A stretch of DNA of 32,536 nt from assembly GCA_023475235.1 (NCBI GenBank), contig JAMCWG010000030.1:1-32536 (forward strand), written 5' to 3'. A model generated the notes under the pieces. The model ran no database searches. It had not been told where the DNA came from and saw only the letters and a program-made list of their open reading frames with translations. The DNA comes from Chloroflexota bacterium. GTDB taxonomy: Bacteria; Chloroflexota; UBA6077; FW602-bin22; JAMCWG01. Of this stretch, positions 1 to 32,536 are shown piece by piece. The position numbers were made by a program, and so were the translations under genes. Numbering within the stretch: the first letter of the stretch is position 1; each line of letters opens with the position of its first letter.

Positions 1-603
1 CATCCGGACTATAGCCTGACCGTCGTGGAGATCGACCCACAGGTGACGGAGACGGCGTTCAATCCGCTCGGCTTGAACCCGAACACCAGGGTCGTCACTC
101 ACAACGAGGACGGCCGGTTCTTCTTTCTGCACAACGGCGACGGCGGCCGCAAGTATGACCTCGTATTCGGCGATGCTTTCAATGATCTCTCCGTTCCCTA
201 CCATCTGACCACGCTGGAATTCAGCCAACTAGTGAAGGCCCAGCTCAAAGAGAACGGAATGTATGTCGCAAACATCATCGACGACGTCAAAGACGGCGAG
301 TTCTTGCAGGCATTCATGAACACCCAGGCCCAAGCCTTCAACTACGTGACTCTCTTCAGCATCGGCAACGCGTTCGATTCCAGCGGCGCCAGCACATATG
401 TGGTGGCCGCATCCGACCAGCCCATCGATCTGGTGCGCTACCAGCAGGTCGCCAGCGAGGGCGGCCGGCGCAGCGTGGTCGGGCGGCCGGTCCCAGCGCC
501 GTCGGTGAAGGATTTCCTGAACCGCGGGCGTCGGCTGGTCCTGACCGACGACTTCGTGCCGGTGGATAACCTGGTAGCGCCCATCCTGGCGCGCAGCAAG
601 TAG
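1..603 (+). CDS. Spermidine synthase-like protein, C-terminal part (5' cut by window)
   Basis: The frame is open from base 1 (reading HPDYSLTVVEIDP) to a TAG at 601-603, so the gene starts outside the window and only about 200 C-terminal residues are present. The VVEIDP motif (acidic end of beta-2, SAM/dcSAM binding) and the FGDAFNDLSVPYHLTT segment are those of the Rossmann-fold spermidine synthase family, including the forms fused to MFS-like membrane segments that often carry no proven polyamine activity. The D of GDAFND is the usual catalytic acid position. The internal GTG at 25 lies inside the conserved strand and cannot be the real start. The substrate cannot be told from this fragment. 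No gene follows it closely on the same strand. Confidence 0.85.
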   Translation, partial: HPDYSLTVVEIDPQVTETAFNPLGLNPNTRVVTHNEDGRFFFLHNGDGGRKYDLVFGDAFNDLSVPYHLTTLEFSQLVKAQLKENGMYVANIIDDVKDGEFLQAFMNTQAQAFNYVTLFSIGNAFDSSGASTYVVAASDQPIDLVRYQQVASEGGRRSVVGRPVPAPSVKDFLNRGRRLVLTDDFVPVDNLVAPILARSK

Positions 604-796
604 TCCGGCCCGAGCACGTCCCAGCCATCCTGGGCCGGAAGGGGTACCACCCCCTCTACCAGTCTATCCCTTCGCGCCCGTGCGGCCCGGCTTCCCGGCG
701 ACGCCCGTGGCAGGCTTGCCCCGCGCAATGTCCGGAGTCGAAGCGAAGCCCCACAAGTCGTGGACTCACGTGGCTTCGGCAGCGCCACGAAACCGG

Positions 797-1549
797 CTAT
801 CGCACCGGATTCGACAGGGTCCCGATTCCCTCGATGGCTATCTCGACGACGTCGCCGGCCTTCAGCGGCCCGACTCCCGACGGAGTGCCGGTCATTATCA
901 CATCGCCGGGCATCAATGTCATATTCTTGGAAAGCCAGCTCACCAGGTATGGTACACTGAAAATGAGGTCGTTTGTGTTTGAGCTTTGCTTGACCTCGCC
1001 GTTGACGAGGCACTTGATGCTGAGATTGCCCGGGTCGATGTCGGTGACGATCCACGGGCCCATCGGGCCGAAAGTATCGAAAGACTTGGCCCGGCACCAC
1101 TGGCCATCGCTCTTCTGCAGAGGGCGGTGAGACACGTCATTGGAACACGTGTAGCCAAGGACATGCTGAAGGGCCTCCGCCTCCGACACATCCTTGGTCA
1201 CGTCCTTAATGACTACCGCCAGCTCGGCCTCATGGTCGATGCGGCTGGTGTGGTCGGGAAGGACGATGCTGTCGCCGGGGCCGATGACGGAGGACGGCGC
1301 CTTGAGGAACAGGATCGGCGAGGTCGGCGGCTCCGAGCCGCCTTCGGCAGCGTGGGCAGCGTAGTTCAGGCCGAAGCACAGCAGCTTGCTAGGAGCGCAG
1401 GGTGCCAGCAGCTTCACGTCACTCAGCGGCAATGGGCGCCCAGCGGGGCGGTAACTGCCGAAGATGCTGCCCTGTAGCTCGACGACCTGACCGTCCTCCA
1501 CCATTCCGTAGACTGGCTCATTGTCTCGCAGGAAACGTACAAATCTCAC
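797..1549 (-). CDS. Fumarylacetoacetate hydrolase family protein
   Basis: 250 residues, the usual length of the single-domain FAH family (2-hydroxyhepta-2,4-diene-1,7-dioate isomerase, acylpyruvase, oxaloacetate tautomerase/decarboxylase types). Visible motifs: LCFGLNYAAHA (about 57-66), IDHEAELAVVIK with metal ligands E107 and E109, SNDVS with D138, AKSFDTFGPMGP (154-165) and the C-terminal VIMTGTPSGVGPLKAGD (217-233). A divalent-metal-dependent cytosolic enzyme acting on a 2-keto/enol acid is expected. The GTG start is chosen because AAGGAG (1563-1558) lies 8 bases upstream. It stands alone, divergent from the glycosyltransferase operon. Substrate is undetermined. Confidence 0.92.
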   Translation of the reverse strand: MRFVRFLRDNEPVYGMVEDGQVVELQGSIFGSYRPAGRPLPLSDVKLLAPCAPSKLLCFGLNYAAHAAEGGSEPPTSPILFLKAPSSVIGPGDSIVLPDHTSRIDHEAELAVVIKDVTKDVSEAEALQHVLGYTCSNDVSHRPLQKSDGQWCRAKSFDTFGPMGPWIVTDIDPGNLSIKCLVNGEVKQSSNTNDLIFSVPYLVSWLSKNMTLMPGDVIMTGTPSGVGPLKAGDVVEIAIEGIGTLSNPVR

Positions 1550-1580
1550 TTGTCGGTCTCCTTCATTTGTTGATGGAGTC

Positions 1581-1610
1581 TTGATAGCACGTTAGCCGAC
1601 GTTGTGTCAA
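1581..1610 (-). promoter_or_regulatory. Sigma-70-type promoter for the FAH-family gene
   Basis: On the minus strand a perfect -35 TTGACA (1610-1605) is followed after 18 bases by TATCAA (1586-1581). The expected start lies about 25 bases upstream of the GTG at 1549. The -35 is one arm of the palindrome at 1605-1621. Confidence 0.5.
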
Positions 1611-1621
1611 ACGATTTGACA
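1605..1621. promoter_or_regulatory. Palindrome carrying both divergent -35 boxes
   Basis: TGTCAAACGATTTGACA is an inverted repeat with 7-base arms around a 3-base centre. Each arm contains a TTGACA hexamer, one per strand, so the -35 elements of the two divergent promoters sit back to back. It could also be a repressor or activator site. Confidence 0.5.
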
Positions 1622-1645
1622 GAAGGCCATCAAGAGCGATATCAT
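1616..1645 (+). promoter_or_regulatory. Sigma-70-type promoter for the glycosyltransferase operon
   Basis: TTGACA (1616-1621), an 18-base spacer and TATCAT (1640-1645). Predicted transcription start is near 1652, giving a leader of roughly 100 bases before the GT2 gene. Confidence 0.5.
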
Positions 1646-1757
1646 CCCTTTGCTCGCGTGCTTGCGCTGAAGGGTATGCGGTACGGGGATCGAGGCCCGC
1701 TCGTAGGCGATAGGGTGGCCGGCTTAGCCCCGTCATGTAGTATATGGGATGGGAACG

Positions 1758-2525
1758 ATGAATCATAGCATATCAGCGTTTTTTCCTGCTTACAACGATG
1801 GCGGCACAATAGCCAGCATGGTCGTATCCGTCGACTGCACGTTGCGCACGCTGACAGACGACTACGAGATCATCGTCGTCAACGACGGCAGTGCCGACTA
1901 CACGGGCGAGGTGCTGGAAGAATTGGCCTCACGCTACCCGCACCTGAGGGTGGTCACCCACGGGCGGAATCGAGGCTACGGTGGGGCGCTCCGAAGCGGC
2001 TTCGCCGCCGCTACCAAAGACCTGATATTCTACACAGACGGGGATGCGCAGTACGACCCGCACGAGCTCACCCTGCTGATGGCCGAGTTCAAGGAGGGCG
2101 TGGATGTGGTGAACGGGTACAAGATCTCGCGCAGTGACCCGCTGCACCGCATTATCATCGGCCGTATATACCACAATCTTGTGAAGGCGCTCTTCGGACT
2201 GCGGCTGCGAGATGTGGACTGCGATTTTCGCCTCGTCCGGCGCTCCGTCTTCGACGTGGTCGAGCTGAAGTCCAACAGCGGGGTTATCTGCCTGGAGCTG
2301 ATGAAGAAGACCCAGGACGCCGGGTTCAATATCGTCGAAGTCCCCGTGCATCATTTCCATCGCGCATATGGGAAATCGCAGTTCTTCAATTTCGGGCGCA
2401 TCTGGCGGGTGGTGGTTGGACTATGGGGCCTGTGGAAAGAGCTAGTATGGGCGAAGCGCGGACCGGCAGCCGTCCAGGTTGGACAGGCAGCCGTGACAGA
2501 GGAAGTAGCTGTCAGCGACAAATGA
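1758..2525 (+). CDS. Family 2 glycosyltransferase (DPM1/ArnC-like)
   Basis: GT-A fold enzyme of about 255 residues, the length of single-domain dolichol-phosphate mannosyltransferase-like proteins. Seen: FFPAYNDGG at the N-terminus, IIVVNDGSADYT (nucleotide binding), GRNRGYGGALRSGF, and the DxD-type motif YTDGDAQYDP with D94 and D96. There is no transmembrane tail, only a hydrophobic WRVVVGLWGLWKELVW segment near the end. Such enzymes usually move a sugar from an NDP donor to polyprenyl phosphate on the inner face of the membrane. ATG 1758 is preferred over in-frame ATG 1749 because GGGA at 1746-1749 has a suitable spacing only for the former. First gene of the operon; its stop overlaps the next start (ATGA). 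Confidence 0.88.
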   Translation: MNHSISAFFPAYNDGGTIASMVVSVDCTLRTLTDDYEIIVVNDGSADYTGEVLEELASRYPHLRVVTHGRNRGYGGALRSGFAAATKDLIFYTDGDAQYDPHELTLLMAEFKEGVDVVNGYKISRSDPLHRIIIGRIYHNLVKALFGLRLRDVDCDFRLVRRSVFDVVELKSNSGVICLELMKKTQDAGFNIVEVPVHHFHRAYGKSQFFNFGRIWRVVVGLWGLWKELVWAKRGPAAVQVGQAAVTEEVAVSDK

Positions 2526-3553
2526 TCGAGCCAGCTTACCACGATTTCTACGCCGGTCGCCGCGTCCTCATAACCGGCGGACTCGGCTTCATCGGCAGCA
2601 ACCTGGCCCACCGTCTGGTAAGCCTGAACGCCAGGGTGTTGCTGGTTGATTCCCTGGTGCCCGACTACGGTGGCAACCCGTTCAATGTCCAGGATATCCG
2701 CGACGCGGTCACCATCAACGTCGCCGACATACGCGACCAGCACGCGATGCGGTACCTGGTGCAGGGCCAGGACATCATCTTCAATCTGGCTGGGCAGATC
2801 AGCCATATCGACAGCATGCGCGACCCCTACACCGATCTGGAGATAAACTGCCGCAGCCAGCTCAGCCTTCTGGAGGCATGCCGCCACAACAATCCCGAGG
2901 CCAAGATCATCTATGCCAGCACCCGGCAGGTCTACGGCAAGCCGCGCTACCTGCCCGTGGACGAGGAGCATCTGGCCTGGCCCACCGACGTGAACGGAAT
3001 CAACAAGCTGGCAGGCGAGCGCTACCATCTGGTGTACAGCCAGGTGTACGGCCTGCAGGCCACCAGCCTGCGCCTCACCAACACCTACGGCCCCCGCCAG
3101 TTATTGTGCCACAACCGTCAGGGCTTTATCGGCTGGTTCATTCGCCAGGCCATCGACGGTGAGGAGATCCAGCTTTTCGGCGACGGCCGGCAAGTCCGGG
3201 ACCTGACCTACGTCGACGATGTGGTAGAGGCATTCTTGCTGGCCGGCTTCTCCGACCAGGTGAACGGGCAGATATTCAATCTGGGGGGCCTCCAGCCCAT
3301 CAGCCTGCGCGATCTGGTGGAGCTGCTGCTGAAAACGGTGGGTGCCGGCAGTTACCGCCTCGTTCCGTTCCCTGACGAGAAGCGGGCCATAGACATCGGC
3401 GATTTCTACGCCAACTATGACCGGATCCGGCGCGTCCTCGGCTGGGAGCCCCGCGTTGGCATAGAGGAAGGGCTGGCGCGCACCGTTGAATTCTACCGCG
3501 CTCACCGCCAGCATTATTGGTCTCGCTGCATAAACCCGCTTGAGGTACCGTAG
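2522..3553 (+). CDS. NAD-dependent epimerase/dehydratase (extended SDR), Tyr-less
   Basis: 343 residues from ATG 2522, overlapping the GT2 stop by four bases, so translational coupling is likely. The reading frame is open further upstream but the Rossmann motif VLITGGLGFIGSNL starts about residue 16, as expected for this start. Other marks: NLAGQISH, YASTRQVYG with S133 and T134, and SLRLTNTYGPR. In the canonical YxxxK motif the tyrosine position holds asparagine: the segment is N158-G-I-N-K162. The lysine is retained. The family converts NDP-sugars (4-epimerases, 4,6-dehydratases, decarboxylases). With the catalytic Tyr missing the reaction may be altered, or another residue may serve. The neighbouring aminotransferase suggests the product is a keto sugar. 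Exact substrate unknown. Confidence 0.88.
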   Translation: MIEPAYHDFYAGRRVLITGGLGFIGSNLAHRLVSLNARVLLVDSLVPDYGGNPFNVQDIRDAVTINVADIRDQHAMRYLVQGQDIIFNLAGQISHIDSMRDPYTDLEINCRSQLSLLEACRHNNPEAKIIYASTRQVYGKPRYLPVDEEHLAWPTDVNGINKLAGERYHLVYSQVYGLQATSLRLTNTYGPRQLLCHNRQGFIGWFIRQAIDGEEIQLFGDGRQVRDLTYVDDVVEAFLLAGFSDQVNGQIFNLGGLQPISLRDLVELLLKTVGAGSYRLVPFPDEKRAIDIGDFYANYDRIRRVLGWEPRVGIEEGLARTVEFYRAHRQHYWSRCINPLEVP

Positions 3554-4663
3554 ATGGTACCCTTCAACGATTTTCACCTCCACTATCAGTCGATCAAGCC
3601 GGAGATCGACACCGCCATCCAGCGCGTCCTCAACAGCGGCTGGTTCATCCTGGGGCCCGAGGTGGAGGCGTTTGAGGCCGAGTTCGCCGCCCATTGCGGC
3701 ACCCGCTTCGCTGTGGGCGTGGGGTCGGGCACCGAAGCCCTTCATTTGTCCCTACTGGCCTGCGGCGTTCGCCCCGGAGATGAAATCATCACCGTGTCCC
3801 ATACGGCCGTGCCCACGGTGTCCGCCATTTCGCTCACCGGCGCAACGCCGGTATTGGTGGATATCGACCCCCACACCTTCACCATGGACCCCGGGGCGCT
3901 GGAGGCACGCATCACTCCCCGCACCAGGGTCGTGCTGCCCGTGCACCTTTACGGCCATCCTGCCGATATGGACGAAATCGTGGCCATTGCCCGGCGGCAC
4001 GAACTGATGGTCCTGGAAGACGTGGCTCAGGCCGCCGGCGCCGAGTATCGCGGCCGCAAGGTCGGCACCCTGGGCGACATAGCTGCCTTCTCCTTCTATC
4101 CCACCAAGAACCTGGGCGCGTTCGGCGACGGCGGGGCTGTGGTGACGCAGGATCCGTCCCTTGCCGACAAAGTGCGAAAGCTGCGCAACTATGGGCAGAC
4201 CCGACGCTACTACCATCAGACGAAGGGCCTCAGCAGCAGGCTGGACGAGATGCAGGCAGCCATCCTCCGGGCCAAGCTCCCGCATCTGGATGATTGGAAT
4301 GCCACCCGGCGCGAGCACGCGGCGCTCTATAAGCGACACCTCGCCGGCCTGGAAGGAATCGCGCTTCCAGAGGAAGCGGCGTGGGCCAGGCACGTATACC
4401 ACCTGTATGTGATACGCACCCAGCAGCGAGAGCGCTTGCAGGCATTCCTGAGCGAGCGCGGCATCGGAACCCTCATCCACTATCCGGTCCCCGTCCATCT
4501 TCAAGAGGCGTACGCCGATCTCGGCCTGCAGCGCGGTGCCCTGCCAACCACCGAAGACTGCGTTGCCCAGATTCTTTCTCTCCCGATGTATCCCGAGCTG
4601 ACGCAAGAGCAGGTCGCTTTTGTGGCCGACCAAGTAAGAGAGTTCGTGGCCCGTTACCAATGA
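3554..4663 (+). CDS. DegT/DnrJ/EryC1/StrS sugar aminotransferase
   Basis: 369 residues, typical length. PLP enzyme that puts an amino group on an NDP-keto-sugar. Visible: [17 protein letters not shown]-terminus, [10 protein letters not shown] phosphate-binding segment, [34 protein letters not shown], and the PLP lysine K185 in [16 protein letters not shown]. The C-terminal [14 protein letters not shown] and [11 protein letters not shown] segments are also standard. The start codon directly abuts the epimerase stop (zero gap) and its own stop overlaps the methyltransferase start as ATGA. It plausibly uses the product of the upstream SDR. Regiochemistry (C3 or C4) cannot be read from the sequence. 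Confidence 0.95.
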
Positions 4664-5430
4664 ACAAGGAACAATATACACTGATGTACCGCCTGGAGGA
4701 CGAACACTGGTGGTACATCGGAATGCGCGAAATTACCCATACCCTCGTCCACGCTGCCAACGGCAACGGCCATTGGCGTGCCGTCCTCGATGCCGGCTGT
4801 GGGACCGGAGGCACGCTTTCGCGCTTGCCGGCCGGCTCCTGGGGTGTCGGTGTAGACTTCTCGCCGGACGCGTTACAGCTCTCTCGCGAGCGCGGCCTCA
4901 AATGGCTTGCCCAGGCCTCGGTGGAGGACCTTCCATTCGCCGATGCTTCCTTCGACCTGGTCCTGTGCTCGGATGTGATTTACCACCTGGGCGTGGCCGA
5001 AGACACCAGGGCGTTGCGAGAGTTCTGCAGAGTGCTCCGGCCGGGAGGCATGGCTGTGATACGTGTGCCGGCCTACAACTGGCTGCGCGGGGCGCACGAT
5101 GCTGCCGTCCACACGCGCCATCGTTATACACGGCGCGAGCTGCACCGCAAGATGGCCGCGGCCGGCTTCGAGGTCGTGCGCACCACACACGCTAACACAA
5201 CCCTGTTTCCCTTGGCGCTGGCAAAACGCCTGCTCGAGGGACGGCTGACACCTCCGGTGTCGGAGCTACAGTCCCCCTCGAGACTGTCGAATTGGCTGGC
5301 GTCGCAAGCTTTGAGACTGGAGGCCCTTATGCTCTCCAGAATCGACCTGCCCTGGGGTTTGTCCGTGATCGGCGTGGCGCGGAAGCCTGCAGCGGAGCTG
5401 GCCTCTGACACGGCTCCTGTCTCTTCTTAG
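4660..5430 (+). CDS. SAM-dependent class I methyltransferase
   Basis: 256 residues beginning [23 protein letters not shown], the N-terminal signature often seen in methyltransferases of glycan clusters. Motif [11 protein letters not shown] (D44 to G50) binds [36 protein letters not shown] and [17 protein letters not shown] complete the Methyltransf_11 pattern. An open frame extends upstream, but ATG 4660 fits the family N-terminus and overlaps the aminotransferase stop by four bases. The substrate is probably the amino sugar or its lipid-linked form, by context only. Confidence 0.9.
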
Positions 5431-5435
5431 CCGCC

Positions 5436-8400
5436 ATGCCATCGCGGGGCCGTCTTCTTCGCTGGCTGTTCCTTGGCGTCTTGGTTGTCGGACTCCTGAC
5501 CACTGTCCGCCTTTTCCGGCTGGGCATGGTGATGGGAAGCTCGGCGACCCTCCTCGGCCAGTGGGTATACCTGAGCGATCTTCCCTGGGAAGAGGCATCG
5601 ACCGGGTGGCTGGCGGTGGCTAACGACAACAAGCCCGCCCGAGACGCGGCGTTCTCAGGCAGCCGATTGTTGATGCGAGGCACAGCCTTTGAAAAAGGAC
5701 TGGGCACGTACCCGCTCTCCCAGATTACCTACAGGCTGGGAGGGCAATACGCCCTGTTTGAGGCTTACGCCGGCCTCAACGACGACTCCCATGTCGAAGG
5801 GGCGGAGGTCCACTTCATGGTGATGCTCGACGGCATTCTGGTCTACAACAGCGGCCCGTTTCACCAGGGCGATGCGCCTCGCCGGATCGAGCTCTTCGTG
5901 AACGGCGGCGACGAGCTGCGCCTGGTGACACAGGCCGGAGCCGACGCCGGCCCTGCCTACACGAACTGGGCCGACGCCAGGTTGTTGAGGTCATTCAGCA
6001 TCGGAGAGGAGGCCGCCGAAAGGAACATGCGGCACCAGGTTGAGCTTCAACAGCAGGCCCGCGATATCTCCAAGGAGCGGGACAACTGGCGGATCGCGGG
6101 CATGTCTGCCGGTGTAGCCCGCATCTTCGATGGGCAAGGCTCCGACGGCGAGCATAGGACCAGGGGCGAAGTCGACGTGGAGCACGACCGGCTGCTGCTG
6201 AGCAACGACCAGTTGGGGCTGGTGATAGGCTATGGGGGTGTGAAGCATGGCCTGCTGACGCTCCTCCAAAGGAGCGAAGGGCAAGTGGCCCTTTACGACG
6301 CGGCGCCGGCCGTCGACATCGCTCCCGGCCATCGGCTGGACCTGCATGAGGACACGGAACCCGACGGCTTCGTTTTCCGCGATGTCAGCGACCCTGTGTT
6401 CGGCCAGGGTAAGGAGCTAGAGATATCGCTGCGCGCTGACAACGGGCTGCCGTGGCACAGCCGCATCAAGTTCACCCTCTTCGACGGCCAGCCATATCTG
6501 CTGATGCGCATGCTGATCGCCTCTACGGACGGCCAGGAGGTGGGCACACCTCGTTTTCGCTTCTTCCAGGCAACCACTCCGAATTTGATCATTGGAGAAG
6601 ATCTGCAGTACATCACCGATTTCAGCCGGGTCCGCCATTTCGCCGTGCCCGATGACGGCCTGCTGTACCGGGAGGCGATGGGCTATGGCAAGCCCCTCTA
6701 CCTGTGGAGCGACAAAGCCCGGCGGGGTATTCTCCTGTCTATCATCGACGAAGCCCGCACTCCCTCGCGCTTCTCTGCCCAGGTAGACTCTGGCCAGGTC
6801 CGCGGCCGCCTCGGCCTGTCTGCGGATAGGATCGACATCGGATCGCATCAAACGGTCGCGTCATCGCCCACCCTGTACCTGGAGATGACAGGCGGACGCG
6901 GCGTCGCCCAGGCGTTCGATAACTACCGCAGCTTGATGGCCAGGCGATACCCCCCTCTCGCGCTGCCCGACTGGGTCAGGTACCAGTGGCTGAGCTGGTA
7001 TGTATACTACATGGACATTGACGAGGACGAGATGCGCCATCAGATCGACTACATAGCCGAGAACCTGGGCGACCTGGGACCATGGCACATCATAGTGGAT
7101 GCCGGGTGGTACGTGGCGGAAGGGCGAGAAGGCGCCGACTGGCGAAACGTGGACAAGGCAAAGTTTCCCAACGGGTTGAGGAGCCTGGTAGACTATGCCC
7201 ATGAACGCGGGGTGCGGGTCGTGCTATACTTCTCTGCACCGTATCTCGATAGCAGACAGCGGGCCGGCGACTGGCTGGGGCTCCGCAACATCATCGAGCA
7301 ACATCCGGATTGGCTCGTTCGGCTGGGGGAGGAAACGAACGGGATGGGGTCGACCGAAAGGGCGAGCTACATCTACGACTTCGCCAACCCGGGCCTGAGG
7401 CAGTATCTGCAGGAAGTCATGCAAGACTACTTTGTACGCTATGATGTGGACGGCATCAAAATAGATGGGCTGGGCAACGCGGAAGGCGCACTCCTGACGC
7501 CGGACAGGCTGGACCCATTCGGGCTGGTGGAGAGAGCAGCGGCACCGACGATGGGAATATATCGTTTCATCTGGAGGAATGTGACGGACCTCAAGCCTGA
7601 CGCCTACATCGAGGCCGGGTGGATGACGCCCTTGTTCGCCAATCGGTACTCACATACCTTTCGCTACGGCGACGAGCGGGCCGCCTTCAGTAGCGACTAT
7701 CCATTCCCGGGCCTGATCGAGCACATAGACTACGCAGTACTGCAGAAGCTGATGCTGGGCCAGCGCCCCAATATGGGCGCGATTACGGACGATCCCAACC
7801 AATCGGAGGTGAATCGGCAATGGATTGAGGCGGCCCTGGCCCTGGGCACCCAGATTTCGCTGAGCTTCTCCCTTCCAGAGATGAATCAGGACACCTTGAG
7901 CGCCTACCGCTCCCTCCTGGTCCACTACGATCCATTCAAAGGGAAGACGAAGGTGTCCAGCCTGCTGAGGCCGGAAGTATTCGCCACCGTGCGCGACGAG
8001 ACGGCCTATCTCGGCCTCTTGAACCGCGATGGAGAGCCGAAGGAGTTCACTGTCACGCTGGCCGACTATGGTCTCGATCCCACCAAATCCTATCTGGCGT
8101 ACGACGTCGAAGAGAATGCTTTCCAGCGAATAAATGGTACACTGCATACCATCGTGCCCGGCAAAGGCCTTCGCCTGTACCTCCTGCGCAGCACCCCAGG
8201 CGTCGTTTGGACCAACAGCTCGTTTGACACCGTCAGGGAGGGGAATGGCAATCTCATGATAACTGTGCGCGGGCCTGCCTCACCGCCTGGAAACATCGCC
8301 GTATACGTTCCCCGCCCCCGCGCGGTGTATCTTGATGGCCAGCCGCTGTCACGCACCCGGATGGCTGCCCTACGGCCCGGCACTTTCAGCTATAATAACC

Positions 8401-8468
8401 GCATCGGCGTGCTGCGATTACAGTACGATCACAAAGAAGCGCATGAAATCCGGGTAGAGGTGCAATGA
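5436..8468 (+). CDS. Membrane-anchored clan-D (GH36/GH27-like) glycosidase with NPCBM domain
   Basis: 1010 residues. One N-terminal membrane segment (about 8-25, LRWLFLGVLVVGLLTTV) without a clear cleavage site, so the enzyme is likely anchored outside the cell. Residues about 45-190 form an NPCBM/NEW2-type carbohydrate-binding domain (AFEKGLGTYPLSQITYRLGG, GAEVHFMVMLDG). A beta-sandwich region follows, then a TIM barrel from about 515 (WLSWYVYYMDID, WHIIVDAGWY, VLYFSAPYLDS). The alpha-galactosidase-type K-x-D motif is K675-I-D677, with D677 the predicted nucleophile; FSSDYPF further on may carry the acid/base. A C-terminal beta domain ends the protein. Five bases after the methyltransferase stop; no good ribosome site is seen, suggesting coupling. 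Substrate is inferred, not shown. Confidence 0.82.
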   Translation: MPSRGRLLRWLFLGVLVVGLLTTVRLFRLGMVMGSSATLLGQWVYLSDLPWEEASTGWLAVANDNKPARDAAFSGSRLLMRGTAFEKGLGTYPLSQITYRLGGQYALFEAYAGLNDDSHVEGAEVHFMVMLDGILVYNSGPFHQGDAPRRIELFVNGGDELRLVTQAGADAGPAYTNWADARLLRSFSIGEEAAERNMRHQVELQQQARDISKERDNWRIAGMSAGVARIFDGQGSDGEHRTRGEVDVEHDRLLLSNDQLGLVIGYGGVKHGLLTLLQRSEGQVALYDAAPAVDIAPGHRLDLHEDTEPDGFVFRDVSDPVFGQGKELEISLRADNGLPWHSRIKFTLFDGQPYLLMRMLIASTDGQEVGTPRFRFFQATTPNLIIGEDLQYITDFSRVRHFAVPDDGLLYREAMGYGKPLYLWSDKARRGILLSIIDEARTPSRFSAQVDSGQVRGRLGLSADRIDIGSHQTVASSPTLYLEMTGGRGVAQAFDNYRSLMARRYPPLALPDWVRYQWLSWYVYYMDIDEDEMRHQIDYIAENLGDLGPWHIIVDAGWYVAEGREGADWRNVDKAKFPNGLRSLVDYAHERGVRVVLYFSAPYLDSRQRAGDWLGLRNIIEQHPDWLVRLGEETNGMGSTERASYIYDFANPGLRQYLQEVMQDYFVRYDVDGIKIDGLGNAEGALLTPDRLDPFGLVERAAAPTMGIYRFIWRNVTDLKPDAYIEAGWMTPLFANRYSHTFRYGDERAAFSSDYPFPGLIEHIDYAVLQKLMLGQRPNMGAITDDPNQSEVNRQWIEAALALGTQISLSFSLPEMNQDTLSAYRSLLVHYDPFKGKTKVSSLLRPEVFATVRDETAYLGLLNRDGEPKEFTVTLADYGLDPTKSYLAYDVEENAFQRINGTLHTIVPGKGLRLYLLRSTPGVVWTNSSFDTVREGNGNLMITVRGPASPPGNIAVYVPRPRAVYLDGQPLSRTRMAALRPGTFSYNNRIGVLRLQYDHKEAHEIRVEVQ

Positions 8469-8499
8469 TTCGATGTTATTGTCAAAGGAGAGAAGCAAA

Positions 8500-8865
8500 G
8501 TGACACCTTACCTGCTGCTCTTGATTGCCATATGTCTTTCCGTGAGCGGTGAGCTGCTCCTGAAGTACGGTATGAACCAGGTAGGTGCGCTGCCTATGCA
8601 GCCAAGCCTCATCTTACAGGGACTGGTCCGCACTTTCAGCCAACCGACCATATTGCTCGGATTCGTCTTGATCTTCTCGGGGTCGATCTTCTGGCTGGCC
8701 GTCATATCGCGCGTTCATCTCAGCTACGCCTACCCGATGCTGAGCCTCGGCTACATCCTGGTGGTAGCCCTGTCGTGGGCATTTCTGAAGGAATCGGTGA
8801 CCGCGATGCGCTTCATGGGAGTGCTGGTCATCTGCGCAGGGGTTTTCCTGGTCTCCAGGAGCTAG
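8500..8865 (+). CDS. Small EamA/SMR-type membrane transporter (ArnE/ArnF-like)
   Basis: 121 residues with four hydrophobic segments (PYLLLLIAICLSVSGELLL; PTILLGFVLIFSGSIFWLAVIS; YAYPMLSLGYILVVALSWAFL; MRFMGVLVICAGVFLVS). Length and topology match the small multidrug resistance/DMT family, and LLKYGMNQVG and FWLAVISRVHLSYAYP recall the ArnE/ArnF subunits that flip undecaprenyl-phosphate-aminoarabinose. GTG 8500 is chosen because AAAGGAG (8484-8490) lies 9 bases upstream; ATG 8473 lacks such a site. In this cluster a role in moving a lipid-linked sugar across the membrane is more likely than drug efflux, but this rests on context. Confidence 0.8.
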   Translation: MTPYLLLLIAICLSVSGELLLKYGMNQVGALPMQPSLILQGLVRTFSQPTILLGFVLIFSGSIFWLAVISRVHLSYAYPMLSLGYILVVALSWAFLKESVTAMRFMGVLVICAGVFLVSRS

Positions 8866-8867
8866 CC

Positions 8868-11534
8868 TTGCCGGCAGTGAAGATAGCCGGACCAGGCGGA
8901 GGCGAGGGGCCGGCTGCCGCAGACACGACGGACCCGCCGGGCAGCGCGCCCCTCTCGGCCGCGGCAGCCGCGCTGCGGAAGGCTTTTGCCTCCGGCCGGG
9001 TCAAGGACCTTGCGGCGCTGCTGGTGGTCCTGGTCTGTGTCCTGATTTTCTTCAAGGACGCGGTGCTCTTCGATAACATCTACTGGGAACCGGACACTAT
9101 CACCTTCTATTACCCGGCGACGCGTCAATTGGAGGACGCCCTCCGCCACGGCACGCTGCAGCTATGGACACCTTACATATTCGGCGGCTTCCATCTGTTC
9201 GCCGACGGCGAGTCGGGTGCCCTATACCCCCCGAGAGTGCTCGCTCTACTGCTGCTCTCGGCGGAAGAAGGGAGCATCTGGCTGCGGGTGCTGCGCTTCT
9301 TCCTCGCCGGTGCGTCCACTTACTTCTTCGTTCGAGAGATCGGCCTGCGCCGGTACGCCGCGATCATCTCGGCGCTGGTGTTCTCGCTGGGCAGCTTCCT
9401 GGTGGCCCAGCTTCACCACACCAATGTAGGCAACACGGCCATATGGCTGCCGCTCATACTTCTGTTCGTGGAAAAGGCATTCAATTCCCTGGGGCTTCGG
9501 CGGTACATCTTCCTGTCGCTGGCCGGCCTCGGGCTGGGCTTCGCCGATCTGGCCGTGCATCTCCAACCCGTGTTGCTCACTATGTTTGCCCTGGGGGCCT
9601 ACGCCGCGTTTCGGGCCTTCACCGTGCCGGCCAGCGCGGTCCCCTGGAACGGCTTTCCGCGGCACATCGGCCTGCCGTGGCCCGCCCGGAGGGCGGGCGC
9701 TTTCTCCAGGCCCAACTGGCTGACAGCGACAATCGGCCAGGCCCGGCGGTGGGCCGCGTACGCCTGGCCCCGGCTGTGGTTCCTGGGGCAGGTGGGCGGC
9801 GTCGTCGCCGGCGTGGGCGCCGGTCTGGCCGCGGCCCAGCTAGTACCACTGTACGAGCTGACCCGGTATTCCTTCCGCGGCTACCGCCTGATGTACGACT
9901 TTGCCGTCACTTTCTCGGCCTCGCCCCACAATCTTCTCACATTGCTGTTTCCATATTTCTTCCGCACCGCGGGAGGCGACCCCTGGTCGCTGTGGACATT
10001 CTGGGAAACGACCATCTACGTCGGCGTGGCTCCCCTGGCGCTGGCCATCATCGCCGTTCTGTTCGCGCGCAACCGGTACATAGTCTTCTTCGGCATTCTC
10101 GGGCTGCTGGCGCTCCTCCTCAGCTTCGGCGACTATCTGCCTTTGAAGGTCTACTGGCTCTTCTGGAACGTGCCTCCCTTCTCTTTCGTGAGAGCGCCGG
10201 GGCGGTTCATCTTCCTTTTCGTGATATCGATGGCGGTCCTGGCGGGCTTCGGCGCTCAGTGGCTGGTCGACAACCTGAGGCACGAGGGTAGCCCTGCCGG
10301 GAAGCGGGCGCGGCGGGCAGTGGCCACCTTCACCCTCGCCTTCGCCGCTTTCGGCGGGGCACTGGCCATCGGCATGGTCCTCGCCAGGAACTGGATTATC
10401 CAGCACGGGCCCGATACGCTCTCGCTGATCAACGCCCAGTATATGCCGCTCCGCCGGGGCAACTACCTCCTGAACCCCGATATGGTCTACAGAGCGCTCA
10501 TCTTCAACCTGGACCTCGGCAACCCGAAGACACATCTCGCGTTCATATTGGTTGCGGCGACCGTCGTCATCCTGGCGGGCTGGACGATGTGGCCGCGGGG
10601 GCGCGCGATGTGGCGGGCGCTCCTGCTGGGGCTGATAGCCACCGACCTGCTTGTGTTTGCCTCGGCCTTCCACCCGCTGATGCCGGGCAGCAACCTGACC
10701 ACACCGACCCCCGCCGGCAAGTTCCTCATCGAGCGCAACGGGCTGCATCGCGTATATACGCGCTGGCCGGCCATCGGCACCGAGACCAATCGTATGCTTC
10801 CTTATGGGGTTGCGTCAATCGGCGGCTATAGCTCTCTCGAGCCCGAGCGACATCGCGACTACATGCGCTATATCGAGCGCGGCAATTACCGGCTGCTGGA
10901 CCTTATGAATGTCAAGTACGTGGTGGCCACCAAAGATGCCACCGGCTGGCAGCGGGCCGGCTATAAGATAGTGTTCGAGGACAGCGAGGTCCGCATCTAC
11001 GAGAATCCTAGCCCCCTGCCCAGAGCGATGCTGGTCCCGACGGTGGTCATTGCCCGTTCCTTCGACAGCGTCCCGGACTGGCTGGTAGACAGAGATTTCG
11101 ACCCCACCAAGACCGCGATTGTGGAAGAGGCGCAGTCTCCCTTCCGCGATCAGCACATCCAAGCCCTGGTCCGTCCGCCTTTGGCGTGGGCGGAGGCCGC
11201 GAAGGCACCCTCGCCGGGCCGGGCTGAAGTGACGGGATACGAGGCCCAGCGGGTTAGGGTCCACACTCAGGCAGACAAGGACTCGTTTCTCCTGTTAACC
11301 GATTCATACCATAACGGGTGGCGAGTGTACGTGGACGGACAGCCCCAGAAGCTCTACCTCGCCGATTACCTCTTCAGGGGAGTGTACGTTCCAGCAGGCG
11401 ACCACACCGTCGAGTTCGTTTTCGACCCGCTTTCGGTGAAGGTGGGCGCGGCCATCAGCCTGCTCGTTCTCGCAGGCCTGGTGTTTCTCTGGACGGCTGG
11501 CTGGCTGCGCCTGCGGAAGAAGCCGTCCCTGTAG
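8868..11534 (+). CDS. YfhO-family multi-pass membrane protein (GT-C-like)
   Basis: 888 residues from TTG 8868, two bases after the transporter stop, with AGGAG at 8857-8861. The frame is open further up but would overlap the transporter gene. A hydrophobic N-terminal two thirds (roughly a dozen membrane segments) begins with DLAALLVVLVCVLIFF, followed by a long outer loop with WEPDTITFYYPATRQL and RVLALLLLSAEEG. The YfhO signature is clear in TETNRMLPYGVASIGGYSSL and LLDLMNVKYVVAT (about 640-690), followed by a soluble domain and a last membrane helix (AISLLVLAGLVFLWTAG). Some YfhO proteins glycosylate teichoic acids or glycolipids using polyprenyl-phosphate sugars. Here it is a candidate final transferase of the pathway; that role is inferred. 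Confidence 0.85.
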   Translation: MPAVKIAGPGGGEGPAAADTTDPPGSAPLSAAAAALRKAFASGRVKDLAALLVVLVCVLIFFKDAVLFDNIYWEPDTITFYYPATRQLEDALRHGTLQLWTPYIFGGFHLFADGESGALYPPRVLALLLLSAEEGSIWLRVLRFFLAGASTYFFVREIGLRRYAAIISALVFSLGSFLVAQLHHTNVGNTAIWLPLILLFVEKAFNSLGLRRYIFLSLAGLGLGFADLAVHLQPVLLTMFALGAYAAFRAFTVPASAVPWNGFPRHIGLPWPARRAGAFSRPNWLTATIGQARRWAAYAWPRLWFLGQVGGVVAGVGAGLAAAQLVPLYELTRYSFRGYRLMYDFAVTFSASPHNLLTLLFPYFFRTAGGDPWSLWTFWETTIYVGVAPLALAIIAVLFARNRYIVFFGILGLLALLLSFGDYLPLKVYWLFWNVPPFSFVRAPGRFIFLFVISMAVLAGFGAQWLVDNLRHEGSPAGKRARRAVATFTLAFAAFGGALAIGMVLARNWIIQHGPDTLSLINAQYMPLRRGNYLLNPDMVYRALIFNLDLGNPKTHLAFILVAATVVILAGWTMWPRGRAMWRALLLGLIATDLLVFASAFHPLMPGSNLTTPTPAGKFLIERNGLHRVYTRWPAIGTETNRMLPYGVASIGGYSSLEPERHRDYMRYIERGNYRLLDLMNVKYVVATKDATGWQRAGYKIVFEDSEVRIYENPSPLPRAMLVPTVVIARSFDSVPDWLVDRDFDPTKTAIVEEAQSPFRDQHIQALVRPPLAWAEAAKAPSPGRAEVTGYEAQRVRVHTQADKDSFLLLTDSYHNGWRVYVDGQPQKLYLADYLFRGVYVPAGDHTVEFVFDPLSVKVGAAISLLVLAGLVFLWTAGWLRLRKKPSL

Positions 11535-13043
11535 GTGACAGGCGTGAGCAGGAGGCTCGCTCAATCCGGCATAGTGGCGCGTCGCGCCCTCGGCGCTGCG
11601 ACGCCGCGGATGGCTGCCCTTGGCCTCGTCTCGGCTGGCATCTATTGGTTCGGGTGGGTCGCCCTGGTGCCCCTGCTGCCTAACTTGAATACGCCCCTTC
11701 TCGACCTCGGCAAGATCACCTCCTATAGCATGGAGGCCGCCGTCCAATTCAGCGCATCGCTGATCGCCCTTTTCGGTCTCTACGCGCTGGGCTACCGCTT
11801 GTGCGGCGGAAAGCTCAATCGCGCGCGGGCAGCGATCGTTATCCTGTTTCCCTTGGGCTTCGCGGCGCTGCTGGCGGCCGCCTACCCCGCTACGGCAGCC
11901 GACGTTTTCGACTACATCATGCAGGCGCGTATCCTCACCCGGTACCTGGCCAACCCGCTGGTGACGACCCCGTCCTTCTTCAGCAACGATCCCTTCTATC
12001 CCTATGCCGTTTGGTCGGATATGCCGAGCATCTACGGGCCGCTATGGACCATCCTGTCCATATTCCCCAGCCTGCTTGGTGGCGACGACCTGCTGGCCAG
12101 CGTGCTGGCCTTCAAGGGCACGGCCATCGCGTTCTACCTGGCCGATGCCGCCCTTATCTACGCAGTCCTGGAACGAACGGCCCCGGCTGAGAAGTGGCGA
12201 GGGCTTTATCTCTTCGCATGGAATCCGCTCGTCCTGTGGGAGACGGCGGCAAACGCCCACAACGACGTGGCGATGATGTTCTTCGTCCTGCTCGCATTCC
12301 TGGCTATGGCCCGCCGCCGGGTAGCGCTTGCTCTTCCCGCCATCGCTCTGGCCGCCGTAGTGAAGTATGTCACCGCCCTGCTGGGGCCGTTGATGATTGC
12401 GCACGTCCTTCGAGAGAGTGGCCCCCGCCTGCGCTGCCTCCAGTTGCTTGAAGGCGCTCTCGCTGGCCTGTTCCTGGTGGTAGCGTTCTACTTTCCATTC
12501 TGGGATGGATGGGATACCCTCGAGCCGCTGGGCCGCCGATCGGGCTTCCTCACCGCTTCGCCGGCGGCGCTGCTTTCGCTGGCGCTGGAGAGGATATCGG
12601 GCGTCACTCCTCCCGCTGTTTTGATCAGTCTGATCGCCGCCGCGGCATTCGGGGCGCTCTACCTGCGGGAGATCAGCAGGCCAGACCTGGGTCGCGTCAA
12701 CCTTGCCGCCAGCAGTTACCGGATCATCTTCTATTACCTGGTCCTGGCATCCCTCTGGTTTCAAGCATGGTACCTCATATGGCTGGTGGCGCTGGCCGCG
12801 CTCGCCGGCGATGGCTTCTACCAGAAGCTCAGCATCCTGTTTTCATTCACCGCTATGGCCTCGTACATCGTGTTCATCTACGTGTGGATGCGATACCCGG
12901 ACTGGTTCGGCGTCCCGCAGGTACAGACGCTGGCCGTCGCTGTCATTTTCGCGGCCCCTGTGCTATGGTGGATGGCAGAGTGGTGGCAAGGCCGGGCCCG
13001 TCCCGTCCCGCGCATTGACACGGCCCGAGGCACGACCCTATAA
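11535..13043 (+). CDS. Multi-pass GT-C-type mannosyltransferase-like protein
   Basis: 502 residues, around eleven hydrophobic segments. The first outer loop holds AYPATAADVFDYIMQARILTRY, and later NPLVLWETAANAHNDVAMMF and AAVVKYVTALLGPLMI; these patterns fit the polyprenol-phosphate-dependent GT87/MptB-like group rather than GT39. The acidic residues in ADVFDY are candidate catalytic ones. GTG 11535 directly follows the YfhO stop; GTG 11544 is an alternative. Last gene of the eight-gene run; a new promoter overlaps its stop codon. It would transfer a polyprenyl-linked sugar at the outer face. Acceptor unknown. Confidence 0.75.
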   Translation: MTGVSRRLAQSGIVARRALGAATPRMAALGLVSAGIYWFGWVALVPLLPNLNTPLLDLGKITSYSMEAAVQFSASLIALFGLYALGYRLCGGKLNRARAAIVILFPLGFAALLAAAYPATAADVFDYIMQARILTRYLANPLVTTPSFFSNDPFYPYAVWSDMPSIYGPLWTILSIFPSLLGGDDLLASVLAFKGTAIAFYLADAALIYAVLERTAPAEKWRGLYLFAWNPLVLWETAANAHNDVAMMFFVLLAFLAMARRRVALALPAIALAAVVKYVTALLGPLMIAHVLRESGPRLRCLQLLEGALAGLFLVVAFYFPFWDGWDTLEPLGRRSGFLTASPAALLSLALERISGVTPPAVLISLIAAAAFGALYLREISRPDLGRVNLAASSYRIIFYYLVLASLWFQAWYLIWLVALAALAGDGFYQKLSILFSFTAMASYIVFIYVWMRYPDWFGVPQVQTLAVAVIFAAPVLWWMAEWWQGRARPVPRIDTARGTTL

Positions 13044-13044
13044 T
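13015..13044 (+). promoter_or_regulatory. Consensus sigma-70 promoter
   Basis: TTGACA (13015-13020), 18-base spacer, TATAAT (13039-13044): both hexamers are perfect. It overlaps the stop codon of the upstream gene. Transcription should begin near 13051, only about a dozen bases before the GTG at 13064, so the leader would be little more than the ribosome site. Confidence 0.75.
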
Positions 13045-13063
13045 CGCGTGGGAGGTTGAGGCA

Positions 13064-13168
13064 GTGAAAAGAGGGACGGGAACAAGAATACTGGCGATCC
13101 TGGGGCTTCTTGTCATTATCACGATGATACTTTCGATGATCGTGTTGCCGGCGTTGCCCTCGCCCTAG
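13064..13168 (+). CDS. 34-residue single-pass membrane peptide
   Basis: A short frame, GTG to TAG. GGAGGT (13051-13056) lies 7 bases before the GTG and a consensus promoter lies just upstream, which together make it credible despite its size. The product has a basic N-terminus (VKRGTGTR) and one hydrophobic helix (ILAILGLLVIITMILSMIVL) followed by PALPSP, i.e. N-in with a tiny outer tail. No family recognised. Small membrane peptides of this kind often modulate a larger membrane protein; nothing in the sequence says which. Confidence 0.6.
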   Translation: MKRGTGTRILAILGLLVIITMILSMIVLPALPSP

Positions 13169-13228
13169 ACTCTTGCCTTCGAACATATAGCGTTGAGATC
13201 GAATGAGATCGCTGGGAGCAAATAGGTT

Positions 13229-13435
13229 ATGATAGGAATACAGGGGCTGGTGTGGCGATCAATCGCCGGCGCCGTAGCCGTTATGATGGTGGGGTTCATC
13301 GCCGACCGCCTGGTGCATACGCAGGGATACTGGTTCGTGGGCCTGATGGCCGGACTCATTGGCGGCGCGATGAGCGTCTACTTCTGGAATGACGCCGACG
13401 AGGGCACCGCACCGGCTTCTTCCGAGGAAAAGTAG
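13229..13435 (+). CDS. Small two-helix membrane protein, function unknown
   Basis: 68 residues: MIGIQGLVWR, a helix IAGAVAVMMVGFIADRLV, a short turn HTQGYW, a second helix FVGLMAGLIGGAMSVYFW, and an acidic tail DADEGTAPASSEEK. The helical hairpin with glycines in helix two is faintly like AtpZ/AtpI-type proteins, but no ATP synthase genes are nearby and the similarity is too weak to name it. GGGAG lies at 13214-13218. Its stop codon overlaps the probable ribosome site of the next gene, so the two are probably co-translated. Confidence 0.65.
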   Translation: MIGIQGLVWRSIAGAVAVMMVGFIADRLVHTQGYWFVGLMAGLIGGAMSVYFWNDADEGTAPASSEEK

Positions 13436-13444
13436 GACTTCACG

Positions 13445-13981
13445 ATGCGCATTTCCGAGATGACTTCTACGAAGAGCCAGTTGGAGGCCAGCCTGCGCGA
13501 CCTGCGGCGTGAGCTTGAACAGACCCGCAAGCAGGTCGCCCTGTTGAGCAGCACGCCGACCGGCCCCGAAGACCGGGCGCGGGCCTCGGCCCTGCTCGAG
13601 AAAGCGCAGCGCACCGCTATCGAGGTGGAGCGGCGCAAGCTACAGATCGATAACTTGAACCAGCAGCTTGCCTGGGCCGGCGTCAACGGGGTGCCTCGCC
13701 ACGTCGCCGACCTCGACAAAGGCGAAGAGCAGTTGCAGGCCGACATCGCGGCGCTCCGCCAGAGCATCCTCGCCAGCTTGAGGGCGTTGGCGCGTCCCAT
13801 GCGCCGCTACGAAGAGCTCGTTGCCCGCAAGACCAACGTCACCTCACGGCTGGCGGACATAACCCACCGCGACCTGAGCTACGCGAACTACGTCGATTGT
13901 GCCCTGGTGCGACGCCAGGAATACGACGAAGACCTGCGCTTCGTGATGGATTTCCTTCACAAGACGCGCGTGGTCTCTTAA
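13445..13981 (+). CDS. Coiled-coil protein, function unknown
   Basis: 178 residues, no membrane segment. Residues about 8-75 have a strong heptad pattern (LEASLRDLRRELEQTRKQVALL; ARASALLEKAQRTAIEVERRKLQIDNLNQQL), then a linker WAGVNGVPRHVADLDKG, a second coiled coil (EEQLQADIAALRQSILASLRALARPMRRYEEL) and a conserved-looking end YVDCALVRRQEYDEDLRFVMDFLH. AGGA at 13434-13437 supports ATG 13445; ATG 13460 is an alternative. Third gene behind the 13015 promoter, after two small membrane proteins, suggesting a membrane-linked complex. No family recognised. Confidence 0.7.
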   Translation: MRISEMTSTKSQLEASLRDLRRELEQTRKQVALLSSTPTGPEDRARASALLEKAQRTAIEVERRKLQIDNLNQQLAWAGVNGVPRHVADLDKGEEQLQADIAALRQSILASLRALARPMRRYEELVARKTNVTSRLADITHRDLSYANYVDCALVRRQEYDEDLRFVMDFLHKTRVVS

Positions 13982-13999
13982 GCGCCGAGACGCTGGGCG

Positions 14000-16843
14000 C
14001 TACCGGGTCACGTCCACCTCTGCCAGGGGCACCCGGTCGCCTTCTTCATTTCGCACCGGCACGCGCTTGCCGGTGGCCGGGTCATACATGCCCACTTCCA
14101 GCAGATAGCGGCCCGGGGGAGCGGCAGGGTCTAGGGCAAACTGATAGTGGTCTGTAATGACCTCGCCGCTGAGCCAGCTCGTGGTAGGCAGGGAGCCATT
14201 GCCGGGGATGGCGTCTTGCTGGCCCCATATCTTGTTGTCGGCATCCAGAAGATGCACGAAGACCTTGTAGCTGACATCGGTCTCGTCGCGCGCCTGCCAG
14301 TACAAGGTGAGGTCTACTTTCTGCCCCGCGACCAGCCGGTCAGTCGCCAGATCGCAGCCCAGCAGCCCGGCCACTTCGCCGAGCTCGGCCCTTCGGATGT
14401 GTCCCACGGGCGGCGACTCAAACCGCCTCTCCCGGCCATCAAGCGTGAAGGTCCCCAGTGCCACCGCCGCCGATGCCGGGGCTCCCGATCGCCCTTCCCG
14501 CAGGAGGGCATGGAGCTGGTACTTGCCCGGCGGCAGGCGGCCGCCGATGGTCAGCTCGCGCTCATCGCGCACCACCTCGCCCGCCGACCAGCGGCTCGTC
14601 GGGTAAGTGCCATCCACCGGAACGCCGGCCGCCTCCTGCCACGCCCGCCCATCTTCGCCCACCACCTGGAGCAGCGCCTCGTAGTCCCGGTCAGGGGCCT
14701 GGGCCGCCTGCCAGAACAGCGTGGCGAACAGCTTGTCCCCCGGCCGCAGCGTATCCGGGCGCTGGTCGTAGCCCAGGAGGCCGATGCCGCCTGCCAGCGG
14801 CTCCTCCATCCGATGGCGAATGGGCAGCTCGGACGCCGGGAGAGGCTCCTTCCGCCGTGGCACCTCGATGGCCACCGACCGCGCCCGGGCCGCCTGGGGC
14901 TTGCCCGCGGGATCGAGAATGGGCATGGCTTTCAACGTCTTCTTATCATACAGGTCGATCTCCAGATGGTACTTGCCGGGCGGGGCCGTCGGATCGAGGG
15001 GGACGCGCAGCCAGCTCACTAGGGTTTCGCCAGGCTCCCATTCTTCGCTGAGGTAGCTCCCGGGGTCCCGCTGCCCCCAGCGCCGCCCTTTCTCGTCCAC
15101 CAGTTGCAGAGAGAAGCCCAGGGTCTGCGCTGGCCGCTCCAGGACCTCCCAATACAGTACCACGTCCAGGTTATCGCCCGGCTGCGGCTGGTTGGCGAGA
15201 CCATAGCCCAGGAGTTGCACCACGCCGCCCATATTCGCGGACAGCGCGTGCTGCATTGATATTGATAGGGGAGGCTCGCCCGCCGGCAGGCGATAGGCGG
15301 CGAATGACGGCTCCCCCTCTGGCCCCTGTCCCTCTGCCACTCTGGTCGCCGGCGGGAAGTACCGCTCTATTTCCGGTGGCGTGGCCAGATGGGGGAAAAC
15401 GTACAGCGCCCCCGGCTTCAGCGGCAGTACCTCCCGCCCGTCGAACCATTTCAGCCGCTCGAAGGCCGGCCCGGCAAGGAAGGCCACGCTGGGATGGCGA
15501 TAGTGCTCCGCGGCGAAGTACACGGTCTCTCCGGGCGGCAGGATGTTCACGTAGCCGGCAGCCGCGGCCACGTCGCCCTCCATCGCGTAGAAGGCCTGAG
15601 TGGTCCGCCCCCAGTCATCGAAGTAGGACCGGTAGGTGTTGGCGCCCGTCCAGGCCAGCCAGGCCACGGCCACCCCCGCTACAGCATATCGGGCGACTGG
15701 CCAGCGACGCCTCGCCGGCTCGAAGGCGGCGATGAGTCCGATGGCCGGCAGAAGGTGGGCCGGCGGCGCAGCCCCCAAAGTGCGCAGGAAATGGGGGCTC
15801 TCGATGGTCAGAGCGCCGGGCAACAGCATGACGATCAGCCACAGCAGTGTAAAGCTGTGCTCGGGCCGGCGGGCCTTCCTCAGCGCCACGACGATGCCCA
15901 GATAGAACAGCGCCGAGGTGAACCAGTCGAAGACGGGCCGGCCGGGGAGGTTGTACTTGAAGCTCCAATCTCCGTGCAGGTTGAACATCCCCAATGTGTT
16001 CACGAAGCTGGTGGCTAGCGACGACACGGCGCTCGAGCCCCCCGCCGTGAAGACGGACGACTGATCGAAGCGCACGAAAAAGTCATCAGGAAACTGCAGG
16101 TAGTGTACGCCCAGCGGCACGGCGACGGCCGCCGCGACCAGCGAGGACACAAGCAGACCTCGCCAATGCGCGTTCAGCCATTCTCGATTCAACAGTAGCT
16201 GGGCCAGGACGAACGCCGGGACCAGCACGGCGAGGAAGCGGGCGGGAATGTAGGTGTAGAAGGTGAGGCCGCCGGACAGGCCGGCGAGGACATACCAGCG
16301 CCACTGCCGCCGCTGGAAGGCCAGCCACAGCAGCCACGCGGTGAGGGCCATCATCAGCGGCACGGTGATCGCTCGAAAGGCCAGCCGCCCGGTATGCACG
16401 TGCCAGTAGGACACGGCCAGCAGCCCGGACCCCGCCAGCGCCGCCCACCGCCCGAAGGCGAGCCGGGCAAACAGATAGGTGAACACCACGGTCAGGAAGC
16501 TGACCGACGCCGCCACAAGGTGCAGTGCCAGCGGCGTGTGGCCGAGAGCGGTGATAGACGCGGCTACCAGGTAAACGAAGAACGGCTCGCGCGCCGCATA
16601 GGCGCGGAAGAATATCTGAGGCTGGCCGGAATGCAGCATATCGGTGGCCAGCATACCGTAGGCGGCCTCATCGTAGTGGAGGCCCGGGGGCAGCGCATCC
16701 AAGCGGAAGAACCGTAGGAAGGCCCCCACGACCAGGACAACGGCCAGCGCCACCCATTCCCATCCGGGCCATCCTATCCGTGACCGGCGATCTCTCAGGG
16801 GTCCCTCCAATTCCCAAGCTGACAAGCTGTTAGGCTGCGGCAA
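14000..16843 (-). CDS. GT39/PMT-family membrane glycosyltransferase with triple C-terminal beta domains
   Basis: Up to 947 residues. The N-terminal half is a GT-C membrane domain: first helix VALAVVLVVGAFLRFF, then LPPGLHYDEAAYG with the catalytic-type D58-E59 pair, APYAAREPFF-like loop (FRAYAAREPFFVYLV) and many further helices, matching ArnT/PMT enzymes that use polyprenyl-phosphate sugars outside the membrane. The C-terminal ~430 residues contain three related beta-sandwich units, each with L-LGY/C-D, LYW/LFWQA, a Gly-Gln/Glu-rich turn, W..GE and PPGKY/PPGRY motifs. The TTG at 16843 overlaps a good -10 box, so translation probably starts further in (in-frame TTG 16825 or 16810, GTG 16753). 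Convergent with the 13445 gene, separated by 18 bases. Confidence 0.85.
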   Translation of the reverse strand: MPQPNSLSAWELEGPLRDRRSRIGWPGWEWVALAVVLVVGAFLRFFRLDALPPGLHYDEAAYGMLATDMLHSGQPQIFFRAYAAREPFFVYLVAASITALGHTPLALHLVAASVSFLTVVFTYLFARLAFGRWAALAGSGLLAVSYWHVHTGRLAFRAITVPLMMALTAWLLWLAFQRRQWRWYVLAGLSGGLTFYTYIPARFLAVLVPAFVLAQLLLNREWLNAHWRGLLVSSLVAAAVAVPLGVHYLQFPDDFFVRFDQSSVFTAGGSSAVSSLATSFVNTLGMFNLHGDWSFKYNLPGRPVFDWFTSALFYLGIVVALRKARRPEHSFTLLWLIVMLLPGALTIESPHFLRTLGAAPPAHLLPAIGLIAAFEPARRRWPVARYAVAGVAVAWLAWTGANTYRSYFDDWGRTTQAFYAMEGDVAAAAGYVNILPPGETVYFAAEHYRHPSVAFLAGPAFERLKWFDGREVLPLKPGALYVFPHLATPPEIERYFPPATRVAEGQGPEGEPSFAAYRLPAGEPPLSISMQHALSANMGGVVQLLGYGLANQPQPGDNLDVVLYWEVLERPAQTLGFSLQLVDEKGRRWGQRDPGSYLSEEWEPGETLVSWLRVPLDPTAPPGKYHLEIDLYDKKTLKAMPILDPAGKPQAARARSVAIEVPRRKEPLPASELPIRHRMEEPLAGGIGLLGYDQRPDTLRPGDKLFATLFWQAAQAPDRDYEALLQVVGEDGRAWQEAAGVPVDGTYPTSRWSAGEVVRDERELTIGGRLPPGKYQLHALLREGRSGAPASAAVALGTFTLDGRERRFESPPVGHIRRAELGEVAGLLGCDLATDRLVAGQKVDLTLYWQARDETDVSYKVFVHLLDADNKIWGQQDAIPGNGSLPTTSWLSGEVITDHYQFALDPAAPPGRYLLEVGMYDPATGKRVPVRNEEGDRVPLAEVDVTR

Positions 16844-16871
16844 TTCTACTCATCGCCGGCTGCCTGGTCAA
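16843..16871 (-). promoter_or_regulatory. Promoter of the GT39 gene
   Basis: Minus-strand TTGACC (16871-16866), 17-base spacer, TAGAAT (16848-16843): five of six matches in each box. It argues that the real start codon lies downstream of 16836. Confidence 0.5.
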
Positions 16872-17074
16872 TTGTTGGCGGGGACCGCGGGTGCACGCAA
16901 TTCTCTAGGAAGACATGAGGATGGTCGCATTGAGTGACCATTTGTGCTTCTAGAACAAGACCTGAGCCTGGGGCGTAAGGCCATAGAAGAGGTCCTGCTG
17001 AAGAATTGGCAGCGCTTTAAGCAGATAGCCTCAGCGCTTGTCCCATTCCGAGTCCGAAGGTCGGCGGGGTAGAA

Positions 17075-17102
17075 TTGACAACAGTGCTATCATATTGATA
17101 AT
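17075..17102 (+). promoter_or_regulatory. Strong sigma-70-type promoter in intergenic DNA
   Basis: Perfect TTGACA (17075-17080), 16-base spacer, GATAAT (17097-17102, five of six). Expected start near 17109. The next coding start is 368 bases away, with a terminator in between. Confidence 0.6.
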
Positions 17103-17108
17103 AACATC

Positions 17109-17227
17109 GGGTTCAGCGGCTCGTACCTGTTAGCGCGCCTTTCATAGGAGCAACGGCACGGGGGCGCGGCGTCGGACTCGGCATCTTTGAGACTGACAGG
17201 ATGAACCGCTGTCGGTCTTTTTGTTTT
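17109..17227 (+). ncRNA. Candidate small or leader RNA of about 120 nt
   Basis: Defined only by the promoter upstream and the terminator at its end. Internal pairing is plausible: CGCGCC near 17134 with GGCGCG near 17162, and GGTTCA (17110-17115) with TGAACC (17202-17207). CAGCGG (17114-17119) could instead pair with CCGCTG (17206-17211) and break the terminator stem, which would allow read-through into the lipoprotein gene. No known family is recognised; it could be a free sRNA or an attenuated leader. Confidence 0.35.
17191..17227 (+). terminator. Intrinsic terminator
   Basis: Stem GACTGACAG (17191-17199) with CTGTCGGTC (17209-17217), one G-U pair, nine-base loop, followed by TTTTTGTTTT. 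No coding gene ends upstream on this strand, which is why a short RNA is suspected. Confidence 0.7.
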
Positions 17228-17476
17228 GTCTTGGGCGGCATAGCGAGTTTCTAGCGGCGTACCTCAGTAGCGGAATTGGTGCCGCACGCTTGTGAGATTC
17301 CTTGTCGGCCCGTCTCCAGCGGAGAGTTGTGCGAACCACGCGAGTGGTCGGAGAGGAGGCGAACTCGGCCTTACGAATCATTGGTTTGTACAGTCGCATA
17401 GTTCCTTGACGGTGATCTTCGTGTCTCTTTAGGACTAGGCTACTATTTCGCAGGGTTGCGAACGGAGGAGAAAAAG

Positions 17477-19177
17477 GTGCGAGGAAGCGTTTGTCTGGCG
17501 ATGGCTTCGGTGATGATTTTGGCTCTGCTCGCGGCCTGTGCTCCGGCAGCGCCCACCCAACCGAGTGGCCCAGCGGTACCTACTGCGCCTGCGCCCGCGC
17601 CGCCCACGGCGGCGCCCAAAGCCGAACTGGCCGCTACTCCCAAACCAGCGGCACCCACTGCCACACCCACTCCCAAGATTAAACGAGGGGGCACTGTGAC
17701 CTACTCTCGCAATAGCCAGCTGGACGACACCGACAACGTTACCACAATAACGTTCAACGCACCCACCGTCAGCCTGGTGTATGAGCATCTCGTCACGTAT
17801 GACCTAATAGATGAGGCTAAAGGAACCTTCACCATCAAGCCTCAATTGGCCGAATCCTGGGATGTTACCGATCCGAAGAAGATGGTGTTCAAATTGCGCA
17901 AGGGTATCAAGTTCTCAGACGGTAGCGACCTTACCGCCGAGGTCGTGAAATGGAACCTTGATCGAGTGGGAAGCCACCCCAAGTCCAGCGGCAAGCATCT
18001 GGTAGAAGCAGTGGAGAGCATCGAGGTGGTCGATCCCACCACGGTGCGGATTAACCTGAAGTTCCCGTCGGCCACGGCGTTGATGAAACTCTCCGACGGT
18101 GTGGTTGGCTCCGGGGCCTACGCCTCGGCTATGGCCTCCAAGGCTTTCGTCGATGCAAACGGCCCCGATGCGCTGCGCGACAAGCCGGTGGGCACCGGCC
18201 CGATGGTCCTCGCTGAGTGGGTGAAAGGCAGCAAGGAAACCTTCAAGAAGCGCGACGGGTACTGGCAGAACGGCGCCGACGGCCAACCCCTCCCGTACCT
18301 GGACAGCGTCGTTTCCCGTCTCATTATGGACTCGGCAGTGGCCTTTACCGAACTACGTAGCGGTACGCTGACATGGCCTGGCAATATCAACCTTTCTGAC
18401 ATCGCCGCCGTCAAGAGTAATCCCAACCTGGTGTACCACGAGTTGCCCTTCGGCGGATTCGTGAGGTTCATTTACGCAATGAACCAATACGACGGGCCCT
18501 TCAAGGACAATGTCAAACTGCGCAAGTCTGCCAATCACGCCATCGACAGAGAACAGATGGCTAAGACCATGGGCTTCGGCCTAGCGAAGGCGGCCTACTG
18601 GACCTATTGGATGCCCTACCATCTGGGCTGGGACGAGACCATTCCCAAATATGAGTACAACGTGGCCAAAGCGAAACAGTATATGACGGAGGCCGGGTAT
18701 CCCAACGGCATCGACATCACCCTCACCACTATCGCCCGGGACCCGGATCGCAAGATCTCTGAGATTGCCAAGTTCATGTGGGACGCGGTCGGTATTCGAA
18801 TCACCATCGACTCGATGGAGCGATCCGCCGGTTTGGCCCGCTATCGCGCCGGCCAGGCCACTCTGGGTTTCTACGGCGACTACGTGTATCCCGACCCGGA
18901 CATATTCGCCCCGCGCGGTATGACCTGCAACTCCTTGAACAACTGGTTCAACTACTGCAACAACCAGTTCGACGCCTGTATCGCCGAGGCAAGTTCTTTG
19001 AGCGACGACAAGAAGCGGCACGAGATCTACAAGCGCTGCTTGGCTATGTTCATGGAGGACGGCTACCTGGGCAGCGGTTACTTGGAGCCGACTTACTTCG
19101 TCTACGACAAGTCGATGAAGGGCCTCGTCGTCCACTTTACCGGCACGGATATGCGTTGGCTCTGGCTGGACAAGTAG
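17477..19177 (+). CDS. ABC transporter family 5 solute-binding lipoprotein
   Basis: 566 residues from GTG 17477, preferred over TTG 17456 because GGAGGAG (17464-17470) lies 6 bases before it. Lipoprotein signal: hydrophobic stretch SVMILALLAAC with lipobox cysteine C21. A low-complexity Ala/Pro/Thr linker (about 22-70) tethers the domain to the membrane. The SBP_bac_5 (peptide/nickel/oligosaccharide) fold is evident in PQLAESWDVTDPKKMVFKLRKGIKFSDG and DLTAEVVKWNLDRV, and in the C-terminal half NVAKAKQYMTEAGYPNGIDITL. No permease or ATPase genes are nearby, so it must use one encoded elsewhere. It is 34 bases upstream of an enolase-superfamily gene, hinting that the ligand may be a sugar acid or related hydroxy acid. 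Ligand not determined. Confidence 0.92.
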   Translation: MRGSVCLAMASVMILALLAACAPAAPTQPSGPAVPTAPAPAPPTAAPKAELAATPKPAAPTATPTPKIKRGGTVTYSRNSQLDDTDNVTTITFNAPTVSLVYEHLVTYDLIDEAKGTFTIKPQLAESWDVTDPKKMVFKLRKGIKFSDGSDLTAEVVKWNLDRVGSHPKSSGKHLVEAVESIEVVDPTTVRINLKFPSATALMKLSDGVVGSGAYASAMASKAFVDANGPDALRDKPVGTGPMVLAEWVKGSKETFKKRDGYWQNGADGQPLPYLDSVVSRLIMDSAVAFTELRSGTLTWPGNINLSDIAAVKSNPNLVYHELPFGGFVRFIYAMNQYDGPFKDNVKLRKSANHAIDREQMAKTMGFGLAKAAYWTYWMPYHLGWDETIPKYEYNVAKAKQYMTEAGYPNGIDITLTTIARDPDRKISEIAKFMWDAVGIRITIDSMERSAGLARYRAGQATLGFYGDYVYPDPDIFAPRGMTCNSLNNWFNYCNNQFDACIAEASSLSDDKKRHEIYKRCLAMFMEDGYLGSGYLEPTYFVYDKSMKGLVVHFTGTDMRWLWLDK

Positions 19178-19211
19178 CAGAACTTCAGTATGCACAAGGA
19201 GCGAACTAACG

Positions 19212-20357
19212 ATGAAGATAACGGACATCAAGCTAACACCGATCAGCTACCCGATGCCATTCAACCTGCGCTGGGGCCGCGGCAACCGTGACGACGTCGG
19301 CGCCGTCATTACCGAGGTCTTCACGGACGAGGGAATCACCGGCCTCGGCATCCTGAACGGGCCCTATCCCTCGCTGCGCACCGCTCTGGATACCATTCTC
19401 CTGCCTCGTTTGAAAGGACAGAACCCGCTGGACATCGAGCGGCTCTGGGAGAGCATGTACGCCACCTCGAGCGGCGAGGGCGGCACCTTCGGCGTCATCG
19501 GTGGCATCGACATCGCCCTCTGGGACATCGCCGGCAAGGTGGCCGGCCTGCCCATATACCGGATGCTCGGCGCGTTGCGGGACAGCGTTCCGGTGTACAT
19601 TGCCCCCAGCATGAAGCAGCCAGAAGTGATCGCCCAGGAGTGCGAGGAGTACAAGGCGGCCGGCTACCCGGCCATCAAGCTGCGCCTCGGGCTGGGCTTC
19701 GTGGGCCTTGCCGAGCAAGGCACCATCGACAAGGACATCGCCATCGTCGAATCCGGCCGCAAGATCCTCGGAGACAAGGTCGCCATCGGGGTCGACACCG
19801 ACAAGACCTACGACCACTTCACCGCTCTACGGCTCGCCCCCGTCCTGGAGGAGAACAGGGTGGCCTGGTTTGAGGAGCCGCTGGACGTGCGTGACGCCGA
19901 GCGGGACCGCGAGCAATATGTGGCGGCAATGGCCCGGCTGCAGGGCAAGGTGAAGGTGCCTCTGTCCGGCGGCCAGGGATTCTTCTCCCGCTACCAGTAT
20001 GGAGAGATCGTGTCCCGGCACGCCGTGGATATCGTGCAGCCCGACGTGGTGCGCGCCGGCGGCATCTCCGAGCTGCGCCGGGTGGCCGACCTGGCCAGCG
20101 TCTGGGGGCTGAAGTGTATGCCACACGTCAACTGCGGCGGCGGCCAGGATATCCAGGTGGTAGCTACGGCCCACTGCCTGGCCGCGCTGAGCAACAGCAT
20201 GTATCTCTGCTATCCAGCCTACGACACGCCGCTGCGGACCGAGCTACTGGCGGAGCAGCCCAAAGTAATCGACGGTTATTTGCCCCTGCCCCAGAAGCCG
20301 GGTCTGGGCATCGAGCTCAACCCCGACGCTGTAGCGAAGTACACGGTCAAAGCGTAA
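19212..20357 (+). CDS. Enolase superfamily enzyme (mandelate racemase/muconate lactonizing type)
   Basis: 381 residues with the alpha/beta capping domain and C-terminal barrel of the family. AAGGAG (19196-19201) precedes ATG 19212. Barrel residues seen: K156-L-R158 on the second strand (where mandelate racemase has KxK), D195 in GVDTDKT (first metal ligand), E221/E222 in WFEEPLD (second), Q255 in SGGQGFF at the place of the third ligand, normally Glu or Asp, and the D278 (VQPDVV) - H305 (MPHVNCG) dyad. The His/Asp dyad suggests proton abstraction from a hydroxy acid, as in acid-sugar dehydratases or racemases. The Q and R substitutions are unusual and leave the activity open. Probably co-transcribed with the solute-binding lipoprotein. 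Confidence 0.88.
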   Translation: MKITDIKLTPISYPMPFNLRWGRGNRDDVGAVITEVFTDEGITGLGILNGPYPSLRTALDTILLPRLKGQNPLDIERLWESMYATSSGEGGTFGVIGGIDIALWDIAGKVAGLPIYRMLGALRDSVPVYIAPSMKQPEVIAQECEEYKAAGYPAIKLRLGLGFVGLAEQGTIDKDIAIVESGRKILGDKVAIGVDTDKTYDHFTALRLAPVLEENRVAWFEEPLDVRDAERDREQYVAAMARLQGKVKVPLSGGQGFFSRYQYGEIVSRHAVDIVQPDVVRAGGISELRRVADLASVWGLKCMPHVNCGGGQDIQVVATAHCLAALSNSMYLCYPAYDTPLRTELLAEQPKVIDGYLPLPQKPGLGIELNPDAVAKYTVKA

Positions 20358-20520
20358 AGCACCGTATCCGGCGGCCCGCTCACCGCCGGGGCCATTTCGA
20401 GGAGTGCGGGGGCGCCCGCCCCTGCGCTCTTTTCGCGTTCGGTTCCCACGCCTTGCGGCCCCAGGAATCGTGCGGTAGACTCGAAGTAGGGCAGGTTGTA
20501 CGATCTGGAGGGGAAGGACT

Positions 20521-20787
20521 ATGGAAACCGCTACTCGAACACGGCCGTTCATGTACGGCCTGAGCACGTGCGGCTGGTGCGCCAAGGCGCGCGCCTGGCT
20601 GGAAGCGAACGCCGACGGATTCGATCTGGTGTACGTGGACTTGCTGGAAGCAAACGAGCGGGAACAGCTCGTCGCCAAGCTGCAGGAGCGCGTGGGCCGG
20701 GTTGCATTCCCGATGATCTTCTTCGGCGAGGAATGCGTGGTCGGGTACCAGCCTGAGGAGTACGAGCGATTGTTGGAGCGCGAGTAG
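20521..20787 (+). CDS. Glutaredoxin/NrdH-like thiol oxidoreductase
   Basis: 88 residues, thioredoxin fold. Redox motif C17-G-W-C20 after the first strand (PFMYGLSTCGWC), the cis-proline segment RVAFPMIFFGEECVVGY, and a short C-terminal helix. Ribosome site GGAGGGG lies near 20508-20514. Reduces disulfides in the cytosol. Its stop TAG shares its last base with the GTG of the next gene, so the two are translationally coupled, and the reductase next door is the obvious electron source in place of glutathione. Confidence 0.9.
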   Translation: METATRTRPFMYGLSTCGWCAKARAWLEANADGFDLVYVDLLEANEREQLVAKLQERVGRVAFPMIFFGEECVVGYQPEEYERLLERE

Positions 20788-21323
20788 TGAGCGAAGATGC
20801 GGGGCGGATACGCGCCGCCTACGAAAAGCTCAAGGAAGACGCCGAGTCGGGCGGCTATCACTTGAACCCCGACGAAGAGTGGACACTCGGTCTGGTGAAG
20901 GGGCTGCTGACCAACCAGGAGCGCTACGGCTACCAGGCCTGCCCCTGTCGCCTGGCCAGCGGCAAGAAGGAAGACGACCTCGACATCATCTGTCCGTGCG
21001 ACTATCGTGATCCCGACCTGCAGGACTACGGCGCCTGCTATTGCGCCATGTACGTCTCGGATGAGGTGCTGACCAGCGCGCGTGTTCTGACCCTAGTGCC
21101 TGAGCGGCGCCCGGCGGTCCGGCCCAGGCGAGAGCCGCCCACCCAGCTTCACGAGGGGGCCACCAGCGCCCCTTCCACGGCTACGATCCGCCTCTGGCGG
21201 TGCCGGGTGTGCGGTTATCTCTGCGCCCGCGAACATCCCCCGCTGGTCTGCCCGGTATGCAAGGCTAAGCAGGAGCGGTTCGAGGCCTTTGTGCTGCCGC
21301 CTTCAGCCATACCCATCGGATAA
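20787..21323 (+). CDS. Ferredoxin:disulfide reductase-like protein (FTR catalytic domain plus rubredoxin domain)
   Basis: 178 residues. Residues about 10-95 match the ferredoxin:thioredoxin reductase catalytic subunit, with the six cysteines in three pairs: C52-P-C54, C69-P-C71 and C84-Y-C86, which hold the [4Fe-4S] cluster and active-site disulfide. After a Pro/Arg linker (about 103-133), residues 135-170 form a rubredoxin-like iron site: C139, C142, C155, C158 (WRCRVCGY, LVCPVCKA). This fusion matches the ferredoxin:disulfide reductases described in archaea and anaerobic bacteria, which lack the plant FTR variable subunit. Cytosolic. It likely passes ferredoxin electrons to the glutaredoxin encoded immediately upstream. 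Confidence 0.9.
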   Translation: MSEDAGRIRAAYEKLKEDAESGGYHLNPDEEWTLGLVKGLLTNQERYGYQACPCRLASGKKEDDLDIICPCDYRDPDLQDYGACYCAMYVSDEVLTSARVLTLVPERRPAVRPRREPPTQLHEGATSAPSTATIRLWRCRVCGYLCAREHPPLVCPVCKAKQERFEAFVLPPSAIPIG

Positions 21324-21376
21324 GAGCCTATCAAAGGGACGGGCGCGACGGCCGCCGCGTCAAGCGTCGGTCTTCC

Positions 21377-21412
21377 GCTATTATTGCTTGCATAGCTATT
21401 ATTGCCTGCATA
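21377..21412. repeat. Tandem 18-base direct repeat
   Basis: GCTATTATTGCTTGCATA (21377-21394) is followed directly by a copy differing at one base (21395-21412). It lies about 135 bases upstream of the SDH_sah cassette and could be an operator or a junction relic. Confidence 0.6.
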
Positions 21413-21547
21413 TTGGGCGAACGTTGAACCACGTGTGACCTCACGTATTGCATTTCAGCCTTAGAAGCGCAATAATCTGCGCGTGTTTAGCCTGGGATGA
21501 ATACCAAGCATCGCTGGACGATTCAGATTCGCTCTTGGGAGTAAGCG

Positions 21548-22444
21548 ATGGCAGAGGAACTGCGAAGTCCAGTCATTCAACGGGTTTTGGCAGAACAGAA
21601 ACAAGGGCATGAGACGCGACAAGGGCTCTTCAGGAGTCTAGAAGAGCAGCTCGGTCGGCCAGTCGTTTCGTTCTTTACGAGCTTCCGGTTCCCTGTTATG
21701 ATTGAAGACGCGGATGCTGATATGCTGGAGGGCGTCTTACAGAAATTGGACTTGTCAAATGGGCTGGCTCTGCTCATAAGTTCGCCCGGCGGAGATGGAC
21801 TTGCCGCCGAGCGCATAATCAATGTTTGTAGAAGCTATAGTAGGACAGGTGAGTACTGGGCAATTGTTCCTGCAAAAGCGAAATCTGCCGCCACGATGAT
21901 ATGTTTCGGTGCAAGCAAGATCATTATGGGTGCGACTTCTGAACTTGGGCCTATCGACCCTCAAGTGGCTGCACCGGACGATGCCACGTTGAGGATATTT
22001 TCCGTTTTCAACATCGTTAAGAGTTACGAGGACTTGTTCTCACAAGCTGTGAAGGAGAAAGGTAACCTAGAGCCATATCTCCAGCAGCTTTCCAATTACG
22101 ATGCACGAGAGATCAAAGAGTTCAGGGCTGCCCTGTCATTGTCTGAAGACATCGCGATTAGGACTTTGGCTTCGGGTATGATGAGAGACATGTCTGAGAA
22201 GGACATCAAGGACAAGATAAAGATATTCCTTACACCGGAACGAACGAAGACCCACGGAAGACCTATCTACGCGAAAGAGGCCGCAGATTGTTGCTTGGAG
22301 ATAGAACTAAAGGACGTGACGGATAGATTCTGGGAAGTGGTCTACGAATTGAACATCCGCACGAGCAGTTTTGTATCTGGCGAGGCCACGAAATGCATCG
22401 AAAGCAAGAACCATTCGTTCTTTGCCTCGGCAAGGAGGAGCTGA
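21548..22444 (+). CDS. SDH_sah family (ClpP/SppA-fold) serine protease-like protein
   Basis: 298 residues. The crotonase/ClpP-like core is visible: LALLISSPGGDGLAAERII (about 73-91, oxyanion-hole glycines), WAIVPAKAKSAATMICFGASKI with predicted nucleophile S113, and MGATSELGPIDPQV (127-140), the typical SDH_sah/S49 segment. Nearby lysines K110 and K112 could serve as general base, as in SppA, but this is not proven. No signal peptide or membrane helix, unlike SppA. GGGAG (21537-21541) supports ATG 21548. Base composition is visibly lower in G+C than flanking genes, with more AAA, AGA/AGG and ATA codons, which suggests recent acquisition. A small basic protein follows after two bases. Confidence 0.82.
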   Translation: MAEELRSPVIQRVLAEQKQGHETRQGLFRSLEEQLGRPVVSFFTSFRFPVMIEDADADMLEGVLQKLDLSNGLALLISSPGGDGLAAERIINVCRSYSRTGEYWAIVPAKAKSAATMICFGASKIIMGATSELGPIDPQVAAPDDATLRIFSVFNIVKSYEDLFSQAVKEKGNLEPYLQQLSNYDAREIKEFRAALSLSEDIAIRTLASGMMRDMSEKDIKDKIKIFLTPERTKTHGRPIYAKEAADCCLEIELKDVTDRFWEVVYELNIRTSSFVSGEATKCIESKNHSFFASARRS

Positions 22445-22446
22445 TC

Positions 22447-22632
22447 ATGGCCGCAGCTAAGAAGATGGCGAAATCAGGTGAAGCAGTGTTGGAGCATCAG
22501 AAACGAACTATTGATGCAAAGAAGAGCCTACGTAGAATGCAAGAGACAATCAAGCCATTCCTGAAGAAACGGAGAGTCACCGATCATTCCACAGCAGGAC
22601 AGTGGCGGGATACATCCAGCCTATACTCTTAG
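22447..22632 (+). CDS. Small basic protein paired with the SDH_sah protein
   Basis: 61 residues from ATG 22447 with a strong AAGGAGGAG site (22432-22440) six bases upstream, inside the end of the preceding gene; the gap after its TGA is two bases. The product is rich in Lys/Arg (about 15 of 61: KKMAKS, AKKSLRRM, FLKKRR), mostly helical in pattern, with a polar tail ending TSSLYS. No membrane segment and no family recognised. It could be a substrate, adaptor or inhibitor of the protease-like partner, or a nucleic-acid-binding peptide. Pairing is supported by spacing and shared base composition only. Confidence 0.7.
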   Translation: MAAAKKMAKSGEAVLEHQKRTIDAKKSLRRMQETIKPFLKKRRVTDHSTAGQWRDTSSLYS

Positions 22633-22670
22633 TCCAACAGTAGTTGTGTAGACGCAGGGCGAGTTTCGGG

Positions 22671-22717
22671 GAAGAATAGGGGCGGCAGGGCAGTGCCGTC
22701 CCTATTCTTCTCATTTT
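22671..22717 (+). terminator. Terminator of the SDH_sah cassette
   Basis: 16-base stem (22671-22686 with 22695-22710, one G-U pair), loop AGGGCAGT, then TCATTTT. The stem is nearly symmetric, so it may also stop the convergent aminotransferase transcript. Confidence 0.75.
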
Positions 22718-22742
22718 CAGTCTTCTACCTTCAGTCTTCTAC
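22716..22742. repeat. 13-base tandem repeat at the aminotransferase stop
   Basis: TTCAGTCTTCTAC occurs at 22716-22728 and again at 22730-22742, one base apart. The second copy contains the stop codon of the minus-strand aminotransferase gene. Confidence 0.5.
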
Positions 22743-24100
22743 ACCGGCAGCGACTTCTGCACCGACTCCAGCGCGGTAGCGAAACGATCGACGAGCATAT
22801 CCACCTGCGGCCGCGTGATGATGAGCGGCGGCGCAAACACCAACACATCTCCGATCGCCCGGCAGATGAGGCCGTTCGCCCGCGCCGCAGCCGCCACCTG
22901 CGCTCCCACCTTCAAGGAATGGGCGAACTTCGTTTTGGTCTCGCGGTTGGCGACCAGCTCGACCGCTGCCAGCAGGCCGATGCCCCGCACGTTGCCCACA
23001 AACTCGTACCGGTAGAACTCCTGGAAGCGGTCCTGGAGGTACTTGCCCACCCGGGCCGCATTCCCGGGCAGGTCTTCACCGACGAGGATATCCAGGTTGG
23101 CGAGGGCCGCGGCGCAGCAGGACGGATGACCGTTGTAGGTGAAGCCGTGCATGAAGACAGTGTCCGGCCGCTTGATGCCTTCGTAGATGCGCTCCGTGAG
23201 GGCGACGCCGCCCAGAGGCAGGTAGCCGCTGGTGACGCCCTTGGCAAATGAGATCATGTCGGGATGCACGTTCCAGTTCTGCACGCCGAACCACTTCCCG
23301 GTGCGGCCAAAGCCGGTGATCACCTCGTCGGCGATGAACAACACATCGTACTTCTTGCAGATGGCTTCGATCTTCGGAAAGTACTCCGGCGGGGGCACGA
23401 TCACGCCGCCCACACCCTGCACCGGCTCGGCAATGAAGGCGGCCACCGTCTCCGGCCCCTCCCGCAGGATGGCCCGCTCCAGCTCAGCGGCGCAGTCAAT
23501 CTCGCACTGAGGATAGACCTTGTCGAAGGCGCAGCCGTAGCAGTAGGGAGCCGGGATGTGCAGGAAGCCGGGACAGGTCGGTCCGAACTTGTCGTGGTAC
23601 GACGGGACGCCCGTGGCGCTGAGGGCCCCCAGTGAGATGCCGTGGTAGCCACCGTGGCGGGCGATTATCTTATACTTGTCCTGGCCTTGCATACGGAAGT
23701 AGTAGCGGGCCAGCTTGAATGCCGTCTCGTTGGACTCGGCGCCGCCGGAGGTGAAGAAGAAGCGCTTCAGCCCTTCCGGAGTGAGCTCGGCCAGGCGGGC
23801 CGCCAACTGGATAGACGGCGGGTTGGCCATCCCCCAGAAAGAGGGGGCGAAGGCCAGCTTGCTCATCTGGGCCGCCGCCGCCTCGGCGATACTCTTCCGT
23901 CCATGGCCCACGTTCACGTTCCAGAGGGCCGACATACCGTCGACGTACTCTTTTCCGTCGTTATCCCGCACGAAGATACCGTGGCCCTCCGCTATGATGA
24001 AAGGCCCGGTCTTCTCCAACTCGTACAGCGGCGCTACCGGATGCAGGAGGTGTTCCCGATCGGCCTGGACCAGGTCTGCCGTCTGCTGCAAAGCCTGCAT
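22739..24100 (-). CDS. Class III (omega) aminotransferase
   Basis: About 453 residues. PLP fold type I enzyme using an amine or omega-amino acid donor. Motifs: GIFVRDNDGKEYVDGMSALWNVNVGHG, TSGGAESNETAFKLAR (phosphate pocket), ARHGGYHGISLGALSATG, IAEPVQGVGGVIVPP, the DEVITGFGRTG segment with the cofactor aspartate, and the PLP lysine K287 in ISFAKGVTSGYLPLGG. The pattern is closest to the pyruvate-dependent omega-transaminase/beta-alanine group. ATG 24100 is preferred to ATG 24106 because the GGGGG at 24111-24107 is correctly spaced only for it. It stands alone; the closest upstream gene on the same strand is guaA, 288 bases away. Substrate not determined. Confidence 0.93.
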   Translation of the reverse strand: MQALQQTADLVQADREHLLHPVAPLYELEKTGPFIIAEGHGIFVRDNDGKEYVDGMSALWNVNVGHGRKSIAEAAAAQMSKLAFAPSFWGMANPPSIQLAARLAELTPEGLKRFFFTSGGAESNETAFKLARYYFRMQGQDKYKIIARHGGYHGISLGALSATGVPSYHDKFGPTCPGFLHIPAPYCYGCAFDKVYPQCEIDCAAELERAILREGPETVAAFIAEPVQGVGGVIVPPPEYFPKIEAICKKYDVLFIADEVITGFGRTGKWFGVQNWNVHPDMISFAKGVTSGYLPLGGVALTERIYEGIKRPDTVFMHGFTYNGHPSCCAAALANLDILVGEDLPGNAARVGKYLQDRFQEFYRYEFVGNVRGIGLLAAVELVANRETKTKFAHSLKVGAQVAAAARANGLICRAIGDVLVFAPPLIITRPQVDMLVDRFATALESVQKSLPV

Positions 24101-24118
24101 TGCCATCCCCCTTTGTCT

Positions 24119-24134
24119 ATGAATAGTTATTCAT
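24119..24134. promoter_or_regulatory. Inverted repeat upstream of the aminotransferase
   Basis: ATGAATAGTTATTCAT has perfect 7-base arms around GT. It lies just upstream of the ribosome site of the aminotransferase gene and is a possible operator. Confidence 0.35.
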
Positions 24135-24305
24135 TCGGCGCCTCTCGACGCCCGTATCGAACACGCGCTGGTGCCCCAAGCATAATCTGTTGTCTTCGGC
24201 CGGTCAATTTCGGCGGGACACTTCATGGAGCTCATCACTGCACGAATGGGACGGGGTACGTCCATTCTTGAGGGACCGCCACCTTCGATGCCCTTTATAA
24301 CAACC

Positions 24306-24330
24306 TTCCGCAGGTTCCTGACCTGCGGAA
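24306..24330. other. Perfect 10-bp hairpin between guaA and the aminotransferase
   Basis: TTCCGCAGGT and ACCTGCGGAA flank a 5-base loop (TCCTG in plus sense). No T-tract follows on either strand, so it is not a canonical terminator. It sits about 60 bases past the guaA stop and may be an mRNA 3' stabiliser or processing site. Confidence 0.45.
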
Positions 24331-24388
24331 AGCTGCCTCGTCTCGACCAATATTGTCAGAATACCCTTAGCAGTGTCCTACAAGCCCT

Positions 24389-26053
24389 CTACTCCCACTC
24401 GATTGTGCCGGGCGGCTTGCTGGTTATGTCAAACACCACCCGGTTCACACCGGCCACCTCGTTGACGATGCGGTTCGAAATGGTAGCCAGCAGGTCGTAC
24501 GGCAGCCGCGCCCAGTCGGCAGTCATCCCGTCTTCGCTGGTCACGGCGCGCAGGGCCACCACGTAGCCATAGGTGCGGTAGTCACCCATCACCCCGACGC
24601 TGCGAACGGGGGTGAGCACGGCGAAGCTCTGCCACAGTTGCTTATAGTACAGGCCGGCCCGCTTGATCTCGTCCACCACGATCCAGTCGGCAGCCCGCAG
24701 GATCTCCAGCCGCTCCCGGTTCACCTCGCCGATTATGCGGATGGCCAGGCCAGGCCCGGGGAACGGCTGCCGCCACACCATCTCCTCCGGAAGGCCCAGC
24801 TCCAGTCCCACCGCCCGCACCTCATCTTTGAAGAGGTAGCGCAGCGGCTCCACCAGGCTGAAGCGCAGGTTAGTCGGGAGGCCACCCACATTATGGTGGG
24901 TCTTGATGCGGGCCGCGGCCTTCGTATCGGCGGTCGTGCTCTCGATGACATCCGGGTAGAGGGTCCCCTGTGCCAGGAAGTCCACCGTCCCCAGCTTGCG
25001 GGCCTCCTCCTCGAAGACCTGGATGAACTCGGCCCCGATGAGCCGCCGCTTATGCTCCGGGTCGATGATACCCGACAGGCGCGAGAGAAACCGCTCCGTC
25101 GCATCGACATACACAAGGTTCATCTTCATATTGCGCTGGAAGGTGTTGATGGTCCGCTCGGCCTCTTCCCGGCGCAAGAAGCCGTTGTTGACGAAGATGC
25201 AGGTCAGTTGGTCGCCGACAGCCCGGTGCACCAGCGTGGCTGCAACGGCCGAGTCCACGCCGCCGCTCAAAGCGCACAGCACCCGGCCACCGGCCACCTG
25301 GTCCCGAATGTGCTCCACCGCCTCCGCCACAAAGGAACCGGGCGTCCAGGTGCCCTCGCAGCCGCACACCTCGTAGAGGAAGTTCCGAATGATACTCTTG
25401 CCATCGGGCGTGTGCACTACTTCTGGGTGGAACTGGAGGCCGATGACGCCCCTTCTCCCTATGGCGGCAACGGGAGAGTTGTCGGTATAGGCGAGCACGC
25501 CGAAGCCTTCCGGCACCTCATCGATGCGGTCGCCGTGGCTCATCCAGACAGGAAAGCTGAAAGGCAGCCCTTTGAAGATAGAGCTGGTGACGTCCGTTAA
25601 GTAAAGCGAGGCCCGGCCGTACTCACGCTGGGTGGAGCCGGCCACCTTCCCACCCATCTCGTGGGCCAGGAGCTGCATGCCGTAGCATATGCCGAGCACA
25701 GGCAGGCCGCTTTCGAGGACGTAGTCGGGCAGACTGGGTGCCTCCCGGTCGTACACGCTGGCCGGCCCGCCCGACAGGATGAACCCGCGGGGACGAAGCG
25801 CTGCCACGCGCTCCCGCGGAGCGTCCCACGGGATCAATTCGCAGTACACCCGGCATTCTCGCACTCGCCGGGCGATCAACTGGCTGTACTGCGAACCGAA
25901 GTCGATGACTGCTACCGCCTCTCGGGGCGCGGGCCCTACGTCGACAGATGGATGCTTCGGTCGGGGGACGGCCCGCTCCTCGGCCACTTCCAGGTAGGTC
26001 GAGATCTCGATGTCGTCGGAGACCGATACCCGGTGGGTGTTGGGCTCAGGCAA
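24389..26053 (-). CDS. guaA: GMP synthase (glutamine-hydrolysing)
   Basis: Converts XMP to GMP with glutamine and ATP. 554 residues from TTG 26053, chosen because GGAGGT (26064-26059) is five bases upstream; the longer frame would overlap the preceding gene. Class I amidotransferase domain: [20 protein letters not shown] from about residue 47, [12 protein letters not shown], nucleophile C123 in GICYGMQL, and [12 protein letters not shown]-pyrophosphatase domain: P-loop SGGVDS (263-268), [21 protein letters not shown]. The C-terminal dimerisation domain ends in the hallmark PPGTIEWE. The roughly 45-residue N-terminal extension ([17 protein letters not shown]...) is longer than in most GuaA. 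16 bases after the NYN gene, in one operon with guaB3. Confidence 0.97.
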
Positions 26054-26069
26054 GCAGCACCTCCAAGAC

Positions 26070-28313
26070 CTACTCAGCGGCAGGCAGCGACACCCAGACT
26101 GCCGACCCTTCTCGTTGCACCACCAGGTACCCTGCCTGTTGCGCGGCGTCCAGGAAGTCGCCGAACCGGGCAAAGCCGTATTCGCGCTCGTCGAAATGGC
26201 CGAGGGCGCGCATCAGCCGCTGCTTGAGTCCAGGCGCCCGCAGCCGCGGCCGGTCATCGTTGACGTTCTCGGCGACCAGTCTGGCCAGAACCTGGAACGC
26301 CGTCTCGCGTCCCGTTCCCTCCTCCGCTGCCGGCCCGGCTATGGGCTGCGCCTCTGCCAGCACAGGCGCCGGCCCAGCGGCCGGCTCTGCCCGTGCGGGC
26401 GTCGGACCTTCTTCCTGGCCTGCCGGCTGCGGGGAAGCGCCCTCGCCTTCTGCTTCTTCCGCCGCCTGAGCCTCGACGGGAGAGGCCGCCTCAGCCGCAG
26501 GACGGGCCCTCCGGCGCGCCCCTCCGCGGGACCCACGCCGCCGTGACCGGCCATCGCCCCTTTGAGCCGGCTGTTCGGCGGGCTGCTCGCCAGGGGCAGC
26601 CCCCATCGTAGCCGTTGGCTCCTCAGCCGTAGCCGCCTCCGGCCGCGTCTCTTGCGGCACGGTTGGTAGCCCCATCGTGACGCCTTCGACCGCGGCTCGC
26701 TCTGTCTCCGGCTGCGCCAGGGCGGCAGCGGGGAATTCTGGCCCAGCCTCAGGGCCGGCCCTCACCTCATCCTCCACCGGAGTCGGCTCCGCGGCGGCGA
26801 TCGGCTCGCCGAGCAGCGAGACCTCGGGCTCGGCCGAAGGGGCTGCCTCCTGCAACACCCTGGCGACCAGTGGATGCGTTTCCACCAGATGGCACATTCG
26901 GATGCGATGCTTGGTGCCGTTCACATCGATTTCGCGGGGCTCGGCGTCTACCCTCAGTATTCCCTGCTCAACCAGCGCATTGAGCAGATCCCGCGCTTCT
27001 TTCTCGGCCGCCGCTGCCGGCATCGTCTCGCTGAGCATGGTCGACAGGTTGGTCAACACATAGGTGTAGGTCAGCCATCGACTGCGGTTGCGAAGGTCGA
27101 GGATGAAGCGGATCAATTCCAGGGACCGCTCCTCGCTCGGCATCACAGCCCCCGGCTCGGGCGCGGTCGGCCCCAGAGGCTCTGACACCACCGACTCCGG
27201 CCTCGCTTCGGCGGCAGGAGGCGGGGTCAGGGTGCCTGCCTGTGGCTTCGACGCCAGGGTCGCCCAGTGCACGGGGCCCACCCGAATGATGTTTATCAGC
27301 CCGGCCCGCTGTACGGCGTCGAGCAAGTCCTTGAACTTGGTATACCCGTACGCGCGCTCGTTGAAGCCGGGGAAGGCTTGGAGCAACGCATCTTTAATTG
27401 CGGTGGCCCGCACACGCGTCTTTCCCTCGGCGGCCCGCTGCTTGAGCAGATCGACGATGCTGGAGAAGACGACGTTGACGTCCGAAGGTGGTGCGGTATC
27501 CTCTTTAGGCGGTGCTGGCCTGGGGACAGCCTCGACTATGATCGTAGGCTCCGGCACCACCGCCGCGGCGGCAGGGGTCGCTGAAGGGGCGGGCGCCGGG
27601 CGATGCAGGGGGCGCGGCCCGCTCTCTGATCTGGGGGCTGGCTCCGGCCGGGCCTGTCCACGCGCCGGCTGGAGCGGCACGGTGGGCTCGGCAGGGCGTG
27701 CGGAGGACCGCGGCGAGCGGCGGGCTTCGGCGATTGGCTCGCCCAGGGCTTTCTCCCCTCGTGCGCCGTGCCGCTCCCGGCCAACAGCGACGCGGCCGTC
27801 GCCCTCCTCCACAAGACTGCGGTACGAGACAAAGGTATCGGCCATCTCCTTGAGCACGTTGGCAGAAAAGTCGGGCCCGATGACCGTCACGTGTTTGCCA
27901 CGGAGCTGGGCCAGCCTGACCACGGGGATCAGGTCTTTGTCGCCGGTGACAATAACAAAATCGGTAATCAATGGCAGTAGATGCAGTGCCTCTATGCAAT
28001 CTGCCACCATACAGGGATCGGCCAGGCTCTTACTTCGTATGTTCGGAGCGCTGGGGTCAGGCTCGAAGCGAAAGGTAGGGGCATAGGCGGGCTCTACACC
28101 CGCCCGGTAGACAGCCAGCCTCTCGCTGGTCACCGACCACTCGGCATAGGCCTTGGCCACCAGTATGGTGCCGACCTCGCGAGCTTTCTGGACAATCCGT
28201 CCCAGGTCTGGGAGAGCTCCGCCCATATCAGCCGAAGTGCTGATAGCCAAGTTGTCCCAATCGATGAACAGGGCCACATATCGCCGCCCGGTTTCGGTTT
28301 CACATCCATTCAT
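26070..28313 (-). CDS. NYN-domain RNase-like protein with two OST-HTH/LOTUS domains
   Basis: About 747 residues from ATG 28313, preferred over GTG 28331 because GAGGA lies between them. Residues 12-170: NYN/LabA-type PIN-fold nuclease domain with acidic residues D18 and D20 (FIDWDN), D105, and D125/D127 ([11 protein letters not shown]). A Pro/Arg/Ala linker follows. About 279-353: LOTUS domain ([37 protein letters not shown]). About 396-484: helical winged-helix-like domain. Then a long acidic/Ala-rich linker with an Arg/Gly patch near 585-605 ([17 protein letters not shown]). About 671-747: second LOTUS domain ([22 protein letters not shown]). LOTUS domains bind RNA, so an RNA-directed nuclease is expected. 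It lies between guaB3 and guaA in the same operon. Confidence 0.88.
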
Positions 28314-28346
28314 TAAGTTGTTTTTCCTCACTGTAAATATGGCGGT

Positions 28347-29480
28347 CTAGCCGCCACGTAGTTGCCAGATCTTTCCTTCGGTGCGGAAAGCGGGGGCGAT
28401 CACCATCTCCGTTCGCTGCATTTCCCGGAGATTGGCCGCTCCGCACACTCCCATACTGGTGCGCAACGCGCCGATCAAGTTCTGCGTGCCATCAGTACGG
28501 GAAGTGGGGCCGAAGAGTATCTGCTGTAGGGTACCTGTGCGCCCGGTCCGAATGCGGGTGCCGCGCGGCAAGTTGGCGTGGGGGGTAGCCATTCCCCATT
28601 GGAACCCCTGTCCAGGCGCTTCCTCCGCCTGGGCAAAGGCAGAGCCCAGCATCACCGCATCAGCTCCGCTGGCGAAGGCCTTGCAAACGTCGCCTCCCGT
28701 TCGCATTCCCCCGTCTGTGATAATGGCCACATAACGCCCGGTCCGAGTGTAGTAGTCTTCACGTGCGGCCGCGGCGTCGATGGTGGCAGTGACCTGGGGC
28801 ACGCCCACCCCCAAGACTTCACGACTGGTGCAGGCGGCACCCGGCCCCACGCCGATCAGCAGGCCCGCTGCCCCTGCCTCCATAAGCTCGCTCGCTGCCT
28901 GATAGCTCACACAATTGCCAACGATCACCGGCAAGCCCATCTCTTTGCAGAACTGCTGGAACGAAAGCTCGGGCATCCGCCGGGACACGTGCCGGGCACT
29001 GGTGACGGTAGATTGCACGACGAAGATATCCACGCCGGCCTCTTTGGCGATCGGGCCGTACTGGCGGGCGTTCATCGGGATAGTGGAGGCAGCGACCACT
29101 ACCCCGCGTTTCTTGATGGACTGGATACGTTCCCCGATCAGATCGGGCTTCACCGGTCCCTGGTATAGCTTCTGGAGCACGGCGGTGGCTTGTTCCTGAG
29201 GCGCCGCCGCAATCTCGGCGAAAGCACCCATCGGGTCGGCGAATTTGGTCTGTAGCCCATCAAGGTTGAGCACGGCCAGCCCGCCCATCTTGCCGAGCGA
29301 GACGGCGAAGGTGGGGTCTACCACGGCATCCATAGCAGCGGCCATAACCGGTAGTGCGAACTTCAGATCACCAATCGACCACGAGATATCCACCTCGTCG
29401 GGGTTTATGGTGACGGCACCCGGCACAAGGGCTACTTCGTCGAATGTATAGGATCGCCGCAGTTCTTTTCTTGTCGCCAT
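28347..29480 (-). CDS. guaB3: GuaB3 family IMP dehydrogenase-related protein
   Basis: 377 residues, the length of GuaB3 proteins, about 110 shorter than standard IMPDH because the CBS domain pair is absent. Barrel motifs: [42 protein letters not shown], the loop cysteine C217 in [12 protein letters not shown] (IMP-binding, thioimidate-forming position), [16 protein letters not shown], and the C-terminal [12 protein letters not shown]. Expected to oxidise IMP to XMP with NAD, or to act in a related IMP/GMP reaction. AGGAAGAG sits just before ATG 29480. First gene of the operon with NYN-LOTUS (33-base gap) and guaA; no full-length guaB is in the window. Expressed from the promoter at 29657-29685 through a structured leader. 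Confidence 0.92.
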
Positions 29481-29516
29481 CTCTTCCTCGCTGCTTGCGG
29501 TGCTGGGTGATACCTA

Positions 29517-29584
29517 CAAAAATTGCTCAGTCACACGTCCTCAAGCCCAGGGTTCCGGACCGAAGGACTTCGCTCTGAGCAATT
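29517..29584 (-). terminator. Terminator-like long hairpin in the guaB3 leader (candidate attenuator)
   Basis: In transcript sense AATTGCTCAG (29584-29575) pairs perfectly with CTGAGCAATT (29530-29521), enclosing 44 bases that can fold further, and is followed by three more T, giving a run of five. It lies between the predicted transcription start (about 29650) and the guaB3 start, so termination here would lower expression of the purine operon. Confidence 0.5.
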
Positions 29585-29620
29585 AGCCAGCGGCCAAAGG
29601 CCATTTGCGTACAAACCGCT

Positions 29621-29632
29621 TTGCCGCGGCAA
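29621..29632. promoter_or_regulatory. Perfect palindrome in the early guaB3 leader
   Basis: TTGCCGCGGCAA is a perfect 12-base palindrome about 20-30 bases past the predicted start. A second dyad GGCCAAAGGCC is at 29592-29602. Either may be a repressor site or an RNA hairpin. Confidence 0.4.
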
Positions 29633-29656
29633 GGCATCACCAGCGCACTTTTTACG

Positions 29657-29685
29657 ACTATAGCACCAATCCGGGCGTATGTCAA
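29657..29685 (-). promoter_or_regulatory. Consensus promoter of the guaB3 - NYN - guaA operon
   Basis: Minus-strand TTGACA (29685-29680), 17-base spacer, TATAGT (29662-29657). Leader length to guaB3 is about 170 bases. The remaining gap up to 29832 shows no gene and no clear terminator for the metalloprotease gene. Confidence 0.75.
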
Positions 29686-29832
29686 GATTATTGTCATCTT
29701 CCGAGGCGGCAATCGGAGCGGCAACTCCTGAATCAGGGGCGACCATCGGCTTACCGGCAGGTCAGGAATCTTTGCTTGCCGGGAGTGCCATCGGCAACGC
29801 TGGTGAACCGGGCCTCCAGCACCCATCCGCTC

Positions 29833-31536
29833 TCACTCCATCGCCTCGAAGATCTTGGGGGCATACTCCCGCAACGTCATTCCCGACGTTTCGTACGCCT
29901 TCAATTGCTCCACGAAAGGGCCCACCAGGAAGAACCCCCGTTCCATGTCCGCCTTGCGCATCGCCTCGCCGGTGCCCGGCGTAGGCGTGCTCAAGTCCGC
30001 CACCCGTACGGTCACCGCCCGCACCAGGCATTCGGCCACAAAAGTCGCCCAGTCCCGGTAATACCTTTTCACCTCGGCGGGTGCCGCCCGGAAAAGGGCG
30101 CGCTTGCTCTCAACCAGGTCCAGGTTCTCCTCCACGACCGGATTGACCACCGAATGGGCGACCTCGTGACGAAAGGTGTTGATATGCGAAGTCGCGCCGA
30201 AGGAAGGTCCTTCCATGATGTAGCGCTTGTCGTCCAGCTTGGAGGTGCTGGCCCGGCCATAAGCCTCCAGATAATTGGGAACGTAGACGTAGGACTGCGC
30301 CGGCAGGCTCGGCCACTGGCTGTAGTCGAACACTTCCTGGGCAGGCGTGACAAAGCGCGGCATGATGTCCCTCAGGTGGGCCTGGACCTCGCTCTTGTTG
30401 GCATCCCACAGGGCGCCGATCCTCGCCTTGGTGTAGAACTCGTTCAAGAGTGGAGCCGTCCCCTGCAGCGCCGCCGGCGTGTTATCGGTCTCTGCGAAGG
30501 GACCGGAGCCGCTCAGCGCCATCGCGTAGCTCCCGAAGGTGCTGAATAGCACGTTCGGGAGCTGCTGGTAGTAAGTCCTGACCCGGTCCAACAAGCCTCT
30601 GTCTTGAGTGGCGGCTACTGCCTCGCGGACGCGTTGCCGCATGGTGCTGAACCCTCGCGCGTTGTCGTCATCGTAGCCGCCTGCGTTCATCAGCGCGTAG
30701 ACCACGAACACTTTCTTGGCGGCATCCAGGTCATCCTGTACCACGGGCACCGGCGGCAATGGCGACGTCATGGTGATGTTCCCGCGGCTGCGGGTGGTAG
30801 CGGTCATCTGCACCAGCGCCGCCTTGGGAAGAAGCCCCGCATCCTTGGCGATATCGCCTCCCAGGGCGAAGGTGACCTCGCCGCTCTTGGCCCACGGCTT
30901 GTCCACCAGCCACTGCTGCAGCACCACCCGCTGCGCCCGCAGCACCAGCGCATCGCCAACCTGAGTGACATCGGCCACGGGCAGGCCGTTCATATCCACC
31001 GGGTCGCCCGCCACCCCGTAATAGGCGCTTCCTAAGTCGGGGTACTGCTCGAGCACCGCCAGGTGCTGTTGCCTCACCTGGTCCCACGGAAGGCCGGCGT
31101 CATTCCAGGTCTTGGGGCGCGGCGTCTGGCGCGTATTCTGCAGCCACTCGTCCTTCCCGGCCTGGGAGAGCAGGTCGAACACGTTAACGAACGTCACCGC
31201 GTTCGCCTCCGGCCGCCACTGGAAGACTACCCGTTGCATAGCCTGGCAGACGAAGCCGTCGCACTGGAACCGTCGGGAGACCGGGTAGCCGACGCTCACC
31301 GCGCCGCCCAGCCGCTGAAACTCGCTCCAGAAGCTTACGCCGTAGTCGTCGGTGACGCTGAAGCCGCGGCCGACGCCGTCTCCGGTCTGCGTGAAGAACC
31401 AGCCGTTGGGAATGGCCCAGTCCTGGGAGCCAGCAGCGGCGGTGTCCGCGAAGACACCACCCAGCAGGGACAATACAAGGCCGAGGACTACGAGGACCTG
31501 AAGAGCTCTGCCGGCCTGCCTTGAAGTGTGTGACAC
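29833..31536 (-). CDS. Secreted HExxH metalloprotease-like protein (DUF4932-like)
   Basis: 567 residues from GTG 31536, preceded by GGGAGGAG; the open frame extends upstream without a better start. A signal peptide is clear (ALQVLVVLGLVLSLLGG, then ADTAAAGS), so export is expected. Residues about 40-150 form a domain with GWFFTQTGDGVGRGFSV, GYPVSRRFQCDGFVCQAMQRVVFQWRPE, a pattern I associate with exported Chloroflexota proteins. The C-terminal part has H457-E-V-A-H461 in NTFRHEVAHSVVNPVVEENLDLVE, a zinc-protease motif resembling DUF4932 peptidases; the third ligand may be a downstream Glu. The middle part (DVTQVGDALVLRAQRVVLQQW) is unassigned. Divergent from a GT39 gene. Substrate unknown. 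Confidence 0.8.
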   Translation of the reverse strand: MSHTSRQAGRALQVLVVLGLVLSLLGGVFADTAAAGSQDWAIPNGWFFTQTGDGVGRGFSVTDDYGVSFWSEFQRLGGAVSVGYPVSRRFQCDGFVCQAMQRVVFQWRPEANAVTFVNVFDLLSQAGKDEWLQNTRQTPRPKTWNDAGLPWDQVRQQHLAVLEQYPDLGSAYYGVAGDPVDMNGLPVADVTQVGDALVLRAQRVVLQQWLVDKPWAKSGEVTFALGGDIAKDAGLLPKAALVQMTATTRSRGNITMTSPLPPVPVVQDDLDAAKKVFVVYALMNAGGYDDDNARGFSTMRQRVREAVAATQDRGLLDRVRTYYQQLPNVLFSTFGSYAMALSGSGPFAETDNTPAALQGTAPLLNEFYTKARIGALWDANKSEVQAHLRDIMPRFVTPAQEVFDYSQWPSLPAQSYVYVPNYLEAYGRASTSKLDDKRYIMEGPSFGATSHINTFRHEVAHSVVNPVVEENLDLVESKRALFRAAPAEVKRYYRDWATFVAECLVRAVTVRVADLSTPTPGTGEAMRKADMERGFFLVGPFVEQLKAYETSGMTLREYAPKIFEAME

Positions 31537-31587
31537 ATGCTCCTCCCGACGCGGTGCCTGAGCGCTTCCGGGCGCACCATCAGGTTC

Positions 31588-31596
31588 ATTATAGCA
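31588..31596 (-). promoter_or_regulatory. Extended -10 promoter of the metalloprotease gene
   Basis: Minus-strand TGC-TATAAT (31596-31588): perfect -10 with the TGn extension. No good -35 was found, as is usual for this class. Leader about 45 bases. Confidence 0.5.
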
Positions 31597-31622
31597 CCAA
31601 AACAAAATGGCGACGCCACGCC

Positions 31623-31651
31623 TTGACGCACCCCGACGCAGCCGATACACT
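31623..31651 (+). promoter_or_regulatory. Probable promoter of the terminal GT39 gene
   Basis: TTGACG (31623-31628), 17-base spacer, TACACT (31646-31651). Five and four matches to consensus; start near 31658. Confidence 0.4.
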
Positions 31652-31684
31652 GAGCGCCAGCGTCACCGGACTCAAGGGGTAACA

Positions 31685-32536
31685 ATGAGGCGGACAGATC
31701 GTAGGACCGGCGTCGACCTGGCGCTGCTCGGACTGATAGTCCTGGTAGGGGCTGCGCTCCGGCTGCTCTGGCTGGACCGGTACCCCGTCGGCTGGCACCA
31801 CGACGAGGCGTTGATGGGCGTGATGGCCGGCCAGGTGTACCAGGGGGTGAACCGGCCCATCTTCTTCGCGTCGTACCTGGGCCAGGAGCCGCTCTACCTC
31901 TACCTGACCGCCGGGATGATGGCGCTGATGGGCGGCAATATGGACATCTTGCCCGTCCGCCTCACCTCGGCCCTGATCGGCCTGGCCACCATACCAATGA
32001 CCTATCTGCTGTGCAGGGAGCTGTTCGGCCGCCGGGTAGGGCTGGTCGGTGCGGCCCTCCTCTCTTTTTCCTTCTGGCAGGTTATGTCCAGTCGTGACGG
32101 CTACCGGTCGATCACCTTGCCGCTGCTGGCCAGCCTCGCCGTGTACTTGTACTGGCGGGCGCGGCGCTCGCCCTCGTGGGGGGCGCACCTCCTGGCCGGG
32201 GTGGCGATCGGCGGCAGTTGGTACACCTACCTGGCAGGAAGGGCCTTCCCGCTGGTGTTTGGGGCCCACGGGGCCTGGGCAGCCCTCTGGCACAGGTCGC
32301 CAGCGCGCTACAGGCTATGGCACGGCGCGCTGTCGGCCGCCGCGGCCGCCATCGCCGTTTTGCCGCTGGCCTACTTCTGGGCCACCAACCCCGGCACCTT
32401 CGGCGCGCGAATGGGCCAGATCTTCTTCTGGGGTGCCGAGCCGGCCAAGGGCGGGCCTCTGGTCGTCCTGGGCGGCAACACCACCAAGCTGCTGGGCATC
32501 TTCACCATTTACGGCGAGCCCCTGTGGCGCTACAAC
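31685..32536 (+). CDS. GT39/PMT-family membrane glycosyltransferase, N-terminal part (3' cut by window)
   Basis: 284 residues are present and the frame runs off the end of the window. AAGGGG (31674-31679) is five bases before ATG 31685. First helix LALLGLIVLVGAALRLLW, then RYPVGWHHDEALMG with the D40-E41 catalytic-type pair, FFASYLGQEPLYLYLTAGMMAL, and VMSSRDGYRSITLPLLASL, which parallel the GT39 gene at 14000-16843 (HYDEA, AAREPFFVYLV, GRLAFRAITVPLM). It should transfer a polyprenyl-phosphate-linked sugar outside the membrane. Divergent from the metalloprotease gene. Confidence 0.88.
   Translation, partial: MRRTDRRTGVDLALLGLIVLVGAALRLLWLDRYPVGWHHDEALMGVMAGQVYQGVNRPIFFASYLGQEPLYLYLTAGMMALMGGNMDILPVRLTSALIGLATIPMTYLLCRELFGRRVGLVGAALLSFSFWQVMSSRDGYRSITLPLLASLAVYLYWRARRSPSWGAHLLAGVAIGGSWYTYLAGRAFPLVFGAHGAWAALWHRSPARYRLWHGALSAAAAAIAVLPLAYFWATNPGTFGARMGQIFFWGAEPAKGGPLVVLGGNTTKLLGIFTIYGEPLWRYN

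What the first reader, a model, noticed from the sequence alone, without database searches (positions are those of the whole stretch)
21377..22717. Two-gene SDH_sah protease-like / small basic protein cassette of foreign composition
Seen: a cytosolic ClpP/SppA-fold protein with S113 in AKSAATM, a 61-residue Lys/Arg-rich protein two bases later with a very strong ribosome site, lower G+C than both flanks, tandem 18-base repeats upstream and a 16-bp stem terminator downstream. The unit looks self-contained and acquired. A protease-like enzyme tightly coupled to a small basic partner resembles toxin/antitoxin, adaptor or defence pairs. Inference: the small protein is its regulator or substrate; I know of no described system with this pairing.
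Basis: partly seen in the sequence, partly recalled or inferred. Interest (0 to 1): 0.62.

Follow-up and report, generated by a model that had tools for sequence, protein, structure and literature searches.

The report
Mobile protease and small-partner gene pair
A gene for a ClpP-like protein-cutting enzyme travels between very different bacteria and archaea almost always together with one tiny gene, sometimes as cargo of jumping DNA, and this linked pair, for which no description was found, probably works as a toxin-and-controller or anti-virus unit.

Summary
The window carries a 298-aa SDH-type Clp-fold serine protease (21548-22444) and, two bases later behind a strong ribosome site, a 61-aa basic protein (22447-22632), in the lowest-G+C stretch of the window (0.49 against 0.63). 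In a fully supported clade of related proteases from archaea and at least six bacterial phyla, the small gene lies behind the protease wherever the contig allows a check (12 of 14 further loci by profile, two more by weak resemblance), and its profile found no convincing copy without the protease in 333 genomes of one class. Ser113, Asp137 and His236 are conserved across 46 distant SDH proteins, so the enzyme is probably active. Two members lie inside IS1-family elements between terminal inverted repeats. Sister elements carry, in that slot, an HTH-peptidase pair matching PD-lambda-2B, a peptidase reported toxic unless its partner is present. Best reading: a mobile toxin/controller or abortive-infection pair with the protease as effector. 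Function is inferred, not shown. The small-protein family has no Pfam, NCBIfam or PADLOC match. The window copy itself has no transposon ends.

The parts
21377..21412 (.). two tandem 18-bp repeats (GCTATTATTGCTTGCATA / GCTATTATTGCCTGCATA) upstream of the pair; role unknown
21548..22444 (+). SDH-type Clp-fold serine protease, 298 aa; likely catalytic Ser113 (21884-21886), Asp137 (21956-21958), His236 (22253-22255)
   Evidence: PF01972 E 2.2e-10, above cut-off; model pLDDT 73, pTM 0.67; Foldseek ClpP/SppA; conservation in 46 proteins
22432..22440 (+). strong ribosome-binding site AAGGAGGAG of the small gene, inside the end of the protease gene
22447..22632 (+). 61-aa basic partner (15 K+R, 6 D+E); conserved core A(K/E)(K/E)...I.PF.(K/R)(K/R)......G.W; invariant A24, P37, F38, G51, W53 in the 8-row alignment
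22671..22710 (+). hairpin (17-nt arms, 94% complementary), possible terminator between convergent genes

Best explanation
A mobile two-gene module of the toxin-antitoxin / abortive-infection kind. The first gene makes a cytoplasmic ClpP-fold serine protease (Ser113, with His236 and Asp137 as likely partners). The second makes a small basic helical protein, co-translated with it, that binds the protease and controls it: it restrains it in normal growth and releases it on a trigger such as phage infection, or hands it its target. Shown: pair conservation, mobility, catalytic-site conservation, IS1 cargo status of two copies. Inferred: protease activity, partner binding, direction of control, trigger, defence role.
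For: The small gene accompanies the protease in every clade member whose contig allows a check, overlapping or within about 20 bp of its stop in the intact loci measured. In 333 genomes of one class the small profile has strong hits only beside the protease. The pair-bearing clade is fully supported (100/99) and mixes archaea and bacteria; an archaeal copy is sister to a gammaproteobacterial one, 97/91. It is rare: 3 of 395, 3 of 394 and 3 of 341 genomes, seeds included. L003 and L008 carry it between IS1 terminal repeats with a transposase; they are not sisters in the tree. Sister IS1 elements L078-L080 carry an HTH-peptidase M78 protein plus a partner between the same kind of ends; the L079 protein matches PD-Lambda-2_B at 2e-49, a peptidase reported toxic alone and neutralised by its partner (PMC9519451). 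Some neighbours are MNT/HepT, HigBA and an Eco57I-type methylase. Distant SDH relatives sit in phages and at the end of ubiquitin-like operons.
Against: No PADLOC hit for either gene. Neighbours in the window and in several other loci are ordinary metabolic genes. The gene order is protease first. Broken copies (L002, L004, L009, L054, L056) all break the protease and keep the small frame, as expected for a costly effector, but gene length alone gives that with probability about 0.38. The fusion model shows no confident contact.
Confidence: 0.4

Rival explanations
1. A dedicated degradation pair: the small protein is an adaptor or activator that brings particular proteins to the protease, for regulation or quality control, without killing the cell.
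For: SDH relatives on alphaproteobacterial plasmids end ubiquitin-like operons (multiubiquitin, E2, E1, DUF6527, protease), which suggests tag-directed proteolysis. Other SDH clades have different small genes next to the protease.
Against: Sporadic occurrence, frequent decay and IS cargo status are unusual for housekeeping proteolysis.
Confidence: 0.25
2. Reversed roles: the small basic protein is the toxin and the protease keeps it in check by cutting it.
For: Small, basic, often strongly translated second gene. It diverges faster than the protease (22-42% against 59-73% identity to the window copy).
Against: Small frames stay intact in all five loci whose protease is broken, which a free toxin should not allow; these are metagenome assemblies, so some breaks may be errors.
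Confidence: 0.12
3. Transposon cargo that serves the element itself, for example by controlling transposase level or countering host defence; solo copies such as the window's are remnants.
For: Two IS1-borne members that are not sisters, and a third IS1-borne SDH protease from a distant clade in L068.
Against: No IS1 ends at the window or at the other loci tested; the pair persists without a transposase in most loci.
Confidence: 0.12

Closest known systems
SDH-type Clp-fold serine proteinase (Pfam PF01972 SDH_protease; NCBIfam NF047768)
   Same: Fold, PGG and (K/M)SA.T motifs; Ser, Asp and His at the same columns in 46 relatives
   Different: Matches NF047768 far below its equivalog cut-off (48.5 against 250 bits); a separate clade with its own small partner
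phrog_11747 (phage protein family of unknown function)
   Same: Full-length match to the protease, E 1.1e-39
   Different: No phage or viral-contig copy of the close clade was found
PD-lambda-2 (HigB-like / Xre-peptidase / third component defence system)
   Same: A peptidase plus partner pair; a PD-lambda-2B-like protein with a ~150-aa partner occupies the passenger slot of sister IS1 elements
   Different: Metallopeptidase with HTH domain, unrelated fold; partner unrelated; no HTH here
Bacterial multiubiquitin-E2-E1-DUF6527 operons with an SDH-like protease
   Same: Protease about 26-30% identical to the window protein
   Different: No ubiquitin-like, E1 or E2 gene beside the pair; different clade

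Membership tests
SDH-type Clp-fold proteases (PF01972) | profile match above the curated cut-off | tested here: met
   40.5 bits against 31.3, residues 70-142
SDH-type Clp-fold proteases (PF01972) | nucleophile Ser plus conserved Asp and His | tested here: met
   S113 in 45 of 46, D137 and H236 in 46 of 46; Ser aligns with the SAGT serine of the 1510-N protease
SDH-type Clp-fold proteases (PF01972) | proteolytic activity | not testable with these tools
   needs an enzyme assay
toxin-antitoxin / abortive-infection modules | compact two-gene operon with both genes conserved together | tested here: met
toxin-antitoxin / abortive-infection modules | sporadic, horizontally mobile distribution | tested here: met
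toxin-antitoxin / abortive-infection modules | one product toxic, the other neutralises it | not testable with these tools
   needs expression tests
catalogued anti-phage systems (PADLOC-DB 2.0.0) | profile match | tested here: not met
   no family at E <= 1 for either protein
PD-lambda-2 | HTH-peptidase fusion with a HigB-like toxin | tested here: not met
   no such match for the pair
bacterial ubiquitin-like conjugation operon | ubiquitin-like, E1 or E2 gene adjacent | tested here: not met
   immediate neighbours in the window are glutaredoxin, ferredoxin-thioredoxin reductase and an aminotransferase
IS1-family passenger cassette (window copy) | terminal inverted repeats and transposase around the pair | tested here: not met
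   no inverted repeat above shuffled level, no IS1 end within 3 mismatches
IS1-family passenger cassette (L003, L008) | terminal inverted repeats and transposase around the pair | tested here: met

The most novel reading that the evidence does not exclude
A new class of toxin/controller or anti-phage module in which a ClpP-fold SDH protease is the effector and a small basic protein of a family not yet named is its dedicated controller, spread between archaea and bacteria partly as cargo of IS1-type transposons that carry interchangeable peptidase-plus-partner modules.
Probability: 0.33. Interest if true: 0.72.

Novelty: new variant of a known kind. Interest (0 to 1): 0.52.

Why it matters
SDH-type proteases are widespread and poorly understood. 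A clade with one obligate small partner gives a direct handle on what switches such a protease on. The finding that IS1-type elements carry peptidase-plus-partner pairs in one slot, one kind of which resembles a proven phage-defence toxin, offers a cheap way to look for further unknown defence or addiction modules.

Tried and rejected
Transposon ends around the window pair: best inverted match 15 of 20, the same as shuffled. Other copies of the flanks in the genome: none apart from the hairpin matching itself. Empty site: five relatives keep the glutaredoxin / thioredoxin-reductase gene pair, but none has the aminotransferase next to it within the stretch read, so the insertion point could not be fixed. 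Viral contigs: three scans without a relative. Plasmids for the small protein: none. Rfam: none. Pup or ubiquitin-like tag for the small protein: rejected by eye, since there is no conserved GG(Q/E) end and no beta-grasp-like sequence. Co-fold through the in-frame L006 read-through fusion: small part mostly below pLDDT 50, because MAFFT would not place the small homologues on the fusion's tail and the tail was folded without them. The idea that inverted repeats in L002 flank the cassette as a transposon was dropped: a 1.13-kb insert with its own 33-nt ends (79% complementary) splits the protease there.

Full report
WHAT IS THERE. The window holds two tightly spaced genes on the + strand. The first (21548-22444) encodes 298 aa, matching only the Clp-fold SDH protease family in Pfam (PF01972, 2.2e-10). 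The second (22447-22632) encodes 61 aa with no Pfam, NCBIfam or PADLOC match and no convincing PHROG match. It starts two bases after the protease stop behind AAGGAGGAG. The pair is the lowest-G+C stretch of the window (0.49 against 0.63). The tandem 18-mers and the hairpin are real. The genome has no second copy of the pair.

THE SMALL GENE IS REAL AND BELONGS TO THE PROTEASE. Nine protease relatives at 59-74% identity were found in genomes of Desulfotomaculum, Argoarchaeum, Solirubrobacteraceae, Desulfobacterales, Methanosaeta, Ignavibacteria, KSB1 and Gammaproteobacteria, and five more in sampled genomes. A small frame with the same core (I.PF.KKR ... G.W) follows the protease in all but the one cut off by a contig end; in that genome (G107) it lies at the start of another contig. 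In L002 it follows the separated end of the split protease gene. Leave-one-out profiles find each of ten small proteins at E <= 1.1e-8 among 6382 frames. Searched through 16 genomes, the profile finds the small gene in 13 at E <= 1e-10, and everything else is at background. The two 49-51% members (L055, L059) have only weakly similar short frames at the same place. In 333 genomes of one class the only strong hits are next to the protease; two weak ones (about 1e-4) are partial matches inside longer frames and were not followed up.

THE ENZYME IS PROBABLY ACTIVE. The AlphaFold2 model (pLDDT 73, pTM 0.67) matches ClpP and SppA structures and viral proteins named serine dehydrogenase proteinase; TM-scores are modest (0.3-0.5), and the middle of the model is of low confidence. 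In an alignment of 46 SDH-type proteins G81, G82, D137 and H236 are invariant and S113 is lost only in L002, whose gene is split. S113 aligns with the serine of the SAGT motif in the 1510-N protease. The Ser/His/Asp assignment is an inference from conservation; the residue order (Ser, Asp, His) differs from that of ClpP (Ser, His, Asp; own knowledge).

IT MOVES. The pair-bearing proteases form one clade (100/99) in which archaeal and bacterial copies are mixed; the Methanosaeta copy is sister to the gammaproteobacterial one (97/91). Occurrence is sporadic (3 of 395, 3 of 394, 3 of 341 genomes, including the seeds); 100 relatives of the window's own genome hold only distant SDH proteins. L003 and L008 carry the pair inside IS1-family elements: 18-24-nt terminal inverted repeats, a small Lys/Arg-rich KGG-type protein, protease, partner, transposase. 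They are not sisters in the tree. A distant SDH protease in an Acidiphilium plasmid sits in a third such element. The window copy has no such ends.

WHAT ELSE FILLS THAT SLOT. Three sister IS1 elements on alphaproteobacterial plasmids (L078, L079, L080) carry between the same kind of ends an HTH-peptidase M78 protein plus a partner of 150-216 aa. The L079 protein matches PD-Lambda-2_B of PADLOC at 2.3e-49 and the L078 protein is closest to an antitoxin/repressor family, below its cut-off. PD-lambda-2B, an Xre-peptidase fusion, is toxic when expressed alone and is neutralised by its partner, in a system with abortive defence (PMC9519451). This slot-sharing is the best available clue to the role of the pair.

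NEIGHBOURS AND RELATIVES. Some members lie by known toxin-antitoxin or restriction genes: MNT/HepT (L001), HigBA and an Eco57I-type methylase (L054), and a GIY-YIG nuclease (L053). Others, the window included, lie among ordinary metabolic genes. Distant SDH relatives close multiubiquitin-E2-E1-DUF6527 operons on five plasmids (not every gene is listed in each record), sit in a Mu-like phage between the late-gene regulator and lysis genes and in lambdoid-like phage regions. Several have other, unrelated small genes next to them.

DECAY. Five of the fourteen further loci have a broken protease: an in-frame TAA (L004), an in-frame TGA (L054), frameshifts (L009), an ISL3 insertion (L056) and a 1.13-kb insert (L002). 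The small frame is intact in each. This fits a costly protease and a harmless partner, but gene length alone would give it with probability near 0.38, and assembly error cannot be excluded.

VERDICT. Confirmed observation; a conserved, horizontally mobile, two-gene module whose pairing I did not find described in a limited literature search. Most likely a toxin/controller or abortive-infection pair with the protease as effector (0.4), with a dedicated adaptor-protease pair as main rival (0.25).

Noticed in passing
L078 1055-5278, L079 1295-4666, L080 1276-4400, L068 2719-5352, L003 3288-5969, L008 3674-6062: A group of IS1-family elements with ends like GGTAGTGTCTCAGTTTGA that carry passenger genes: in five of the six a small KGG-type Lys/Arg-rich protein (not looked for in L080), plus either an HTH-M78 peptidase pair or an SDH protease.
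   Followed up: partly
L067, L071, L072, L073, L077: SDH-like protease as last gene of multiubiquitin-E2-E1(ThiF)-DUF6527 operons on alphaproteobacterial plasmids; PADLOC models E1-E2 match the ThiF protein but none matches the protease.
   Followed up: partly
L074 4334-4564, L077 4334-4540: Another small protein family (GYDL.P.F motif) directly downstream of a different SDH protease clade.
   Followed up: no
all SDH proteins (wide alignment): Invariant Asp137 and His236 suggest a Ser-Asp-His order of catalytic residues along the chain, unlike ClpP's Ser-His-Asp.
   Followed up: partly
L056 4711-5916: ISL3-family transposase inserted in the protease gene of an archaeal copy.
   Followed up: yes
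L002 3519-3593 and 4958-5032: 75-bp perfect inverted repeat, one arm upstream of the protease gene and one inside the insert that splits it, in Argoarchaeum.
   Followed up: no
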